Below are positions 1 through 64,000 of a stretch of DNA of 64,000 nucleotides, one piece after another. Position numbers and translations under genes: made by a program. The stretch is taken from positions 992,001-1,056,000 of the forward strand of contig NZ_VFNC01000002.1 in NCBI RefSeq assembly GCF_006715395.1, read 5' to 3'. Position 1 is the first letter of the stretch. The number at the start of each line of letters is the position of its first letter. The notes beneath the pieces are model-generated. The model was not told the DNA's origin. It searched no databases and saw only the letters and a program-made list of their open reading frames with translations. The DNA comes from Streptomyces sp. SLBN-31. GTDB taxonomy: Bacteria > Actinomycetota > Actinomycetes > Streptomycetales > Streptomycetaceae.

Positions 1-622
1 CCTGGCGGAGCAGGTCATAGGCCTCGGCGATGAGCTGCATGTCGGCGTACTCGATGCCGTTGTGGACCATCTTGACGAAATGCCCGGCGCCGTCGCTGCC
101 GATGTGGGCGGCACAGGGCTCGCCGTCGACCTTGGCGCTGATCCTTTCGAACATCGGCCCGAGGACGTCGTACGCCTCCGCCGAGCCGCCGACCATGATC
201 GACGGTCCCTCCAGCGCGCCCTCCTCGCCGCCGGAGACGCCGGTGCCGACGAAGTGCAGGCCCCTTTCGCGCAGGGCGGCCTCGCGGCGGCGGGTGTCGG
301 AGTAGTGCGCGTTACCGCCGTCGATGATCATGTCGCCGGGCTCCAGCAGCGGGGCGAACTCGTCGATGACGGCGTCGGTGGCCGCTCCCGCCTGGACCAT
401 GATCATGAGGCGGCGGGGGCGTTCGAGGGCGGCGACGAACTCCTCGGCCGTCTCGGCGGGCACGAACGCGCCCTCGTCGCCGTACACCTCGATCAGCGCG
501 CGCGTGCGACTGGCCGAGCGGTTGTGGACGGCGACGGTGTAGCCGTTGCGGGCGAAGTTGCGCGCCAGGTTGCGGCCCATCACGCCCAGGCCGGTCACGC
601 CGATGGCTGCGGTTGCGTTCAT
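1..622 (-). CDS. gnd: 6-phosphogluconate dehydrogenase, decarboxylating (5' part, cut by window edge)
   Basis: This enzyme oxidatively decarboxylates 6-phosphogluconate to ribulose 5-phosphate, making NADPH in the cytosolic pentose phosphate pathway. The 207 codons present start [18 protein letters not shown], a Rossmann nucleotide-binding glycine loop. They continue with the family motifs [33 protein letters not shown] and [16 protein letters not shown], which carry the substrate-binding and catalytic Lys/His/Asn residues. The full family length is about 480 residues, so over half lies outside the window. The ATG at 622 is the first in frame before the Rossmann strand. It is divergent from the GAPDH gene across 177 bp, which places two NAD(P)-dependent central carbon enzymes back to back. 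Confidence 0.95.
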
Positions 623-799
623 GGAGTTCGTCCCTTGAATCGGAGCGGTGGCGGGGCGGGCGTGCCCCATGCCCGTCAGGTACGGACGGGCGGCCGGATC
701 GTCTCGATTTCCGCGGAGGCGGATGTGACGAACCCCGCTCAAACGATCGATCAACCAGGGTTTAACATATGAGCGCCGCCTAGCTCGAAAGATGGATCA
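623..799. promoter_or_regulatory. Divergent promoter region, gnd / GAPDH
   Basis: 177 bp separate two outward-facing genes. The GAPDH-proximal part (about 730-775) is clearly richer in A/T than its surroundings and contains the palindrome GATCGATC and a TTTAACATATGA stretch. That is where a promoter would be expected. A three-codon ATG reading frame at 792 (ATG GAT CAG TGA) overlaps the GTG start of GAPDH. No specific regulator site was identified. Confidence 0.45.
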
Positions 800-2248
800 G
801 TGACTGCTGTCAACGACGACTCGTTCACCAACTGGAAGACCCGCGAGGAGATCGCGGAGTCGATGATCCCCCTCATCGGGAAGCTGCACCGCGAGCGGGA
901 CGTCACCGTCCTGCTGCACAGCCGCTCCCTGGTGAACAAGTCGGTGGTGAGCATCCTCAAGACCCACCGCTTCGCCCGGCAGATCGCCGGCGAGGAGCTG
1001 TCGGTCACCGAGACCATGCCGTTCCTGCGGGCGCTGACCGCGCTCGACCTCGGTCCCTCCCAGATCGACCTCGGCATGCTCGCCGCGACCTACCGCGGCG
1101 ACGACCGCGGTCTGACGGTGGAGGAGTTCACCGCCGAGGCCGTCGCGGGTGCCACGGGCGCCAACAAGATCGAACGCGGCGAGGGCCGGGACGTCGTCCT
1201 GTACGGCTTCGGCCGCATCGGCCGGCTCGTGGCCCGCCTGCTCATCGAGAAGTCGGGCTCGGGCAACGGACTGCGGCTGCGCGCGATCGTGGTGCGCGGC
1301 GGCGGCGAGCAGGACATCGTCAAGCGGGCCTCGCTGCTGCGCCGGGACTCCATCCACGGGCAGTTCCAGGGCACCATCACCGTGGACGAGGCGTCGAGCA
1401 CGATCTTCGCCAACGGCAACGCGATCAAGGTGATCTACGCCAACGACCCCTCCGAGGTCGACTACACCGCGTACGGCATCCGCAACGCGATCCTCATCGA
1501 CAACACCGGCAAGTGGCGCGACCGCGAGGGCCTGTCGCAGCACCTGCGTCCCGGCATCGACAAGGTCGTGCTGACCGCGCCGGGCAAGGGCGACGTCCCG
1601 AACATCGTGCACGGCGTCAACCACGACACGATCAAGCCGGACGAGCAGATCCTGTCCTGCGCGTCCTGCACCACCAACGCGATCGTGCCGCCACTGAAAG
1701 CCATGGACGACGAGTACGGCGTGCTGCGCGGCCACGTGGAGACGGTCCACTCGTTCACCAACGACCAGAACCTGCTGGACAACTACCACAAGGCCGACCG
1801 CCGCGGCCGCTCGGCGCCGCTGAACATGGTCATCACCGAGACCGGCGCCGCCTCCGCCGTCGCCAAGGCTCTGCCCGACCTCAAGGCCCGGATCACCGGC
1901 AGCTCGATCCGCGTCCCGGTCCCGGACGTCTCGATCGCGATCCTCAACCTGCAGCTCGCCCGGGAGACCGACCGCGAGGAGGTCCTCGACCACCTCCGCG
2001 AGGTGTCGCTGACCTCGCCGCTCAAGCGCCAGATCGACTTCACCACCGCCCCCGACGCGGTCTCCAGCGACTTCATCGGCTCGCGGCACGCCTCCATCGT
2101 CGACGCCGGCGCGACCAAGGTGGAGGGCGACAACGCGATCCTCTACCTCTGGTACGACAACGAGTTCGGCTACTCCTGCCAGGTGATCCGGGTCGTCCAG
2201 CACGTCTCCGGCGTCGAGTACCCGACCTTCCCGAGTCCGGCTGCCTGA
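800..2248 (+). CDS. gap: Glyceraldehyde-3-phosphate dehydrogenase, long form
   Basis: This enzyme converts glyceraldehyde 3-phosphate, NAD(P)+ and phosphate to 1,3-bisphosphoglycerate. The 482-residue product has about 125 residues ahead of the Rossmann domain (VVLYGFGRIGRLVARLL near residue 132). Classical GAPDH is about 335 residues. The active site SCASCTTNAIVPPL puts the nucleophile at Cys290; most GAPDHs read SNASCTTN. The C-terminal motif WYDNEFGYS is intact. The GTG at 800 is preceded by a GAAAGA sequence and is the only plausible start. Long-form GAPDHs with this extension occur as secondary gap genes in Streptomyces (SCO7511 of S. coelicolor, from memory). The extension has no function I can assign. 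Confidence 0.93.
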   Translation: MTAVNDDSFTNWKTREEIAESMIPLIGKLHRERDVTVLLHSRSLVNKSVVSILKTHRFARQIAGEELSVTETMPFLRALTALDLGPSQIDLGMLAATYRGDDRGLTVEEFTAEAVAGATGANKIERGEGRDVVLYGFGRIGRLVARLLIEKSGSGNGLRLRAIVVRGGGEQDIVKRASLLRRDSIHGQFQGTITVDEASSTIFANGNAIKVIYANDPSEVDYTAYGIRNAILIDNTGKWRDREGLSQHLRPGIDKVVLTAPGKGDVPNIVHGVNHDTIKPDEQILSCASCTTNAIVPPLKAMDDEYGVLRGHVETVHSFTNDQNLLDNYHKADRRGRSAPLNMVITETGAASAVAKALPDLKARITGSSIRVPVPDVSIAILNLQLARETDREEVLDHLREVSLTSPLKRQIDFTTAPDAVSSDFIGSRHASIVDAGATKVEGDNAILYLWYDNEFGYSCQVIRVVQHVSGVEYPTFPSPAA

Positions 2249-2259
2249 CCTGGGAGCGC

Positions 2260-2297
2260 GTCTGGTCAAGGGTCGGCAATGCCACCTTTGACCAGAC
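2260..2297. promoter_or_regulatory. Inverted repeat between GAPDH and permease genes
   Basis: The arms GTCTGGTCAAGGGT (2260-2273) and ACCTTTGACCAGAC (2284-2297) pair with one G-T mismatch over 14 bp around a 10-nt loop. There is no run of T after it. It lies 12 bp after the GAPDH stop and 52 bp before the permease start. It could therefore be an operator for the permease, whose half-site would be TGGTCAAAGG, or an attenuating hairpin. An operator reading is slightly preferred because the arms are moderately A/T rich. Confidence 0.5.
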
Positions 2298-2349
2298 CGT
2301 TCCAGGGAATGAATCCGGCCACAGGGTGGATCTGTTCTCTGGAGGCGCC

Positions 2350-3801
2350 GTGACCACAACGTCCGAACCGCGGGTGCAGGGCCTGGAGATCCGGTCCATC
2401 GACTACGTCCCGCTGGACGAGCGCCACGGCAAGCTGTGGCACCTCGGCCCGCTGTGGTTCATGTCGAACGCGCAGATCGCCACGCTGGCCGTGGGCCTGA
2501 TCAGCATCACCGAGGGCGGCAACCTGATCTGGTCGCTCATCGCGATCGTGTCGGGCACCGTCCTCGGCACCTTCTTCATGGCCTTCCACTCGGCCCAGGG
2601 CCCCCAGCTGGGCCTGCCGCAGATGATCCAGTCGCGGCCCCAGTTCGGCTACGTCGGCGCCCTGCTGGTCTGGCTGTTCGCCTACGTCCAGTACGCGGGC
2701 TTCAACGTCTTCAACACGATCCTCGCGGGCGAGGCCATGCACACCACCGTGCACGGCGGAGTGAAGCTGTGGGTGGTCGTGGTCACCGTGCTCGCCCTCG
2801 TGATCGCGCTGGTGGGCTACGACATCATCCACAAGGCCGAACGGTTCCTGACCTACACCTTCCTGGTCGTCTTCGGCGTCTTCACCGTCGGCGTCCTTCT
2901 CACCCTGCACTACCCGGCCGGCTCCTTCGACCTCGGCGCCTTCAAGTGGACGCCGTTCCTGGCCCAGTTCGGCGTGGTCGCCGGCTACCAGATCAGCTGG
3001 GCGATCTACGTCTCCGACTACTCCCGCTACCTGCCGCCGAACGTCACGGTCCGCAAGACCTTCTACTGGACCTACTTCGGCTCCGCCCTCGGCGGCATCT
3101 GGCTGATGGTCCTCGGCGCCCTGCTCGCCGCCTGGGCGGGCAAGGACTTCGACACGATCAGGTCGATCAACACGGCGGGTGACAAGGTGTTCAGCGGCTT
3201 CGGCGCGATCGTGCTGCTGTTCGCCGCGCTGGGCCTGGTCTCGGTCACCGCGCTGAACATGTACGGCGGCTCGCTCACCCTGATCAGCGCCATCGACTCG
3301 TTCAAGCGGGTGCGGCCCACCCTCGCCGTCCGCCTGGTCACCATCGGCCTCACCGCGGTCCTCTCCCTGGTCGGCGCACTGGCCGCGACGTCCAACTTCC
3401 TGGAGAACTTCAACAACTTCCTGCTGCTGGTCCTCTATCTCTTCATCCCGTGGACCGCGGTGAACCTGATGGACTACTACGTGGTGCGCCGCGGCCACTA
3501 CGCCATCGCCGAGATCTTCAACCCGCGCGGGCTGTACGGCCGTTGGGGCTGGCACGGCATCATCGCCTACCTGGTCGGCTTCGCCGTCATGATCCCGTTC
3601 TTCTCCGTCGGCACCCTCTACACCGGGCCGGTCGCCGACGCCCTCGACGGCGCCGACATCTCGCTGTTCATCGGACTGCCGGTCTCCGCGTTGCTGTACT
3701 GGTGGCTGACCCGCTCGATCGACGTGGCGGCCGAGCAGCGGGTGGCCGAGGCGGAGGCCGAGGCACTGGAGCTCGCGGCGCACGAGCACCGCGAGCCCTG
3801 A
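2350..3801 (+). CDS. NCS1 family purine/pyrimidine permease
   Basis: This is a predicted cytoplasmic-membrane symporter for a nucleobase or related heterocycle. The 483-residue protein has about 12 hydrophobic segments, beginning at FMSNAQIATLAVGLISI (about residue 36). It carries NCS1 features: the MAFHSAQGPQLGLPQMIQSR loop (about residues 78-98), a QISWAIYVSDYSRYLP motif, and a polar C-terminal tail rich in Glu/Ala. The GTG at 2350 has GGAGG at 2341-2345. The frame stays open upstream into GAPDH, but that stretch is a shadow of the GAPDH frame. The substrate cannot be read from sequence, and no catabolic partner gene is adjacent. Confidence 0.9.
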   Translation: MTTTSEPRVQGLEIRSIDYVPLDERHGKLWHLGPLWFMSNAQIATLAVGLISITEGGNLIWSLIAIVSGTVLGTFFMAFHSAQGPQLGLPQMIQSRPQFGYVGALLVWLFAYVQYAGFNVFNTILAGEAMHTTVHGGVKLWVVVVTVLALVIALVGYDIIHKAERFLTYTFLVVFGVFTVGVLLTLHYPAGSFDLGAFKWTPFLAQFGVVAGYQISWAIYVSDYSRYLPPNVTVRKTFYWTYFGSALGGIWLMVLGALLAAWAGKDFDTIRSINTAGDKVFSGFGAIVLLFAALGLVSVTALNMYGGSLTLISAIDSFKRVRPTLAVRLVTIGLTAVLSLVGALAATSNFLENFNNFLLLVLYLFIPWTAVNLMDYYVVRRGHYAIAEIFNPRGLYGRWGWHGIIAYLVGFAVMIPFFSVGTLYTGPVADALDGADISLFIGLPVSALLYWWLTRSIDVAAEQRVAEAEAEALELAAHEHREP

Positions 3802-3910
3802 CCCGCCCGCCTTGTCACCGCCGCACTAACCGCGCTCCCCGGGCACTCAACTCCCGCAAAACACAACCCTCAACCATCCCCCTCGCCGTGGCCTCGCTGC
3901 CATATTCGAA

Positions 3911-3932
3911 AGCCACTTCGGAGGTGGCTGTG
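3911..3932 (+). promoter_or_regulatory. Hairpin enclosing the ribosome binding site of the carboxyltransferase gene
   Basis: AGCCAC (3911-3916) and GTGGCT (3924-3929) are perfectly complementary around the 7-nt loop TTCGGAG. The Shine-Dalgarno sequence GGAGG (3920-3924) lies in the loop and closing base pair. The GTG start at 3930 follows directly after the stem. Such a structure could hide the start site of the first gene of the operon. It may also be chance. Confidence 0.45.
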
Positions 3933-5504
3933 ACGCGAGAGGCGACGACATCCCGGAACGGGGACACGGCGGCGCACGCCCCCGACGGCACCGCCGCGCA
4001 GCTCGCCCAACTGGAGAGCCGCCGCGTACGGGCGGTGGCCCCGGGCGGCGCGCGACGGCGGGGGCGACTCGGTGCGCGGGAGCGGATCGAACGGCTGCTG
4101 GACGCGGGCTCCTTCACCGAGACCGGTCTGTTCGTGCGGGCCCGCGGGGCCGGGGACGGTGCCCGGCGCCCGTACGGGGACGGGGTGGTCACCGGACACG
4201 GCACGGTCGACGGCCGTCCCGTCTGCGTGTTCGCCCAGGACTCCACGGTCTTCGGCGGCAGCATGGGCGAGGCCTTCGGCGAGAAGACGGTCGCCCTGAT
4301 GGACCTCGCCCTGAAGATCGGCTGCCCGGTCGTCGGGCTCAACGACGGCGGCGGGGCCCGCATCCAGGAGGGCGTCGCCTCCCTCGCCCTCTACGCCGAG
4401 CTGGTCCGCCGCAACGTCAGGGCCTCCGGGGTCATCCCGCAGATCTCCGTCGTCCTCGGCCCCTGCGCGGGAGGCGCCGCCTACTCCCCTGCCATCACCG
4501 ACCTCACGGTGATGGTGGACGGCGCCTCCCACATGTTCGTCACCGGCCCGGACGTCATCGAGGCCGTCACCGGCGAGCGCACCAGCGCCGAGGAGCTGGG
4601 CGGCGCCCGCACCAGCAACACCGTCAACGGCAACGCGCACTTCCTCGCCGCCGACGAGGAGGACGCGCTGGACACCGTGCGCGACCTGCTGTCGTACCTG
4701 CCCGCCAACAACCTCGAACGGCCCCCGGAGTACGCCCCCGGCTCGGCGCGCGACGGCGCCTGGCTGGACGAGGTCGTACCCGACCGGCTGGGACAGGCCT
4801 ACGACATGCGGGACATCCTGCACGCGGTCGTCGACGACGGCGAACTCCTGGAGGTCCAGGCCCTGTTCGCGCCCAACATCGTCTGCGCGCTGGCCCGGGT
4901 CGAGGGCCGTACCGTCGGCGTCGTCGCCAACCAGCCCCTGCACGCGGCCGGTGTGCTGGACATCGACGCCTCGGAGAAGGCGGCCCGCTTCGTACGGTTC
5001 TGCGACGCGTTCGGCATCCCGGTGCTGACCTTCGCCGACGTGCCGGGCTACCTCTCCGGCGTCCGCCAGGAGCAGGCGGGGATCATCCGCCGCGGCGCCA
5101 AACTCCTGTACGCGTACGCCGAAGCGACCGTCCCCAAGGTCACCGTCGTCGTCCGCAAGGCCTACGGCGGCGGATACGCGGTGATGGGCTCCAAGCACCT
5201 GGGTGCCGACGTCAACCTCGCCTGGCCCACGGCCCGTATCGCCGTGATGGGCGCCGAGGGCGCCGTCGGCATCCTGCACCGGCGCGAACTGGCCGCCGCG
5301 GCCGACCCGCAGGCGCTGCGGGCCCGGCTCGTCGCCGCGTACGAGAGCACCCACGGCACCCCGTACCTCGCCGCCGAGCGCGGCTACGTCGACGCGGTCA
5401 TCGCGCCGCACGAGACCCGCGATCAGGTGTGCCGCGCGCTCAGGACCCTGCGCGGCAAGCGGGCCCCGATGCCGGAGCGCCGGCACGGCAACATCCCCCT
5501 CTGA
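3930..5504 (+). CDS. Acyl-CoA carboxylase carboxyltransferase (beta) subunit, AccD4/PccB family
   Basis: This subunit transfers CO2 from biotin to an acyl-CoA, making a carboxyacyl-CoA extender unit. It needs a biotinylated alpha subunit, which is not in this window. The 524-residue length matches the family (515-540). The N-terminal CT domain has GLNDGGGARIQEGV and GPCAGGAAYSPAITD. The C-terminal domain has FADVPGYLSG, KAYGGGYAVMGSKHLGADVN and AVMGAEGAVGILHRRE. At the acyl-pocket position that is Asp in propionyl-CoA carboxylases and Ile in acetyl-accepting subunits, this protein has Ala417, so a different and perhaps larger substrate is possible. GTG 3930 follows GGAGG by 5 nt. It is the first gene of an operon with the acyl-AMP ligase and PKS, an arrangement like accD4 with fadD32 and pks13. 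Confidence 0.92.
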   Translation: MTREATTSRNGDTAAHAPDGTAAQLAQLESRRVRAVAPGGARRRGRLGARERIERLLDAGSFTETGLFVRARGAGDGARRPYGDGVVTGHGTVDGRPVCVFAQDSTVFGGSMGEAFGEKTVALMDLALKIGCPVVGLNDGGGARIQEGVASLALYAELVRRNVRASGVIPQISVVLGPCAGGAAYSPAITDLTVMVDGASHMFVTGPDVIEAVTGERTSAEELGGARTSNTVNGNAHFLAADEEDALDTVRDLLSYLPANNLERPPEYAPGSARDGAWLDEVVPDRLGQAYDMRDILHAVVDDGELLEVQALFAPNIVCALARVEGRTVGVVANQPLHAAGVLDIDASEKAARFVRFCDAFGIPVLTFADVPGYLSGVRQEQAGIIRRGAKLLYAYAEATVPKVTVVVRKAYGGGYAVMGSKHLGADVNLAWPTARIAVMGAEGAVGILHRRELAAAADPQALRARLVAAYESTHGTPYLAAERGYVDAVIAPHETRDQVCRALRTLRGKRAPMPERRHGNIPL

Positions 5505-5536
5505 ACCCACTGAACGCTCTGAACCCGCTGAACCCT
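5501..5536 (+). repeat. Four tandem 9-bp repeats at the carboxyltransferase stop codon
   Basis: CTGAACCCA, CTGAACGCT, CTGAACCCG and CTGAACCCT follow each other head to tail. The TGA stop at 5502-5504 is inside the first unit. They fill the start of the 103-bp gap before the acyl-AMP ligase gene. No role is evident; slipped-strand duplication is the simplest origin. Confidence 0.7.
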
Positions 5537-5607
5537 GCCCTCTCTGACCCCGCGCACCGCTCCCACCGCCGCGCCCCACACGCCGACCACGTCAGGAGCC
5601 ATGCCCG

Positions 5608-7329
5608 ATGGACAGCCGCCGCTCCCCGCTCGTGCCCGCCCACCGCAGCCTGCCGGAACTCGTGCGGCACTGGGCGCAGACCACCCCCGACCGCCGGGCG
5701 TTCACCTACGTCGACCATCCCGCGCCGGGCTCCCGAGGCGTCCACCGCACGCTGACCTGGCGGCGCCTGGACCTGCGGGTGCGCGCCCTGGCCGCCCGGC
5801 TCGCCGAGGACGCCGAACCGGGCGCCCGGGTCGCGCTGCTGTGTCCGCAGGGCACGGAGTACGTCACCGCCTTCCTCGCCGCGCTCACGGCCGGTCTGGT
5901 CGCGGTACCGCTGTATCCGCCGGACCTGCCCGGGCACGGCGACCGGCTCGCGGCGGTGCTCGCCGACGCGCGTCCGACGGTCGTGGTGACCACGAGCCAG
6001 GCCGCCGCCGCGGTGCGGGACTTCCGCGCGGACACCGCGGCCCGGGTCGTCGTCGCGGACCAGGTGCCCGACACGGCCGCGGACGGGTGGCAGCCGGTGC
6101 CGCCGCGGGAGTCGGCGGTCGCCTACCTGCAGTACACCTCCGGCTCCACCCGCACCCCGGCGGGCGTGGAGATCACCCATGCCAACGTCGTCGCCAACGC
6201 CTGCCAGGCCCTGACCGCCTACGCCGCCGACGCCCACCCGGTGACCTGCGTGGGCTGGCTGCCGCTCTACCACGACATGGGGCTGGTGCTGAGCGTGGCC
6301 GCCCCGGTGGTGCGCGGGCTGCTCTCGGTGCTGATGGACCCGGTGGCGTTCCTGCACGAGCCGGTGCGCTGGCTGCGGCTGCTGGGCGCGCACCCACGGG
6401 CGGTGAGCGCGGCACCCAACTTCGCCTACGACTACTGCGCCGCCGCCGTCACCGAGGCGCAGAAGGCGGATCTGCGGCTGGGTGACATCGCCGCGCTGAT
6501 CAACGGCAGCGAGCCGGTCCGCCCGGGCACCGCGGACCGCTTCCACGCCGCCTTCGCCGCCCAGGGGTTCGATCCGGCGACGCACTGCCCGTCGTACGGA
6601 CTGGCCGAGGCCACCGTCTTCGTCAGCGCCGCCCGGCCCGGCGAACCGCCGCACCGCTTCGCCCTCGACCGGGATGCCCTGGCGATCGGCAAGGCGCTGC
6701 CCGCCCGGCCCGACGACCCCAGGGCCGTGCTGCTGGCGGGCTGTGGCGCACCGGCGGGCCAGCGGGTGCGCATCACCGACCCGGTGACGGACGCCGTCCT
6801 GTCCGAGGGCGAGGTCGGCGAGATCCGGGTGCAGGGACCGAACGTCGGGCGCGGCTACTGGAACCAGGAGGAGCACACCCGGCGCGTCTTCGGTCCCGAC
6901 GGATGGCTGCGCACCGGAGACCTCGGGACCGTGCTGGAGGGGCAGTTGATCGTCACGGGCCGGCTGAAGGACCTCATCGTCGTCGACGGCCGCAACCACT
7001 ACCCGCAGGACGTGGAGGCCACCGCCCAGGAGGCGCACCCGGCCCTGCGGCCCGACCGGCTCGCCGCCTTCGGGGTTTCGGGCGCCTCGGGCGAGCGGGT
7101 GGTCGTCGTCGCCGAGCACGTGCGCGGCACGTCCCTGGCCGAGATCGACGTTCCTGCCCTCAAGGGTGCCGTGCGCGCGGCCGTGTCGGCCCGGCACGGG
7201 CTGCGGCTGGCCGATGTCGTCCTGGTACCGCCGGGCACCGTGCCGCGGACCTCCAGCGGCAAGGTGTCGCGGTCGCTGACCCGCGAGCGGTACCTGGCGG
7301 GCGCCTACCCGGCCGAGGGGGTGCGGTGA
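5608..7329 (+). CDS. Fatty-acyl-AMP ligase, FadD32-like
   Basis: This enzyme activates a free fatty acid with ATP to the acyl-adenylate and hands it to an ACP, here very likely the N-terminal ACP of the downstream PKS. The 573-residue protein shows the ANL-superfamily P-loop YLQYTSGSTRTPAGVEITHA, the core motif GWLPLYHDMGL, SAAPNFAYDY, ALINGSEPV, PSYGLAEATVFVS and GWLRTGDLG. The C-terminal RLKDLIVVDGRNHYPQDVE is the signature of FAALs rather than acyl-CoA ligases. PRTSSGKVSR supplies the catalytic lysine region. As remembered, M. tuberculosis FadD32 (637 aa) shares these motifs in the same order. ATG 5608 lies 9 nt after AGGAG; the ATG at 5601 is out of frame. The stop overlaps the PKS start (GTGA), so translation is coupled. 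Confidence 0.95.
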   Translation: MDSRRSPLVPAHRSLPELVRHWAQTTPDRRAFTYVDHPAPGSRGVHRTLTWRRLDLRVRALAARLAEDAEPGARVALLCPQGTEYVTAFLAALTAGLVAVPLYPPDLPGHGDRLAAVLADARPTVVVTTSQAAAAVRDFRADTAARVVVADQVPDTAADGWQPVPPRESAVAYLQYTSGSTRTPAGVEITHANVVANACQALTAYAADAHPVTCVGWLPLYHDMGLVLSVAAPVVRGLLSVLMDPVAFLHEPVRWLRLLGAHPRAVSAAPNFAYDYCAAAVTEAQKADLRLGDIAALINGSEPVRPGTADRFHAAFAAQGFDPATHCPSYGLAEATVFVSAARPGEPPHRFALDRDALAIGKALPARPDDPRAVLLAGCGAPAGQRVRITDPVTDAVLSEGEVGEIRVQGPNVGRGYWNQEEHTRRVFGPDGWLRTGDLGTVLEGQLIVTGRLKDLIVVDGRNHYPQDVEATAQEAHPALRPDRLAAFGVSGASGERVVVVAEHVRGTSLAEIDVPALKGAVRAAVSARHGLRLADVVLVPPGTVPRTSSGKVSRSLTRERYLAGAYPAEGVR

Positions 7330-10300
7330 GCGCCGTCGACGAGCGGGCGGTGCGCCGGCTGATCGCCCGGCGGGTGGCCGAGTGGGGCGGTACGGCGGCC
7401 GAACAGGCCCCGATGGACCGGCCGTTGGCGGATCTCGGCATGTCCTCGCGGGACGCGGTGACCCTGGCCGGGGAGCTGTCCGCCCTGGCCGGACGTGAGC
7501 TGCCCGCGACCCTGGTGTGGGAGGCACCCACCGGGGAGGCGCTGGTGGAGCGCCTGTGCGGCCCGCCGGAAGCCGCCACCGCGGACGACGGCCGGCCGGG
7601 GATCTCCGGCGGACACGGGACGGCACGACAGCTGCCGTCGGGCGAACCCGCTCCGACCGAGGGGGCGTTGGCCTCCGGCGAACCCGTGGCGGTCATCGGC
7701 GTCGGGTGCCGGCTGCCCGGCGGGGTGCACGGACCGGACGACTACTGGCGGCTGCTGGGCGAGGGTGTCGACGCGGTCCGTCGGGTGCCCGAGGACCGGT
7801 GGCGCGACTTCACCCCCTTTCCGCCCGCCGACGCGCTCCCCTACGGCGGCTACCTGGACGACATCGCGGGGTTCGACGCGGACTTCTTCCGCATCACCCC
7901 GCGCGAGGCCGCCGTGATGGACCCGCAGCAGCGGATCCTGCTGGAGGTCGTCCACGAGACGCTCGATCACGCCGCCGTCCCGGCCGCCTCCCTGGCGGGC
8001 ACCAACACCGGTGTGTTCGTGGGCGTTTCGGCGCCGGAGTACGGCGGACTCACCGGCGCCGACCCGGGCGCGGTCGACCCGTGGGCCCCGGCGGGCGCCG
8101 CGCTCAGTGTCACCGCGGGCCGGCTGGCCTACGTCCTGGACACCCGGGGGCCCAGCATGGCCGTCGACACCGCCTGCTCCTCGTCCCTGGTCGCTGTGCA
8201 CCACGCGTGTGTGAGTCTGCGGACGGGCGAGAGCGACACGGCGATCGCCGCCGGCGTCAACCTGCTGCTCTCCCCCACCGTCACCGTCGCGTTCCGGCGG
8301 GCGGGGGCCCTGGCCCCGGACGGGCGCTGCAAGCCGTTCTCCGCGGCGGCGGACGGCATCGGGCGTGGCGAGGGCTGCGCCGCCGTACTGCTGAAACGGC
8401 TGTCCGACGCCGAACGGGACGGCGACCGTGTGCTGGCCGTCATCCGGGCCACGGCCGTCAACTCCGACGGCCGCTCCAACGGCCTGCTGGCTCCCAACCC
8501 GGCGGCCCAGAAAGCCCTGTTGACCACCGCGTACGCGCGGGCCGGTGTCGTGCCGGCGCAAGTGGACTATGTGGAGGCGCACGGCACCGGCACCCCGCTC
8601 GGCGATCCGATCGAGGCGGGCGCGCTCGGCGCGGTCCTGGGCACGGACCGCGACCCCGACCAGCCGCTGCTGCTGGGCTCGGTCAAGGGCAACCTCGGTC
8701 ACCTGGAGTCGGCCGCGGGCATCGCCGGGCTGGTCAAGACCGTCCTCGCCCTGCACCACGACATCGTCCCGCCGTCCCTGCACTGCGCGGCCGGCAGCGC
8801 CGTGGACGGCACGCGGCTGCGGGTGGTGACCGAGCCCGAGCCCTGGCCGCGCTACGGCGGCACGGCCGTGGCGGGCGTCTCGGGGTTCGGCTTCGGTGGC
8901 ACCAACGCCCATGCGGTGCTGGAGGAATGGCGGCCCGCCCCGACTCCGTCCCCCGAGAATCCGGCCGCCCGGCTGCACTTGCTGTCCGACGTCGACGCGG
9001 AACGGGTCCGGGACACCGCGTCCCGGCTCGCCGACTGGCTCCGCACCCCCGCGGGCGCCGGCGCGCACCCGGCCGACGTCGCGCGCACGCTCGCGGGGCG
9101 GACCGGCCGGGGTCCTGTGCGGGCCGCGGTCGTCGCCCGTGACCGCGCCGAACTCATCGAAGCCCTGGGCGCGTTGGGTTCGGGGCGGGCGCACGACGGG
9201 GTGGTGACCGAGGACCGGGATCGTGTCGGGCGCGGGCCGGTGTGGGTCTTCTCCGGGCACGGAAGCCAGTGGGCCGGCATGGGCCGCCGACTGCTCGCCG
9301 AGGAGCCGGCGTTCGCGGCCGCGGTGGAGAAGGCGGATGCCCAACTTGCCGCCGAGTGCGGGTTCTCGCTCTACGACCACCTCGCCTCCGGCGGTGGGAT
9401 GGAGCTCCTGGAGGTCGCCCAGCCCGTGCTGTTCGGGATCCAGGTGGCCCTCGCCGAACTGTGGCGCGCCCACGGTGTCGAGCCCGCCGCCGTCATCGGC
9501 CACTCCGTGGGCGAGGTCGCCGCCGCGGTCTGCTCGGGAGCCCTGGACCTGTCGGACGGGGCGCGGATCGTCGCCGTACGGGCGCGGCTGCTCAGCCGGC
9601 TGCGGGGCGGCTCGATGGCCGTGGTCGACCTCGACGAGGCCGAAGTCGACGCGCTGCCACGGGAGTTCACCGGTGTCCATATCGCCGTGCACTCCTCACC
9701 CGGACAGCAGGTCGTCACCGGGGAGGAGGCGGCGGTGGCCCGCCTCGTACGACGGCTCCAGGACCGGGGGCGCGCGGTCAAGGCGATGAAGGTCGTCGGC
9801 GCCGGGCACTCCCCCCAAGTCGACCCTCTGCTGCCCGAGTTGGCCCATTCGCTCGTCGACGTCCAGGGCAGGCGGCCTCGGGTGCGGGTCTACTCCACCG
9901 TCCTCGACGACCCGCGCGGGGAGAGCGTCTTCGACGCCGCCCACTGGGTCGCGAACCTGCGGCGGCCGGTCCGTCTGGACCGGGCCGTCGCGGCCGCCGC
10001 GGCCGACGGTCACACCGCCTTCGTGGAGATCTCGCCCCACCCGGTTCTGCTGCGTGCCCTCACCGGGACCGCGCCGGGCGCCCTGTCCCTCGGCACGCTC
10101 CGCCGGGACGCCGACGACTCGGCCGCCTTCCTCGGCCGGTTGGGCGTGCTGTACGCGGCGGGCCTGCGGCTGCCGCTGCCGGCCGGGCGCGTCACCGACC
10201 TGCCCGTGCCGCGCTGGCGGCACGCGCGGCACTGGTGGACGGACGGGCGGACTGCGCCCCCGGCGACGCCGAAGAAGGAACCGGTGGAGGACGAGGACTC

Positions 10301-11330
10301 CGTCACCGCCCGCCTGCGTCACCACCTCGCGGCCGTCACCGGCCATGTGCCGGGCCGTCTCACCGCCGCCACCCCGCTGGCCGACCTCGGACTGGACTCG
10401 TTGATGGCCGTCCGCGTCCGCACCGCGCTGGAGCGCGAGTTCCGGACCGAACTGCCGCTGCGCGACCTGATGGGCGCTGCCCGGCTCGGCGACCTCGCCG
10501 ACCGCCTCCGACATGCCCTCCCCGCCGGTGACTCCGGCCCGCTGCGGACCTTGAACGCCACCGGTTCCGGGACCCCGCTCTTCCTGGTCCACGCCGCGGG
10601 CGGGACGACCGACGTCTACCGGACGCTCGCCGAACGCCTCGGCGACGACCGGCCGGTGTACGGGCTGAACCGGATCGAGGAAGCCGGAACGGTCACCGAG
10701 AAGGCCCGTCGTTACGCCCGGGCCATCACGGCCGCCCACCCGAACGGGCCCTGCCTGCTCGGCGGTTGGTCCTTCGGCGGGTTCGTCGCGCAGGAGACGG
10801 CGCGGCAACTTACGGACGCCGGGCGCGAGGTGGAGCTGGTGGTGCTCATCGACTCCGTACGGCCCCACCCCCGGGCCGACCGGCTCCGCGCCCACCTCAC
10901 GGGCTTCGCGGCGCACGTGGCGGACGTATACGGGGTGCGGCTGGAGCTGCCGTACGACGAGCTCGTCGCGATGGACGACGACGGCGAGCGCATCGACACC
11001 GTGCTAGGGGCCCTGCGCGAGGCCGCCGAGGTGCCGGCCGCCGCGCTGGAGCACCAGCGCGCCTCCTACCTGGACCTGAGGATCGGCGAGGCACACCGGC
11101 CACGGCGCTACGACGGGCCGGTGGTGCTGTACCGGGCGACCGAGCCCGCGCCGCACACGGTGCGCGACCCGGCCTACGAACGCGACGACGAGGCGCTCGG
11201 CTGGGACGAGGTGTGTCCGCGGCTGACCGTCGTACCGGTCGCGGGGCACCATCTGTCGCTCCTCGACCCGCCCCACGTCGACGAGCTCGCCGCACGGCTG
11301 CGGCGGGAGTTCGCCGAGCAGGTCCGCTGA
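7326..11330 (+). CDS. Single-module type I polyketide synthase ACP-KS-AT-ACP-TE, Pks13-like
   Basis: The predicted role is to condense an activated fatty acid with a carboxyacyl extender and release an alpha-alkyl beta-keto acid or ester. Domains in the 1,334-residue protein: N-terminal ACP (residues 1-80, carrier Ser41 in LADLGMSSRDAV); KS (about 119-545, Cys284 in DTACSS, plus VEAHGTGTPLGDP and NLGHLES); AT (about 637-930, Ser727 in GHSVGE, His828 in GAGHSPQ); second ACP (Ser1025 in DLGLDSLMAV); TE (about 1081-1334, Ser1149 in GWSFGG). There is no KR, DH, ER or MT. Order and content equal those of mycobacterial Pks13 (about 1,730 aa), but with shorter linkers. The AT lacks the HAFH and YASH motifs of malonyl and methylmalonyl selectivity. 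GTG 7326 overlaps the ligase stop. Confidence 0.95.
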   Translation: MSAVDERAVRRLIARRVAEWGGTAAEQAPMDRPLADLGMSSRDAVTLAGELSALAGRELPATLVWEAPTGEALVERLCGPPEAATADDGRPGISGGHGTARQLPSGEPAPTEGALASGEPVAVIGVGCRLPGGVHGPDDYWRLLGEGVDAVRRVPEDRWRDFTPFPPADALPYGGYLDDIAGFDADFFRITPREAAVMDPQQRILLEVVHETLDHAAVPAASLAGTNTGVFVGVSAPEYGGLTGADPGAVDPWAPAGAALSVTAGRLAYVLDTRGPSMAVDTACSSSLVAVHHACVSLRTGESDTAIAAGVNLLLSPTVTVAFRRAGALAPDGRCKPFSAAADGIGRGEGCAAVLLKRLSDAERDGDRVLAVIRATAVNSDGRSNGLLAPNPAAQKALLTTAYARAGVVPAQVDYVEAHGTGTPLGDPIEAGALGAVLGTDRDPDQPLLLGSVKGNLGHLESAAGIAGLVKTVLALHHDIVPPSLHCAAGSAVDGTRLRVVTEPEPWPRYGGTAVAGVSGFGFGGTNAHAVLEEWRPAPTPSPENPAARLHLLSDVDAERVRDTASRLADWLRTPAGAGAHPADVARTLAGRTGRGPVRAAVVARDRAELIEALGALGSGRAHDGVVTEDRDRVGRGPVWVFSGHGSQWAGMGRRLLAEEPAFAAAVEKADAQLAAECGFSLYDHLASGGGMELLEVAQPVLFGIQVALAELWRAHGVEPAAVIGHSVGEVAAAVCSGALDLSDGARIVAVRARLLSRLRGGSMAVVDLDEAEVDALPREFTGVHIAVHSSPGQQVVTGEEAAVARLVRRLQDRGRAVKAMKVVGAGHSPQVDPLLPELAHSLVDVQGRRPRVRVYSTVLDDPRGESVFDAAHWVANLRRPVRLDRAVAAAAADGHTAFVEISPHPVLLRALTGTAPGALSLGTLRRDADDSAAFLGRLGVLYAAGLRLPLPAGRVTDLPVPRWRHARHWWTDGRTAPPATPKKEPVEDEDSVTARLRHHLAAVTGHVPGRLTAATPLADLGLDSLMAVRVRTALEREFRTELPLRDLMGAARLGDLADRLRHALPAGDSGPLRTLNATGSGTPLFLVHAAGGTTDVYRTLAERLGDDRPVYGLNRIEEAGTVTEKARRYARAITAAHPNGPCLLGGWSFGGFVAQETARQLTDAGREVELVVLIDSVRPHPRADRLRAHLTGFAAHVADVYGVRLELPYDELVAMDDDGERIDTVLGALREAAEVPAAALEHQRASYLDLRIGEAHRPRRYDGPVVLYRATEPAPHTVRDPAYERDDEALGWDEVCPRLTVVPVAGHHLSLLDPPHVDELAARLRREFAEQVR

Positions 11331-11352
11331 ACCGGAGACCCGAGGAGCCGCC

Positions 11353-12294
11353 ATGTCCCACCCGCACCGCACCGCCGCAGTGTCCCGACGCACCGTCGCC
11401 AAGGCGGCGGCCACCGGACTGGCCGCGTTCTTCGGCGCCGCGACCGGCACCGCGCGGGCCGCCACCCGTCTGACGGCCCGCACCTTCGATGTGTCGCTCC
11501 CGTCCGCCGCGCTGGGCCGCAGCGCGCCCGTACGGCTGATCCTGCCGTCGGGCTTCGACACCCAGCCCGGGCGGACGTACCCGGTGCTGTACCTGCTGCA
11601 CGGCGCCCACGACGACTACACGTCCTGGACGAGGGAGACGGACATCGAGGCCTTCACCGAGGGCCGGAACCTGATCGTGGCCATGCCGGACGCGGGGCCC
11701 ACGGGCATTCCCACGGCCTGGCGGGGCGGCCCGGACTACGAGACCTTCCAGCTCTCGGAGGTGCCGGCGCTGCTCGCCCGCGACTACCGGGCCTCCGCGG
11801 TGCGGGCCGTCGCCGGCGTCTCCACGGGCGGCTACGGCGCCATGGCCCACGCGGCCCGCCACCCGGGCGCGTTCACGGCCGCGGCCTCCTACAGCGGCAT
11901 CCTCGACACCACCTTCCCCGGCGTGCCGACGCTCGTCGACGCGATCGTGGCCCGCGAGAACCTGGCGCCCCTGTCCCTGTGGGGCAACCCCGTGCTGGAC
12001 CTGCTCACCTGGCAGAACTTCAACCCCAGGGCCCGCGCGCAGGGACTGCGCGGCACGCCCCTTTACGTCTCCGGCGGCAGCGGTGTGCTGGGCGGCATCG
12101 GCGACTGGCTGCCCGAGGCGCTGGAGAGCGCCCTGTGGCCGTCGGCGCACAGCTTCACCGACGCCCTCGACCGGCTCGGCATCGCCGTGACGAAACACTT
12201 CTACTCGGGCGGCGGACACAGCTGGCAGTACTGGAAGCAGGAGTTCACCGCGTCGTGGCCGATGCTCGCCCGTGCGCTGGGGGTGCCGGAGTGA
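11353..12294 (+). CDS. Tat-exported esterase/acyltransferase of the antigen 85 (esterase D) family
   Basis: A predicted extracellular serine acyltransferase or esterase of 313 residues. The N-terminus SRRTVAKAAATGLAAFFGAA is a twin-arginine signal with an Ala-rich cleavage region ending near ARA (residue 36). The alpha/beta-hydrolase core starts at YPVLYLLHGAHDDYTSW. The nucleophile is Ser157 in GVSTGGYGAM and the catalytic His289 lies in GHSWQYWKQEF, close to the THSWEYW block of mycobacterial Ag85 mycolyltransferases. It lies 22 bp after the PKS in the same operon, so it may transfer the PKS product to an acceptor outside the cell. Family members also include simple esterases; transferase activity is inference. 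Confidence 0.88.
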   Translation: MSHPHRTAAVSRRTVAKAAATGLAAFFGAATGTARAATRLTARTFDVSLPSAALGRSAPVRLILPSGFDTQPGRTYPVLYLLHGAHDDYTSWTRETDIEAFTEGRNLIVAMPDAGPTGIPTAWRGGPDYETFQLSEVPALLARDYRASAVRAVAGVSTGGYGAMAHAARHPGAFTAAASYSGILDTTFPGVPTLVDAIVARENLAPLSLWGNPVLDLLTWQNFNPRARAQGLRGTPLYVSGGSGVLGGIGDWLPEALESALWPSAHSFTDALDRLGIAVTKHFYSGGGHSWQYWKQEFTASWPMLARALGVPE

Positions 12295-12416
12295 TGTCGG
12301 TGCCGTCGGGGCACGGAACGGAGCGCAGGGGGCGTCCGTCCAACACGGGACATGCCCCTCGTCCCACGGGCAACAGCGCGCGGGTGAGCCTGTTCCGGAT
12401 GAAAGGAGTGACCTCG

Positions 12417-13667
12417 ATGGCCGTCCCCACCCCCCACGAGGGGCCGGCCGGGCGGGCGGCCCCACTGCTCCCGCCCGATCTGGCCGAGCTGCTGCGTTCC
12501 CGGCTCGAGGCGGTCGCCGACGAGGTGGAGGAGGAGGTCCGCAGACAGGTCCCCGAGTACGCGGGCCCGGCCGACGGTGCCTATACGAGGAATCTGCGGG
12601 CCGGCGTGGTGCAGGCCCTCACCCTGTTCGTCGACCACATCGCCGACCCGCGCGGCCCGGGCGACGCGATCGCGGCGACGTACTACGAACTCGGGCGCGG
12701 TGAGGCCCTGGTGGGCCGCGGCCTGGACGCGCTGCAGTCGGCGCTGCGGATCGGCGGGCTGCACGCCTGGCGGCTGATGGGCCGGACCGTGGAGGAGCTC
12801 GGGCTGGACTCCCAGGTGGTGGCCACGCTCGGTGAACTCGCCTTCCGGACCGTGCACGAGGTCGCCGAGGCGGCCGCCGAGGGGTACGCGGACGCGCGGC
12901 TGCGCAGCACCGACGAGCTGGAGCGGCGGCGCCGGCGGCTGCTGGACCTGCTGCTGGGCGACGGGCCGGTGCCGGTGGAGGCCGTGCACGAACTGGCGCA
13001 CGGGGCACGGTGGTCGGTGCCGCGGTACGTGGCCGTCGTCGCGCTCGCCGCCGCCGGCGAGCGGCGCGAGGACGACCGGCCGCTCGCGGCGGCGGGAGCG
13101 CTCGTGGACATGGGGTCGCGGCCGCCGCGGATGCTGGTACCCGATCCCGACGGCACCGGCCGCTTCGCCGGGCGTGCCTTCGCGCTGGCGCTGCGCGGCC
13201 GTCCGGCGGCGATCGGGCCGACGGTGCCGCTCGCCGAGGCCGCGCGGTCGCTGCGCTGGGCGTCGCTGGCGCTGGGGCTGATGGGGCGGGGCATTCTGCC
13301 CCGGCAGGGTGTCGTGCGGTGCGACGAGCACCTGTCGACCCTGCTGCTGCACAGCGACGAACCGCTGCTCGTCCAGCTCCGGGCGCGCGCCCTGGCACCG
13401 CTGGAGCGGGTCTCCGAGGGCCAGCGCGCCCGCCTCGCCGAGACGCTGCTGGCCTGGCTGCTCAGCGGCAGCAACGTCCCCGACGTCGCCACCCGGCTGC
13501 ACGTCCACCCGCAGACGGTCCGCTATCGGATGCGGCAACTGGAGAAGGTCTTCGGCGACGCTCTGCACGACCCGGACGCCCGCCTGGAGATGATTCTCGC
13601 GCTGCGTGCCGAGGAGACCCGTCTGCGGGCAACAAAATCAGGGGAATTTCTGAATTCCCCGCAATAA
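12417..13667 (+). CDS. PucR/CdaR-type transcriptional regulator
   Basis: A 416-residue cytosolic DNA-binding protein. The N-terminal half (about 20-165) is helical, containing ELLRSRLEAVADEVEEEVRRQVPEY, and resembles the RsbRD-like sensor region of this group. A GGDEF-like/CdaR middle region follows. The C-terminal HTH of the PucR type (about 352-400) reads NVPDVATRLHVHPQTVRYRMRQLEKVFG. ATG 12417 has AAAGGAG 8 nt upstream. It stands 122 bp behind the esterase gene on the same strand, so it may be the operon's last gene or its local regulator. No ligand is evident. Confidence 0.85.
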   Translation: MAVPTPHEGPAGRAAPLLPPDLAELLRSRLEAVADEVEEEVRRQVPEYAGPADGAYTRNLRAGVVQALTLFVDHIADPRGPGDAIAATYYELGRGEALVGRGLDALQSALRIGGLHAWRLMGRTVEELGLDSQVVATLGELAFRTVHEVAEAAAEGYADARLRSTDELERRRRRLLDLLLGDGPVPVEAVHELAHGARWSVPRYVAVVALAAAGERREDDRPLAAAGALVDMGSRPPRMLVPDPDGTGRFAGRAFALALRGRPAAIGPTVPLAEAARSLRWASLALGLMGRGILPRQGVVRCDEHLSTLLLHSDEPLLVQLRARALAPLERVSEGQRARLAETLLAWLLSGSNVPDVATRLHVHPQTVRYRMRQLEKVFGDALHDPDARLEMILALRAEETRLRATKSGEFLNSPQ

Positions 13668-13748
13668 CACCCCGTGACGGAACGCGAATACGTTCGGGGG
13701 GTCCTTTTCCCCAAGGCGCGCAACGCGCCCGACCCGCAAAGGATCCCC

Positions 13749-14390
13749 ATGCGTATCCGCTTGTGCCTCGCCGCGCTCTCCCTGGTCGGCGGGGCCGGAC
13801 TCACCACCCTCTCGGCGCCCGCCGCAACGGCCGCCACCTGCTCGGACATCGACGTCGTCGCGGCCCGCGGCACGTTCGAGCCCGGCACGCTGGGCGCGAT
13901 CGTCGGCGACCCCGTGTATTCCGCGCTGCAGCAGAAACTGACCGGCCGTAGCCTCTCCGGCTACAAGGTGAACTACCCGGCCGACCTTTCTCTCACGTCG
14001 GCCGCGCAGGGAAACGCGGACCTCGTGAACCACGTCAACAGTCAGGCGGCGGCCTGCCCCAACCAGCGTTTCATTCTCGTCGGCTATTCGCAGGGCGCGA
14101 ATGTGGTCGACAATTCCATCGGCATCAGCAGCGACGGCGCGGTCGTGGGCAGCCCCATCGTGGCCACGCTTCCCGCCGCCGTGGCGCCGAGAGTCGCGGC
14201 GGTGCTGCTGTTCGGCAACCCGATCCGGGCCCTGGGCAAGAGCGTCACCGGCCCCTACCAGAGCCGCACCGTCGACTTCTGCGCCAAGGGCGACCCGATC
14301 TGCGAGAACGGCGGCGGTGACGTCCTGGCCCACCTCGGCTACACCGCCAATGCGGGCGCGGCGGCCGACTTCGCGGCGACCAGGCTCTGA
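13749..14390 (+). CDS. Secreted cutinase family serine esterase
   Basis: A small extracellular hydrolase of ester bonds (cutin, short-chain esters or lipids), 213 residues. It has a Sec signal peptide (MRIRLCLAALSLVGGAGLTTLSAPAATAA, cleavage about residue 30). The mature core starts CSDIDVVAARGTFEPG, a cutinase hallmark. The nucleophile is Ser114 in VGYSQGANV, and DFCAKGDPICENGG carries the catalytic Asp and a cysteine pair; HLGY supplies the His. ATG 13749 follows AAAGGA. The same family includes Rv3802c, which sits next to fadD32 and pks13 in mycobacteria. However, cutinases are also common in Streptomyces (SCO7513 near the same GAPDH, from memory), so its proximity to the PKS operon may be coincidental. 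Confidence 0.92.
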   Translation: MRIRLCLAALSLVGGAGLTTLSAPAATAATCSDIDVVAARGTFEPGTLGAIVGDPVYSALQQKLTGRSLSGYKVNYPADLSLTSAAQGNADLVNHVNSQAAACPNQRFILVGYSQGANVVDNSIGISSDGAVVGSPIVATLPAAVAPRVAAVLLFGNPIRALGKSVTGPYQSRTVDFCAKGDPICENGGGDVLAHLGYTANAGAAADFAATRL

Positions 14391-14408
14391 CGGCCGGCGC
14401 CGGCCACG

Positions 14409-14446
14409 CCGAGGGCCCGGGAGCGGATCTGCTCCCGGGCCCTCGG
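14409..14446. terminator. Bidirectional rho-independent-like terminator
   Basis: A perfect 16-bp stem, CCGAGGGCCCGGGAGC (14409-14424) against GCTCCCGGGCCCTCGG (14431-14446), with a 6-nt loop. It sits exactly between the convergent cutinase and alpha/beta-hydrolase genes. As usual in Streptomyces there is no U-tract. Confidence 0.85.
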
Positions 14447-14463
14447 CTCGTGCCGTGCGCCGG

Positions 14464-16182
14464 TCACTGGGGGTTTTCGGCGAAGCGTGCGAGGTTGATG
14501 GAGACGGGCTCGGGCCGTCCGTCGTTCTGCACGGGCGCGGCGGTGAGCACGTCCAGGTGCTGGTAGCCGTCGGCGATGACGGGGTGCAGGTCGGCGGGGA
14601 CGCGGCCGGCCAGCAGTCCGTCGCCCGCGAGCACGGTGAGCGTCGGATCGGCGGTCAGCCCGTCCGGGTGCACGACGAGTTGCCTCACCTGGGGCGAGGC
14701 GGCCAGTTCGATGTCGGTGACCAGCTTCGTCGGGAAGTACTGCTCGGTGAAGTCCAGCGGTTGCCGGGCCAGGCTGCGCGCCAACTCCTGGATGTCGGTG
14801 ACCTCTTCACCGGCGCCGGTGAACGGCGTGCCGTCGGAGGAACGGTAGCCGGGGTCGTCCGGGGCGCCGACACGGTCGTAATCGCGCCATGTGTAGAGCG
14901 GGCCGTGCGGCTCGGCCGGGATGGCCTTGTACCGGGTACCGAACAGTCCTGGCTGCGGTGAACCTCCGTTGGCGGCTGGGAAGTTCTTGTCGGTGACGGG
15001 TCCGCCGTCGAAGAAGCCGACGCTGCTCTGCAGGAAGGCCAGGGGGACGGAGTTGTCGTCCAGCAGGGCTCCGAGCACGGCCTGGTGGGTGAGCCGGAAG
15101 TCCTTCACCGAGGGCGATCCGGTGAGGAAGGTGGTGGGGTCCCTGGAGAACAGGAAGCGGTTGGTCGCCTCGATGTTGGTGTTGGAGGGCAGGTAGGCCG
15201 GCAGGTCGGACTCGCCGCCGGGATTCTGCAGGGCGCCCACCCCGGCGATGGCCAGCAGGGTCATGGTCTCGGGGTTGAGCAGAACCGGCGCGGACAGCGA
15301 GCGCGGGAGGACGCCGCTGTCCAGGCCGGCCTGGACAGCGGCGTAGCCGAGGCCCACGTCGGGCAGGTCGGTGTCGTCGGGGATGCTGCCGCTCAGGTCG
15401 GCGAGTGAGGTGGAGACGGTGGTGTCGAGGGCGAAGTAGCCGGCGCACTGGTTGTATCCGGCGTCGGCGGTGGTGGCGGGGTCGCCGTCGAAGTCGGCGG
15501 TCGCGAAGTAGCCGGTGACGACACCGCCGAGCGAGTGCCCGCCGCACAGCAGTTTCCGCTTGCGCAGGTTCTGGTCGGGCAGTTCGGCGGTGAGCAGGTC
15601 GTACTGGTCGCGCACGGTCTGCCGGATGCCGAGTTTCGCCATCCAGCCCAGTTGTCCGTTGTCGGCGAACCCGGCGAAGGTGCGGCCGTTCACCTGCTTG
15701 CCGCGGTAGTAGTAGTCGACGGCGGTGTGCTGGTCGCCGGAGTCGACGCCGGTGTGGTCCTCCAGGCAGTTGGAGCGCCGGTCCAGCGCCCAGAACTCGA
15801 TGTGCTCGCCCTGCTCGGCGGCGCTGGTCACGGTGTTGCGGGCGACGCTGTCGAAGGCTCCGGCGCCCTCCAGGATGCCCGGCTGGGCGACCAGGACGCG
15901 GTCGGCGTCGGCCGAGGCCGCCGGCCCCGCGGAGGAGCGGTAGCGCAGGTACGACAGCCAGTCGCACGCCGCCGGACGCGCCCCGAAGGACGCCGGCAGC
16001 GGCACCTTGACCCGCACCACGGACTCGGTGACCCCGGCCGCGGTGCCCACCGGCGTCTCGGTGCGCGCGCCGCCCGCGTGGGCGTTTGGGGCGGCCGCGG
16101 TGAGCGCCCCGGTGGTCAGCAGCGCCGCGAGCGCTGCCGTGCGCAGGGCCTTCGGGGTTCTTCTGCTACGACTCGTGTCCAT
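14464..16182 (-). CDS. Secreted alpha/beta hydrolase (lipase-like)
   Basis: A 572-residue exported protein. The N-terminus has basic residues (SRSRRTPKALR), a hydrophobic core and an AHA-type cleavage site near residue 36. The lipase box LLCGGHSLGGVVTGYFA holds the likely nucleophile, Ser217. The region YLRYRSSAG, FWALDRRSNCLEDHTG and a C-terminal HPVIADGYQHLDVLTAAP supply the rest of the core, the last including the probable His. The substrate is unknown. Convergent with the cutinase across a shared terminator, it adds a third secreted serine hydrolase next to the PKS operon. It could be part of the same extracellular lipid chemistry or simply neighbouring. Confidence 0.8.
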   Translation of the reverse strand: MDTSRSRRTPKALRTAALAALLTTGALTAAAPNAHAGGARTETPVGTAAGVTESVVRVKVPLPASFGARPAACDWLSYLRYRSSAGPAASADADRVLVAQPGILEGAGAFDSVARNTVTSAAEQGEHIEFWALDRRSNCLEDHTGVDSGDQHTAVDYYYRGKQVNGRTFAGFADNGQLGWMAKLGIRQTVRDQYDLLTAELPDQNLRKRKLLCGGHSLGGVVTGYFATADFDGDPATTADAGYNQCAGYFALDTTVSTSLADLSGSIPDDTDLPDVGLGYAAVQAGLDSGVLPRSLSAPVLLNPETMTLLAIAGVGALQNPGGESDLPAYLPSNTNIEATNRFLFSRDPTTFLTGSPSVKDFRLTHQAVLGALLDDNSVPLAFLQSSVGFFDGGPVTDKNFPAANGGSPQPGLFGTRYKAIPAEPHGPLYTWRDYDRVGAPDDPGYRSSDGTPFTGAGEEVTDIQELARSLARQPLDFTEQYFPTKLVTDIELAASPQVRQLVVHPDGLTADPTLTVLAGDGLLAGRVPADLHPVIADGYQHLDVLTAAPVQNDGRPEPVSINLARFAENPQ

Positions 16183-16393
16183 GGCCGGACCGTAGGACCG
16201 CGCGGGACCGGAGTCGGGGCGGTGCTCACAAAGTCTCAGCTCCCGACTGCACGTTTGTCACACCACCGCATGGTGGTTGCGCGGATACGTCGTGGCCGAA
16301 CTATGTAGCCCCGCCACATGTGCGCCCGACGTGCGTCTTCCTACGGTGTGCCGACACGTACCCGTCCCCATCGCACACGAGGAAGTGGCGCAC
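16183..16393. promoter_or_regulatory. Divergent promoter region with two palindromes
   Basis: The 211 bp hold ACCACC-GCAT-GGTGGT (16262-16277, perfect 6-bp arms). They also hold CCCCGCCACATGTG (16309-16322), with the palindromic core CACATGTG about 72 bp upstream of the symporter start. The second sequence recurs identically upstream of the SDR gene at 20677-20690. They are candidate binding sites for the GAF-PucR regulator encoded between the two genes, or for the regulator of the secreted hydrolase. Confidence 0.55.
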
Positions 16394-17782
16394 ATGGCCT
16401 CCGCAGCAGCATCCGCTCCACCGACCCCCGCCAGCCTCAAGCGCATCGTCGCCGCCAGCCTGATCGGCACCACGATCGAGTGGTACGACTTCTTCCTCTA
16501 CGGTTCCGCCGCCGCGCTCGTCTTCAACAAGCTGTTCTTCCCGGACTCCGACCCGCTGGTCGGCACGCTGCTGTCGTTCCTGACGTACGCCGTAGGATTC
16601 GCCGCCCGGCCGCTGGGCGCCCTGGTCTTCGGGCACTACGGGGACCGGATCGGGCGCAAGAAGCTGCTGGTGCTGAGTCTGCTGATGATGGGCGGGGCGA
16701 CCTTCGCGATCGGTCTGCTGCCCACGCACGCGACCGTCGGCGGCGCGGCTCCCGTGCTGCTGACCACGCTGCGGCTGGTCCAGGGATTCGCGCTCGGCGG
16801 TGAGTGGGGCGGCGCGGTGCTGCTGGTGTCGGAGCACGGCGACGCGCGGCGGCGCGGCTTCTGGGCGTCGTGGCCGCAGACGGGGGCGCCCGCAGGGCAG
16901 TTGCTGGCCACCGGTGTGCTGTCCCTGCTGACGGCCCTGTTGACGGACGCCGCCTTCGGATCGTGGGGCTGGCGGATTCCGTTCCTGCTCTCCGGGGTCC
17001 TGGTGGTCGTCGGTCTGTGGATCCGGTTGTCGGTCGACGAGTCGCCCGTCTTCAAGGAGGCGTTGGCGCAGGCGGAGGCCCGCAAGGCGGCCCGGGGCGG
17101 TGAGGCGGAGAAGCTGCCGCTGGTGTCCGTGCTGCGTCACCACTGGCGGGACGTGCTGGTCGCGATGGGCGCCCGCATGGCCGAGAACATCAGCTACTAC
17201 GTCATCACCGCGTTCATCCTCGTCTACGCCACCACCTCGGCCGGCGTGTCCAAGCAGACAGCGCTGAACGCGGTGCTCATCGCCTCGGCCGTGCACTTCG
17301 CGGTCATCCCGGCGTGGGGCGCGCTGTCGGACCGGATCGGACGGCGGCCGGTGTACCTGCTGGGCGCGGTCGGCGTCGGGCTGTGGATGTTCCCCTTCTT
17401 CTCCCTCGTCGACACCGGCGGCTTCGGCGCCCTGGTACTCGCCGTCACCGTGGGCCTGGTCCTGCACGGGGCCATGTACGCTCCCCAGGCGGCCTTCTTC
17501 GCCGAGATGTTCGCGACCCGGATGCGCTACTCGGGTGCCTCCATCGGCGCCCAGTTCGCCTCGGTCGCCGCGGGCGCGCCGGCCCCGCTGATCGCCACCG
17601 CGCTGCTGGCCGACTACGACAGCTCCACCCCGATCGCGCTGTACGTCGTCGCCGCGGCGGCCCTGACGGTGATCGCCGTGCTCGCGGCCAAGGAGACCCG
17701 TCACCGGGACCTGGCCGACGTCGAGCCGTCCGTGGACGCGGAGACCACGGCGGTGCCCGCGGCGGACGCGCGCACCGTCTGA
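16394..17782 (+). CDS. MHS family (MFS) metabolite:H+ symporter
   Basis: This protein imports an organic acid with protons across the cytoplasmic membrane. The 462 residues form 12 predicted membrane segments. Family motifs are IEWYDFFLYGSAAALVF in TM1, the A-like motif GHYGDRIGRKKLLVLSLLMMG, GGEWGGAVLLVSEH, SDRIGRRPVYLLGA in the second half, and an acidic tail. ATG 16394 has AGGA about 10 nt upstream; GTG 16385 would be too close to it. MHS members carry shikimate, citrate, alpha-ketoglutarate or betaine. With the 3-hydroxybutyrate-dehydrogenase-like SDR and regulator next door, a short hydroxy- or keto-acid is the best guess. Confidence 0.9.
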   Translation: MASAAASAPPTPASLKRIVAASLIGTTIEWYDFFLYGSAAALVFNKLFFPDSDPLVGTLLSFLTYAVGFAARPLGALVFGHYGDRIGRKKLLVLSLLMMGGATFAIGLLPTHATVGGAAPVLLTTLRLVQGFALGGEWGGAVLLVSEHGDARRRGFWASWPQTGAPAGQLLATGVLSLLTALLTDAAFGSWGWRIPFLLSGVLVVVGLWIRLSVDESPVFKEALAQAEARKAARGGEAEKLPLVSVLRHHWRDVLVAMGARMAENISYYVITAFILVYATTSAGVSKQTALNAVLIASAVHFAVIPAWGALSDRIGRRPVYLLGAVGVGLWMFPFFSLVDTGGFGALVLAVTVGLVLHGAMYAPQAAFFAEMFATRMRYSGASIGAQFASVAAGAPAPLIATALLADYDSSTPIALYVVAAAALTVIAVLAAKETRHRDLADVEPSVDAETTAVPAADARTV

Positions 17783-17799
17783 GCGGGCTCGGCACCGGT

Positions 17800-17823
17800 C
17801 CCCGTACGCCCGCGCGTACGGGG
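17800..17823. terminator. Bidirectional terminator hairpin
   Basis: A perfect 10-bp stem, CCCCGTACGC (17800-17809) with GCGTACGGGG (17814-17823) and loop CCGC, between the convergent symporter and regulator genes. It ends one base before the regulator's stop codon complement at 17825. Confidence 0.8.
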
Positions 17824-17824
17824 G

Positions 17825-19780
17825 TCAGTGCTGTGCCGGTGCGGACAACCGGTGCAGCCGCAGGGCGAGTTGGATCTCCAGGGCGCGGGCGGGGTCCTGC
17901 CAGTCGTCGCCGAGGAGTCTGCCGACGCGCTCCAGGCGCTGGGCGACGGTGTTGACGTGGACGTGCAGCGCGTCCTTGGTGCGGGCCGGGCTCATGCCGC
18001 AGGTGAAGTAGGCGTCCAGGGTGCGCACCAGGTCGGTGCCGCGGCGTTCGTCGTAGGCGACCACCTGGCCTATGGTGCGATCGACGAAGCCGGCGATGTC
18101 CCGGTCGCCGGCGAGCAGCAGGCCGAGGAAGCCGAAGTCCTCCGCGGCGGCGCCGTCGCCGGCGCGGCCCAGCAGGCGCAGGGCCTCCAGGCAGCGGCGG
18201 CCCTCGGCGTAGCCGGCGGCCACGTGGTCGGGGTGGGCGGCGAGGTCCCGGACGGGGGCGGAGGCGCCGACGGTGACCGGTTCGTGGACGGCGGTGCCCA
18301 GGTGGCGGGCGGTGCGGCGGGCCAGGCCGGTCGCGGTGTCGTCGCCGGTGAGGGGCAGCAGCAGGACGGTGCCGCCGTCGCGGGCGGCGGCCAGGCCGTG
18401 CCGGGTCGCGGCGAGGTGGGAGGCTGCGGCCCCCAGGCGTCTGCGGGCGGCGGCCTCCTGCTCGGCGTCGGCGGCGGGGCCGTCGAGACGCGCGGCGAGG
18501 ACGACATGGGTGGAGTCGAGGTCGGCGTGCAGCCGGGAGGCGCGCTCGCGCAGCAGCCGCGGATCGCGGTCGCGGGCGTCGAGCAGGTCGTCCAGGAGTT
18601 CGCCGCGGACGCGCTGCTCGGCGTCGGCGGCCGAGCGTCTGGCCAGCAGGAGCAGCGAGGTGACCATCGCGGCCCGCTCCAGGGTGAGCTGGTCGACGGG
18701 GTCGAGGCCGGGGTGGCCGCGCAGCACGAGAGCGCCGAGCAGTTCGCCGCCGGCGGTGACGGCGGCGATCCAGTCGTCCTCGTGCCGTACGGCGTGGCCC
18801 TCCGCCCGGGAGGCCTCCAGGGGTGCCGCGGCCGTGTCGGCGGCTTCGGTGAACTCGACCGTGCCGTCGAGGACCTGGGAGACGGCCGCGGCCACGTCGT
18901 GCACCCCGCCGCCGCGCAGCACGAGCTCGGCGAGCCGGTCGTGGACGTCGGAGGCGCGCTCGATGACCGCGCTGCGGTCCCGGATGATCTCGTTGGCCCG
19001 CTCCAGGCCGGCGAGGGCCGAGCGGGTCTCGGTGAGGAGGTTGGCGGTGTCGATGGCGGCCGCGGCCAGGGCGGCGAAGGAGCCCAGCAGGGCGATCTGT
19101 TCGCGTTCGAAGACGCGGGCGCGCCGGTCGGCGGCGAAGAGCACGCCGATCACGTGATGGCCCAGCATCAGGGGGACGCCGAGAATGGCGACCAGACCCT
19201 CGTCGCGGACTCCGGCGTCGATCGTGCGGGTGTGCTGGAAGCGGCCGTCCTTGAAGTAGTCGTCCGTGACGTAGGGGCGGGCCGTCTGGGCCACCAGCCC
19301 GCCGAGCCCCTCGCCCATGCCGAGCCGCAGCTGCTGGAAGCGGGCGGCGACCGAGCCCTCGGTCACCCGCATGTAGGTGTCGCCGCGCTCGGGGTCGTTC
19401 AGGCTGAGGTAGGCGACGTCCGTGCCCAGCAGGGAGCGGGCGCGCTGCACGATCGCCCTGAGGACCGCGTCCAGGTCGCGCAGTCCGGCCAGGTCGTGGG
19501 CGGTCTCGAAGAGCGCGGACAGCTCGGCCTCGCGGCGGCGCCGACCCTCCAGCTCCGCGCGCACCCGCAGCGCGAGCAACTTGGCCCGCTCCAGGGCGCC
19601 GATCGTCTCGGCCGGTCGTCCCTCGGCGCGTGCCAGCAGCACCGGCTGCTCGTAGGCGTCGGCCGACGCTCCCCTGGCCAGCAGCTCCAGGAACGGCGTC
19701 TCGACGCCGGTGAGCGCGGCGGGCGGCGCTTCGGCGGCGGAGCGCTCGGCGGACTGCACGTGATCGCGGGACATGCTCAC
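17825..19780 (-). CDS. GAF-domain PucR/CdaR-type transcriptional regulator
   Basis: A one-component activator of about 650 residues. It has an N-terminal coiled region (ERAKLLALRVRAELEGRRRREAELSALF). A GAF domain covers about residues 105-250 (GTDVAYLSLNDPERGDTYMRV to VIGVLFAADRRARVFEREQ). A helical and CdaR-like middle region follows, and the C-terminal PucR HTH is AYFTCGMSPARTKDALHVHVNTVAQRLERVGRLLG. The start is ambiguous: GTG 19780 has GGGGA 5 nt upstream and is used here, while ATG 19774 and ATG 19792 are alternatives. It lies between the symporter and SDR genes. Both of their promoters carry CCCCGCCACATGTG, so it probably controls them in response to a small molecule sensed by GAF. Confidence 0.88.
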   Translation of the reverse strand: MSMSRDHVQSAERSAAEAPPAALTGVETPFLELLARGASADAYEQPVLLARAEGRPAETIGALERAKLLALRVRAELEGRRRREAELSALFETAHDLAGLRDLDAVLRAIVQRARSLLGTDVAYLSLNDPERGDTYMRVTEGSVAARFQQLRLGMGEGLGGLVAQTARPYVTDDYFKDGRFQHTRTIDAGVRDEGLVAILGVPLMLGHHVIGVLFAADRRARVFEREQIALLGSFAALAAAAIDTANLLTETRSALAGLERANEIIRDRSAVIERASDVHDRLAELVLRGGGVHDVAAAVSQVLDGTVEFTEAADTAAAPLEASRAEGHAVRHEDDWIAAVTAGGELLGALVLRGHPGLDPVDQLTLERAAMVTSLLLLARRSAADAEQRVRGELLDDLLDARDRDPRLLRERASRLHADLDSTHVVLAARLDGPAADAEQEAAARRRLGAAASHLAATRHGLAAARDGGTVLLLPLTGDDTATGLARRTARHLGTAVHEPVTVGASAPVRDLAAHPDHVAAGYAEGRRCLEALRLLGRAGDGAAAEDFGFLGLLLAGDRDIAGFVDRTIGQVVAYDERRGTDLVRTLDAYFTCGMSPARTKDALHVHVNTVAQRLERVGRLLGDDWQDPARALEIQLALRLHRLSAPAQH

Positions 19781-19850
19781 AGGATTCCCCATCCCACGGC
19801 CGCCCCGTCAGCCCTGTGGACAACTCCTCTTCGCACAGGTGTACGCCGGA

Positions 19851-20651
19851 TCAGTGGGCGGTCCAGCCGCCGTCGAGGACGAGCGAGGTGCCCGTGACGA
19901 AGGACGCCTGCGGTCCGCACAGATACGCCACGGCCTCGGCGACCTCCGCCGGTTCGACGAGGCGTTTCACCGCGCTGTCCTGCAGCAGCACCTCGGTCAG
20001 GACACGCTCCTCGGGGATGCCGTGCGCCTGGGCCTGGTCGGCCAGCTGCCGTTCGACGAGGGGGGTGCGCACATAGCCCGGGTTCACACAGTTCGAGGTG
20101 ACCCCGTGGGGGGCGCCTTCCAGGGCGGCGGTCTTGGACAGGCCCTCCAGGCCGTGCTTGGCGGCCACGTAGGCGGACTTGTAGGGCGAGGCACGCAGCC
20201 CGTGGACGGAGGACACGTTGACGACGCGGCCCCACCCCTGCCCGTACATGTGCGGCAGGGCGCCGCGGATCAGCCGGAAGGGCGCCTCCAGCATGACCGT
20301 GAGCACGGTGTGGAAGACGTCGGGCGGGAACTCCTCGATGGGGCGGACGAGCTGCAGGCCGGCGTTGTTGACGAGGACGTCGGTGCCCGCGGCCGCGTGT
20401 TCGGCGGCGTCGAGGTCGGTGAGGTCGAGGACGTGCGGTTCGATGCCGCCCATGAGTCCCGCGGCCTCCTGGGCCAGGGACTCCAGTCCTTCGGCGTCCC
20501 GGTCGACGGCTCTGACCTTGGCCCCGGCGGCCGCGAGCCGCAGCGCACAGGCGCGGCCGATACCACTGGCGGCGCCGGTGACGAGGGCGGTGCGACCGCC
20601 GAGGTCGAGGGCGAGGGCATGTGGGGGCGGGAGGGCACCGGTCGGGGTCAT
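19851..20651 (-). CDS. Short-chain dehydrogenase, 3-hydroxybutyrate dehydrogenase-like
   Basis: Probable NAD+-dependent oxidation of D-3-hydroxybutyrate to acetoacetate in the cytosol. The 266-residue SDR has the cofactor loop TGAASGIGRA (about residues 26-35), NNAG, the catalytic Ser in NVSSVHGLRASPYKSAYVAAKHG with YxxxK, and NPGYVRTPLVERQ. The block VRTPLVE..QLADQA..HGIPEE.V.TEVLL.. is characteristic of BdhA proteins. The start ATG 20651 lies 26 bp from a CACATGTG palindrome. It is next to a regulator and an organic-acid symporter, which supports hydroxy-acid uptake and oxidation. Confidence 0.85.
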   Translation of the reverse strand: MTPTGALPPPHALALDLGGRTALVTGAASGIGRACALRLAAAGAKVRAVDRDAEGLESLAQEAAGLMGGIEPHVLDLTDLDAAEHAAAGTDVLVNNAGLQLVRPIEEFPPDVFHTVLTVMLEAPFRLIRGALPHMYGQGWGRVVNVSSVHGLRASPYKSAYVAAKHGLEGLSKTAALEGAPHGVTSNCVNPGYVRTPLVERQLADQAQAHGIPEERVLTEVLLQDSAVKRLVEPAEVAEAVAYLCGPQASFVTGTSLVLDGGWTAH

Positions 20652-20676
20652 GGCACGACCCTAGGCAGCGCTGTGC

Positions 20677-20691
20677 CCCCGCCACATGTGG
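20677..20691. promoter_or_regulatory. Candidate operator shared with the symporter promoter
   Basis: CCCCGCCACATGTG at 20677-20690 repeats 14 of 14 bases found at 16309-16322. CCACATGTGG (20682-20691) is a perfect 10-bp palindrome. It lies 25-40 bp upstream of the SDR start, a position suited to promoter control. Confidence 0.55.
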
Positions 20692-20705
20692 TCAAAGCAC
20701 ATACT

Positions 20706-21185
20706 TCATTGGGGCGCCGTGGGGTCGAACCATGTGGGTTCGTCGGACAGGGCCTGCTTGATGCGGAAGTAGTGGAACTCGGTCATATCCGGCAGCTCGT
20801 CCAGGGGGAACCAGCCGACGGCCAGCGACTCGTCGTCGTTCACCCGCGCCTCGCCGCTCAGGACGCGGCAGCGGAAGCAGAGGTCCATGAACTGGCAGAC
20901 GTCACCGTTGGGGTAGGTGACCTGCCTGCTGGAGCGCACCGAGACCAGCCGCTCGACGGCGACGCGGACGCCGGTCTCCTCCTCCACCTCCCGCACGACG
21001 GCGGCGGCGGGCTGCTCGCCGGGGTCCGGGATACCGGAGATCAGCGCCCACCTGTGGTTGTCGGCGCGCTGTCCGAGCAGCACGCGGCCCTCGTCGTCGA
21101 GGACGACGGCACTGACGCCGGGGAGCCAGAGCAGTTGGTGGCCGGCGGTGGCCCGGATCTCGCGGATGAAGTCAGGAGTCGTCAT
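20706..21185 (-). CDS. Nudix hydrolase
   Basis: This enzyme cleaves a nucleoside-diphosphate-linked substrate, possibly as a housecleaning enzyme. The 159-residue protein contains a complete Nudix box GIPDPGEQPAAAVVREVEEETGV (GX5EX7REUXEEXGU) at about residues 53-75. The C-terminus has the pattern of DESLAVGWFPLDELPDMTEF. ATG 21185 was chosen because the upstream open frame is a low-complexity intergenic region. Next downstream on the same strand order is Lnt, 112 bp away. The substrate cannot be told from sequence. Confidence 0.92.
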   Translation of the reverse strand: MTTPDFIREIRATAGHQLLWLPGVSAVVLDDEGRVLLGQRADNHRWALISGIPDPGEQPAAAVVREVEEETGVRVAVERLVSVRSSRQVTYPNGDVCQFMDLCFRCRVLSGEARVNDDESLAVGWFPLDELPDMTEFHYFRIKQALSDEPTWFDPTAPQ

Positions 21186-21297
21186 GGCACCGACCCTAAA
21201 GGGCCGGTGCCGGCGTCCCGGCGTACCCCAGGGGGCGTGGGCCCGGCGTACCGCTACACAGCCCCGCGTACGGCTGCACGGCCCTCGCGTACCGCTG

Positions 21298-22908
21298 CTA
21301 CGCGTCCCCCGCGCGCCGCCCACGCACCGCCGCGCCGACCGCCCAGCCGAGACCGCCGGCGGCGACCAGCACGAGGGCCATCTCCGGGAGGATGCCCAGC
21401 CGGGTGGCGGGCGTCTCGGAGGACCGCAGGGGCACCTTCTGCACCAGGTGGGCGTGGACGAACATGCCGGTCTTCTGGGTGATCCGCCCGTCCGGCATGA
21501 TGACCGCGCTGACGCCGCTGGTGACGGGCACGGTCACGGTGCGGCTGTGCTCGACGGCGCGGACGCGCGACATGGCGAGCTGCTGGTAGGTCATCTCGCT
21601 GCGGTCGAAGGTCGCGTTGTTGCTGGGCACGGAGATCAGCTGCGCGCCGTCGGTGACCTCGGAGCGCACGGCCCAGTCGAAGGCGGCCTCGTAGCAGGTG
21701 ACCAGGCCGACCTTGGCGTGGTCCATGGTGAACACGCCCGGCTTGCTGCCCCGGCTGAAGTCCTGGCGGACCATCGAGGTCCAGTTGCCGTTGATCGCGC
21801 CGATCAGTCCGCGCAGCGGCAGGTACTCACCGAACGGCTGGATCTGCCGCTTGTCGTAGGTGTCGGTCGGGCCCTTCTTCGGGTCCCAGAGGATCTGCTC
21901 GTTCCACAGCTTGCCGTCCCGGGCGACGACGCCGCCGACCGAGACGGGCGCGCCGATCGCCTTGGCGGCGTGGTCGATGACGGCGTAGGCGTCGGCGTTG
22001 GCGAAGGGATCGACGTCGGAGGAGTTCTCCGGCCACAGTACGAGGTCGGGCCTGGCGATCTTGCCGGCCTTGACCTCGGCGGCCAGGCGCTCGGTCTCGC
22101 GCGCGTGGTAGTCGAGCACCGCCCTGCGCTGCGCGTTGAACTCCAGCCCGGAGCGGGGCACGTTGCCCTGGATGAGCGCGACGGTCGTGTAGCCGTCCTG
22201 CGCCTTGTCGCTGACCAGAGCACGGGCGGCCACCGCGCCCGCCACCGGCACGGCCACGCTCAGCAGGGCCACGGCCGCGGCCGACCGCCGGATCTCCCGG
22301 GTGCGCCGCGCGTCCAGGGCCAGGCGTACGACCTCGTACAGGCCGAAGCCGCACAGGACGACCGCGAAGCCCAGCACCGGGGTGCCGCCCACCGCGGCGA
22401 GCGGCAGGAACACTCCGTCGGCCTGGCCGAAGGCGAGCTTGCCCCAGGGGAAGCCGTGGAAGGGCACGCGTGCGCGTGCGGCCTCGCCCGCGATCCACAC
22501 CGCCGCCGCCCACAGCGGCCAGGCGGGCAGTCTGGACACCGCGGCGACGCCCGCGCCGACCAGCGCGATGAACATCGCCTCGATCGCGGCCAGGGCGATC
22601 CACGGCACGGGCCCGACCTCCACGCCGGTCCACACCAGCAGGGGCAGCAGGAAGCCGAGGCCGAAGAGGTAGCCGAGGCCGAGACCCGCCTTCCAGCCGC
22701 GGCCGCGCAGCACCCAGCCGAAACCGGCGAAGGCCGGCAGCGCCAGCCACCACAGCGGGCGCGGCGGGAAACTGACGTAGAGCAGCACTCCGCAGAGTGC
22801 GGCGGCGAGGGCCGGAACGAGGCGTACGAGGCGCGCCGCGCGCGAGGAGGGCGCGGTCCGCGGCTGCAACTGGTCCGACTCGTCCACGGAAGTTGCGGTG
22901 ACGGTCAC
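21298..22908 (-). CDS. lnt: Apolipoprotein N-acyltransferase
   Basis: Adds the third acyl chain to the N-terminal cysteine of lipoproteins at the membrane. The 536-residue protein has 6-7 N-terminal membrane segments (about 20-210). An extracytoplasmic nitrilase-fold domain then carries the triad: Glu in LVLWPENSSD, Lys in TYDKRQIQPFGEYLPLR and Cys in VTCYEAAFDW. A final membrane helix sits near the C-terminus. The GTG at 22908 begins VTVTATSVDESDQL; the longer open frame upstream lacks a convincing ribosome site. Streptomyces carry one or two Lnt paralogues, so which one this is remains open. Confidence 0.92.
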   Translation of the reverse strand: MTVTATSVDESDQLQPRTAPSSRAARLVRLVPALAAALCGVLLYVSFPPRPLWWLALPAFAGFGWVLRGRGWKAGLGLGYLFGLGFLLPLLVWTGVEVGPVPWIALAAIEAMFIALVGAGVAAVSRLPAWPLWAAAVWIAGEAARARVPFHGFPWGKLAFGQADGVFLPLAAVGGTPVLGFAVVLCGFGLYEVVRLALDARRTREIRRSAAAVALLSVAVPVAGAVAARALVSDKAQDGYTTVALIQGNVPRSGLEFNAQRRAVLDYHARETERLAAEVKAGKIARPDLVLWPENSSDVDPFANADAYAVIDHAAKAIGAPVSVGGVVARDGKLWNEQILWDPKKGPTDTYDKRQIQPFGEYLPLRGLIGAINGNWTSMVRQDFSRGSKPGVFTMDHAKVGLVTCYEAAFDWAVRSEVTDGAQLISVPSNNATFDRSEMTYQQLAMSRVRAVEHSRTVTVPVTSGVSAVIMPDGRITQKTGMFVHAHLVQKVPLRSSETPATRLGILPEMALVLVAAGGLGWAVGAAVRGRRAGDA

Positions 22909-23047
22909 TCGGGGAGTGTACGGCGGGTGACCTTGGCCGGGACAGCGCGGTCCACATGGCAGCACACGGGCCCGCGGGAACCGGCCGCCCCACTGTTCCT
23001 GCGCATCTCGGTCCAACTCATCCACAAAACGTCCATCAGCGGTTACG

Positions 23048-24220
23048 GTGTGCCCAGCCACAGTCGCCCGGCCGGTCACGGCCTCGACGGGCGGGTCGTG
23101 CGAGGTCGGGGGGCTTCGGTCGGGTGTGGGGGGCGGGGTGGGTTCCACGGGGACGACGTCCGTCGCCGGTCCTGGGGAGGACGGCGACAGACGAAACGTT
23201 TCGGACGCGGCGGGCGTGGTCGCGCTGGGCGGCTGCGCGACCTGGTCGCTGATCACGGCGACCGCGCACGACGGGCGCCCGGAGGGCGTGCTGCTGGCGG
23301 TGCTGGCCGTGGCGGCCGGCTACGCCGCGGGCCGGATCTGCGGCGCCCTGCTGCCGGTCGCGGCGCTGTGCGCGGGCGTGCTCGCCGGGCTCGTGCTGAT
23401 GCTGGTGGTGCCACGCCTAGCGGCCGGCCCGCAGATCGACGCGCCGCTCGGACACGCCGGCGGTACGGCCGCCCTGCTCACCCTCTGCACCGGTGCCGCG
23501 TGCTGTGCCGCGTGGGAGGCCAGGTCACCGACCCTGCGGTTCGCGCTGGGCGCGCTGGCGGCCGGGATCGTGGTGGCCGCGCCGGTGCTGGGGTCGGTGA
23601 GTGGTTTCGTCGGCTGTACGGCCGTACTGCTGTGCTCGCTCGCCGCCGGCCGGATGCGCCGTCGCGCCCTGGGGATGGCCGGTCTGGCGCTCGGTGCCGT
23701 CGCGGTGGGCCTGCTCACCTGGGCGGTCGCCGCCGGCTCGCTGCCCGGCGGGCTGACCGCGGCGTTGCGGGGCGAGCTGACGCCGCACCGGCTGCGGCTG
23801 TGGCACGACGCCCTGCGCCTGTCCCGCGACAACGCGGCCCTCGGAGTCGGGCCGGGCCGCTTCGGCGAGGTGAGTCCCACGGCGAGCCGCACCCTGTTCC
23901 CCGACGGCAAGCCGCACTCGGCGCTGTTGCAACAGGCGGCGGAGCAGGGAGTCGTCGGGGTACTGCTGCTGGCGGCCGTGTTCGGGTGGCTGCTGTACAC
24001 GCTGTGGCGCTCTCCGCGCCCCACCCCGGTCGTGCTCACGGCGGGCGCGGCGCTCACGCTGCTCGCCGCGATCGCCTCGGTCGGCAACGCGCTGAGCTTC
24101 ACCGCCGTCTCGGTCGGTGCGGGCCTCCTGGCGGGCCTGGCCACCGCCCGGCCCCTCACCGACGACTCCCCGGGCCACGAGACCCGCGCCCGCGAGCGGG
24201 ATGACCGACTGACCCCGTGA
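23048..24220 (+). CDS. O-antigen ligase/polymerase-like (Wzy/WaaL) membrane protein
   Basis: About 390 residues with some nine hydrophobic segments from residue 60 on. The large loop ALRGELTPHRLRLWHDALRLSRDNAALGVGPGRFGEVSPTA, followed by KPHSALLQQAAEQGVVG, is the Wzy_C pattern: Arg-rich entry, GxGPGxF and H-S-x-x-L-Q-x-x-x-E-x-G-x-x-G. That points to transfer or polymerisation of lipid-linked glycans at the membrane. The start is uncertain: GTG 23048 lacks a clear ribosome site, and GTG codons near 23126-23138, after a G-rich run, are alternatives. No glycan cluster is nearby apart from an HpnB-like glycosyltransferase 2 kb downstream. Confidence 0.72.
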   Translation: MCPATVARPVTASTGGSCEVGGLRSGVGGGVGSTGTTSVAGPGEDGDRRNVSDAAGVVALGGCATWSLITATAHDGRPEGVLLAVLAVAAGYAAGRICGALLPVAALCAGVLAGLVLMLVVPRLAAGPQIDAPLGHAGGTAALLTLCTGAACCAAWEARSPTLRFALGALAAGIVVAAPVLGSVSGFVGCTAVLLCSLAAGRMRRRALGMAGLALGAVAVGLLTWAVAAGSLPGGLTAALRGELTPHRLRLWHDALRLSRDNAALGVGPGRFGEVSPTASRTLFPDGKPHSALLQQAAEQGVVGVLLLAAVFGWLLYTLWRSPRPTPVVLTAGAALTLLAAIASVGNALSFTAVSVGAGLLAGLATARPLTDDSPGHETRARERDDRLTP

Positions 24221-24965
24221 GACGGCGGTCGGTACGACGCACTTCGGGACACCGACTGCCTCCGCGAGGGCAGCAGCGGAGCGACCGGGCGGCGCCGCAT
24301 GGATTCCGGGCCGCGGGCCCGGTGCCCGCCGGGGCGCCGACGACGGAGTGTCCGGCGTACGCCGCGAGGCCCCGCTCAGAGGGATCGTGCGGTGGCACGA
24401 CCGGGCGCCGCCATGCGGATTCCGGGCCGCGGGCGGAACACCCGCCGCCTGGCCGGCCACGGCCAGGCCAACAGGTCCGTCCCAGCACAGGGCCGCCGCC
24501 GACCGTCCCGCATACCCCGCGAGGACTCGCACAGAGAGCCGCGCCGCGGACCGACCGGGCCGCACCGCAAGATCTCCGGGCCGCCGCGCCGGCACCCGCC
24601 CGCCACGGCCAGGCCAACAGGTCCGTCCCAGCACAGGGCTGCCGCCGACCGTCCGGCATTCCCCGCGAGGACTCGTACAGAGAGCTAGCCGCGGACCGAC
24701 CGGGCTGCGCCGCGAGATCTCCGGGCTGCCGTGCCGGAGCCCGCCACGGCCAGGCCAACAGGTCCGTCCCAGCACAGGCCCGCCGCCGACCGTCCGGCAT
24801 TCCCCGCGAGGACTCGTACAGAGAGCTAGCCGCGGACCGACCGGGCTGCGCCGCGAGATCTCCGGGCTGCCGTGCCAGCGCATGCCCTGGCCTTCCGCGG
24901 CGGCACCGACAGATCCGGGCTTCAGAGCCTGCGACGTCCGACCGGCTTACCCCGCCGCCCCTCCG
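24221..24965. repeat. Non-coding region with about five degenerate direct repeats of ~145 bp
   Basis: This 745-bp gene-free stretch carries repeated blocks. GACCGGGC begins at 24283, 24399, 24553, 24698 and 24839 (spacings 116, 154, 145, 141). Each is followed by a variant of CGCCGCGAGATCTCCGGGC. A second block, GCCACGGCCAGGCCAACAG, begins at 24456, 24602 and 24743. The last two units are nearly identical, including TACAGAGAGCTAGCCGCGGA, and the upstream units are increasingly diverged. Frames stay open on both strands only because of base composition; reading across repeats shifts frame. I found no gene, ribosome site or known mobile-element end. Function unknown. Confidence 0.85.
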
Positions 24966-25511
24966 TCAGTGGGCCCTGCCCGGTGTGCCCGGGCGGAGGC
25001 GGGCCCTGATGACCCGTACGGCGGTCTCGGCGTTGTCCACAGTGATCGTGAAGGTGTGGCCGTCCCACAGTTGCAGGACGACGCCCTCGCCCCGGCGTAC
25101 GACGACCGCGGTGCCCTTCTCGGGCCGCCAGCGGTAGCCCCAGCCGCCCCACTGGCGCGGAGTGACGTGCGGGGCGAACTCGGCGCCGGCCACGTGGTCG
25201 AGGGGGATGCGGCGGCGCGGCACGCCGATGTGGCCGCAGCGCACCTCGAGGGACTCCTTGTCGAGCTTCAGGTCCACGTGCACGAAGGCGAGCGTGCCGA
25301 ACAGGACCAGCAGCCCGGCCGCGATGCAGCCGACGACGGACATGACCAGCGGGGCGATGCCGGAGGTCCAGGCCGAGTCGACGGCCAGCTCGACGCCGAG
25401 CGCCATGAAGGCCGCGCCGCCGAGCGCCAGCAGCCACTGGGCGCGGTTGGTGGCACGTCCGGTCCAGACGTCGGGGTGCGGGGGGCTCTCGTCGTGGGGG
25501 TGGTCCCTCAT
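24966..25511 (-). CDS. PH-domain-like membrane protein
   Basis: 181 residues. A basic/polar N-terminus (MRDHPHDESPPHPDVWTGRATNRAQW) is followed by two membrane segments (about 28-50 and 55-78, WLLALGGAAFMALGVELAV and PLVMSVVGCIAAGLLVLFGTLAFV). A beta-rich cytosolic domain follows with RCGHIGVPRRRIPLDHVAGAEFAPHV, WGYRWRPEKGTAVVVRRGEGVVLQL and FTITVDNAETAVRVI, the pattern of bacterial PH (YdbT/YdbS-like) domains. ATG 25511 was preferred over upstream in-frame starts because homologous proteins begin shortly before the first helix. Function is unknown. Confidence 0.8.
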   Translation of the reverse strand: MRDHPHDESPPHPDVWTGRATNRAQWLLALGGAAFMALGVELAVDSAWTSGIAPLVMSVVGCIAAGLLVLFGTLAFVHVDLKLDKESLEVRCGHIGVPRRRIPLDHVAGAEFAPHVTPRQWGGWGYRWRPEKGTAVVVRRGEGVVLQLWDGHTFTITVDNAETAVRVIRARLRPGTPGRAH

Positions 25512-25588
25512 ACCGATGAGGTTACCCAGGTTTCGCAGCGGTGGTACCGGGTCGCGGACAGTGACTGCGCCGACCGGGCACCGGCCGG

Positions 25589-26374
25589 TCACGGCGCGGT
25601 GCTGACCGCCTGGAGGAAACGTCCCTCCTCGTACCTCAGCGCCGTCGCGGGCAGCTCGGCCCGCCGTCCGCTGAGCAGCACCGTCAGCGAGCCGTCGACG
25701 TCGGCCTCGGGGTCGGGCTGCGCGCCGATCCGGCGCAGCGCCTGGGCGACCACCGCGCCGGCGGTGCCGTGCAGGATGAGCGGCGGCTCGCCCGGCCGCT
25801 GAACCGCTGTGCGGATGCGCTCGGCGACCAGCTCGTAGTTGGTGCAGCCCAGGACGAGGGTGGTGACGTCCCGCGGGGTGCGCGCGGCGGCCGCGGCGAC
25901 GGCGGCCTCGATCGCCGCGTCGTCGGCGTGGTGCACGGCGTCCGCCAGCCCGGGGCAGGGCACCTCGGTGACGTCCACGCCGGCCGCGAACTCCTGGATG
26001 AGGCCCCGCTGGTAGGGGCTGCCGGTGGTGGCGGGCGTCGCCCAGATCGCGACGGGGCCGCCGCCCGCCGCGGCGGGCTTGATCGCGGGCACGGTGCCGA
26101 TGATCGGCAGCTTCGGCTCGAAGCGGGCGCGCAGCGCGGGCAGCGAGTGCACGGAGGCGGTGTTGCAGGCGACGATCAGCACGTCCGGGTCGTGCTCCGC
26201 GGCCGCTCCGGCGACGGCCAGGGCCCGCTCGGTGATGTCCTCCGGCGTGCGCGGTCCCCAGGGCATCCCGTCCGGGTCCCAGGACAGGACGAGGTCGGCG
26301 TCGGGCCGCAGACGGCGCGCCACGGCGGCGGCGGGAAGCAGACCGATTCCGGAGTCCATGAGCGCGATCTTCAC
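25589..26374 (-). CDS. Aspartate/glutamate racemase family protein
   Basis: A 261-residue cofactor-independent racemase of the MurI superfamily. VKIALMDSGIGLLPAA opens the first half. The catalytic cysteine pair lies in LIVACNTASVHSLPALR and TLVLGCTNYELV, with GTVPAIKPAAA between. The C-terminus is longer than the core family, with a beta-rich tail (LTVLLSGRRAELPATALRYEEGRFL). The role could be D-glutamate supply for peptidoglycan, but a true murI usually lies elsewhere in Streptomyces (near rph). This is therefore best described as a MurI paralogue. The GTG start at 26374 lies 57 bp from the divergent glycosyltransferase start. Confidence 0.82.
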   Translation of the reverse strand: MKIALMDSGIGLLPAAAVARRLRPDADLVLSWDPDGMPWGPRTPEDITERALAVAGAAAEHDPDVLIVACNTASVHSLPALRARFEPKLPIIGTVPAIKPAAAGGGPVAIWATPATTGSPYQRGLIQEFAAGVDVTEVPCPGLADAVHHADDAAIEAAVAAAAARTPRDVTTLVLGCTNYELVAERIRTAVQRPGEPPLILHGTAGAVVAQALRRIGAQPDPEADVDGSLTVLLSGRRAELPATALRYEEGRFLQAVSTAP

Positions 26375-26431
26375 CCGGCCACGATAGACGATGAGCCGTT
26401 CGGGGCCGGTCGGGTGGGGCAGACTGCGCGG

Positions 26432-27613
26432 GTGAGCGCCATCGTGTGGACCGCCGCCGTATCCCTCGCCGCCTGGCTGTGGCTGCTGCTGTGTCAGGGC
26501 TTCTTCTGGCGCACGGACGTCAGGCTGCCGCCCCGCCAGGATCCCGGCGACTGGCCCCCGGTGTGCGTCGTCGTCCCGGCTCGCGACGAGGCGGCAGTCC
26601 TGCCCGCCGCCCTGCCTTCTCTGCTCGCGCAGGACTATCCCGGGCAGGCGGAGGTCTTCCTGATCGACGACGGCAGCTCGGACGGCACGGGCGAACTGGC
26701 CCGCGAACTGGCCAAGTCCCACGGCGGGCTGCCCCTGACCGTGGGCTCCCCCGGCGAGCCGCCGGCCGGCTGGACGGGCAAGCTGTGGGCCGTGCGGCAC
26801 GGCATCGGTCTGGCACGCGCGCGGGGACCGGAGTACCTGCTGCTGACGGACGCCGACATCGCGCACGCGCCGGACACTCTGCGCGAGCTGGTCGCGGCGG
26901 CGCGCACCGGCGGCTTCGACGTGGTGTCGCAGATGGCCCGGCTGCGGGTGGAGAGCGCGTGGGAGCGGCTCGTGGTCCCGGCGTTCGTCTATTTCTTCGC
27001 GCAGCTGTATCCCTTCCGCCGGATCGGCGGGCGGCGGGCGCGGACGGCCGCCGCGGCGGGCGGCTGCGTCCTGATGCGTGCGGACACCGCCGAGCGGGCG
27101 CGGATCCCGGACGCCATCCGGCATGCCGTGATCGACGACGTGGCGCTGGCGCGGACGGTGAAGGGCGCCGGCGGGCACATCTGGCTGGGGCTGGCCGAGA
27201 AGGTGGACAGCGTCCGGCCCTATCCACGGCTGCACGACCTGTGGCGGATGGTGTCGCGCAGCGCGTACGCCCAGCTGCGCCACAATCCCCTGCTGCTGCT
27301 CGGGACGGTCGCCGGGCTGCTGGTGGTCTATCTGGTGCCGCCGGTGGCCCTGGTCGCGGGGCTGGTGGCGGGACACCCGGCGGCGGCCGTCCTCGGCGGG
27401 CTCGCCTGGCTGGTGATGACGGGCACGTACGTGCCGATGCTCCGCTACTACCGCCAGCCGCTGTGGCTCGCCCCGCTGCTGCCGTTCACCGCGTGCCTGT
27501 ACCTCCTGATGACCATGGACTCGGCGGTGCAGCACTACCGCGGGCGGGGCGCGGCCTGGAAGGGCCGCACGTACGCGCGCCCGGACACCGTCGCGGACGA
27601 GCGGACTCTCTGA
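26432..27613 (+). CDS. HpnB-like family 2 glycosyltransferase
   Basis: A membrane-bound glycosyltransferase of 393 residues. It has an N-terminal membrane anchor (IVWTAAVSLAAWLWLLLCQGFF) and a GT-A domain with VVVPARDEAAVLPAALPSLL, FLIDDGSSDGTGELA and the metal-binding TDADIAHAP. PAGWTGKLWAVRHG is diagnostic of the hopene-associated HpnB group. Acceptor-side IDDVALARTVK and three C-terminal membrane helices complete it. HpnB homologues accompany hopanoid or carotenoid pathways in some bacteria; no squalene or hopene gene is in this window, so the acceptor is unknown. The GTG start at 26432 overlaps no other gene. Confidence 0.85.
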   Translation: MSAIVWTAAVSLAAWLWLLLCQGFFWRTDVRLPPRQDPGDWPPVCVVVPARDEAAVLPAALPSLLAQDYPGQAEVFLIDDGSSDGTGELARELAKSHGGLPLTVGSPGEPPAGWTGKLWAVRHGIGLARARGPEYLLLTDADIAHAPDTLRELVAAARTGGFDVVSQMARLRVESAWERLVVPAFVYFFAQLYPFRRIGGRRARTAAAAGGCVLMRADTAERARIPDAIRHAVIDDVALARTVKGAGGHIWLGLAEKVDSVRPYPRLHDLWRMVSRSAYAQLRHNPLLLLGTVAGLLVVYLVPPVALVAGLVAGHPAAAVLGGLAWLVMTGTYVPMLRYYRQPLWLAPLLPFTACLYLLMTMDSAVQHYRGRGAAWKGRTYARPDTVADERTL

Positions 27614-27628
27614 GGGCTCCCAGGGCGG

Positions 27629-28927
27629 TCACTTCCGGCCGGGGGTCCAGTTCATGCCCCAGCCGTAGGCGTAGTCGACGGTGCGCTGGGGGCTCACCCC
27701 GCGCTCGGGCACCAGATAACGGGCCTCGCGCTGGACGATCAGATCGCCGCCGGTGTTGGTGATCAGGGCGAGCGCGCACACGGTGGAGGGGACCGTGCAC
27801 TCGTCGAGCGAGAAGTCGATCGCCGCGCCGTACTGCGGCTGAAGGGTGACCGTGGCGTGCAGGTCGGCGAAGGAACGCGCTCCCTCGTAGATGGTCACGA
27901 AGACGAGGATCCGCCGGAAGCTCGCCCTGTGGTCGAGGTTGACGGTGAGGTTCTCGCCGCTGGATACGGCGCCGGTGCGGTCGTCGCCGTCGAGGTGGAT
28001 GTACGGCGGGCGGTTCAGGGAACCGAAGGCGTTGCCGAGTGCCTGTACGACTCCCTTGCTGCCGTCGGTGAGTTCGTACAGTGCGCACAGGTCGAGATCG
28101 AGGTCGGCGTGCATCGCCACCGCGCGGCCCCGCTTGCTGCCCCATCCCGAGAACTGCTTGCGCACCTCCCAGTTGAGGTTCACGCGCATGGCGCCGGAGG
28201 TGCCGCCCTGTTTGGTCAGGGAGACCGCCGGGGCCGCCTTGGTCAGGGTGATTTTGCTCAGGCGGACCGGTGCGGTGGGGGGCGCGGGGGGCTGGACGGG
28301 GGCCGGGGGGCCGGCCGGCGCCGGCATCGTCACGGGCGGCGGAACGGTCGCCGGCCGGTCGACCGGGGGCGCCGTGGGAGCGGCGGCGGACGGGGTCTGC
28401 TGGGGTTCGTCCACGGTGATGCCGAAGTCCGTGGCGAGGCCCTCCAGTCCGCTGCTGTATCCCTGGCCGACCGCACGGAATTTCCACGCGCCCTGCCGAC
28501 GGTAGAACTCACCCAGGACGAAAGCGGTTTCTAGACTCGCGCCGGTGCTGTCGAATCGAGCGATGACCGCATTGGAGCCGGCATCGCGGACTTCGATATA
28601 GAGATCCGGGACCTGTCCGAACGTACCGCCGTCGGCGGACGCGGCAAGGACGACGGTCTCGATCGACGCCTCCACGCGCGCGAGGTCGACGAGGAGGGTG
28701 TCGGTGATCCTGCCGCCGCCGTCGCTCTTGCCCTCATGCCGCACCGCCCCGGAAGCGTGCGTGGGCTGGTTGTAGAAGACGAAGTCGCTGTCGGAGCGGA
28801 CCTTGCGGCCCACCAGCAGCAGCGCCGAGGCGTCCGCATCGGGGACCCCGGGCCCGGAGCGCCAGCCCAATTCCACCCGCAGCGCCGTCGTCGGCACCGG
28901 AGTATTCGATCCTTTGGGCATTGACAT
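27629..28927 (-). CDS. TerD family protein with two TerD domains
   Basis: A cytosolic stress-response protein of the tellurite-resistance TerD/TerA group, 432 residues. The first TerD domain (about 1-165) contains ALRVELGWRSG, DFVFYNQPTHASGAVRHEG, VPDLYIEVRDAGSNAVIARFD and GEFYRRQGAWKFRAVGQGYSSGLEGLATDFGI. A Pro/Ala-rich linker (about 170-215) follows. The second domain (about 225-432) has the calcium-binding-type run ADLDLDLCALYELTDG, PPYIHLDGDDRTG and ENLTVNLDH. ATG 28927 follows GAGGGGG; a second ATG is two codons later. It is convergent with the glycosyltransferase gene 15 bp away. Confidence 0.93.
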   Translation of the reverse strand: MSMPKGSNTPVPTTALRVELGWRSGPGVPDADASALLLVGRKVRSDSDFVFYNQPTHASGAVRHEGKSDGGGRITDTLLVDLARVEASIETVVLAASADGGTFGQVPDLYIEVRDAGSNAVIARFDSTGASLETAFVLGEFYRRQGAWKFRAVGQGYSSGLEGLATDFGITVDEPQQTPSAAAPTAPPVDRPATVPPPVTMPAPAGPPAPVQPPAPPTAPVRLSKITLTKAAPAVSLTKQGGTSGAMRVNLNWEVRKQFSGWGSKRGRAVAMHADLDLDLCALYELTDGSKGVVQALGNAFGSLNRPPYIHLDGDDRTGAVSSGENLTVNLDHRASFRRILVFVTIYEGARSFADLHATVTLQPQYGAAIDFSLDECTVPSTVCALALITNTGGDLIVQREARYLVPERGVSPQRTVDYAYGWGMNWTPGRK

Positions 28928-29221
28928 GTCCGCCCCCTCGCGTGTCACAGCGCCGCTCCGCGCCCGGAAGCCGCCTTCGGGTTCTCCGTCTGCCCACAAC
29001 CTATTCCTCAGGGCGGCGAACTCCCATGCGGGGCGCGACGAGACCCTCCGCGACCCGCCGGTAACCCGCCCGGAACTCGGCCTTTACCCGATCACGGCCC
29101 CGCGCGGCGCCCCTTTTTGGCACGTTCGATCGCATTGGGCATCCCGGGCCACTGCAGACACGGAAAACAACCTTCTTATCGGTCTCCCCAACCAGCACAT
29201 CGTGGGCTTAACTTATGTGCC
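28928..29221. promoter_or_regulatory. Divergent promoter region, TerD / small disordered protein
   Basis: The 294 bp are unusually A/T-rich near the right end (about 29160-29215). TAACTT at 29209-29214 ends 7 nt before the ATG at 29222, as a -10 box would for a leaderless transcript. No good -35 sequence or palindrome was found. The rest shows nothing recognisable. Confidence 0.45.
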
Positions 29222-29647
29222 ATGACCTCCCCCCGCTCCACTTATGGCGGCGGTTACTACTCCGCCTTCCCGGACACTCCGATCTACGACAGGCTCGTCG
29301 CCGAGCGGGGTACCCCGCAGATCGCTCCGATCAGGGTCCCCGCCGCCTACGACATGCCGGGCAGCAATCTGCCCGCGCTGCCGTCGGCCCTGCCCGCCCT
29401 CCCGGCGGGCCCGTCCCAGCCCTCCTACGGCTACCCGCAGGCGCAGCAGCCCTCACCGCTGCAACAGGCGCCCGCCGCCTACATCCCGCAGCAGGCCACC
29501 GCGCCGCGCGGCTATCCCGGCCCCCAGCAGCAGCCGCAGCGCCCCATGGCGGCCGGCACGGGCTACGAGGCCATGCGTCCCGCGGCTCCTCGTCCTGCGG
29601 CCCCCTACCAGGATCCGTACAACCAGCAGCAGTACCGCGGCTACTGA
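29222..29647 (+). CDS. Pro/Gln-rich disordered protein, DUF6643-like
   Basis: 141 residues. A conserved-looking start, STYGGGYYSAFPDTPIYDRLVAERGTPQIAPIRVP, precedes a low-complexity tail rich in Pro, Gln, Ala and Tyr (QPSYGYPQAQQPS, QQPQRPMAAG, YQDPYNQQQYRGY). No membrane segment or enzyme motif. Proteins like this are widespread in Streptomyces, usually upstream of a MOSC gene, with unknown function. No ribosome site precedes the ATG; leaderless translation is likely. Confidence 0.75.
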   Translation: MTSPRSTYGGGYYSAFPDTPIYDRLVAERGTPQIAPIRVPAAYDMPGSNLPALPSALPALPAGPSQPSYGYPQAQQPSPLQQAPAAYIPQQATAPRGYPGPQQQPQRPMAAGTGYEAMRPAAPRPAAPYQDPYNQQQYRGY

Positions 29648-29689
29648 GCCGCTCTCCCCGCTGTCGCCGCCGCCTGGCACGATGGCCCC

Positions 29690-30517
29690 ATGGGGAATGC
29701 GCGGCTGCGGTCGATTCACGTTCATCCGGTCAAGGCGTTCCGGGGCCTCGCGCCCCGGGAGGCCGTCGTGGAGCCCTGGGGGCTGGCCGGGGATCGGCGC
29801 TGGGCGCTGATCGACGACGGGGGAAAGGTCGTCACACAACGTCAGCAACCGCGTCTCGCACTGGCCGCCGCCGAGCTCCTGCCCGGCGGCGGCGTCCGGC
29901 TGTCCGCCCCGGGCATGGACCCATTGACGGTGCCGGTGCCGCGGCCGCAGGGCACGGTGACGTTGGAGATCTTCGGTGACAAGGTGGAGGGCGTCCTCGC
30001 GGAGCAGCCGGCCGCACACGCCTGGTGCAGCGAGTACCTGGGCGCCGGGACCCGCCTCGTGCACATGGACGATCCGGCTGTGCGCCGCCCCGTCGAGCCG
30101 GAGTTCGCGCTCCCGGGCGAGACGGTGACCTTCGCGGACGGTTATCCCCTGCTGCTCACCACCGACGCCTCCCTCGACGCCCTCAACTCCCTGATCGCGC
30201 AGGGTCCGCATCAGGCCGAGGGCCCGCTGCCGATGAACCGGTTCCGGCCCAACCTCGTCGTCTCCGGCACCGCCGCCTGGGCCGAGGACGACTGGACGCG
30301 CATCGCGGTCGGGGAGGTGACCTTCCGGGTCGCCAAGGTGTGCGGGCGCTGCGTCGTCACGACGACCGACCAGTCCACGGCCGAGGTGGGCAAGGAGCCC
30401 CTGCGCACGCTGGGACGCCACCGCCGGATGGGCAACAAGCTGGTCTTCGGCCAGAACCTGGTGCCCCTCGAGCGCGGCACCATCCGGACCGGCGACGCTG
30501 TCACGATCCTCGAGTAG
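29690..30517 (+). CDS. MOSC domain protein (MOSC N-terminal beta-barrel plus MOSC)
   Basis: 275 residues. The N-terminal beta-barrel domain (LRSIHVHPVKAFRGLAPREAVVEPWGLAGDRRWALID, to about 120) is followed by the MOSC domain. This contains MNRFRPNLVVSGTAAWAEDDW and the conserved cysteine in RVAKVCGRCVVTTTDQ (about residue 220), which in MOSC proteins handles sulfur for molybdenum cofactor chemistry. It resembles the C-terminal domain of Moco sulfurase and mARC/YcbX without reductase domains. ATG 29690 has no ribosome site, so it may be leaderless. A partner reductase is not in view. Confidence 0.92.
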   Translation: MGNARLRSIHVHPVKAFRGLAPREAVVEPWGLAGDRRWALIDDGGKVVTQRQQPRLALAAAELLPGGGVRLSAPGMDPLTVPVPRPQGTVTLEIFGDKVEGVLAEQPAAHAWCSEYLGAGTRLVHMDDPAVRRPVEPEFALPGETVTFADGYPLLLTTDASLDALNSLIAQGPHQAEGPLPMNRFRPNLVVSGTAAWAEDDWTRIAVGEVTFRVAKVCGRCVVTTTDQSTAEVGKEPLRTLGRHRRMGNKLVFGQNLVPLERGTIRTGDAVTILE

Positions 30518-30559
30518 GCCCCGCCGACAGGTCTCGACGAAAGATCCGGCCAACACCCG

Positions 30560-30584
30560 CGCCCCGGGAACCGGCGCCGGGGCG
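30560..30584 (+). terminator. Possible terminator hairpin after the MOSC gene
   Basis: CGCCCCGG (30560-30567) pairs with CCGGGGCG (30577-30584), an 8-bp stem 43 bp after the stop. A second, overlapping GGCGCC pairing is possible. No T-run. Confidence 0.4.
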
Positions 30585-30717
30585 CCGGGCGTTGCATGTT
30601 CGGTGAGAACTCCATGAAAGGCCCCGCGGAGGTGATTTCGCTCTCTCTTCGACGGGGCCCGGCCGTGGACGACTCCGCCAGGGGCTATCACGGAGTGGGG
30701 AAGGGGGGTGCGGGACG

Positions 30718-31323
30718 GTGCGAGCGATCGGCGGACTATGGCGCTGGCGGCACAATCCGCTGCGCCGCACGAGCGATCTGGTCGAGGCGTGGGTGGCGCT
30801 GGTCGCCCTGCTGCTGATCCTGGCCGCCGCGCCCGTGGTCGGCTCCCTCGTCGGCCGCGTCGCCCAGAACTCCCTTCAGCAGTCCGTCCGCGATCAGCGC
30901 GCCGCGCGTCACGCGGTCACGGCCACCGTGGTGCACAAGCTCGACCGCTCCCCGCTGGACACCGACCCCGAGACCTCCTCGGCGCGCGACCTGCGCAGCC
31001 GCGTCCTCGCCGACTGGACGGCCCCCGACGGCACCGCACACCACGCCGTGACCCTGGCCGCCCTCAAGTCCCCGCACCCTGGCGACCACTTCACGATATG
31101 GACGGACACCCACGGCCGGCTGGTGGCCCGTCCGCTGGACCCGGCGACGGCGACGACCCACGCGGTGCTCGCCGGATTCGGCGCCGCCCTGCTGACCGCG
31201 GGCGCCGTCGAGGGCACCCGGCGATTGATCCTCTGGCGCATGGTCCTTCGCCGTTACGCCCGTTGGGACCGGGCCTGGGACCGGGCGGGCCCGGACTGGG
31301 GCAGGACCGGCACCGGCAGCTGA
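30718..31323 (+). CDS. Rv1733c-family two-helix membrane protein
   Basis: 201 residues. A basic N-terminus (RAIGGLWRWRHNPLRRTSDLVEAW) leads into a first membrane helix (VALVALLLILAAAPVVGSLVG, about 26-48). An extracytoplasmic loop with SARDLRSRVLADWTAPDGTAHHAVT follows, then a second helix (AVLAGFGAALLTAGAVEG, about 150-168) and a basic tail with RRYARWDRAWDRAGP. This matches the actinobacterial Rv1733c layout. Function is unknown. The GTG at 30718 follows AAGGGGGG. Confidence 0.85.
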   Translation: MRAIGGLWRWRHNPLRRTSDLVEAWVALVALLLILAAAPVVGSLVGRVAQNSLQQSVRDQRAARHAVTATVVHKLDRSPLDTDPETSSARDLRSRVLADWTAPDGTAHHAVTLAALKSPHPGDHFTIWTDTHGRLVARPLDPATATTHAVLAGFGAALLTAGAVEGTRRLILWRMVLRRYARWDRAWDRAGPDWGRTGTGS

Positions 31324-31434
31324 CGGCCTTCCGGCTCTGGTCAACCCACCCCCCGCGCGCACGCTACGGTGGACCGGCCGAGCTCGTTCGGCAGCAGGAA
31401 CCCGCGTACTACGAGGTGGGGGCACAGCAACGCC

Positions 31435-33876
31435 ATGGCACAGGGCACGGTCCAGGTGACGCACACCGGAACATCGCGGTGGCGGCGCCGCACGGGTGAG
31501 TACGCGTCGCTCGCCGCCGCCCTGGAGGCCGCGGCCGACGGCGACGTCCTCACCGTCGCACCCGGCACCTACCGGGAGAACCTCGTCGTGCAGCGGGCGG
31601 TGACGCTGCGCGGCCCCGAGGGCTCCCCCGGTTCGGTGCGGATCGCGCCCCTGGACGGCGTACCGCTGACCGTGCGATCCTCCGCCGTGGTCCAGGACCT
31701 GCACGTGGAGGGCCAGGACGCGGCCGCGCCCGCGCTGCTGGTCGAGGAGGGCACGCCGGAGCTGCTGGACGTGCGGATCGTGACCCGGTCGGCGGCCGGG
31801 ATCGAGGTGCGCGGAGGCGCGCGGCCCACCGTACGACGCTGCACGGTCGACAATCCGGCGGGCATCGGCATCGCCGTACTCGACGGCGGCAGCGGGGTGT
31901 TCGAGGAGTGCGAGGTGGTCGCGGCCGGGCAGGCGGGCGTCGCGGTCCGCGGCGGCGCGCACCCGCGTCTGGAGCGCTGCCGGGTCCACCACGCCTCGGG
32001 CTCGGGGCTGACGGCGACGGGGGAGAACTCCGCCCTGGAGGCGGTCGGTTGCGAGGTGTACGAGGTCCGCGGCAGCGGGGTGCAGATCACCGGCCGGGCC
32101 ACCGCCCATCTGACGGACTGCGATGTGCACCGCACCACGGCGGACGGGGTCACCCTCGACACGGACGCGGTCCTCACCCTCGCTGACTGCCGTATCCACG
32201 ACATCCCGGAGAACGCGGTCGACCTGCGGTCGCGTTCGGTGCTGACGCTGACGCGCACGACGGTGCGTCAGTTCGGGCGCAACGGCCTGTCGGTGTGGGA
32301 CCCGGGCACGCGGGTGGACGCCAACCAGTGCGAGATCTTCGACAGCACCGGCGACTACCCGGCGGTGTGGGTCAGTGACGGAGCCACGGCGGTGCTGGAG
32401 TCCTGCCGGGTGCACGACGTGCCCGACGCCCTGTTCGTCCTGGACCGCGGTTCCCGCGCGGACGTCGTCGACAGCGACCTGTCGCAGGTGCGCAACACGG
32501 CCGTCTCGGTGAGTGACGGAGCGATGGCCCAGCTCGACGACTGCCGGATCCGGGACGCGGCGACGGGCGCCTGGTTCCGCGACCACGGCAGCGGCGGCAC
32601 CCTCAACAACTGCACCGTGGACGGCACCCAGACCGGTGTGATCGTCACCAAGGGCGCCGATCCGACCATCGAACGGTGCACGGTCGACTCCCCCGCCGAG
32701 GCCGGCTTCTATGTGTCGGCCGGCGGCCGAGGCAGCTTCCTGAACTGCCGGGTGACGGGCAGCGGCGGCTACGGCTTCCATGTGATCGACGGCTGCCGCA
32801 CGACGCTGCGCAAGTGCCGTACGGAGCGGTGCGCGCGCGGGGGTTACGAGTTCGCCGACGCCGGCCCGGACGCCGCCGCCGGCACGGGCCCCGACGTCGA
32901 GGACTGCACCAGCGACGAGAGCGGCTCCGGCGTGCGCCCGCCGGCGGCACGGGAGACGGCGGTGCAGACGGCGCACCAGTCCCCCGGTCTGCTGGGCGCC
33001 ATTCCGGGGCAGCGCGTCACCGAGCAGGGACCGCAGGCCGTCCCCGCGGAACCGGAGCAGCCGACGCGGACCTCGAAGGCCGTGCTCGGTGAACTCGACG
33101 CGCTGGTCGGCCTGAACAGCGTCAAGCGCGAGGTGCGGGCGCTGACCGACATGATCGAGGTGGGCCGCCGCCGGCAGCAGGCGGGCCTGAAGGCGGCCTC
33201 GGTCAAGCGGCACCTCGTCTTCACCGGCTCCCCCGGCACCGGCAAGACCACCGTGGCGCGCCTCTACGGCGAGATCCTCGCCTCCCTCGGGGTGCTGGAG
33301 AAGGGTCACCTCGTCGAGGTCTCCCGTGTCGACCTGGTCGGCGAGCACATCGGGTCGACGGCGATCCGCACCCAGGAGGCGTTCGACAGGGCGCGCGGCG
33401 GGGTGCTGTTCATCGACGAGGCCTACGCCCTCTCGCCGGAGGACTCGGGTCGGGACTTCGGCAAGGAGGCCATCGACACCCTGGTGAAGCTGATGGAGGA
33501 CCACCGGGACGCGGTGGTCGTCATCGTGGCGGGCTACACCGCCGAGATGGAACGGTTCCTTTCGGTCAACCCCGGTGTGGCGTCCCGTTTCTCACGGACC
33601 ATCACCTTCAGCGACTACAGCCCCGAGGAGCTGCTGCGGATCGTCGGACAGCAGGCCGACGAGCACGAGTACCGGCTGGCGGAGGGCACCGCGGAGGCGC
33701 TGCTGAAGTACTTCACGGCGATCCCGAAGGGCCCGGCGTTCGGCAACGGCCGCACCGCGCGGCAGACCTTCGAGGCGATGGTCGAGCGGCACGCGAGCCG
33801 GGTCGCCCAGGTCGACGAGCCGAGCACGGACGACCTGACGCTCCTCTACGCCGAGGACCTGCCCGACTACCCCTGA
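31435..33876 (+). CDS. Right-handed beta-helix / CbxX-type AAA+ ATPase fusion
   Basis: 813 residues with two very different halves. Residues about 25-500 form a parallel beta-helix of many ~23-residue turns, each with a pattern such as VEVRGGARPTVRRCTVDN, as in pectate-lyase-like or carbohydrate-binding repeats. After a linker (about 505-555) comes an AAA+ domain of the CbbX/EccA type. It has Walker A GSPGTGKTT (598-606), Walker B GGVLFIDEAYALS, IVIVAGYTAEMERFLSVNPGVASRF (sensor 1 and arginine finger) and a C-terminal lid. No signal peptide. ATG 31435 is used; upstream in-frame sequence is weak. The ATPase may remodel a partner recognised by the beta-helix. Its last 10 bp overlap the convergent membrane-hydrolase gene. 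Confidence 0.9.
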   Translation: MAQGTVQVTHTGTSRWRRRTGEYASLAAALEAAADGDVLTVAPGTYRENLVVQRAVTLRGPEGSPGSVRIAPLDGVPLTVRSSAVVQDLHVEGQDAAAPALLVEEGTPELLDVRIVTRSAAGIEVRGGARPTVRRCTVDNPAGIGIAVLDGGSGVFEECEVVAAGQAGVAVRGGAHPRLERCRVHHASGSGLTATGENSALEAVGCEVYEVRGSGVQITGRATAHLTDCDVHRTTADGVTLDTDAVLTLADCRIHDIPENAVDLRSRSVLTLTRTTVRQFGRNGLSVWDPGTRVDANQCEIFDSTGDYPAVWVSDGATAVLESCRVHDVPDALFVLDRGSRADVVDSDLSQVRNTAVSVSDGAMAQLDDCRIRDAATGAWFRDHGSGGTLNNCTVDGTQTGVIVTKGADPTIERCTVDSPAEAGFYVSAGGRGSFLNCRVTGSGGYGFHVIDGCRTTLRKCRTERCARGGYEFADAGPDAAAGTGPDVEDCTSDESGSGVRPPAARETAVQTAHQSPGLLGAIPGQRVTEQGPQAVPAEPEQPTRTSKAVLGELDALVGLNSVKREVRALTDMIEVGRRRQQAGLKAASVKRHLVFTGSPGTGKTTVARLYGEILASLGVLEKGHLVEVSRVDLVGEHIGSTAIRTQEAFDRARGGVLFIDEAYALSPEDSGRDFGKEAIDTLVKLMEDHRDAVVVIVAGYTAEMERFLSVNPGVASRFSRTITFSDYSPEELLRIVGQQADEHEYRLAEGTAEALLKYFTAIPKGPAFGNGRTARQTFEAMVERHASRVAQVDEPSTDDLTLLYAEDLPDYP

Positions 33877-36206
33877 GGGCGCGGGGCCGGCACCTCCGGG
33901 CGCAGCCGGGCCAGCAGCCGTTCCCGTTCCTCGGCGAAGACGGGGTCGGCCTGGTAGTCGCTGTGCCCGAGGATCGGCGCGGGCAGCGGATGGCGGGCGG
34001 TGCGGCCGTAGGCGAGGGGGTCCCTCAGCGGTGTGTGGTCGACCTCGGGGCCGCAGTCGCCGGGCAGCCGTACGGGACCGCCGATCGGGTCGGTCAGCCG
34101 GTAGAGGTTGCGCCAGCAGTCGACCTCCTGGTGCAGGGAGCTGAGCGCGGCCGGGCCGAAGTGGGCGGGGAACCAGCGGCCGTAGAGGCGCTCCAGGGGT
34201 GAGCCGTAGGTCAGCAGCGCGACCCGCTTGCGGTCGGACGGCTCGAGTTGCCAGGCCGCCGCCGCGGCGAGGACGCTGCCCTGGGAGTGGCCGGAGATGA
34301 CCAGTCGGCCGCCAGTGGCGCGGGTCCAGGTGGCCATGCGCCAGGTGAGGTCCGGGACCGCCCGCTCGGCGTAGCAGGGCGGGGCGAAGGGGTGGGCGGC
34401 GCGCGGCCAGAAGGTGCCGACGTCCCACAGGATGCCGATGGTGCGGCGGGCGGAGGCGTCCTTGTAGGCGCGCCGGCCCCAGGTGACGAAGAGGATGAAG
34501 CCGACGCCGATCAGCCAGGAGCCCAGCGCCTGGGCGGTCTGTGCGGTGCCGTGCACGAAGGCCTGACCGTCGCGGGCGGCCGGGGCGGGTGCCTCGTCGG
34601 TGAATGCGGCCCCCGCCAACGCGGCGGCGCCCAGCACCAGGGTGGCGGCGGCGGTCACGGCGGCGATGAGAGGGCCTCGGTCGGTGAGCGTGGCCATCGC
34701 GCGCGTGGTGGCGATGGCGCGGGTGCGGGCGGCGTCCCGGCGCTTCCCGGGGTATTCGGCCTCCACCTCCTCCAGCTCGCCGCGGCGCAGCCGCCAGGTG
34801 CCGCGTCCCAGCCAGCCGCACACCATCAGCAGGACGAGGAGGAGGACGGGGATGACGGAGGACTGCCAGGTCAGCAGGACGGGCGGCCCGTCGATGGAGG
34901 CCCTGGTGCCGTCCAGCCAGTCCGACAGGCGCTGGGAGACGCCGCCGGACATCACCCCGCCGAGGGCGCAGGCCAGCATCGCGACGGCCGGTCCGGCCAG
35001 GCCCCGCATCGCCGCCCGGGGATCGGGGTGGGTGCGGTACAGGAGACGCGCCACCACGCCGAGGGCGATGACCAGACCTCCCTGGGCGAGCGCGATGGAG
35101 CCGAACGTGGTGCCGCCGCCCAGCAGCCGGCCCTCCGACTCCCACCCCGGGCGCTCCCAGCCGGCGTACACCGCGGCGAGCAGCAGCAGTGCGAGGGCGG
35201 CCAGCGGCAGACGTCGTACGAGATGCCTGTCGAGCCGCCGGTCCAGACGGTTCTCGGTGCGCCCACGGCGGCAGATCACCCACAGCGTCACGACGGCGTT
35301 GGCGGCGAGCGCGGCGTACAGGAGCCATCCCAGCGTGTCGAGGAGGGCGGGGCCACCCGGTTCCCGGTCGAAGCGGGCCGCCGAGGAGGCCAGGGCCGCG
35401 GCGACCGTCAGCAGACCGGCCGCCGTGTGCGCGGCCCGCAGCCGGGCGACCAGGCGGCGGCCGTACCAGAAGCCGGGGCGGCCCAGGGAGGTGCGGACGC
35501 TGTCCTCCTCGGATTCGTCGGGGTGGGAGACCGGCTGAACCGATTCGTACGCGCTCCAGGTGCGGCGCGAGAGGTACCACAGCAGGCCGGTGAGCGCCGT
35601 GGGGACCAGGGCGGCCAGGGCGAGGCGGCGGCCGGGGCGGCTCCACCAGCCGTCGTGCGAGGCCTCCGGTGAGAGAAAGCCCAGCCAGGAGTGGCGCGCC
35701 GCGCACGCGCGGGTGCCGGCGCACTGCCAGGCCGCGAGGTCGAGGGCGACCTCGCAGGCGGCGGCGACCAGCAGCACGGTCAGGGTCAGGCCGGCGAGGC
35801 GGACGAGCAGCCCGTAGAAGCGGACCGTGCGGGCGCGTCCGCGAGCGGTGGGGCGCATCCAGTGGGCGAGGTTGACGACCATGAACGGCAGCAGCAGGAG
35901 CCACAGGGCACGCGCGCTGTTGCCGGAGGTGAGATTGCACCAGACGTAGGCCTCCGGGACCGGGCGGCCCCGATAGTCCTCGGGTCGGCTCTCGGCGTCC
36001 GTGTCCTCGGCCCTTCGGAAGACGGCGGCCGTGTCGTCGCCGGTGACCCGCACCGTGCGCGGATCCCCGAGCATGTCCTGTGGAGTGGTGCCGCCCACCC
36101 CGTGGACCAGCAGTTCCAGGGCGATTCCGGATTTCCCGGCCGGCCGGCCGGGGCCTTCCGTCGAGGCGGCTTCCTGCGCGCGTTCCACTGTTCGCACTTC
36201 CCCCAT
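33867..36206 (-). CDS. Large multi-pass membrane protein with lipase-like alpha/beta-hydrolase domain
   Basis: 779 residues. The first segment, ALELLVHGVGGTTPQDMLGDP (about 28-48), is an alpha/beta-hydrolase oxyanion-type HGxGG strand. About ten membrane helices occupy residues 105-565. The C-terminal region returns to hydrolase sequence, with LVISGHSQGSVLAAAAAWQL (nucleophile Ser near residue 640) and LLTYGSPLERLYGRWFP. The hydrolase fold thus seems split around the membrane domain. Function unknown; possibly a membrane lipid or ester hydrolase. ATG 36206 follows a GGAA-containing stretch weakly. The 3' end overlaps the beta-helix ATPase gene by 10 bp, so the two convergent transcripts are antisense there. 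Confidence 0.75.
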   Translation of the reverse strand: MGEVRTVERAQEAASTEGPGRPAGKSGIALELLVHGVGGTTPQDMLGDPRTVRVTGDDTAAVFRRAEDTDAESRPEDYRGRPVPEAYVWCNLTSGNSARALWLLLLPFMVVNLAHWMRPTARGRARTVRFYGLLVRLAGLTLTVLLVAAACEVALDLAAWQCAGTRACAARHSWLGFLSPEASHDGWWSRPGRRLALAALVPTALTGLLWYLSRRTWSAYESVQPVSHPDESEEDSVRTSLGRPGFWYGRRLVARLRAAHTAAGLLTVAAALASSAARFDREPGGPALLDTLGWLLYAALAANAVVTLWVICRRGRTENRLDRRLDRHLVRRLPLAALALLLLAAVYAGWERPGWESEGRLLGGGTTFGSIALAQGGLVIALGVVARLLYRTHPDPRAAMRGLAGPAVAMLACALGGVMSGGVSQRLSDWLDGTRASIDGPPVLLTWQSSVIPVLLLVLLMVCGWLGRGTWRLRRGELEEVEAEYPGKRRDAARTRAIATTRAMATLTDRGPLIAAVTAAATLVLGAAALAGAAFTDEAPAPAARDGQAFVHGTAQTAQALGSWLIGVGFILFVTWGRRAYKDASARRTIGILWDVGTFWPRAAHPFAPPCYAERAVPDLTWRMATWTRATGGRLVISGHSQGSVLAAAAAWQLEPSDRKRVALLTYGSPLERLYGRWFPAHFGPAALSSLHQEVDCWRNLYRLTDPIGGPVRLPGDCGPEVDHTPLRDPLAYGRTARHPLPAPILGHSDYQADPVFAEERERLLARLRPEVPAPRPQG

Positions 36207-36478
36207 GACGAGCCGTCGGCTTGTGCCCGTGCGGCCTCAAGGATCTCCGCCGCGGCGGCGCCCTACACCTCTTCTCACCGAATCTCCCCTATACGTGTGA
36301 CAAGCGGCGGGCGGATGATGCCTGGCCGGCATGCACGCGTCGTGACAGTCGGTGGCGCCGCCGGGACCAAGGCGTGCGAGGATGGGACGTCCGCGCACCG
36401 GGGCCGGGAAGAATGTCCTTGTCGGAGAGGGTGTGCCGGGCGTGTCGGACTGCATGTGGCGAAAGGACCGGAGCGTAC
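36207..36478. promoter_or_regulatory. Divergent intergenic region, nothing specific
   Basis: 272 bp between the membrane hydrolase and the DeoR gene. A slightly A/T-richer stretch at about 36280-36300 (CTATACGTGTGACAAG) may belong to a promoter. No repeat, RNA structure or operator was recognised. Confidence 0.3.
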
Positions 36479-37297
36479 GTGAGTGAGAATCAGAACCTCC
36501 TCGCGGAGCAGCGGCGCGCCCTGATCCTGGACGAGGTGCGGCGCCGGGGCGGGGTCCGTGTGAACGAGCTGACGCGCAAGCTCGGCGTGTCGGACATGAC
36601 CGTGCGCCGCGACCTGGACGCGCTGGCCCGGCAGGGCGTGCTGGAGAAGGTGCACGGCGGCGCGGTGCCCGTGGTCGAGGCGAGCACCCACGAGCCGGGT
36701 TTCGAGGCCAAGTCGGGTCTGGAGCTGACGGCCAAGGAGGACATCGCGCGGTCGGCGGCCGAGCTGGTCGCCCCGGGCAGCGCGATCGCTCTGTCGGGCG
36801 GTACGACGACGTACGCGCTGGCCCACCAGCTGGTCGACGTGCCCGATCTGACCGTGGTGACCAACTCGGTGCGGGTCGCCGACGTCTTCCACGCGGCGCA
36901 GCGCAGCTCCGGACCCCGGCAGGGCGCGGCGACCGTGGTCCTGACCGGCGGGGTGCGCACCCCGTCCGACTCGCTGGTGGGGCCGGTCGCCGACCAGGCG
37001 ATCGCCGCGCTCCACTTCGACGTGCTCTTCCTCGGTGTGCACGGCATATCGGTCGAGGCCGGCCTGTCGACGCCGAACCTCGCGGAGGCCGAGACCAACC
37101 GCCGTCTGGTGCAGTCCGCGCGGCGGGTCGTGGTGGTCGCCGACCACACCAAGTGGGGTGTCGTCGGCCTGAGTTCGTTCGCGGCGCTGGAGCAGGTCGA
37201 CACGCTGGTGACGGATGCGGGGCTGGCGGGCGAGGCCCGCGAGGAGATCGCCGATCACCTGCGGCGGCTGGTGGTGGCGGGCGAGCCGGAGGACTGA
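36479..37297 (+). CDS. DeoR family transcriptional regulator
   Basis: A sugar-phosphate-responsive repressor of 272 residues. The N-terminal DeoR winged HTH (about 10-62) reads RRALILDEVRRRGGVRVNELTRKLGVSDMTVRRDLDALARQGVLEKVHGGAV. The C-terminal DeoR sensor domain has IALSGGTTTYALAHQL, LTVVTNSVRVADVF, VVLTGGVRTPSDSLVGP and VVVVADHTKWGVVG. GTG 36479 has AAAGGA 11 nt upstream. No sugar gene is adjacent, so its target is not obvious. Confidence 0.92.
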   Translation: MSENQNLLAEQRRALILDEVRRRGGVRVNELTRKLGVSDMTVRRDLDALARQGVLEKVHGGAVPVVEASTHEPGFEAKSGLELTAKEDIARSAAELVAPGSAIALSGGTTTYALAHQLVDVPDLTVVTNSVRVADVFHAAQRSSGPRQGAATVVLTGGVRTPSDSLVGPVADQAIAALHFDVLFLGVHGISVEAGLSTPNLAEAETNRRLVQSARRVVVVADHTKWGVVGLSSFAALEQVDTLVTDAGLAGEAREEIADHLRRLVVAGEPED

Positions 37298-37389
37298 CCC
37301 CGGCGGGGCGGTGCTGACATCTGACGGGACGCCAGTTATCGTGACGTCGCCCAGGTCAACCACCCTTACCCGCAAGGGGGTTCGCGTTC

Positions 37390-37866
37390 ATGGCCAACCG
37401 TCTGCGCCCTGTCGGGCTCGACTTCATCGCGACCGCCCCGGTACGGCTGGTCTTCGCACAGGAGATCTCCGCGGCACCCGAGACGGTCTTCCACGCCCTC
37501 AACGACGACGTGCCGGGCTGGGCGGAGTGGTTCGCGGCCGTGACGCACGCCCGGTCGATCGACGACGGCGCCGGGCGCGACATCCGGCTCAAGGGCGGCG
37601 GACGCTTCCGGGAGACGGTCATCGCCGCCAAGGAGCCGGAGCTGTACGCCTACCGGGTCGACGTGACCAACGCGCCGGGCGCCCGTGCACTCGCCGAGGA
37701 GTGGCGGCTGATACCGGCCGGAACCGGCACGCGCGTGCAGTGGACCTTCGGCGCGGACGGGACGGCACCTTTCCGGTGGGTGATGAAGGCGGCACGCGCC
37801 GGGCTCGGCCGAGCCTTCCGGGACGCGGTGACGTCACTGGACCGACGGCTTGCGGAACGGGGGTAG
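37390..37866 (+). CDS. SRPBCC (START-like) family protein
   Basis: 158 residues forming one helix-grip fold that binds a hydrophobic ligand. FAQEISAAPETVFHALNDDVPGWAEWFAAVTHARSID is the usual first strand and helix. It is followed by GRDIRLKGGGRFRETVIAAKEPELYAYRVD, RVQWTFGADG and a long C-terminal helix (GLGRAFRDAVTSLDRRLAE). Polyketide cyclase/dehydrase-type members include enzymes and lipid carriers, and neither can be chosen here. ATG 37390 follows AAGGGGG. Confidence 0.85.
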   Translation: MANRLRPVGLDFIATAPVRLVFAQEISAAPETVFHALNDDVPGWAEWFAAVTHARSIDDGAGRDIRLKGGGRFRETVIAAKEPELYAYRVDVTNAPGARALAEEWRLIPAGTGTRVQWTFGADGTAPFRWVMKAARAGLGRAFRDAVTSLDRRLAERG

Positions 37867-38040
37867 CGCCGCTGGGCGCGGGGCGTCTGATGCCGCGCGC
37901 GGAACGGCGGGTGCCGCACGGCGCAGGGCGCATGGCACCGGGCTGGATCGGGGGCAACCGCGCGGCGCGGGGCGCCTGACACCCTCAGTGGCCCGAGGGC
38001 GCCGCGGTGTCCTGGCGGTAGCCATTCAACTTCGGACGTG

Positions 38041-38142
38041 AGCGCCGGGTGGCCGTCGCCGGCAGTGACTCGATCTCGGCCGGGCGCGCGGGCGCAGCCG
38101 TCAGCGCCACACGCCCGTCGCCAGCAGTGACTCGATCGCCGT
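38041..38142. repeat. Partial duplication of the 3' end of the Cds1-like gene
   Basis: CGTCGCCGGCAGTGACTCGAT (38054-38074) matches CGTCGCCAGCAGTGACTCGAT (38116-38136), the final coding segment of the minus-strand gene, with one mismatch and a 62-bp period. The preceding GCGCC blocks match in register too. Read on the minus strand, the text IESLPATATRR after the stop echoes [11 protein letters not shown] before it. So the terminal ~13 codons exist twice and the gene's stop codon separates them. Confidence 0.75.
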
Positions 38143-39222
38143 GGTGTACGGCGCGATGTCCAGGCCCTGTTCGATGAGCCACGCGTCCGAGTAGTACTTG
38201 TCGAGATAGCGGTCGCCCGGGTCGCACAGCAGGGTCACCACGCTCCCCTGCCGTCCCGCGGCCACCATCTCCGCGACGATCTTCAGCGCGCTCCACAGCC
38301 CGGTGCCCGTCGAACCCCCCGCCTTGCGGCCGATGGCCCGCTCCAGGGCCCGCACGGCAGCCACACTCGCCGCGTCCGGAACCTTCATCATCCGGTCGAT
38401 CGCGCCGGGTACGAAGCTCGGCTCCATGCGGGGTCGGCCGATGCCCTCGATGCGGGAGCCGCAGTCGCAGGTGACGTCCGGATCGCCGGTGGTCCAGCCG
38501 TCGAAGAAGCAGGAGTTCTCCGGGTCGGCGACGCAGATACGAGTGTCGTACTGCATGTAGTGCACGTAGCGGGCGAGGGTCGCCGAGGTGCCGCCGGTGC
38601 CGGCCGTCGCGACGATCCACGCGGGCTCCGGGAACCGCTCCAACTCAAGCTGACGGAAGATGGATTCGGCGATGTTGTTGTTGCCTCGCCAGTCGGTGGC
38701 CCGCTCGGCGTAGGTGAACTGGTCCATGTAGTGGCCGCCCGTCTCCGCAGCCAGGCGGGCCGACTCCTCGTACATCTTCCGCGAGTCGTCCACGAAGTGG
38801 CACTGCCCGCCGTGGAACTCGATCAGTCGGCACTTCTCGGCGCTCGTCGTGCGTGGCATGACGGCGATGAAGGGCACGCCGATCAGCTTCGCGAAGTACG
38901 CCTCCGACACGGCCGTCGAGCCGCTGGACGCCTCGATCACCGGGCGGCCCGGCCGGATCCAGCCGTTGCACAGTCCGTAGAGGAAGAGCGAGCGGGCGAG
39001 GCGGTGCTTGAGGCTGCCGGTCGGGTGGGTCGACTCGTCCTTCAGGTACAGGTCGATGCCCCACTTCTCGGGCAGCGGGAAGCGCAGGAGGTGGGTGTCG
39101 GCCGAGCGGTTGGCGTCGGCCTGGACCTTTCGCACGGCTTCTTTCAGCCAGTGGCGGTAGGCGGCGTCGCTGTGGTCGACGTCGAGGGTTTCGCCGGTCG
39201 GGGCTTGCTGTGTGGTGCTCAC
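38101..39222 (-). CDS. PLP-dependent cysteine synthase-fold enzyme, Cds1-like (cysteine desulfhydrase)
   Basis: A cytosolic fold-type II PLP enzyme, 373 residues. Close family text includes [44 protein letters not shown] (PLP Lys in SLKHR), [69 protein letters not shown] and [10 protein letters not shown]. From memory these match mycobacterial Cds1 (Rv3684), which breaks cysteine down to H2S, pyruvate and ammonia, more closely than CysK or CysM. GTG 39222 follows AAGGAG; the open frame upstream is not gene-like. No sulfur-metabolism gene is adjacent. Confidence 0.88.
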
Positions 39223-39548
39223 CACGGGCTCCTTACGCTTCGCGCCGACGGCGTGTCGCGCTGCCGACACCTCGATCATAGACACCTTCCGCACCCGTCT
39301 CACCTGCATAAACACCCCTTTGAGCAGCCCAAAGGACACCTGGGGGCGCGATCGGGCGGGCGTGGGGGCGCATTCGCGCGAGTGCTCCGGATGCCCGGTG
39401 CGAGCGCGCCATGCGCACTGGTGCTCGACGGCGGGTGCGGGCAGACTGCACCGAACGGGGCGGCACACTGGATCACGAAAGGCGCTGGACCGGAGCCCGC
39501 GAAGGAGCCACGGGCCGGCGCACCCACGCGTACGAGGGGGCATACGGC
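39223..39548. promoter_or_regulatory. Divergent intergenic region of 326 bp
   Basis: It holds the upstream signals of the Cds1-like gene and of the small gene at 39549. On the minus strand TATGAT (39275-39280) could be a -10 box for the Cds1-like gene. Otherwise I see no gene, repeat or hairpin. Confidence 0.35.
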
Positions 39549-39872
39549 ATGGCGGAGCCGGAGTTCACGGCTACGGGCGTGCGGATCGAGAAGCGGCTGC
39601 GTTCGCTCACCCGGGCCGGGCAGGTCCGGATCACGGACGGCAGAGTGCAGCTGCTGACCAGTTACGGCAGCGAGATCGACAGCGCGCCGATACAGACAGT
39701 GCGCGCCTCCAAGCCGTGGTTCGCGGCCGACGACCGGGCGCTCGCCGACCTCAACGGCAAGCGCTACACGCTCACACTCGGCGACCACGACCCCGCGCCG
39801 GGCGAAGGGGGGCCGCCGGCGGCACGGCGGTTCATCGAAGCCGTGCGGAGGGCCGCGGGGCGCGGGGGCTGA
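39549..39872 (+). CDS. Small conserved hypothetical protein
   Basis: 107 residues, [28 protein letters not shown] at the start, then a beta-rich stretch ([38 protein letters not shown]) and a C-terminal helix ([15 protein letters not shown]). The pattern loosely suggests a PH-like small domain. Codon usage is typical of the host. ATG 39549 has GAGGGGG about 9 nt upstream. It precedes the RsbW-like gene by 217 bp. No function can be assigned. Confidence 0.72.
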
Positions 39873-40089
39873 CCCGGCCTGGTCCGATGACGCAGAGCCC
39901 GCGCGGGGTGACGGCGAGTTGCGGTCCCGCGCCTCTTGCGTCACGCTGGTCTCACGTCACTCTGGGTTTACCGGCGATAACGCTGCGAACCAGCCCGCCG
40001 GGCACGACAGCAGCCGACCATCTCCGTCCGGGCCGCTGCTGCATCCGAACTCCGTGTTCTTCCGGACCTCAAGTCGGGGAGTCGCAGCC

Positions 40090-40620
40090 GTGATCAGTCA
40101 CCCAAGCAGGCACTGCACGGTGGAGCTCCAAGCCCTGCCGTCGCGGATCGGCCAGGTCCGCAGAATCCTTTCAGCGCAGTTGCGCTACTGGCATCTCGAT
40201 CCCCTCATAGACCGGGCCGCGCTCGCCGTGACCGAGCTGCTGACCAACGTCCACCGGCACGCCCAACCGGACAAACAGTGCACCGTCAAGATCGAGCTTC
40301 TGCTGGACAGGCTCACGGTCTCGGTGCGCGACCACGACCCGCGCCTGCCCGAAGTGCGGGACGTGGAGCCTTGCGCCACCAGCGGGCGCGGGCTCGCCAT
40401 GGTGGCCGCGGTGAGCGAGAGCTGGGGGGTACGGCCCGAGGGCGAGTCCGGCAAGGTCGTGTGGTTCACGCTCCCCGCATCCGCCGTGACGGTCACCGCG
40501 CCCAGCCGGCGCCCACGGCGTACGGCCGAGAAACCCGTACGGCGCTTCGTCGAGCCCGAGCACGCGGTGGAGGGGCACAGGGCCGGGCATGCTCCCGCCC
40601 GGTCGGCCGTTGTCGGTTGA
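40090..40620 (+). CDS. ATP-binding protein, RsbW/SpoIIAB-like HATPase
   Basis: 176 residues with a single GHKL ATPase domain of the anti-sigma-factor kinase type. AALAVTELLTNVHRHAQ is the N box, VSVRDHDPRLP the G1 box and SGRGLAMVAAVSESWGV the G2 region. The C-terminal tail (about 135-176) is basic and disordered. Streptomyces encode dozens of such proteins, most acting as partner-switching kinases on sigma or anti-anti-sigma factors, but no partner is adjacent here. GTG 40090 follows GGGGAG. Confidence 0.88.
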   Translation: MISHPSRHCTVELQALPSRIGQVRRILSAQLRYWHLDPLIDRAALAVTELLTNVHRHAQPDKQCTVKIELLLDRLTVSVRDHDPRLPEVRDVEPCATSGRGLAMVAAVSESWGVRPEGESGKVVWFTLPASAVTVTAPSRRPRRTAEKPVRRFVEPEHAVEGHRAGHAPARSAVVG

Positions 40621-40724
40621 CCGGGCGGTGATGGGGGGCCGGGGTGCTATCGGGGCTGAGTTGGCGCTGTAGTTGGGTTTACCGGCTGTAGTGCCCTCAC
40701 CCTTTGGATTGCTCGGTCGCCTCC

Positions 40725-40813
40725 GGGGGCGCTTTGTGTCGGTGTCGAGGGGGCGATCGTGCTCGGTGCTGCCCGCCTCCGCGCGTTCGCCCTCTCGACA
40801 CCGACGCGCCCCC
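40725..40813. repeat. Long imperfect inverted repeat between convergent genes
   Basis: Left arm GGGGGCGC (40725-40732), a 5-nt bulge TTTGT, then GTCGGTGTCGAG (40738-40749). It pairs with CTCGACACCGAC (40794-40805) and GCGCCCCC (40806-40813), 20 bp of perfect pairing apart from the bulge. The 44-nt middle may fold further. It lies in the 260-bp gap between the convergent RsbW-like and ABC permease genes and may act as a terminator. Its length and style also resemble intergenic repeat elements dispersed in Streptomyces genomes. Confidence 0.7.
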
Positions 40814-40880
40814 TGCGGCTCCCTCGCGGCCGGCGCGTTGGCACAGGGGGCGTGGGTGGGCTCTTGCCCGGAGTTGTTCT

Positions 40881-43442
40881 TCACTCCGTTGCTATCGCGC
40901 GTAGTACGTCCAGGCGCGCCGCTCTGCGGGCCGGGCGCAGGCCTGCCAGGGCGCCTGCCGTCAGGCCCACGAGGGTGACGACCAGCAGACGGGTCGGCGG
41001 GAGGGCGAAGGCGAAGCTGCTGTCGCTCGCCCCGTCCGAGGCCTTGACCAGGACCCAGCCGAGGAAGGCGCCCAGGCCCAGGCCACCCGCCGTGCCGAAG
41101 GCCGCCACGAGGACCGACTCCCAGCGGACCATGGCCCGCAGTTGGGAGCGGGTCTGGCCGACGGCGCGCAGCAGGCCGAGTTCGCGGGTGCGCTCGTGGA
41201 TCGCCAGGGTGAGGGTGTTGGCGATGCCCAGCAGGGCGATGAGCACCGCGAGGGCCAGGAGCGCGTAGACCAGGGTCAGCATCATGTCGATGCCTCCGGC
41301 CGAGGACTGCGCGTACTCCTCGCGGGTCTGGACGGCGGGATCGCCGTAACGGGTGGCGACCTGTTCGACCACGTTCTTGCCCTGCTTCGTGCTCACGCCC
41401 GGCTTGAAGGTGACGGCGACGAGCGTGTCGGAGTCCTGGGTGCGGTGCGGGGCCCAGGCGGCGCGGGTGATGACGTAGTCGCCGGCGAGTTCGGAGCGGC
41501 CGTAGACCGCGCGGACCGTGAAGGTCCGCCTCCGGCCGTCGGTGAAGGCCAGCCGGGCCTTGTCGCCGGTGGCCAGGTGTTGGCGGGTGGCCTCGGAGCG
41601 GGTGATCGCGATGCCGTCGGTGCCCAGGCCGGCGAGGGAACCGTCGATCCTGCCGAGGTCGAAGGTGCGTTTCAGGGCGACGGGGTCGGTGACGGTGAGG
41701 GCGCGGCCCTTGCCGTCGACCTCGGCCACTCCTCGGCCGAGGCCCACCGCCGTGTCGACCTGGGGCAGTTGACGGATCGCCCCGGCCAGGCGGGGGCTCA
41801 GTCCGCTGCCGCCCGCGCCGAAGGACGGGGTGCTGACCGCCACGTCGCCCGCGAAGGAGCGGGAGACGGTCTGGTCCATGGTCGCCTTGAGGGACGCGGC
41901 GAAGACCGTGAACAGGGAGACGACCGCCACCCCGATCATCAGGGCGCCGGCGGTGGCCGCCGTCCGCTTGGGACTGCGCAGGGCGTTGCGGCGGGCCAGG
42001 GAGCCGGTGACGCCGCGCAGTCGGTCCAGGGGGGCGCCGAGGATCCGTACGACCTTCGTGGCGGCGACCGGGCCCAGGACGATGAAGGAGGCCAGGGCGA
42101 GTACGGCGCCAAGTCCCGCCAGCGGCAGGGAGGGTGAGGCCAGGACGCCGTAGAGGGTCGCGGCCGCGGCGAGGACCGCCATCGTCGTGCCGGTGACGGC
42201 CCGGGTGCGGGAGGCGGCCGAGGCGTCGACGGCCGTCTCGCGCAGGGCTGCCAGCGGGGCGATGCGGCCCGCTCGTAGCGCCGGCAGGAGGGCGGAGGCC
42301 AGGCAGACGGTGATGCCGACGGCCAGCGGGATCGTCAGGGAGAGGGACTTGATGACCAAGTCGCCGTCGGGGAAGGGGAATCCGATCGCCGGGAAGAGGG
42401 CCTGCAGGCCGGCCGCCATGCCGATGCCGCCTGCGAGACCGGCGGCGGACGCTGTCACGGCGACCGCCGTGGCCTCGATGAGAGTCGTGGCGGTGATCTG
42501 GCGGCGGGAGGCGCCCAGGGCACGCAACAGGGCGTTCTCCCGGGTGCGTTGGGCCACGACGATCGCGAAGGTGTTGTGGATGGAGAAGGTCGCGACGAGG
42601 AGGGCGATGCCGGAGAAGACGAGCAGGAAGGTCGTGAAGAGGGTCAGGAACTGGCTGGAGATCATGTCCGTGTTCTCCTGGGCCGACTCCTGGCCGGTGA
42701 TCGCATCGACTCCCTTGGGGAGTACGGGAGTCAGGCGGGCGACCAGTTCTCGCTGGGTGGTGCCGGAGTCCGCCCGGACCTTGATGCTCGCCGCCTCGCC
42801 GGGGCGGGCGGTGAGGTACTTCTCGGCGTCGGCGCGGGTCATGCCGGTGAAGGTGACCTGGGCCATGCCGTCCTCGCCCGCGAAGGTCGCGAGGCCCACG
42901 ACGGTCACCCGGACCGGGTCGGGGGTGCGCAGTGTGGTCGTGTCGCCGATCCTCAGGTGGCCCTTGGCGGCGGCGCCCCGGTTGATGACGACTTCCCCGG
43001 TCGCCCGCGGGGCGCGGCCTTCGGCGAGCCGGTAGGGGTTGAGTTCGGGGTCGGTGATCCAGTTGCCGGCGAGGGTGGGCGGGCCCTTGCCGCCGATCGC
43101 CTTGCCGTCCTTGCCGACGAGTTGGCCGGCGCCCTCGATGTCGGGTTCGGCGGCCGCGACGCCCGGCACCCTCTCGATCGTGTTCGCGAGGGCCGCGGGG
43201 ACCGGTTGGCGGGTGCCCTGGCTCTCGCCGGGGGTGGTGATGGCGTCGGCGCTGCGGACGACGGCGTCCGTGCCGGCGGCGGCCCTGCCGAACATGGTGT
43301 CGAAGCCGGCGCGCAGGGTGTCGCCCATGACGAGGGTGCCGGCCAGGAACGCGACGCCGAGGAAGACGGCGAGGAAGGTACCGGCGAAGCGGCGTTTGTG
43401 GGCGCGCAGGGAGGACGCGCTCAGGCGTACGGCGGCGTTCAT
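40881..43442 (-). CDS. ABC transporter permease, FtsX/MacB type
   Basis: 853 residues, a membrane protein of an export-type (type VII) ABC system. The first helix at about 20-45 (FAGTFLAVFLGVAFLAGTLVM) is followed by a large extracytoplasmic domain. FtsX cores then appear twice: TTFLLVFSGIALLVATFSIHNTFAIVVAQRTRENALLRALGASRRQ and LVYALLALAVLIALLGIANTLTLAIHERTRELGLLRAVGQTRSQLRAMV. That gives ten or so helices. It overlaps the ATPase gene by 4 bp (ATGA). It may export a peptide or lipid or act as a mechanotransmitter; the substrate is not evident. Confidence 0.93.
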   Translation of the reverse strand: MNAAVRLSASSLRAHKRRFAGTFLAVFLGVAFLAGTLVMGDTLRAGFDTMFGRAAAGTDAVVRSADAITTPGESQGTRQPVPAALANTIERVPGVAAAEPDIEGAGQLVGKDGKAIGGKGPPTLAGNWITDPELNPYRLAEGRAPRATGEVVINRGAAAKGHLRIGDTTTLRTPDPVRVTVVGLATFAGEDGMAQVTFTGMTRADAEKYLTARPGEAASIKVRADSGTTQRELVARLTPVLPKGVDAITGQESAQENTDMISSQFLTLFTTFLLVFSGIALLVATFSIHNTFAIVVAQRTRENALLRALGASRRQITATTLIEATAVAVTASAAGLAGGIGMAAGLQALFPAIGFPFPDGDLVIKSLSLTIPLAVGITVCLASALLPALRAGRIAPLAALRETAVDASAASRTRAVTGTTMAVLAAAATLYGVLASPSLPLAGLGAVLALASFIVLGPVAATKVVRILGAPLDRLRGVTGSLARRNALRSPKRTAATAGALMIGVAVVSLFTVFAASLKATMDQTVSRSFAGDVAVSTPSFGAGGSGLSPRLAGAIRQLPQVDTAVGLGRGVAEVDGKGRALTVTDPVALKRTFDLGRIDGSLAGLGTDGIAITRSEATRQHLATGDKARLAFTDGRRRTFTVRAVYGRSELAGDYVITRAAWAPHRTQDSDTLVAVTFKPGVSTKQGKNVVEQVATRYGDPAVQTREEYAQSSAGGIDMMLTLVYALLALAVLIALLGIANTLTLAIHERTRELGLLRAVGQTRSQLRAMVRWESVLVAAFGTAGGLGLGAFLGWVLVKASDGASDSSFAFALPPTRLLVVTLVGLTAGALAGLRPARRAARLDVLRAIATE

Positions 43443-44188
43443 GCGGGCACCTCGAAGGCTTTCATGCGGTCCAGGACCCGGTCGGCGGTCGGGGCTTCCA
43501 TGCGGTCGACGAGACGGCCGTCGGCCAGGAAGACGACCTCGTCGGCGTGGGCCGCGGCGACCGGGTCGTGGGTGACCATGACGACGGTGCGGGAGGTCTG
43601 GCGGACGGCCCGGCCCAGCAGGCCGAGGACTTCGCCGCCGGCGCGCGAGTCGAGGTTTCCGGTGGGTTCGTCGGCGAAGACGACGTGCGGCCGTCCGGCG
43701 AACGCCCGTGCCACGGCGACGCGTTGCTGCTGCCCGCCGGAAAGTTCGGAGGGACGGTGGTGGAGGCGGTCGCGCAGGCCGACGACGTCGATCAGCGCAT
43801 CGAGCCACTCCTGGTCGCGTTTGCCGCCCGCGAGGTCGAGGGGAAGCGTGATGTTCTCGGCCACCGTGAGCGTCGGGACGAGGTTGAAGGCCTGGAAGAC
43901 GAAGCCGACGCGGTCACGGCGCAGCAGGGTGAGGCGGCGGTCGTCCAGCGTGCCGAGGTCGGTGTCGCCGATGTGGGCGGTGCCGGAGGTGAGGGTGTCC
44001 AGGCCGGCGGCGCAGTGCATCAAGGTGGACTTGCCGGAGCCCGAGGGCCCCATGATCGCGGTGAAGCGGCCGGCCGGGAAGTCGACGCTCACCCCGTCCA
44101 GGGCCCTCACCGCGGTGTCGCCACGGCCGTACACCTTCACGGCGTCGGCGACCCGGGCGGCCGCGCGCACGGTGGTCGCGGTCGTCAT
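43439..44188 (-). CDS. ABC transporter ATP-binding protein, MacB/LolD type
   Basis: 249 residues. Walker A GPSGSGKST, Q-loop FVFQAFNLVPTLTVAENITLPL, signature LSGGQQQRVAVARA, Walker B VVFADEPTGNLDS and H-loop VTHDPVAAAHAD are all intact. ADEPTGNLDS is typical of the MacB/LolD/FtsE subgroup, which matches the FtsX-type permease it overlaps by 4 bp. It overlaps the upstream SHOCT gene by 4 bp too, so the three are one translationally coupled operon. Confidence 0.95.
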   Translation of the reverse strand: MTTATTVRAAARVADAVKVYGRGDTAVRALDGVSVDFPAGRFTAIMGPSGSGKSTLMHCAAGLDTLTSGTAHIGDTDLGTLDDRRLTLLRRDRVGFVFQAFNLVPTLTVAENITLPLDLAGGKRDQEWLDALIDVVGLRDRLHHRPSELSGGQQQRVAVARAFAGRPHVVFADEPTGNLDSRAGGEVLGLLGRAVRQTSRTVVMVTHDPVAAAHADEVVFLADGRLVDRMEAPTADRVLDRMKAFEVPA

Positions 44189-44472
44189 GCCGCGCCGCCC
44201 TTCGTGCGGCCGAACTGCTCGTCCAGGACGGACAGTCGGCGCCAGTACTCGTCCTCGTCGATCTCGCCCGAGGCGAAGCGGCGGCCGAGCACCGCGAGGG
44301 GTGAGTCGCCGGAGGGGCGTGGGTCGTCCATCGGGCGCCAGGGGCCCCGGCGGCCGCGCCAGACGGTGCGGCGCAGGAAGGTGGCGACGCCGATCACGAC
44401 GGCCGCCCAGATCAGCGGGAAGAGGAGCATCCAGGGGCCGGGGCCGCCGTGCCAGTCCGCGAGGCTCTGCAT
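44185..44472 (-). CDS. Small membrane protein with SHOCT domain
   Basis: 95 residues. One membrane helix (WMLLFPLIWAAVVIGVATFLRRTVW, about 14-38) is followed by a C-terminal SHOCT motif, LAVLGRRFASGEIDEDEYWRRLSVLDEQF. SHOCT segments are often oligomerisation or targeting modules in small actinobacterial membrane proteins. It is the first gene of the ABC operon, with AGGAG upstream, and its stop overlaps the ATPase start. Confidence 0.85.
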   Translation of the reverse strand: MQSLADWHGGPGPWMLLFPLIWAAVVIGVATFLRRTVWRGRRGPWRPMDDPRPSGDSPLAVLGRRFASGEIDEDEYWRRLSVLDEQFGRTKGGAA

Positions 44473-44614
44473 CTCGGTTCATCTCCTGAGTGGTTGTCGG
44501 TGGTGATGCCTCGAGACTGGCGCCGGCAGGGGGTCCGGGTCGTCGTACGCCCAGCGGCAGTGCGGATACCTCCTGGGGAGTACCGGCGGGCTCGTGCGCT
44601 GCTCCCTCGCGCTC

Positions 44615-44650
44615 TCGACTTCTGTAACTACTAGTATGTACAGTGCGTGC
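44615..44650 (+). promoter_or_regulatory. TetR gene promoter with overlapping operator
   Basis: TGTAACTACTAGTATGTACA (44623-44642) is a 20-bp imperfect palindrome, 16 of 20 positions symmetric around CTAG, the size of a TetR operator. TCGACT (44615-44620) and TACAGT (44639-44644), 18 bp apart, look like -35 and -10 boxes. The ATG starts 7 nt after the -10 with no ribosome site, so the transcript is probably leaderless. Repressor binding would cover the promoter, giving autoregulation and possibly control of the divergent ABC operon. Confidence 0.65.
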
Positions 44651-45226
44651 ATGAGCACCTCGGAGAGCACTTCGGACCGTCTCGTGGAGTCCACGCGCGA
44701 GCTGCTGTGGGAGCGCGGTTACGTGGGCACGAGCCCCAAGGCGATCCTGGAGCGCGCGGGCGCCGGGCAGGGCAGCATGTACCACCACTTCAAGGGGAAG
44801 CCCGACCTCGCGCTGGCGGCGATCCGGCGGACGGCCGCGGAGCTGCGGGCCACCGCCGAGGGAGTCCTGGGCGGGCCGGGGAGTCCGTACGAGCGCATCG
44901 AGGGGTATCTGCTGCGCGAGCGCGACGTGTTGCGGGGCTGCCCGGTGGGACGGCTGACCATGGACCCGGACGTCGTCGCCAGTGCCGAGCTGCGCGCTCC
45001 GGTCGACGAGACGCTGGACGCGATCCGCGAGCTGATCGCGGGGATCGTGGAGGAGGGCAAGGAGCTCGGCGAGTTCGCGCCCTCGCTGGACGGCGAGCAG
45101 ATCGCCTCGGCCGTCCTCGCGACCGTCCAGGGCGGTTATGTGCTCGCCCGCGCCTCCGGCTCCCCCGCCGACTTCGACGCCGGCGTCCGGGGACTGCTGT
45201 CCCTGCTCGCGCCGCGACCCGCCTGA
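44651..45226 (+). CDS. TetR family transcriptional repressor
   Basis: 191 residues. The N-terminal HTH (RLVESTRELLWERGYVGTSPKAILERAGAGQGSMYHHFKGKPDLALAAI, about 9-57) is textbook TetR. The C-terminal all-helical domain contains LRGCPVGRLTMDPDVVAS, a segment of the TetR_C group of YxaF/LfrR-like regulators. The start at 44651 lies just behind its own operator. Downstream on the same strand, 11 bp away, are the DUF4865, phosphotriesterase-like and tautomerase genes, so it likely controls that operon and itself. Confidence 0.93.
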   Translation: MSTSESTSDRLVESTRELLWERGYVGTSPKAILERAGAGQGSMYHHFKGKPDLALAAIRRTAAELRATAEGVLGGPGSPYERIEGYLLRERDVLRGCPVGRLTMDPDVVASAELRAPVDETLDAIRELIAGIVEEGKELGEFAPSLDGEQIASAVLATVQGGYVLARASGSPADFDAGVRGLLSLLAPRPA

Positions 45227-45237
45227 GGAGGCATCCG

Positions 45238-45822
45238 ATGCACGCCATGCAGTACGAGCTGACCCTCCCCGCCGACTACGACACGAACGTCATCCGCGAC
45301 CGTGTCGCCCGGGTCGGGCATCTGCTGGACGACTGGGAGGGGCTCGGGTTCAAGACCTACCTGCTGCGCGAGCGCGGGGTGGACGGCTCACCGGTCAACC
45401 AGTACGCGCCGTTCTACCTGTGGAACAGCATGGAGGGCATGAACTCCTTCCTGTGGGGAGGGGCCTTCCAGGGGCTGAGCGACGACTTCGGGCGGCCGTC
45501 GGTGCGCCAGTGGTCGGGGCTCGCGTACGCGGAGGGGGCGGCCGCCTCGGGTGCGGCGCGCATCGCGGTGCGTCGCCGTCGGCGGGTGCCGGACGGTGTC
45601 GTACTGGCCGATGTGATGGCGGAGGCGACGGACGAGGTCGCTCGGCTGGCGGGCGAGGACGGGGCCGTGCTCGCGGCGGCCGCCGTGGACACCAGCCGCT
45701 GGGAGCTGGTGCACTTCTCGCTGTGGGAGCACCGGGCGCCCAAGGCGGAGGGGGACGTCTTCCAGGTGCTGCACCTGTCCGCTCCGGGGCGCGATGACCT
45801 GTCGGAGGGGCGGCAGTGGTGA
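45238..45822 (+). CDS. DUF4865 family protein
   Basis: 194 residues, MHAMQYELTLPADYDTNVIRDRVARVGHLLDDWEGLGFKTYLLRERG followed by NQYAPFYLWNSMEGMNSFLWGGAFQGLSDDFGRP. This is the conserved front half of DUF4865 proteins. The fold resembles ferredoxin-like monooxygenase-type dimers, but no activity is known to me. GAGGAGG precedes ATG 45238. The gene overlaps the next one by 4 bp (GTGA) and belongs to the TetR operon. Confidence 0.85.
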   Translation: MHAMQYELTLPADYDTNVIRDRVARVGHLLDDWEGLGFKTYLLRERGVDGSPVNQYAPFYLWNSMEGMNSFLWGGAFQGLSDDFGRPSVRQWSGLAYAEGAAASGAARIAVRRRRRVPDGVVLADVMAEATDEVARLAGEDGAVLAAAAVDTSRWELVHFSLWEHRAPKAEGDVFQVLHLSAPGRDDLSEGRQW

Positions 45823-46727
45823 GTTCGATCCGTACGGTGCTGGGGGACGTACGTCCCGAGGAGCTGGGCGTGTGCGACGCGCACGACCATCTGTTCCTGC
45901 GCAGTCCCCGGTTGCCCGGCCAGGAGCTGAACGACGCGGCGGCCGCCCGGGCCGAGCTGAACGCGTTCCGGGCCGCCGGCGGCGGCACCGTGGTGCAGTG
46001 GACGCCGTACGGCATGGGCCGGCGGGCCGCGGACCTGCCCGACCTGTCCCGGTCCTCGGGGGTGCACGTGGTGTGCGCGACCGGTCTGCACCAAGCGGCG
46101 CACTACAGCACGCAGTTGCTGGAGGAGCTGCGTGGCGGGCTCGCCGAGGTGTTCGTCGCGGAGCTCACGCAGGGCATCGGCACCTCGGGGGTGCGGGCCG
46201 GGCTGATCAAGGTGGCGGGCGGCTTCCACGCGCTGGACGCGCACGCCCGCTGGACGATGACCGCGGCGGCCGAGGCCCATCACGCGACCGGGGCGGCGAT
46301 CGCCGTGCACCTGGAGATGGGGACCGGGGCGCTGGACGTCCTCGACCTGCTGTGCGGCAGGCTCGGTGTGGAGCCGCACCGGGTGATCCTCGGGCACCTC
46401 AACCGTTCCCCCGACCCGGTCGTCCAGCGCCAGGCCGCCGAAGCCGGCGCCTATCTCGCCTTCGACGGCCCGTCCCTGGCCCACCACGCCACCGACTGGC
46501 GAATGCCGCAGGCCGTGCGGGCCTTGGCCGACGCCGGCTTCGGGCATCGGCTGCTGCTCGGCGGGGACACCGTGGTCGCCGGGGCCAGGTCGGTCGACGG
46601 CGGCCCCGGTATGCCGTATCTGCTGCGCAGGGTCCGGCCCCGGCTGGCGCTGGAGCTGGGCGAGGAGTTGACGGACCGCGTCCTGACGGAGAACCCCGGC
46701 CGGGCGTTCGCCGTACGGTGGCGCTGA
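45819..46727 (+). CDS. Phosphotriesterase-family (amidohydrolase) protein
   Basis: 302 residues with a TIM-barrel metal-hydrolase pattern. DAHDHLFLRSP is the first metal site HxH. LIKVAGGF contains the usual carboxylated Lys. AIAVHLEMG and VILGHLNRSPD supply the later His ligands, and LLLGGDTV the Asp. The active site is therefore intact. Members include lactonases and phosphotriesterases; the natural substrate is unknown. Its partners DUF4865 and tautomerase suggest a small catabolic or detoxification pathway under TetR control. Confidence 0.85.
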   Translation: MSSIRTVLGDVRPEELGVCDAHDHLFLRSPRLPGQELNDAAAARAELNAFRAAGGGTVVQWTPYGMGRRAADLPDLSRSSGVHVVCATGLHQAAHYSTQLLEELRGGLAEVFVAELTQGIGTSGVRAGLIKVAGGFHALDAHARWTMTAAAEAHHATGAAIAVHLEMGTGALDVLDLLCGRLGVEPHRVILGHLNRSPDPVVQRQAAEAGAYLAFDGPSLAHHATDWRMPQAVRALADAGFGHRLLLGGDTVVAGARSVDGGPGMPYLLRRVRPRLALELGEELTDRVLTENPGRAFAVRWR

Positions 46728-46748
46728 GCCGTAAGGAGGGACGCGGGC

Positions 46749-47144
46749 ATGCCCTTCGTCCGTATCGACACGCTGGGGACCGACACGGCACGCCTGGACG
46801 CGCTCGGCCGGGCCGTGCACGAGGCGCTGGTGGAGACGATCGGCATCCCGCCGAACGACCGCTTCCAGGTCGTGACCGGCCACGACGGCGTGCACAGCAC
46901 ACTGCGCTGGGACGACTACCTCGGCGTCCCGCGCGACGAGGGCATCGTGTACGTCGCGATCACCATGCGGTCGGGGCGCACACCCGAACGGAAGCGGGCG
47001 CTGTACCGGCGGATCGCCGAACTGGCCCACGCCTACGCGGGGACGGAGCCGCGGAACGTGTTCGTCAGCGTGACCGAGAACGAGTCGGCCGACTGGTCGC
47101 TCGGTCACGGGCTCGCGCAGTACACCGGGACTCCCCCTTCCTGA
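46749..47144 (+). CDS. Tautomerase family protein
   Basis: 131 residues beginning MPFVRID, so Pro becomes the N-terminal catalytic residue after Met removal, as in 4-oxalocrotonate tautomerase relatives. The longer MIF/TomN-like chain contains RFQVVTGHDG and DEGIVYVAITMRSGRTPERKRALYRRIAELA, typical of YusQ-type tautomerases. It is the last gene of the operon, 21 bp after the hydrolase, preceded by AAGGAGGG. It probably isomerises an enol/keto acid made by its neighbours. Confidence 0.9.
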   Translation: MPFVRIDTLGTDTARLDALGRAVHEALVETIGIPPNDRFQVVTGHDGVHSTLRWDDYLGVPRDEGIVYVAITMRSGRTPERKRALYRRIAELAHAYAGTEPRNVFVSVTENESADWSLGHGLAQYTGTPPS

Positions 47145-47150
47145 ACGAGG

Positions 47151-47678
47151 TCAGCGGCAGAGGGCGTCGACGTCGTCGGAGAACGACGGGAACTCGGCCT
47201 GCGCCTCGTCCACGATCTCCCGCGCGGGACGGCGCCGAGTGGTGGCGTGCCGCTCGGCGAGCGCGGTCAGTGTCGGGTTCGGCCGACCCTCGCGCTGCCC
47301 GAAATCCACGATCTCCAGGGGCCCGAGGCCGTCGGCGAGGATCCACAGGAAGTCGGACAGGTTCGCCGCCACCACTCCCCGCTCCCCCTCGGAGCCGAAG
47401 AACACCACGGGCTGCTCGGCGAGCGGCCGGCCGGGCCGCACGCACCACAGGGCGACGAGACCGCCGGTGCCGTCCTGGCCGAAGACCCGGTAGGCGTCGC
47501 CGTCGAGTTCGTGGTTGCCGGTCCAGTGGCGCAGCCAGTCGGTGGTCTCCTCGGCGGAGTCGAAGGCGCCGTACGGCTCGAAGTCGACGCCCTCGCCGTC
47601 GTCGTAGTCGAACTCCACCTGGGCCACGTCGGCCAGGGCCGGCGGGAAGCGACGGGAGTCGTCCGTTGTCTCGATCAT
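47151..47678 (-). CDS. SMI1/KNR4-like family protein
   Basis: 175 residues, acidic, with ALADVAQVEFDYDDGEGVDFEPYGAFDSAEETTDWLRHWTGN, a central GTGGLVALWCVRPGRPLAEQPVVFFGSEGERGVVAANLSDFLWILADGLGP and a helical tail. The EGE/NLxDFLxxLxxG pattern is that of SUKH (SMI1/KNR4) proteins, many of which are immunity proteins in toxin systems. Its ATG overlaps the stop of the small upstream gene (ATGA). No toxin gene is recognisable beside it, so the role is open. Confidence 0.75.
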   Translation of the reverse strand: MIETTDDSRRFPPALADVAQVEFDYDDGEGVDFEPYGAFDSAEETTDWLRHWTGNHELDGDAYRVFGQDGTGGLVALWCVRPGRPLAEQPVVFFGSEGERGVVAANLSDFLWILADGLGPLEIVDFGQREGRPNPTLTALAERHATTRRRPAREIVDEAQAEFPSFSDDVDALCR

Positions 47679-47929
47679 GCCCGCAGGCTAGCGACCGGCA
47701 CTGACAACGCCGCCGGCCCCGCCTGGGCGACGGAGATGTCCACGGAGGGGCGCAGCTTCGCAGCCGCGGCCAGGGCCTCGTGCACCGGGTGGGTGCCGAA
47801 GGACGCCAACAGGGCGTCGTTCGCCGGGGCTTCGGCGGCGGGGTAGGCGATCTGCTCGTAGGCGGCCCGGAAGCGGGGACCCCAGCGGCGGCCGCCGAGC
47901 CGGGCCGGGCGGGAGCAGTTGTCAACCAT
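47675..47929 (-). CDS. Small hypothetical protein, coupled to the SMI1-like gene (possibly 5'-truncated)
   Basis: 84 residues from ATG 47929: MVDNCSRPARLGGRRWGPRF, then AAYEQIAYPAAEAPANDALLASFGTHPVHEALAAAAKLRPSVDISV. There is no ribosome site at this ATG. The same frame runs on upstream without a stop as SQICSAHAQPLLPCPHARNVAHM, which reads like coding sequence with a Cys/His cluster, yet lacks a start codon before the rpiB gene. It may therefore be the remnant of a longer gene. Its TGA overlaps the next ATG (ATGA), an argument that the pair was once translated together. I do not recognise the family. Confidence 0.45.
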   Translation of the reverse strand: MVDNCSRPARLGGRRWGPRFRAAYEQIAYPAAEAPANDALLASFGTHPVHEALAAAAKLRPSVDISVAQAGPAALSVPVASLRA

Positions 47930-48053
47930 GTGGGCGACGTTGCGGGCGTGCGGGCATGGCAGCAGGGGCTGTGCGTGCGCCGAGCAGATCTGCGACGGCC
48001 CCCGGTGGCGGCCCTGTGGAGCCTTGCCGGTCGCTCGGGAAGCGTCGGCTGAG

Positions 48054-48509
48054 TCAGGAAGCGGTCCCGCGCAGATCGAGCCGCTCGACGCGGGCGACGT
48101 TCTCGCGGTCCTCGGCGTCCTCGCTGGCCGCGGCGGCGAACCAGGCGTCCAGGATCTCCTTCAGCAGCGGTTCGGAGGTCAGCCGCAGGCTGAGCGCGAG
48201 GACGTTGGCGTCGTTCCAGCGGCGGGCGCCGTCGGCGCTGTAGGCGTCCGTGCACAGCGCCGCCCGTACGCCCGGCACCTTGTTCGCGGCGATGGACGCG
48301 CCCGTGCCGGTCCAGCAGCACACGACCGCCTGGTCCGCCCGGCCGGCGGCGACCTCCCGGGCCGCCGCCTCCGAGCAGGCGGCCCACTGCGGGTCGTCGC
48401 CGGGGCTGAGCGCGCCGTGGGCCGTGACCTGGTGGCCGCGCCGGCCCAGCTCGGCGACGAGGGCGCGGGCGACGGGTTCGTCCATGTCGGAGGAGACGGA
48501 GATCCGCAT
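48054..48509 (-). CDS. rpiB: RpiB/LacA/LacB family sugar-phosphate isomerase
   Basis: 151 residues, MRISVSSDMDEPVARALVAELGRRGHQV at the start, then AAAREVAAGRADQAVVCCWTGTGASIAANKVPGVRAALCTDAYSADGARRWNDANVLALSLRLTS. The active-site cysteine (CCWTGTG) and the anion-hole GTGxxxxANK motif are in place. The usual reaction is ribose 5-phosphate to ribulose 5-phosphate. The motif text differs slightly from canonical RpiB (CGTGxG), so an alternative pentose or hexose phosphate is possible. No other sugar gene adjoins except the ROK regulator. Confidence 0.85.
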   Translation of the reverse strand: MRISVSSDMDEPVARALVAELGRRGHQVTAHGALSPGDDPQWAACSEAAAREVAAGRADQAVVCCWTGTGASIAANKVPGVRAALCTDAYSADGARRWNDANVLALSLRLTSEPLLKEILDAWFAAAASEDAEDRENVARVERLDLRGTAS

Positions 48510-48617
48510 GCCGACGAGCCTAGCTCGTCCCGCCGCCGACCGGCGGCGCCGGCCGCTCGGGCAGTCCCCGGACCGGCGAGGCCCGGAGCCTTCCCGCGCG
48601 CCGGACGGACGTGCTAG

Positions 48618-48779
48618 GTCGTCACATTCCCGTCGTCCGCCCGTAGGGCGGGCCCGGAGGCGTCCGGTGCGTGCGATCGCAAGGCGCCGGAGCGCCCCGA
48701 CAGCGGAGCTGTTCGGGCGTTTCGGCAACGCCGCGAGCGCGCGTGCCAGGCGCCTCCGGGCAGGCGGGAATGTGACGAC
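48618..48779. mobile_element. MITE-like inverted-repeat element
   Basis: A 162-bp unit bounded by perfect 15-bp inverted repeats GTCGTCACATTCCCG (48618-48632) and CGGGAATGTGACGAC (48765-48779). Internal complementary blocks (GCCCGGAGGCG near 48652 with CGCCTCCGGGC at 48751-48761) allow one long hairpin. No coding capacity. The arrangement is that of a miniature inverted-repeat transposable or intergenic repeat element. I recall very similar text in intergenic regions of other Streptomyces, but cannot verify this. No clear target-site duplication is visible. Confidence 0.7.
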
Positions 48780-48788
48780 AGGGCCAAG

Positions 48789-48905
48789 AGGTGGCCGACC
48801 TCCAGGGCCAGACCCGGACTGCCGGTGCGGAGGCGGCCGTCGAGGACCAGGGCGCCGCCGACGCCCCGGTGCCCACACACAGCAGGTCCCGGGCGCCGCG
48901 GCCGC
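48789..48905 (-). pseudogene. Detached fragment of the ROK regulator gene
   Basis: GTGGCCGACCTCCAGGGCCAGACCCG and the following ~90 bp match 49397-49510 inside the intact ROK gene at roughly nine of ten positions. That segment encodes CVATGHRGVGGALVLDGRLHTGSSGLALEVGH. A few-base deletion after CCGGTGCCC breaks the frame. The copy has no start or promoter. It begins 10 bp after the right end of the inverted-repeat element, suggesting that the same event brought both. Confidence 0.8.
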
Positions 48906-48944
48906 GCCGCCTCGGGCGACCCGGGCCCGCGCCCGCCGGGTGTC

Positions 48945-50183
48945 CTAGGCGAGCGCTCCCAGCGGGTCGTCCAGGACCGGCTGCCAGGCCAACTCCGCCG
49001 CTCCCACCAGGCTGTTGTGGTCGAGGGTGCAGGCCAGGATGGGCACTCCCCCGCTCTGGCCCCACAGGCTGCGGTCGGCGACGACGGCGCGCAGCCGGTC
49101 GGGGTCGGCGTCCAGGAGGGTGCGGTGCAGGCCGCCGAGGATGATGCGGTCGGGGTTGAGGATGTTGACCAGGCCCGCGAGGCCGAGGCCGAGGCGGTCG
49201 ATGAGCGTTTCGGCGGCCGTGCGGACGGCCGGGTCGTCGTAGTGCTCGCGGACCAGGTCGTCGGCCTGCCTGAGCAGGGACATCTCGGGGCCCGGGTCCA
49301 GGCCGGCCGCCGTGAGGAGGGCCAGCGGATCGGCCTCTACGTCGAGGCAGCCGCGGCTGCCGCAGTGGCAGGGGCGGCCCTCGGGGTTGACGGTGAGGTG
49401 GCCGACCTCCAGGGCCAGACCCGAACTTCCGGTGTGGAGGCGGCCGTCGAGGACCAGGGCGCCGCCGACGCCCCGGTGCCCGGTCGCAACGCACAGCAGG
49501 TCCCGCGCACCGCGGCCGGCGCCGTGCCGGTGCTCGGCGAGGGCGGCGAGGTTGACGTCGTTGCCCGCGAAGGCCGGCCCGGTGATGCCGGCCGCGCGCA
49601 CGCACTCGGCGAAGATCCGCCGGACCGGCGCGCCGACCGGCCAGGCCAGGTGCAGGGGGTTCAGGGCCAGGCCGTCGGGTTCGGCGACCGCGGACGGCAC
49701 GGCGAGACCGGCGCCGACGCAGCGCCGTCCCGTGGAGCGCAGCAGGTCCGTGCCCGCCTCCACCACCGAGCCGAGGACCTTCGCCGGGTCGGCGTCGACG
49801 GTCTCGCAGCCGGGCGCGGTGGCCACGATCCGGCCGCCCAGGCCGACCAGCGCGGCCCGGAAGCCGTCGGCATGGACCTGCGCGGCGAGCACGACCGGCC
49901 CGTCGTCGGCGACCGCGAGCCGGTGGGAGGGCCGGCCCTGCGAGCCGGCCGCCGCGCCGGGCCGGGCGTCGACCCGGATCAGCCCCAGCGCCTCAAGCTC
50001 GGCCGCGACCGCCCCCGCTGTCGCCCGGGTGACCCCGAGCTCGGCGGTGAGCACGGCCCGGGTGGGCGCGCGTCCGGTGTGCACGAGCTCCAACGCGGGC
50101 CCGAGCGCACCGCGCCCCCGGTCCAGCCGCGTCCTCGAGGTGGTCCCTTCCCCCGCCGGCCGGGGGTCCGCCTTGCCGCTCAT
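48945..50183 (-). CDS. ROK family transcriptional regulator
   Basis: 412 residues. The N-terminal winged HTH (about 35-80, GRAPTRAVLTAELGVTRATAGAVAAELEALGLI) is joined to a ROK sugar-kinase-like domain. That has VVLAAQVHADGFRAALVGLGGRIVA, GLAVPSAV, AFAGNDVNLAALAEHRHGAG, GVGGALVLDG, the Zn-binding CHCGSRGCLDVEA and NILNPDRIILGG. Regulators of this group respond to glucose, xylose or N-acetylglucosamine. ATG 50183 is preferred. An internal part of the gene exists as a broken copy downstream. Confidence 0.92.
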   Translation of the reverse strand: MSGKADPRPAGEGTTSRTRLDRGRGALGPALELVHTGRAPTRAVLTAELGVTRATAGAVAAELEALGLIRVDARPGAAAGSQGRPSHRLAVADDGPVVLAAQVHADGFRAALVGLGGRIVATAPGCETVDADPAKVLGSVVEAGTDLLRSTGRRCVGAGLAVPSAVAEPDGLALNPLHLAWPVGAPVRRIFAECVRAAGITGPAFAGNDVNLAALAEHRHGAGRGARDLLCVATGHRGVGGALVLDGRLHTGSSGLALEVGHLTVNPEGRPCHCGSRGCLDVEADPLALLTAAGLDPGPEMSLLRQADDLVREHYDDPAVRTAAETLIDRLGLGLAGLVNILNPDRIILGGLHRTLLDADPDRLRAVVADRSLWGQSGGVPILACTLDHNSLVGAAELAWQPVLDDPLGALA

Positions 50184-50219
50184 GAGGGCGAGTCTCCCAT
50201 GATCCGCGGCCGTGTCCGC

Positions 50220-50870
50220 CTACAGGCCGCTGACCCGGAGCGTGATGTTGAGGCGTCCGCACAGCCCCAACTGCGCAGGCGCGCTGCCCGCGTACACGCG
50301 GGGGACCCCGTGGTAGACGAGCCGGGAGGGCCCGCCGAACACGAACAGGTCACCGCTGCGCAGCTCGAGGTCCCTGTAGGGCCTGGCGCGGGTCTCGGTG
50401 TTGCCGAAACGGAAGACGCAGGTGTCGCCGAGGCTCAGGGACACCACCGGCGCGTCCGACCTCTCGTCGCTGTCCCGGTGCATGCCCATCCGGGCGTCGG
50501 CGTCGTAGAAGTTGATCAGGGCGATGTCGTACGGCGGCGCGGGATCGCCCAGCGCGTCGGCGACGGCCCGTCGTCCCAGCTCGCCGAGCCATTCGGGGAA
50601 TGGTTTCACGGGCGCGCCGTCACCGTCGACGACCGTGCGTGCGTAGCCGTACGGGTGCCAGTGGTGGCCGAGGCAGACCTGGCGGGCGGACATGGTGCCC
50701 CCACCGGGGACCCGCACCGTCCGCAGTCCGGCCGGGGGGCGCGCCCACTCCCGGCAGGCCTCCAGCAGCGCGCGCTGTCGACCGTCGTCGAGCCAGTCCG
50801 GCAGGTGCACGGCACCGGGAGACACCTCGGTCCGGGGCCTGGGGAACAGCTCGCCTTCCATACGAGCCAT
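50220..50870 (-). CDS. alkB: AlkB-type Fe(II)/2-oxoglutarate-dependent dioxygenase
   Basis: Repairs alkylated DNA or RNA bases by oxidative dealkylation. The 216-residue protein has the substrate lid region, then DIALINFYDADARMGMHRDSDERSDAPVVSLSLGDTCVFRFG (metal HxD and NFY motif). LRSGDLFVFGGPSRLVYHGVPRV gives the second His, and RLNITLRV the 2-oxoglutarate-binding Arg. ATG 50870 has GGAG 4 nt upstream; ATG 50861 is an alternative. Convergent or tandem neighbours show no repair operon. Confidence 0.93.
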   Translation of the reverse strand: MARMEGELFPRPRTEVSPGAVHLPDWLDDGRQRALLEACREWARPPAGLRTVRVPGGGTMSARQVCLGHHWHPYGYARTVVDGDGAPVKPFPEWLGELGRRAVADALGDPAPPYDIALINFYDADARMGMHRDSDERSDAPVVSLSLGDTCVFRFGNTETRARPYRDLELRSGDLFVFGGPSRLVYHGVPRVYAGSAPAQLGLCGRLNITLRVSGL

Positions 50871-50913
50871 CCTGCTCCACCCGTTCCGTACGAGCCATCC
50901 TGCTCGACCCCGG

Positions 50914-52098
50914 TCAGCTCCGGCGACGGCGGCGGTCGCGGCGGCGGGTGGTGAACCACAGCACGTGGACCGTGAGGAGTGATCCGAGGGTCAGGAGCGC
51001 GTCGGCGAGGTCGAGGCCGGTGCGCGCCGTGCGCAGACCGGTCACCGCGGTGAGGATCAGCCGGAGGTCCGCCGGGAGGGTGTAGAGGGCGAGTCCGGCC
51101 AGGCAGATGGTGGTTCCGACGACCTGGATCACGCTGTAGACGCGCACCGCGCGCCGTTCCGCCGGAGGCAGGGCCCGGGTGGGGTCGGTGTCCGGGGTGC
51201 GCCTGCGCAGCAAGCGGCCCGCCATGTGTCGGGCGTGGGCGCGGCCGTCCCCGTACAGGTTCCGGCACCCGGTGAGGTCCTGCAGGACGAAGTACACGTC
51301 CGTCCGCATGAACACCATCAGCTGGAAGGTGAGCGGCAGCAGCGCCCACAGCACGGTCGCGGCGAGCAGCCGGTGCGGGGCCGACCCGGGTGCCATCACG
51401 AGCAACAGCAGGAACGCCGTGGCGGCCACGGCGAGATTGACCGCGACGCCGGCCAGGTAGGCCGTCAACCGGTGCCGCCGGGGCGCGAGTTCGATGCCGC
51501 TGATGTCCGTCTGCGCGACCAGGAACTGCAGCCGGGTGCCGAAGCCGACCCGGCCCGGGACGCCCGCGGCCCTGGCCACGGCGAGGTGCGCCAGTTCGTG
51601 GAGCAACAGGATCGACCAGCCCACGGCGGCACCGGAGAGGATCACCACCCTGCCCCGGTCGCTCCACAGCAGGCTCCGGTAGGCAGGGGCGAGTTCGGGG
51701 TGCCGGACGAGCGCGACGAGAGCGGCGACGACCAGGGCGGCGGGCAGCAGTGGAAGGAGGGGGCTCAGCAGGAAGCGCATGTGCTCGGGCCGCAGCCGGG
51801 GCATGGTCGGCGGGCGCACCGGCTCCGCCGCCACCGGGAGGCCCGCCGCCTCTGCCACGAATCCCAGGCCGATGAGGTCGCGCACGAACTCGGCCACGTC
51901 GAGTTCCTCGCCGGTCTCGGCGAGCACCCGCTCCTGCGTCGGCCCGACGCTCAGTCCGCGCTCCAGCAGGCGGATGACCGTGATGGCGGTTTCCGGTACG
52001 GCGACGGACGTCCGTGTCTCGCGACGTCCCACGATCCACTCGGCGCCGTCCGGTCGCCGGGCCAGGTCGTGCAGCCGGACACGGGACGCCGGTCCCAC
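50914..52098 (-). CDS. PqqD-domain M50 membrane metalloprotease-like protein
   Basis: 394 residues. Residues about 1-85 form a PqqD/RRE-like winged HTH domain (VRLHDLARRPDGAEWIVGRRETRTSVAVPETAITVIRLLERGLSV, then AEFVRDLIGLGFVAEA). The membrane domain follows, with HELAHLAVARAAGVPGRVGFG (HExxH zinc site, about residue 166) and the second site TDVYFVLQDLTGCRNLYGD. About seven helices are predicted. Such fusions usually help mature or export RiPP peptides, but no radical SAM, precursor peptide or transporter adjoins. GTG 52098 is the first start after an in-frame stop; the ribosome site is poor. Confidence 0.78.
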   Translation of the reverse strand: MGPASRVRLHDLARRPDGAEWIVGRRETRTSVAVPETAITVIRLLERGLSVGPTQERVLAETGEELDVAEFVRDLIGLGFVAEAAGLPVAAEPVRPPTMPRLRPEHMRFLLSPLLPLLPAALVVAALVALVRHPELAPAYRSLLWSDRGRVVILSGAAVGWSILLLHELAHLAVARAAGVPGRVGFGTRLQFLVAQTDISGIELAPRRHRLTAYLAGVAVNLAVAATAFLLLLVMAPGSAPHRLLAATVLWALLPLTFQLMVFMRTDVYFVLQDLTGCRNLYGDGRAHARHMAGRLLRRRTPDTDPTRALPPAERRAVRVYSVIQVVGTTICLAGLALYTLPADLRLILTAVTGLRTARTGLDLADALLTLGSLLTVHVLWFTTRRRDRRRRRS

Positions 52099-52312
52099 GG
52101 TGATCGTCGTTCCCTCGGCGTCCTTCGTCGTGCTTCTGCTGAACCATGGCCGGTTCCGTCACCGGAGCCCCCGCATTGACTCGGTCATGCCATCCTGATC
52201 CGGTTCCCGAACCCGTGACAAGGGCGCGCCCGGCCCCGCCAGGGCCGCGGCTTCGGCGGTACGGGGCCGCCCGACCGGGGATGACCTGCGGCTCCGCTAG
52301 CCTGGTCGCACG

Positions 52313-53455
52313 ATGAACGACCGTATGACGACGCCCTGGGGCGAGTTCGCGCTGACCCGTTTTCCCGAGGATCCGCGCGAGCGGCTGCGCGCGTGGGACG
52401 CCTCCGACGAGTATCTGCTCGCGCACCTCGCCGAGGAGAAGGTCCCGCTGTCCGGCACGGTCGTGGTCCTCGGTGACCGCTGGGGCGCGCTGGTCACGGC
52501 GTTGGCCGAGCACCGGCCCACGCAGATCACCGACTCCTTCCTCGCACAGGAGGCCGCCCGGCTCAATCTCGCGCGCAACGGCGTCGAGACCGGTGCCGTG
52601 CGCCTGCTGACCACCCAGGACGCGCCGCCGGAGCGGGTCGACGTCCTGCTGGTGCGGGTGCCGAAGAGCCTCGCCCTGCTGGAGGACCAGCTGCTGCGGC
52701 TGGCGCCCGCCGTGCACGAGGGCACGGTCGTCGTCGGCACGGGCATGGTGAAGGAGATCCACACCTCGACGCTGGAGCTGTTCGAACGGATCCTCGGCCC
52801 GACGCGCACTTCCCTCGCGGTGAAGAAGGCCCGGCTGATCTTCTGCACGCCCGATCCGGCGCTGGAACGGCCCGCCGACCCGTGGCCGTACTGCTACACG
52901 CTGCCCGATGGCATCGGTCCGGTCTCGGGGCGCACGGTCGTCAACCACGCGGGCGTCTTCTGCGCCGACCGGCTGGACATCGGCACCCGGTTCTTCCTGC
53001 GGCACCTGCCCGCCCCGGGCGCTCGCCGGGTCGTGGACCTCGGGTGCGGCAACGGGGTGGTGGGGACGGCCGTGGCGGTCGCCGACCCGGACGCCGAGGT
53101 GCTGTTCGTCGACGAGTCGTTCCAGGCCGTGGCCTCCGCGGAGGCGACGTACAGGGCGAACGGGGTGCCCGGGCATGCCGAGTTCCGGGTCGGGGACGGG
53201 CTGGCGGGGGTGCCGGCCGGGAGTGTCGACCTGGTGCTCAACAATCCGCCGTTCCACTCCCACCAGGCGACGACCGACGCGACGGCGTGGCGGATGTTCA
53301 CCGGGGCGAAGCGGGTGCTGCGGCCCGGTGGCGAGCTGTGGGTGGTCGGCAACCGGCACCTGGGCTACCACGTCAAACTCAAGCGGCTGTTCGGCAACAG
53401 CCACCTGGTCGCGAGCGACCCGAAGTTCGTCGTGCTCAAGGCCGTCAAGCGGTGA
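52313..53455 (+). CDS. Class I SAM-dependent rRNA methyltransferase, RlmG/RsmC-like
   Basis: 380 residues with the two-domain layout of RlmG/RsmC. An N-terminal inactive Rossmann copy (VPLSGTVVVLGDRWGALVTALAE, about 45-170) is followed by the catalytic domain (about 195-380). That has RVVDLGCGNGVVGTAVAVADPDAEVLFVDES (SAM loop) and DLVLNNPPFHSHQATTDATAWRMF, the NPPFH motif for exocyclic guanine N2 methylation. The predicted product is N2-methylguanosine in 16S or 23S rRNA. ATG 52313 has no strong ribosome site. Confidence 0.9.
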   Translation: MNDRMTTPWGEFALTRFPEDPRERLRAWDASDEYLLAHLAEEKVPLSGTVVVLGDRWGALVTALAEHRPTQITDSFLAQEAARLNLARNGVETGAVRLLTTQDAPPERVDVLLVRVPKSLALLEDQLLRLAPAVHEGTVVVGTGMVKEIHTSTLELFERILGPTRTSLAVKKARLIFCTPDPALERPADPWPYCYTLPDGIGPVSGRTVVNHAGVFCADRLDIGTRFFLRHLPAPGARRVVDLGCGNGVVGTAVAVADPDAEVLFVDESFQAVASAEATYRANGVPGHAEFRVGDGLAGVPAGSVDLVLNNPPFHSHQATTDATAWRMFTGAKRVLRPGGELWVVGNRHLGYHVKLKRLFGNSHLVASDPKFVVLKAVKR

Positions 53456-53457
53456 CC

Positions 53458-53562
53458 GGACCGGCGTGCGGATGATGGCGGTCACGGTCTTCGGACCAGC
53501 GTGCGGATGATGCCGGTCACGGTCTTCGGACCAGCGTGCGGATGATGGCGGTCACGGTCTTC
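53458..53562. repeat. Three tandem 35-bp repeats at the aldolase 3' end
   Basis: Units at 53458-53492, 53493-53527 and 53528-53562 read GGACC(A/G)GCGTGCGGATGATG(G/C)CGG, followed by TCACGGTCTTC. They differ at only two positions. The third unit and part of the second are coding for the aldolase C-terminus (minus strand, stop at 53517-53519). The first lies between the two convergent genes, 3 bp after the methyltransferase stop. Because 35 is not a multiple of three, each added unit changes the C-terminal reading frame. Confidence 0.9.
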
Positions 53563-54374
53563 GCCATCGCCTCCCGGCCGACGCCGAGGTACTTGCGTGA
53601 GTCGACGACCTCGGGGTGGGCGGCGAGGAAGTCACGGATCGCGCCCGTCATGGCGATGTTGAGGGCCGTGCCGACGTTCACCTTGGAGATGCCGCCCGCG
53701 ACGGCCGCGACGAGTTCGTGGTCCGGTACGCCCGAGGAGCCGTGCAGTACGAGGGGCACGTCCAGGGTGGCCGAGAGGCGCTTGAGGAGGGCGTGGTCGA
53801 GAGTGGCGGTGCGGGTCGTCATGGCGTGCGTGCTGCCGACGGCGACGGCGAGGGCGTCCACGCCGGAGTCGGCGACGAAGGCACGGGCCTGGTCGGGGTC
53901 GGTACGGGCGCCGGGGGCATGGGCGTCGAGGGCGGGCTGTCCGGCCTTGCCGCCGACCTGGCCCAGCTCGGCCTCGATCCAGAGGCCTTGGGCGTGCGCC
54001 CAGTCGGCCGCCGCCCGGGTCGCGGCGAGGTTGCGCTCGTAGGGCAGGCGGGCCGCGTCGTACATGACGGAGCTGAAACCGGCGTCCGCGGCCTGGCGCA
54101 GCAGGTCGTCGCTCTGGACGTGGTCGAGATGCAACGCCACGGGGACGGCCGCGCGTTCGGCGGCGGCGACTGCGGCGCGGGCCAGTGGGAGCAGCCGGCC
54201 GTAGCGGAACTTGACGGCGTTCTCGCTGACTTGGAGCACCACGCCGGCCTGTGCGGTCTCGGCGCCGGCGATGACGGCTTCGACGTGCTCGAGCGTGATG
54301 ATGTTGAAGGACGGGACGGCGGAGTGCGCGGCGGCGGCCCGGGTGACGAGTTCGCCGGTGGTGACGAGGGGCAC
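53517..54374 (-). CDS. Class II aldolase, GatY/KbaY (tagatose/fructose bisphosphate) family
   Basis: Zn-dependent cleavage of a ketose 1,6-bisphosphate to dihydroxyacetone phosphate and glyceraldehyde 3-phosphate. The 285-residue protein has AHSAVPSFNIITLEHVEAVI, ALHLDHVQSDDLLRQAADAGFSSVMYDAARL (Zn His and catalytic Asp), IEAELGQVGGK, AVAVGSTHAM, PLVLHGSSGVPD and GISKVNVGTALN. This size and the AVPSFN start favour GatY/KbaY over the larger FbaA. The C-terminus is built from two copies of a 35-bp repeat. GTG 54374; the SIS isomerase gene ends 25 bp upstream, so the two form an operon. Confidence 0.9.
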   Translation of the reverse strand: MPLVTTGELVTRAAAAHSAVPSFNIITLEHVEAVIAGAETAQAGVVLQVSENAVKFRYGRLLPLARAAVAAAERAAVPVALHLDHVQSDDLLRQAADAGFSSVMYDAARLPYERNLAATRAAADWAHAQGLWIEAELGQVGGKAGQPALDAHAPGARTDPDQARAFVADSGVDALAVAVGSTHAMTTRTATLDHALLKRLSATLDVPLVLHGSSGVPDHELVAAVAGGISKVNVGTALNIAMTGAIRDFLAAHPEVVDSRKYLGVGREAMAKTVTAIIRTLVRRP

Positions 54375-54399
54375 GGTTTCTCCCGGGGGAAGGGGTGCG

Positions 54400-55281
54400 T
54401 CAGGGGGCGAGGATCACCGAGCGGGTGAGGTGGCGGGGCCGGTCCGGGTCGAGTGCGCGGGCCGCGGCGACGGCGACGGCCAGGCGCTGGGCGCGGACCA
54501 GTTCGGCGAGCGGGTCCAGGCCGCCCGCGATCCACAGCCCGCCGGTGCCGCGCACCTGTTCGGCCAGACCCTCGGGCGCCTCGCCGAGCATCCAGGTGGC
54601 CGTGCCGTGGGTGGTGACGCTGATGGGGCCGTGCCGGTACTCCATCGCCGGGTAGGACTCGGTCCAGGCGAGCGCGGCCTCGCGCATCTTCAGCCCGGCC
54701 TCGTTGGCCAGGCCCACCGTCCAGCCGCGGCCCAGGAAGGTGAACTGGGTGCAGCCGACGAGCCCTTCGGGCAGGGGGCGGGCGAGCGCGGTGCGGGCGT
54801 CCGCGACGACGGCGTCGGTGTGCACGCCGAGGTGGGCCCGGAGCAGGGTGAGCGCGGTGGTCGCGAACCGGGTCTGGACGACGGACCGTTCGTCGGCGAA
54901 GTCGAGGACGACGACGTCGTCGGCCGCCCGCATGACCGGGGTGTGCGGGTCGGCGGTGAGCGCGGTCGTACGGGTGGTGCCGCTCAACTCGTCGAGGATG
55001 TCCAGGACTTCGGTGGTGGTGCCCGAGCGGGTGAGGGCCAGGACGTGGTCGTAGGAGCGGCCGCGGGGGAACTCGGAGGCGGCGAAGGCGTCCGTCTCGC
55101 CCTGTCCCGCCGACTCGCGCAACGCGGCGGCGGCCTGCGCCATGAAGTAGGAGGTGCCGCATCCGACGATGGCGACCCGCTCCCCCGGCGCCGGGAGCAC
55201 CGCCGCGTGACGTGGCGCCTCCGCCGCCGCCCGTGTCCAGCACTCCGGCTGACTGCTCAGCTCGTCCTCGACGTGCGTCAT
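54400..55281 (-). CDS. SIS-domain sugar isomerase, AgaS-like
   Basis: 293 residues with two SIS domains. ERVAIVGCGTSYFMAQAAAALRESAG and HVLALTRSGTTTEVLDILDEL form the first (phosphosugar Ser/Thr loop). LGRGWTVGLANEAGLKMREAALAWTESYPAMEYRHGPISV forms the second, typical of GlmS C-terminal and AgaS proteins. The family converts galactosamine 6-phosphate or similar amino sugars to the ketose phosphate with loss of ammonia. Together with the adjacent aldolase it fits an amino-sugar catabolic pathway. ATG 55281 follows GAGGGAGGG. Divergent from its likely repressor gene. Confidence 0.88.
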   Translation of the reverse strand: MTHVEDELSSQPECWTRAAAEAPRHAAVLPAPGERVAIVGCGTSYFMAQAAAALRESAGQGETDAFAASEFPRGRSYDHVLALTRSGTTTEVLDILDELSGTTRTTALTADPHTPVMRAADDVVVLDFADERSVVQTRFATTALTLLRAHLGVHTDAVVADARTALARPLPEGLVGCTQFTFLGRGWTVGLANEAGLKMREAALAWTESYPAMEYRHGPISVTTHGTATWMLGEAPEGLAEQVRGTGGLWIAGGLDPLAELVRAQRLAVAVAAARALDPDRPRHLTRSVILAP

Positions 55282-55300
55282 GCCGCACCCTCCCTCTCTT

Positions 55301-55346
55301 TGCTTGTTCTTGCAAGATATAGCGAGCTTTCGAGCACAATCAAGCA
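55301..55346. promoter_or_regulatory. Candidate DeoR-type operator in the aga-like divergent promoter
   Basis: TGCTTG (55301-55306) and CAAGCA (55341-55346) are inverted copies 46 bp apart end to end. TCTTGCAAGA (55308-55317) is a perfect 10-bp palindrome beside the left copy. The segment is A/T-rich against the GC-rich background. It sits between the SIS/aldolase operon and the divergent DeoR gene, where such a repressor would bind. Confidence 0.55.
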
Positions 55347-55402
55347 TGGAGTCCCTATCAGGGTGCGCTAGGGTCGCCGGGAGATCGAGGAATGGAGGGC
55401 GG

Positions 55403-56182
55403 ATGTCGCGCGACGCCCGCTGGAAGGCGCTGCTGGAGCTGCTCGTCGAGCGTGGCCGGCTGGACGTCGAGGAGGCGGCTACAGAGCTGGAGGTCTCCGC
55501 GGCGACGATCCGGCGCGACTTCGACCAGCTCGCCGAACAGCAGATGCTGGTGCGCACCCGCGGCGGCGCGGTCGTACACGGGGTGTCGTACGAGCTGCCG
55601 CTGCGCTACAAGACGGCCCGGCACGCCTCCGAGAAGCAGCGGATCGCGAAGGCGGTGGCGGAGCTGATCGCGCCGGGCGAGGCGGTGGGCCTGACCGGCG
55701 GCACCACGACGACCGAGGTGGCGCGCGCCCTCGCCGTGCGCGGCGACCTGGCCTCCGGCTCCCCCGCGCTCACCGTCGTCACAAACGCCCTCAACATCGC
55801 CAACGAGCTCGCCGTACGCCCTCAGTTCAAGATCGTGGTGACCGGCGGGGTCGCGCGCCCGCAGTCGTACGAGCTCATCGGGCCCCTCGCGGACGGTGTG
55901 CTCGGGCAGATCACCGTGGACATGGCGGTGCTCGGCGTCGTCGCCTTCGACGTCACGCACGGGGCCGCGGCGCACGACGAGGCGGAGGCGGCCATCAACC
56001 GGCTGCTGTGCGAGCGCGCCGAGCGGGTGGTCGTCGCCGCCGACTCCAGCAAGCTGGGACAACGGGCGTTCGCGCGGATCTGCGGGGCCGGGGCGGTGGA
56101 CACGCTGGTGACGGACACGGCGGCGGACCCGGAGGAGGTCCGCCGGTTCGAGGAGGCGGGCGTCGAGGTCCTCACCGTCTGA
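55403..56182 (+). CDS. DeoR family regulator, AgaR-like
   Basis: 259 residues. The winged HTH (about 3-55) is RWKALLELLVERGRLDVEEAATELEVSAATIRRDFDQLAEQQMLVRTRGGAV. The sensor domain has EAVGLTGGTTTTEVARAL, LTVVTNALNIANELAV, KIVVTGGVARPQSYELIGPLAD and RVVVAADSSKLGQ. Divergently placed from the SIS isomerase and aldolase genes, it is the natural repressor of that pathway, released by a phosphosugar. ATG 55403 follows TGGAGGG. Confidence 0.92.
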   Translation: MSRDARWKALLELLVERGRLDVEEAATELEVSAATIRRDFDQLAEQQMLVRTRGGAVVHGVSYELPLRYKTARHASEKQRIAKAVAELIAPGEAVGLTGGTTTTEVARALAVRGDLASGSPALTVVTNALNIANELAVRPQFKIVVTGGVARPQSYELIGPLADGVLGQITVDMAVLGVVAFDVTHGAAAHDEAEAAINRLLCERAERVVVAADSSKLGQRAFARICGAGAVDTLVTDTAADPEEVRRFEEAGVEVLTV

Positions 56183-56274
56183 CCCGGCACGTCCGGTACT
56201 GCGATCCCCGCGCCGCCGCCCCCGTTTCCGCCTAGGCTGAGTTCCGGGATGCGTGTCGGGTGCGGGAGGCAGCG

Positions 56275-58113
56275 ATGGACGCACGAGCGATCGACGAGGA
56301 CGTCCCGACGGCCGCCGGCCGGTATCTGCCGATCGCCGAGCACGGGCTGATCGGCGACCTGCGCAGCGTGGCCCTGGTGGGCACGGACGGCACCATCGAC
56401 TGGTACTGCTGCCCGGCCTTCGACGCGCCGAGCGTCTTCGCGGCGATCCTGGACGCCGAGCGCGGCGGTTGCTTCGAGCTGAGCGCATCCGTGCCGGCGA
56501 AGACGAAGCAGTTCTACTTCCCCGACACCAACGTCCTGATCACCCGCTTCTTCACCGAGGACGGCGTCGGCGAGGTGCAGGACTTCATGCCGGTCGACGA
56601 CGGGTTCGGGGAGCCCGAGCGGCATCGGCTGATCCGGCGCGTGGTGTGCGTGCGCGGCTCCATCCCGTTCCGCACCCGGGTCGCGCCGCGCTTCGCCTAC
56701 GGCACTCGGCCGCACACCGTACGGATGGCCGGTGAGGTCGCGGTCTTCGAGTCCGACGAGCTCTCCCTCGCCCTGACGTCGACCGTCCCGTTGGAGGCCG
56801 AAGCCCAGGACGCGCGCGCCGACTTCAAGCTGTCCGAGGGCGAGACGGCGGTGTTCGCGCTGGACCAGGTCGGCGGTGCCGTGGAGCCGCGCCGCTGCGC
56901 CAAGGTCGAGGCCGAGGAGCAGTTCAACACGACGGTGGCGTACTGGCGTCGCTGGCTGTCGGCGTCCAAGTACCGGGGCCGCTGGCGGGAGATGGTGCAC
57001 CGCTCGGCGCTCACCCTCAAGCTCCTCACCTACGCGCCCACCGGTGCCATCGTGGCCGCGCCGACGACGAGCCTGCCCGAGCAGCTGGGCGGCGAGCGCA
57101 ACTGGGACTACCGGTACGTGTGGGTGCGCGACGCGGCCTTCTGCGTGTACGCGCTGCTGCGGCTCGGCTTCACCGACGAGGCCGAGGCGTTCATGAAGTT
57201 CGTGACCCGGCACATCAGCCCTGGCGACGGCAGGCCGTCCGGCCCCCTGCAGATCATGTACGGCATCGACGGCCGCACCGACCTCACCGAGGCCGAACTC
57301 CGCCATCTGGAGGGCCATCACGGCTCGGCACCGGTCCGGATCGGCAACGCCGCCGCCGATCAGCTCCAGCTCGACATCTACGGCGCGCTCATCGACTCCA
57401 TCTACCTCTACGACAAGTGGGCCAAGCCCATCTCCAGCGACCAGTGGGACGACGTGTGCGCGCTGGTGGACTGGGTGTGTGAGCACTGGGACCAGCCGGA
57501 CGAGGGGATCTGGGAGACCCGCGGCGGGCGCAAGAACTTCCTGTACTCGCGCCTGATGTGCTGGGTGGCGATCGAACGGGCCATCCGCATGGCCCACCGC
57601 CGGGGCCTGCCGGCCGACCTGCCGCGCTGGCGCCTCAGCCGTGACACGATCTACCGGCGGATCATGAAAGAGGGCTGGTCGGACCGGCGGCAGGCGTTCG
57701 TGCAGCACGAGGGCGGCGATGTGCTGGACGCGGCGGTGCTGATGATGCCGCTGACGAAGTTCATCGCGCCGACCGACCCCAAGTGGCTGTCCACGCTCGA
57801 CGCCCTCACCCACGAACTGGTCTCCGACTCGCTCGTCTACCGCTACGACCCGATGGCGAGCCCCGACGGGCTGCGCGGCGACGAAGGCACCTTCTCCATC
57901 TGCTCGTTCTGGTACGTCGAGGCGATGGTCCACGCCGGGCGGGTCGACGAGGCACGCCTGGCGTTCGAGAAGATGCTGACGTACGCCAACCATCTCGGGC
58001 TGTACGCCGAGGAGATCAGCCACACCGGGGATCAACAGGGCAACTTCCCGCAGGCGTTCACGCATCTCGCGCTGATCAGCGCGGCCTTCAACCTGGACAA
58101 GGCGCTGGGCTGA
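56275..58113 (+). CDS. Glycoside hydrolase family 15 protein (trehalase/glucoamylase-like)
   Basis: 612 residues. An N-terminal beta-sandwich domain (about 15-240, YLPIAEHGLIGDLRSVALVGTDGTIDWYCCPAFDAPSVFAAIL) precedes the alpha/alpha6 barrel with LPEQLGGERNWDYRYVWVRDAAFCVYALLRLGF (catalytic acid region). DQPDEGIWETRGGRKNFLYSRLMCWVAIERA and the terminal EEISHTGDQQGNFPQAFTHLALI (catalytic base region) complete it. The last motif and length fit actinobacterial GH15 trehalases, which cut trehalose to glucose in the cytosol. No signal peptide. ATG 56275 follows GGGAGG. Confidence 0.93.
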   Translation: MDARAIDEDVPTAAGRYLPIAEHGLIGDLRSVALVGTDGTIDWYCCPAFDAPSVFAAILDAERGGCFELSASVPAKTKQFYFPDTNVLITRFFTEDGVGEVQDFMPVDDGFGEPERHRLIRRVVCVRGSIPFRTRVAPRFAYGTRPHTVRMAGEVAVFESDELSLALTSTVPLEAEAQDARADFKLSEGETAVFALDQVGGAVEPRRCAKVEAEEQFNTTVAYWRRWLSASKYRGRWREMVHRSALTLKLLTYAPTGAIVAAPTTSLPEQLGGERNWDYRYVWVRDAAFCVYALLRLGFTDEAEAFMKFVTRHISPGDGRPSGPLQIMYGIDGRTDLTEAELRHLEGHHGSAPVRIGNAAADQLQLDIYGALIDSIYLYDKWAKPISSDQWDDVCALVDWVCEHWDQPDEGIWETRGGRKNFLYSRLMCWVAIERAIRMAHRRGLPADLPRWRLSRDTIYRRIMKEGWSDRRQAFVQHEGGDVLDAAVLMMPLTKFIAPTDPKWLSTLDALTHELVSDSLVYRYDPMASPDGLRGDEGTFSICSFWYVEAMVHAGRVDEARLAFEKMLTYANHLGLYAEEISHTGDQQGNFPQAFTHLALISAAFNLDKALG

Positions 58114-58254
58114 CACGGGTGCGGCGGGTGGAGGTGACACCACCCCGCATCCGGTGTCCAGAGCCAGGGACGACGGGCCGCGCGACCGACAGGATTCATG
58201 ACGTCGGCACAACGGCCGACGCCTCATCCATCGTCGCAGCTCGGGGGGCCACCC

Positions 58255-58908
58255 ATGAACGAAGTCTTCGCCAGGCGCCTGACCGGTATCGCCGGGGTCG
58301 TCGCCGCGGTCGCGCTCATCGTCGAAGTACCCCTGTACTTCGTCTACTCGGGGCCGCCGCCGGACGCGAACGTGCTGTCCCGGCTGCTGCTCGGCATCGT
58401 CGGACTCACCTCGCTGGCGCTGTTCGCGACCGCCTTCCGCGAACTGGTCAGGCGCACCCGCCCCGACTACGAGTGGGCGGCCGCGATCGCCTCCGCCACC
58501 GGGCTCGTCTACGCGACGATCGCCCTGGTCTCCTCGGGGCTGGAGGCCGGCGCGGTCATCGCCGCCGACCACCCGATCGATCCGACGATCACGGTCAGCG
58601 GCACGTACATCCTCTACGGTTCGATCTCCCGGCTGCTGCTCGGACTCTTCCTCGGCACGCTGGGCTACGTGGTCACCCGCACCGGTCTGCTGCCGCGCTG
58701 GGTCGGCAGGTCGGCCTGCGCCCTCGCGGTGATCAACCTCGCGTTCGTGCCGTCGCTGTTCTTCGGCAACACGCCCGCGCACTTCTACGCCGCGAACGGC
58801 TGGGGCACCACCGCCCTGATGGGCGCGATCCTCAGCTGGTGGCTGCTGGCCGTGGGCATCTCCACCTACCGCGGCGCGACCGGTGCCCGAGCGGCGGTGC
58901 CCGCGTAA
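58255..58908 (+). CDS. DUF4386-type six-helix membrane protein
   Basis: 217 residues with about six hydrophobic helices, starting RLTGIAGVVAAVALIVEVPLYFVYSGPPP. Later segments are LLLGIVGLTSLALFATAFRELVRR, AAAIASATGLVYATIALVSSGLEAG, LLLGLFLGTLGYVVTRTGLLPRWVGRSA and GTTALMGAILSWWLLAVGISTY. The layout and GLLPRWLG-like motif resemble DUF4386 proteins, whose function is unknown. ATG 58255 follows CGGGGGG; ATG 58198 in the same frame would add 19 unlikely residues. Confidence 0.8.
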   Translation: MNEVFARRLTGIAGVVAAVALIVEVPLYFVYSGPPPDANVLSRLLLGIVGLTSLALFATAFRELVRRTRPDYEWAAAIASATGLVYATIALVSSGLEAGAVIAADHPIDPTITVSGTYILYGSISRLLLGLFLGTLGYVVTRTGLLPRWVGRSACALAVINLAFVPSLFFGNTPAHFYAANGWGTTALMGAILSWWLLAVGISTYRGATGARAAVPA

Positions 58909-58982
58909 CCTCGGGGCAGATCATCCGGCGGCGGGGGCCACGAGTGGCCCCCGCCGTGCGCGTCCTGACGCCTGGAGCCCGC

Positions 58983-60503
58983 ATGACGACCGTCGACGAC
59001 ACACCCGCTCCCCTCACGGACGACGAGTCCGAGGGCCAACCGCCCGCGCTGACCCTCGCCCGGGTGCGGCTGGGACCGGGCGGCCCGCTGGGCAGTGTGC
59101 GGATCGACGGCGGCAGGATCGTCGCCGTCGCGGAGACGGACGAACTCGGTGGACCCGCCCTGGACATGGACGGGCGCACCGTGCTGCCGGGGCTGTGGGA
59201 CGCCCATGTGCACGCGGCGCAGTGGGCCGGCAACCGGCGGCGGGCCGACCTCGCCGGCCTGGAGTCCGCGCGGGCGGTGGCCGAAGCCGTACGGTCGTAC
59301 GCGCGTGGTCTGCCGGACGGTGAGGTGCTCGTCGGCCAGGGTTTCCGGGACGGGCTGTGGCCGGACGCGCCCGACAAGGCGCTGCTGGACTCGGTGTGCC
59401 CGGACCGGCCGGTCGCGCTGATCAGTGCCGATCTGCACGCCGCATGGCTGAACTCCGCGGGCCTGGCCCTGGTGGGGCGGCCCGGGCACGCGACGGGACT
59501 GCTGCGGGAACACGACTGCTTCGAGGTGCTGCGGGCGCTGCCCGAGGTGCCGGTCGAGGTCCTGGACCGTTGGGCGGCCGAGGCCTGCCGGGAAGCCGCC
59601 GGGCGGGGCGTCACGGGGATCGTCGACTTCCACTTCTCCGACAATCTCGCCGACTGGGGTCGGCGCGCGGCTCGGGGGCCGCTCGGGGTGCGGGTGCGGG
59701 CCGCCGTGTATCCCGGGCACCTGGACGCGGTGATCGAGCGCGGCTTCCGGACGGGTGACATGCTGCCCGGGACCGGCGGCCTGGTCCGGGTCGGGCCGCT
59801 GAAGCTCTTCACGGACGGTTCCCTGAACACCCGAACCGCCCTGTGCTGCGAGCCGTATCCGGGCCTGGAGGGCACGCCGGAGGCCCACGGCATCGAGGAG
59901 ACGGCGTACACCGAACTCGTCCGTCTCATGCGGCGGGCCGCCGCGCACGGCATCGAGCCCGCCGTCCACGCGATCGGCGACCGCGCCAACAGGCTGGCTC
60001 TGGACGCGTTCGGGGCCGTGGGCTGCCGGGGGCGGATCGAGCACGCTCAGCTGCTGAGGACGGCCGACATGCCGCGGTTCGCGCAGCTGGGCGTCACGGC
60101 GAGCGTGCAGCCGGCGCACGCCGTCGACGACCGGGACGTGGCGGACCGGCACTGGGCCGGGCGCACCGGCCGTGCCTTCGCCTACGCCGATCTGCTGGCG
60201 GCCGGCGCCCGGCTGGAGTTCGGCTCCGACGCTCCCGTCGCACCGCTCGATCCGTGGCTCGGCATCGCGGCCGCCGTCCACCGCACCGACGACGGGCGGC
60301 CCGCCTGGCATCCCGAGCAGCGCGTGCCGATGCGGACGGCGCTCGCGGCCTCGGCCCGCGGCCGCACGGCGATCCGCGCCGGGGACCCGGCCGACCTGGT
60401 GATCGTCGACGCCGATCCCGGGACGGCGGACGCCCGCACACTGCGGCGGATGCCGGTGTACGGCACGCTGCTGGGCGGCCACTGGACTTACGGCCCCGGA
60501 TGA
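58983..60503 (+). CDS. Amidohydrolase family protein, YtcJ-like
   Basis: 506 residues, a metal-dependent hydrolase. A beta-sandwich (ALTLARVRLGPGGPLGSVRIDGGRIVAV) is followed by GRTVLPGLWDAHVHAAQWA, in which HVH is the first metal pair. GIVDFHFSDNLADWG, KLFTDGSLNTRTALCCEPY, GIEPAVHAIGDRANRLALDAF and EFGSDAPVAPLDPWLGIAAAV follow. All ligand motifs of YtcJ-like exoenzymes are present. No signal peptide, so it is cytosolic. The substrate (amide, lactam or formimide) is unknown. Confidence 0.88.
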   Translation: MTTVDDTPAPLTDDESEGQPPALTLARVRLGPGGPLGSVRIDGGRIVAVAETDELGGPALDMDGRTVLPGLWDAHVHAAQWAGNRRRADLAGLESARAVAEAVRSYARGLPDGEVLVGQGFRDGLWPDAPDKALLDSVCPDRPVALISADLHAAWLNSAGLALVGRPGHATGLLREHDCFEVLRALPEVPVEVLDRWAAEACREAAGRGVTGIVDFHFSDNLADWGRRAARGPLGVRVRAAVYPGHLDAVIERGFRTGDMLPGTGGLVRVGPLKLFTDGSLNTRTALCCEPYPGLEGTPEAHGIEETAYTELVRLMRRAAAHGIEPAVHAIGDRANRLALDAFGAVGCRGRIEHAQLLRTADMPRFAQLGVTASVQPAHAVDDRDVADRHWAGRTGRAFAYADLLAAGARLEFGSDAPVAPLDPWLGIAAAVHRTDDGRPAWHPEQRVPMRTALAASARGRTAIRAGDPADLVIVDADPGTADARTLRRMPVYGTLLGGHWTYGPG

Positions 60504-60584
60504 CGGAGCCCGGCGGACCGCAACCTTTCGGCCATCCTGAATGTCTACTGCCATATCAGCACCCACCACACTCCGGGGGACGAG

Positions 60585-61166
60585 ATGAAACGAAGCAGAT
60601 CAGTTTGGGCGGCAGTGGCACTCCTGGTCGCCGCGCTGGGCGCGAGCGCGGTTCCGGTCGAGGCGGCAACGGCCGCCACGGCCCGGACGACCGCCTGCCC
60701 CACGGGCTGGGGCAGTCTTCCCAAGTCCCACTCGGCGGCCACCTCGAGTCCGTTGAAGAACGTCAGGACCGGCCGCCACACCTGTTACGACCGGATGGTC
60801 ATCGACGTCCCCGGCGCGAACCGGAGCGCCCTCGGCTACTCCGTCGGGTACGTCAGCCACCTCTACCAGGACGGATCGGGGCGCGAGATCCACGTCGGCG
60901 GCGGAGCGGTCCTCGAGGTGCGGATCAACGCGCCCGCGTACGATCCCGAGACCGGGAAGCCGACGTATCCGGCCAAGGCCGGCCGTCCGCTGCCGGGCGT
61001 CGACCTCACCGGCTACCGCGCCTTCCGCGACACCCGCTTCGCCGCGAGCTTCGAGGGCGACACCCAGCTCGGGCTCGGAGTGCGGTCCCGGCTGCCGTTC
61101 CGGGTGCTGCGGACGGACGGCCACGTGATCGTGGACGTGGCCCACAGCTGGAACGGAACCCCCTGA
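60585..61166 (+). CDS. Secreted protein with AMIN-like domain
   Basis: 193 residues. A Sec signal peptide (MKRSRSVWAAVALLVAALGASAVPVEAATAA) is followed by a mature beta-rich domain. That domain has GWGSLPKSHSAATSSPLKNVRTGRHTCYDRMVIDVPG, a cysteine pair (ACPTGWG and HTCYD), GYSVGYV, GGAVLEVRI and a C-terminal LPFRVLRTDGHVIVDVAHSW. The pattern fits the AMIN-like domain of secreted actinobacterial proteins thought to bind cell-wall polysaccharide. ATG 60585 follows GGGGGACG. Confidence 0.85.
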   Translation: MKRSRSVWAAVALLVAALGASAVPVEAATAATARTTACPTGWGSLPKSHSAATSSPLKNVRTGRHTCYDRMVIDVPGANRSALGYSVGYVSHLYQDGSGREIHVGGGAVLEVRINAPAYDPETGKPTYPAKAGRPLPGVDLTGYRAFRDTRFAASFEGDTQLGLGVRSRLPFRVLRTDGHVIVDVAHSWNGTP

Positions 61167-61184
61167 GCCCGGGGGCGGGCGCCC

Positions 61185-62165
61185 TCAGTCGTCGGTGACC
61201 AGCTCCACCGGTACGGCGACGACGTCCACCAGCGCTTCGCCGCGCAGGGCGGTCAGCGCCAGGGGGCGCCCGATGGCGTCCTCCAGCATCAGGCGCTGCA
61301 GCGCCTGGGCGCTGGTCACTGGAGCGTCGCCCGCGGTGAGCAGCAGGTCACCGGCGCGCAGGCCGGCGCGGGCGGCCGGGGACGCCGGGACGACCTCGAC
61401 GATCCGCAGGCCGGTGCGCCGCCCGGTGCGGGCGCGCACCGGTGGGGGCAGCGGGCCCGGGGTGCCGGCGAGACCGAGGTAGGCGCGGCGGACCCGGCCC
61501 GTGGCGAGCAGAGCCGCGATGATCTTCCGGCTGGTGCCGTTCACGGGGATCGCCAGGCCCAGTCCGACATCGGCGATGGCGGTGTTGATACCGACGACCC
61601 GGGCGTCGGCGGTGGCGAGCGCGCCGCCCGAGCTGCCGGGGTGCAGAGTCGCGTCGGTCTGCACGACGTCGTCGATGACCCGGGTCGCCCGGCCCGTGCC
61701 GGCCGGCAGCGACCGGCCCAGCGCGCTGACCACTCCGGCGGTGACGCTGCCGGCCAGGCCCAGCGGGTTGCCGACGGCGACGACCAGCTGGCCAACCCGG
61801 AGGGCGTCGGCCTCGCCGAGGCGGGCCGGCGGTGGGGTCGGCCCGTCGGCGCGGACCACGGCGAGGTCGGACAGCGGATCCGCCCCGATGACGTGGAAGG
61901 GGGTGGTGGTGCCGTCCGCGAAGGAGGCCGTACCGGCGTCGGAGTGGCCGACGACGTGGGCGTTGGTCAGCAGGAAGCCGTCGTCGGTGAAGACGACCGC
62001 GGAGCCGGTGCCGACCACGAAGCGTCCGGCGCGGCGGTGCGCGACGTTCAGGGCCGCCACCTTGGGGGTGAGCTCGCCGGCGACGGAGGTGACGGTGCGC
62101 GAGTAGGAGTCGAGCGCGGCCTGCTCCTCGCCGGAGCGGTCGGGCCCGGAAAGTGTCTCGGCCAC
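61185..62165 (-). CDS. HtrA/DegP-type S1C serine protease with PDZ domain
   Basis: 326 residues. A trypsin-like domain (about 30-230) carries FLLTNAHVVGH (His), DLAVVRADG (Asp) and TLHPGSSGGALAT (Ser). A C-terminal PDZ domain (about 240-320) contains GLRIVEVVPASPAARAGLRAGDLLLTAGDAPVTSAQALQRLM. No signal peptide or membrane helix is visible, unlike most DegP proteins, so it may act inside the cell or be exported another way. GTG 62165 follows GGAAAGG; a TTG at 62189 would add 8 residues. Confidence 0.88.
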   Translation of the reverse strand: MAETLSGPDRSGEEQAALDSYSRTVTSVAGELTPKVAALNVAHRRAGRFVVGTGSAVVFTDDGFLLTNAHVVGHSDAGTASFADGTTTPFHVIGADPLSDLAVVRADGPTPPPARLGEADALRVGQLVVAVGNPLGLAGSVTAGVVSALGRSLPAGTGRATRVIDDVVQTDATLHPGSSGGALATADARVVGINTAIADVGLGLAIPVNGTSRKIIAALLATGRVRRAYLGLAGTPGPLPPPVRARTGRRTGLRIVEVVPASPAARAGLRAGDLLLTAGDAPVTSAQALQRLMLEDAIGRPLALTALRGEALVDVVAVPVELVTDD

Positions 62166-62273
62166 GAGTCGGCCTTTCCGCTTGCCCAAGAGGCTGGGAT
62201 TACATGCTTACACCCCTGCCTCGGCAGACGGACCGGACTTCGCTGCGGGCTGACGCCCGCCCGCCGCACATGA

Positions 62274-63374
62274 TCAGCGGGGGCCCGGTCCCGTCCCCCG
62301 CGAGGTGCGCAGTGTGCCGATCGTCCTCAGCAGGCGGTCGGCGGGGGCGCGCAGCTCGGGGTGGGCGTTGACGGTGTTCCGCAGGCCGCGCACCGGCCGG
62401 CGCCACAACTGGTGGGCCGTCGCCACGGGGTGGGGGCGGCTGGCGAAGCCCTCCGACACGCGCAGCTCGCGGGTCTTGAGCCAGTCCTTGTACTCCTTGT
62501 CGCCGCGGCCGAGGTCCATGAGCGTCACCCCGTGGCGGGCCGCCGCCTCGGCGGTGCGCAGGTGCATCATCAGGCCGGGCGAGTAGTAGTGCAGTTCGGG
62601 GTCGTAGGCGGTGAACCAGGCCGCGAGCACGGTGCGCGATCTCGGCCCGAAGTGGGCGGCGACCGGGCGGTCCCCGGCGTAGAGGACGGACAGCACCCCG
62701 GTGAAGTGGGGCTCCCGGACCTGGAACAGGTGGTTCACCAGGTCGACGATCCACGGCTTGGAGAAACGGTCCATCCGTCCCGTTCTGCGGTACTGGGCGG
62801 ACTTCCACTGCATGAGCCGGCGCAGCATCCGCGGATCGCGCTCGTCGAACTCGAAGCGCACCTCGCCGACGTCACGGCCGAGGCGGCGTTCCTTCTTCAG
62901 CGTGGTCTTGGCGAGCCCCGGATAGGCGCCGCGCAGCCACTGGGCGTAGCCGCTGGGGTCGGGCTTGAGGTCGACGACCGGGGAGGCGAACGTCCCCGTG
63001 ACATGTCTGCCGAACGGTTTCTGTTCCGCGACGAGGTGATCGAACTCGAAGACGGACAGCCCGCACGCCTTCAGCAGTTCCTGGGCGTCCCAGGTGAACC
63101 CGGGGCGGTGCACGAGGGCCTGGCAGTCGGACAGGCCGAGACCGACGGCCCGGCCGACGCCGAAGGGGTTGCGCTCGTACGGGAAGAACCCGGCCGGGGC
63201 GCCGCCCTCGCGCAGCACGGCGATGCGCGCACCGGATCGGCACCGGCCGACGCCGAGGGCGAACTCGGGCGCCAGAAAGGGGTTGGAGTACTCCGGCGAC
63301 TCGTCCATGGCCCGGTGCCAGGCTTCGCGCAGTGAGGCGTTCAGTTCGTGGGCTCTGTGGATCGTGACGTCCAC
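62274..63374 (-). CDS. GNAT-family acyltransferase, CelD/FemAB-like
   Basis: 366 residues. An N-terminal half (HRAHELNASLREAWHRAMDESPEYSNPFLAPEFALGVG) and a C-terminal half with MRRLMQWKSAQYRR, VLSVLYAGDRPVAAHFGPRSRTVLAAWFTAYDPELHYYSPGLMMHLRTAEAAARHGVTLMDLGRGD match the CelD-type acetyltransferases (BcsL/FemAB-like). These are found with cellulose or other exopolysaccharide genes. The role is likely N- or O-acylation of a sugar or cell-surface precursor. Partner genes lie outside the window or are absent. Confidence 0.85.
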   Translation of the reverse strand: MDVTIHRAHELNASLREAWHRAMDESPEYSNPFLAPEFALGVGRCRSGARIAVLREGGAPAGFFPYERNPFGVGRAVGLGLSDCQALVHRPGFTWDAQELLKACGLSVFEFDHLVAEQKPFGRHVTGTFASPVVDLKPDPSGYAQWLRGAYPGLAKTTLKKERRLGRDVGEVRFEFDERDPRMLRRLMQWKSAQYRRTGRMDRFSKPWIVDLVNHLFQVREPHFTGVLSVLYAGDRPVAAHFGPRSRTVLAAWFTAYDPELHYYSPGLMMHLRTAEAAARHGVTLMDLGRGDKEYKDWLKTRELRVSEGFASRPHPVATAHQLWRRPVRGLRNTVNAHPELRAPADRLLRTIGTLRTSRGTGPGPR

Positions 63375-63754
63375 TTCAGATCAACCGTCCTTCCACAGGC
63401 TCCGCGAGGAACGCGCCGACGGCGACGCAGGCCGGATGGGCGGGTGACCTTCTGTTCATGGATCGCATCGGCGATCGCTCCCCCGTGACGTCCCCCCATG
63501 ACGCGCTGTCCGCGTCCTACCGCTCAATTCAGTATCAGCCGATTCCACGCTGTGTACACGCTCGTTTCGCGATTGACCCTTCCGGTCGCGAACTGTCCGA
63601 CGTGGATCAAACCTCGCGAAACAGTACGCATGTTGTCAAGAGCGCCTGCCCCGGCACAGGTCGGTGATGCGCCACCCACCGGGCCGCTCGCGTCACCGGT
63701 GTTCACAGGGCCACCGGCCGTCCGCCGCGTGCACGCAGGCGGAGCGAGGCGAGG
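63375..63754. promoter_or_regulatory. 380-bp region with low-GC promoter-like stretch
   Basis: From about 63520 to 63640 the GC content drops clearly below its surroundings. Here are GTGTACAC (an 8-bp palindrome), TTTCGCGA and TCGCGA repeats, and CAATTCAGTATCAG. These are promoter or operator-like features for the divergent GNAT gene or for a gene to the right. No gene with good codon usage is visible inside. Confidence 0.4.
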
Positions 63755-64000
63755 GTGCCGCAGAGCAGGGCGGTGCCGAGGGTCGGCTTCGCCGCCTCGG
63801 AGGCCGCGGGCCGTTTCGCGCCGGGCCCCCTCGATCCTCGGGGCCGCCGCGGGCAGTTGCCGCAGAGCGCGCTCCCCGGCCACAACAGGCTCGCGCCCTG
63901 GCTGGACCTTCCGCTGGACCTGGGCGCAGAGTTCGAGGCCGACCTGGAGGACATCCTGCACCTGGTGGAGGCGGCCGCGCGCAAGCGCCCCAGGGGGTGA
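63755..64000 (+). CDS. Possible 3' part or remnant of a gene, product unknown
   Basis: The frame ends with a stop exactly at the window edge. Its last 40 codons have host-like third positions and read RLAPWLDLPLDLGAEFEADLEDILHLVEAAARKRPRG, an amphipathic, acidic C-terminus that looks genuinely coded. The upstream half is less convincing, and the opposite strand (down to 63703) also looks coding there, ending TLASLRLRARGGRPVAL. Two decayed gene ends may overlap. No family was recognised. Confidence 0.35.
   Translation: MPQSRAVPRVGFAASEAAGRFAPGPLDPRGRRGQLPQSALPGHNRLAPWLDLPLDLGAEFEADLEDILHLVEAAARKRPRG

Follow-up and report, generated by a model that had tools for sequence, protein, structure and literature searches.

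The envelope of Mycobacteriales is defined by mycolic acids. A gene block in Streptomyces sp. SLBN-31, found in a window of 64,000 nucleotides (the whole stretch of DNA analysed, to which all positions refer), raises the question of whether a Streptomyces encodes a related lipid condensation coupled to an exported acyltransferase. On the forward strand, one operon holds accD, a predicted fatty acyl-AMP ligase (FAAL) gene, a PKS gene with the domain order ACP-KS-AT-ACP-TE and a gene (est) for a twin-arginine Ag85-like enzyme, and it is followed by pucR and a cutinase gene (cut). The start of the PKS (7326) overlaps the stop of the FAAL gene (5608-7329). Across the block, Pfam identified carboxyl transferase, AMP-binding, KS, AT, PP-binding (two stretches), TE, esterase and cutinase domains. 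All genes lay where a sequence-only reading of this DNA had placed them, including the cutinase gene (13749-14390) beyond a PucR regulator (12417-13667). The six genes of its block were thus found, but the block was incomplete, since a secreted lipase-like gene on the opposite strand (14464-16182) is also conserved.

The ortholog set had 30 rows from 29 distinct loci in Streptomyces, since L047 and L061 are the same contig; four of these loci are on contigs that end at the PKS. In all 25 loci whose contig extends past the PKS, the window's locus included, the six genes were found together, with est, pucR and cut after the PKS. The table lists pucR ahead of est in L044, L060, L068 and L117 because the pucR open frame was extended upstream; according to match positions, est comes first in all four. 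Every dN/dS comparison run (five or six orthologs per gene) gave values of 0.145-0.345. PKS, FAAL and esterase distances correlated with r values of 0.91-0.98, part of this correlation coming from shared phylogeny alone. The grouping of these genes is more than chance. The region upstream of accD was also conserved. An alignment of 19 upstream regions showed, in the accD promoter region, an element TTGTCAC-N4-G-N-A-N2-AA (3812-3829, forward strand) whose columns are conserved in 90% or more of them, and a slightly stricter pattern, TTGTCACNNNNGNACNAA, matched the window only once when up to two mismatches were allowed. Directly 5′ of the accD ribosome binding site, the element CTGCCATATTCG (3897-3908, forward strand) reached this 90% level in the 19 regions as well; the window holds one exact copy, and the sole other match has two mismatches.

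Pfam domains, the Pks13 model, PDB comparisons and the tree all describe the PKS (7326-11330, forward strand, 1334 aa) as a single-module, Pks13-like enzyme. Pks13 was its nearest solved structure (824.5 bits), followed by MAS (665.8) and DEBS (619.5). In the alignment to Pks13 chains and relatives, the N-terminal ACP (7326-7580) reads GMSSRDAV where Pks13 chains read GLSSRDAV. Both the domain order and the type of N-terminal ACP motif are those of Pks13. The AT domain (9240-10163) carries the catalytic Ser727 and the motif GAGH (9798-9809, residues 825-828), while the C-terminal ACP and thioesterase/acyltransferase domain (10311-11330) keeps GWSFGG together with the Asp and His motifs. By the criteria examined, the enzyme is not Pks13 itself: it scored 1176.5 bits against the NF040607 equivalog, whose curated cut-off is 2100, and it fell outside the mycolate Pks13 clade. 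Pks13 has a pseudo-dehydratase and an inactive ACP between the AT and the C-terminal ACP (PMC11649247), and these are missing from the window PKS, where 9 residues separate the AT match from the C-terminal match; five mycolate-locus PKSs have 300-315 residues there, the frame of the sixth being split. In the PKS tree, six mycolate rows formed one clade (100) and the window's PKS belonged to a separate clade of seven (100); the branch uniting the two had a support of 93, unstarred, with the ordinary-classed row L096 on its inner side. Pfam listed no KR domain in the window PKS, in agreement with the ketoreductase gap noted in the sequence-only reading. The gap carries little weight as evidence, because an annotated Rhodococcus mycolate locus shows no ketoreductase either, just an F420-dependent oxidoreductase. 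The mycolate reductase is encoded away from pks13. It is listed as CmrA/Rv2509 in PMC6194230.

The putative FAAL (5608-7329, forward strand, 573 aa) is FadD32-like and predicted to load a fatty acid onto the N-terminal ACP. Its best NCBIfam models were fatty acyl-AMP ligases, with scores under their cut-offs (558.3 bits against 922 and 541.4 against 775), and PF23024 scored above its own cut-off. The closest solved chains were also FAAL-type, namely one annotated as acyl-CoA synthase (422 bits), FadD32 (399) and FadD23 (380). An assignment to FadD32 itself was discarded, as NF038339 gave 518.5 against an equivalog cut-off of 975 and the protein stood outside the FadD32-locus clade (100/100). 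In the FAAL tree, 28 rows grouped at 96/93.

The product of est (11353-12294, forward strand, 313 aa) is an alpha/beta hydrolase-fold enzyme of Ag85/PS1 type with a twin-arginine signal (PF00756, 99.9 bits) and a predicted acyltransferase; its best PDB relative was PS1 (131.8 bits). A loose twin-arginine pattern was present in 24 of 25 orthologous esterases, and the Ser, Glu and His columns, which make up the functional triad of Ag85, were invariant across 34 aligned rows, so that the enzyme combines the export signal and the triad of mycolyltransferases. In the tree, 32 cassette and mycolyltransferase rows split from the four other PF00756 proteins of the genome at 100/98. By loop and tree position, the esterase is not Ag85 proper: the mycolyltransferase loop (LDGLRARDD and similar), which presumably sits at the trehalose site, reads LHG--AHDD here, and the protein lies outside the clade of 11 mycolyltransferase-locus rows (98/96). 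Similar results were obtained in all four trees (AccD, FAAL, PKS and esterase), each of which gathered the mycolate genes in a single clade, with the Streptomyces genes next to it and outside. The PKS and the ligase therefore stand by Pks13 and FadD32, as the sequence-only reading had supposed, and away from the ordinary PKSs and acyl ligases in the trees. Within this set, the reading's core idea survived the phylogeny-based check that it had named as able to refute it. The likeness to Pks13, FadD32 and Ag85 thus held as adjacency in the trees, while the curated Pks13 and FadD32 cut-offs were not reached and the clades are sisters; since the trees show a sister lineage, the three names are analogies here.

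Downstream, the PucR-type transcriptional regulator (12417-13667, forward strand; PF13556, 65.7 bits) was found in 25 of 25 testable loci. The secreted cutinase (13749-14390, forward strand, with 13749 or a GTG at 13674 as start) scored 141.9 bits against PF01083 (Pfam cut-off 25.9) and is the only match to this family in the genome; it is only distantly related to a mycolate-locus cutinase (25% identity, 28.5 bits). The conserved neighbour (14464-16182, reverse strand) encodes a secreted alpha/beta-hydrolase-like protein of 572 aa with GGHSLGG and was present in 23 of the 24 loci whose contig reaches it, being missing in L050. It had no Pfam or NCBIfam matches, and its listed relatives are named hypothetical, alpha/beta hydrolase or fungal lipase-like. 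No MMPL gene was found near the block; all 22 MMPL matches in the genome lie elsewhere.

The nature of the extender bears directly on the product. The AccD subunit (accD, 3930-5504, forward strand, 524 aa; PF01039, 607.9 bits), with a GTG start and ggaggtgg directly 5′, is an acyl-CoA carboxylase carboxyltransferase predicted to act on medium or long acyl-CoAs. If the operon made simple alpha-methyl beta-keto acids, AccD would instead be a propionyl-CoA carboxylase of the ordinary kind, with methylmalonyl-CoA as the extender. This agrees with the PDB scores, which were highest for the acyl-CoA carboxylase beta subunit 9j0c (701 bits) and PccB (692), above AccD5 (605). The pocket residues argue otherwise. 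The specificity positions of MccB and PccB were taken from PMC5187497; the stambomycin MccB of S. ambofaciens has Gly161 and Ala at the positions of Val159 and Ala417 in the cassette AccD. All 30 ortholog rows have this Val and Ala, versus Phe (at the Gly161 position) and Asp in PccB, and Phe with Asp or Ile in the genome's PccB-like and AccB-like paralogs (EIF and GGAYD in the PccB-like L142). The cassette AccD therefore has neither the Phe nor the Asp/Ile, as in longer-acyl-CoA carboxylases of the MccB/AccD4 type. In its tree, Streptomyces, Parafrankia and mycolate-locus rows formed a clade (97/98) that excluded both paralogs. The AT motif differs as well, methylmalonyl-type ATs having xASH versus GAGH here. 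GAGH was found in 29 of 30 ortholog rows, the remaining one being cut off, and GAGH or GSGH in all six Hoyosellaceae/Corynebacterium Pks13 proteins; the mycobacterial, Rhodococcus and Tsukamurella Pks13 compared have GASH, 31 ordinary PKSs have VAFH (24), VASH (4) or others (3), and the long relatives are mixed, with seven different motifs over 12 rows. The literature searched gave no substrate assignment for GAGH, and for a VAGH domain precise prediction is described as impossible (PMC10646177). In addition, CCR-type genes lie beside two related cassettes; one scored 550 bits against TIGR01751 (cut-off 378.55) and the other clusters with it. No AccD was found in the 20 kb around either, although in G014 the contig stops 0.8 kb past the FAAL, so that an AccD gene may lie further out there. 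Taken together, the AccD and AT pocket residues suggest a bulky alkylmalonyl extender, and the alpha-methyl explanation is improbable.

Two further explanations concern the fate of the product. The locus could be a specialised-metabolite cluster whose product is small and diffusible, either an alpha-alkyl beta-keto acid or its decarboxylated ketone, lactone or pyrone; the secreted hydrolases would then be unrelated neighbours or have plant or microbial polymers as substrates. Its patchy presence (6 of 41 Streptomyces genomes) fits this idea, as do the chromosome-arm position of some loci (8.7 of 9.3 Mb in S. coeruleorubidus and 9.14 of 9.41 Mb in G009) and an EryCIII-like glycosyltransferase at the genome's own second cassette, with a same-cluster member in four Amycolatopsis loci; cutinases can moreover act on plant cutin. 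The esterase argues against it by clustering with mycolyltransferases and by lying close to the PKS in Pseudonocardiaceae, Nonomuraea and Corynebacterium too, and so does the cutinase, full-length forms of which occur in the 41 genomes only at this cassette. We consider this explanation unlikely, though by some way the most serious of the alternatives. A recently acquired true mycolate locus, making trehalose-bound corynomycolate-like acids, would account for the esterase, cutinase, FAAL, PKS and AccD being encoded together, all five protein families of that locus. It is very improbable, since the four proteins in the trees fall outside the mycolate clades, the PKS, FAAL and esterase are just 33-44% identical to their mycolate-locus counterparts (AccD, 50-57%), the loop is changed and the AT-to-C-terminal interval is short.

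What the analysis shows is which genes the block contains and in what order, their conservation and co-occurrence, their sister-clade phylogeny and their catalytic residues. On this basis the block probably encodes a non-mycolate sister of the mycolate system, in which a Claisen-type synthase makes alpha-alkyl beta-oxo fatty acids, perhaps reduced later to beta-hydroxy acids, and an acyltransferase acts outside the cytoplasm. AccD, paired with a generic biotin carboxylase subunit, would convert a medium or long acyl-CoA into alkylmalonyl-CoA, as its pocket residues indicate. The FAAL, judging from its family and the conserved ACP motif, would convert a second fatty acid to its acyl-AMP and load it on the N-terminal ACP. 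The AT would charge the C-terminal ACP with the alkylmalonyl unit, which the KS would condense with that fatty acid into an alpha-alkyl beta-oxo acyl thioester. The TE may then release or transfer the acyl product, and a reductase encoded elsewhere may yield the beta-hydroxy acid. Outside the membrane, the Tat-exported Ag85-like enzyme would pass the acyl group to an acceptor; the cutinase and lipase-like proteins could hydrolyse or remodel the product, and PucR may control the operon. The earlier proposal of a mycolate-type condensation with an exported acyltransferase is therefore supported in part, by the trees, the AT and AccD pockets, the CCR-type genes, the cutinase co-occurrence and the occurrence of related cassettes in several actinobacterial families, but as a sister lineage and not as Pks13, FadD32 and Ag85 proper.

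More tentatively, and with somewhat less than an even chance, Streptomyces and several non-mycolate actinobacteria make a surface-bound or secreted corynomycolate-like lipid, through a cassette that shares an ancestor with the mycolate locus. A conserved sister cassette outside Mycobacteriales bears on the origin of the mycolate pathway; if this reading is true, mycolate chemistry would predate the mycomembrane and extend beyond it, and the mycomembrane would be one of its specialised applications. Mycolic-acid bacteria are reported to alter the metabolism of Streptomyces, and C. glutamicum no longer had its inducing activity when pks13 was mutated (PMC12159101). The cassette thus bears on signalling between actinomycetes, and some Streptomyces may have a related lipid themselves. 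Its enzymes would also supply FAAL-loaded, alkylmalonyl-using condensing modules and serve as a non-mycolyl comparator to Pks13 and Ag85.

Related cassettes were found in several actinobacterial families. The mycolate locus of Mycobacteriales has the order esterase, cutinase, fadD32, pks13 and acyl-CoA carboxylase beta; in M. tuberculosis the esterase, cutinase and carboxylase genes are fbp, Rv3802c and accD4. The Streptomyces cassette shares the five protein families side by side, as in annotated Rhodococcus and Tsukamurella loci, the N-terminal ACP, KS and TE motifs, the AccD pocket Ala, the Ser/Glu/His esterase and the cutinase. It differs in having accD first, the esterase and cutinase last and pucR inserted, in a PKS of 1334 aa versus about 1600-1730 without the AT-to-C-terminal ACP stretch, and in its sister-clade sequences and changed mycolyltransferase loop. 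The stambomycin MccB and CCR pathways likewise supply alkylmalonyl-CoA to a PKS, the role predicted for the cassette; MccB serves a macrolide assembly line, whereas the cassette extender would feed a one-module condensing enzyme and a secreted acyltransferase. Finally, a FAAL, an ACP-KS-AT...ACP-TE enzyme and a PF00756 esterase also occur together in the long FAAL-PKS cassettes found in Pseudonocardiaceae and at L040, the second locus in this genome, but the PKS of these cassettes is about 2200 aa long with a KR and a weak DH match. An MMPL-cluster transporter (one member tested) lies near seven of the Pseudonocardiaceae loci, and L040 differs further by its nearby EryCIII-like glycosyltransferase, shared at the cluster level with the four Amycolatopsis loci.

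The window genes lay in a 9.47-Mb genome in three contigs. The genes for AccD (3930-5504), a fatty acyl-AMP ligase (FAAL, 5608-7329), a single-module PKS (7326-11330) and a PF00756 esterase (11353-12294) ran in one direction from 3930 to 12294, and the PKS start overlapped the ligase stop codon. The PKS presented the domain order ACP-KS-AT-ACP-TE, with GMSSRDAV as the N-terminal ACP motif versus GLSSRDAV in Pks13 chains, and the esterase bore a twin-arginine leader. Downstream on the same strand were a PucR-type regulator (PF13556, 12417-13667) and a cutinase (PF01083, 13749-14390). This layout, one run of four genes with a cutinase past PucR, was that proposed by the sequence-only reading and was confirmed. 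No MMPL exporter gene was found in the block. On the opposite strand, 14464-16182 encoded a lipase-like secreted protein of 572 aa with a GGHSLGG motif and no match in Pfam or NCBIfam; 1040 of 8000 scored candidates matched it, and the organism-named ones among the 120 listed were Streptomyces, as were those among the 120 listed of 7475 PKS matches. An inverted repeat, GGGGAATT-TCTG-AATTCCCC, was located beside the pucR stop codon (13641-13660), and some orthologs were devoid of it.

The cassette is a real, conserved gene block. Within a sample of 41 Streptomyces genomes, the PKS was present in six, namely the window and five others sharing 78-82% identity across the matched region. Because 15 candidates were scored per genome, the counts of weaker matches are minima: at least one genome had a 56% PKS relative, and at least three had a long-form PKS adjoining a FAAL (the genome of the window again, G026 and G008). 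When this sample was pooled with a scan of named genomes, from which the best 80 of 255 loci were taken, at least 29 distinct Streptomyces orthologs (30 rows) were obtained; L047 and L061, which are one contig, made a single entry in the synteny count and two in the AccD-residue and AT-motif tables. The contig stopped at the PKS in four of the 29 loci, and the remaining 25, counting the window, all contained accD, FAAL, PKS, esterase, pucR and cutinase. Their order was uniform by match positions, including four rows in which pucR was printed ahead of the esterase because its reading frame was extended. The lipase-like gene was present in 23 of the 24 loci that extended far enough, being missing in L050 (L051 stops short of it). 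Among these loci, the flanking GAPDH and permease genes recurred only in L050, the nearest relative. The dN/dS ratios ranged from 0.145 to 0.345 across all seven genes.

Conservation extended upstream of accD. The elements TTGTCAC-N4-G-N-A-N2-AA (3812-3829) and CTGCCATATTCG (3897-3908), the latter directly ahead of the accD ribosome binding site, were retained in 90% or more of the 19 orthologous regions that were aligned, against mostly unconserved surroundings; a weaker third conserved element lay between them. Each of the two was the sole good match within the window. Beyond the Streptomyces orthologs, five relatives gave only matches to these elements with 2-3 mismatches, in unrelated places where inspected. 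Both are candidate operator or promoter sites.

The cutinase was the only PF01083 match in its genome. Matches at E <= 0.001 occurred in 18 of the 41 Streptomyces genomes, 13 of them above the Pfam cut-off. Five of these 13 carried full-length cutinases (139-145 bits), every one beside the cassette, and the other eight showed partial matches of 26-41 bits away from it. The remaining cassette genome, G001, is a draft of 79% completeness, and the contig bearing its cassette stops after the PKS. The association (5 of 6 cassette genomes versus 0 of 35 others) had a Fisher probability near 8e-6, although the five genomes share one ancestral block and are not independent events in the test. In Lolliginicoccus, the gene between the esterase and fadD32 was also PF01083, and its cluster had members in five mycolate loci. 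The window cutinase shared only 25% identity with this protein, so it was rejected as an ortholog and the likeness is at the family level.

Three lines of evidence bore on the extender unit. The AT motif was GAGH in 29 of 30 ortholog rows, the remaining row being cut off there. Six Pks13 proteins from Corynebacterium and Hoyosellaceae presented GAGH (five) or GSGH (one), and seven other short relatives VAGH (six) or AAGH (one). Among 12 long relatives we found VAAH in four, GAGH in three, and AAGH, GAAH, AAAH, TSAH and VASH in one each; 31 ordinary PKSs included 24 with VAFH and four with VASH. Four other mycobacterial FAAL-PKSs (L086, L092, L111 and L115, from Mycolicibacterium and Mycobacterium) also had VASH, and their loci formed a separate group in the PKS and FAAL trees. 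Since GASH is the motif of the mycobacterial chain 9f48 and of Pks13 from Rhodococcus and Tsukamurella, what they have in common with the window GAGH is the first Gly and not the third residue. Passages of two papers give HAFH as the motif of malonyl ATs and YASH as that of methylmalonyl ATs (PMC6164871; PMC10646177); thus, GAGH argues against these ordinary extenders, rather than for any single substrate.

The AccD pocket added a second line. According to a passage on MccB, this enzyme carboxylates hexanoyl-CoA, with Gly161 in place of a Phe described as universal among carboxylases acting on acyl-CoAs of up to four carbons, and with Ala in place of the PccB Asp (PMC5187497). In the PDB alignment, Val159 of the window AccD was opposite the PccB Phe; its equivalence to MccB Gly161 was read from the two-residue offset with which the 5inf alignment starts and from a nearby Tyr. 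All 30 ortholog rows had Val and Ala at the two pocket positions, mycolate-locus AccDs had Gly, Ser or Ala at the first and Ala at the second, and the paralogs of the same genome had Phe and Asp (PccB-like) or Phe and Ile (two AccB-like). A housekeeping PccB was disfavoured by these residues and by the AccD tree. The other known source of alkylmalonyl-CoA is crotonyl-CoA carboxylase/reductase, and genes of this type adjoined the related cassettes of G014 and G026 (L045:10903-12219; L046:15010-16353), providing the third line. The G026 protein scored 550 bits against TIGR01751 (cut-off 378.55), and that of G014 was assigned by clustering with it. No AccD was found in the 20-kb stretch around either cassette, but the G014 contig stops 0.8 kb past the FAAL, so one may lie farther on there.

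Regarding the esterase, the best solved structure was PS1 (131.8 bits), followed by a general esterase (81.4), and Cmt1 (66) and Ag85A (62.5) ranked behind feruloyl and tributyrin esterases (68-70). An alignment of 34 rows showed the Ser, Glu and His positions to be invariant. A plain esterase is possible. An acyltransferase with an acceptor other than that of the mycolyltransferases fits best: these enzymes have an LDGLRARDD-type loop, which we take to contact trehalose in Ag85, whereas the window esterase presents LHG--AHDD. Overall, the predicted condensation steps are well supported by gene anatomy and the predicted acyl transfer moderately so.

Related cassettes differed in PKS architecture and neighbours. 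Of the long relatives (about 2200 aa), the two that were run had a KR, along with a weak match to DH, in the stretch from the AT to the C-terminal ACP. This stretch spanned 300-315 residues in five mycolate-locus Pks13 proteins versus nine in the window PKS; in M. tuberculosis Pks13, it is described in a passage of PMC11649247 as a pseudo-dehydratase plus an inactive ACP. We infer a loss series from a reducing module through Pks13 to the pruned Streptomyces form, whose direction is not proven by the trees. The second cassette of the same genome (G000:C2:3403295-3409933, minus strand; L040:7272-13988) encoded a KR-containing PKS of 2238 aa with a GC3 of 0.77, below the 0.88-0.95 of the PKS and FAAL frames in the window, together with an EryCIII-like glycosyltransferase, whose cluster was represented in four Amycolatopsis loci, and an MFS-type gene. 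Seven Pseudonocardiaceae loci (L073, L074, L076, L078, L082, L084 and L085) had, near the FAAL-PKS-esterase cassette and at about 1.7-6.5 kb in the locus, members of a cluster shared with two Corynebacterium mycolate loci, the tested member being an MMPL transporter. Export and glycosylation thus go with the cassette elsewhere, unlinked to that of the window. A passage of PMC6194230 states that Pseudonocardiaceae possess arabinogalactan without mycolic acids. In Nonomuraea gerenzanensis (L152:6632-13448), a related esterase adjoined a PKS (1892-aa frame) with no FAAL match in the 21-kb stretch covered.

Long-branch warnings, chiefly on outgroup rows, accompanied all four trees. In that of the PKS (44 rows, quick method), the six mycolate-locus enzymes formed one clade (100) and the window with six sampled orthologs a separate one (100), to which four short forms from Amycolatopsis and the relative in G014 stood closest (98). 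The branch uniting Pks13 with the non-mycolate group had a support of 93 and was not starred, and one of the 12 rows assigned as ordinary (L096) sat inside it. The FadD32-locus FAALs formed a clade (100/100) united with 22 non-mycolate FAALs (96/93). In the esterase tree, the cassette and mycolyltransferase enzymes (32 rows) were separated from the four PF00756 proteins encoded elsewhere in the genome (100/98), with the mycolyltransferases as one clade (98/96). In the AccD tree, whose sampling left out AccD5 and other carboxylases, the window group, Parafrankia and mycolate-locus AccDs came together (97/98), with the PccB-like and AccB-like paralogs outside. Between the PKS, FAAL and esterase, pairwise distances correlated at 0.91-0.98 (0 of 2000 permutations per pair as high), a correlation that any common phylogeny produces in part. 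The simplest reading is that the cassette was inherited as a unit, the mycolate locus being one branch of its family.

An ordinary PKS was disfavoured by the solved-structure comparison and the PKS tree. The mycolate-type cluster proposed from sequence alone held as to the gene anatomy of condensation. True membership in Pks13, FadD32 or Ag85 was rejected, since the trees set the window genes outside the mycolate clades. Among the literature matches listed, no title or abstract opening dealt with this Streptomyces cassette, and a search for 'Pks13-like' with Streptomyces returned 0 matches. The annotated Rhodococcus and Tsukamurella loci contain esterase(s), DUF732, cutinase(s), fadD32, pks13 and acyl-CoA carboxylase with other genes interspersed; the mycolate locus and the Streptomyces cassette have all five protein families in common, arranged differently. 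Altogether, the cassette is a variant on the mycolate kind, rather than one of its members.
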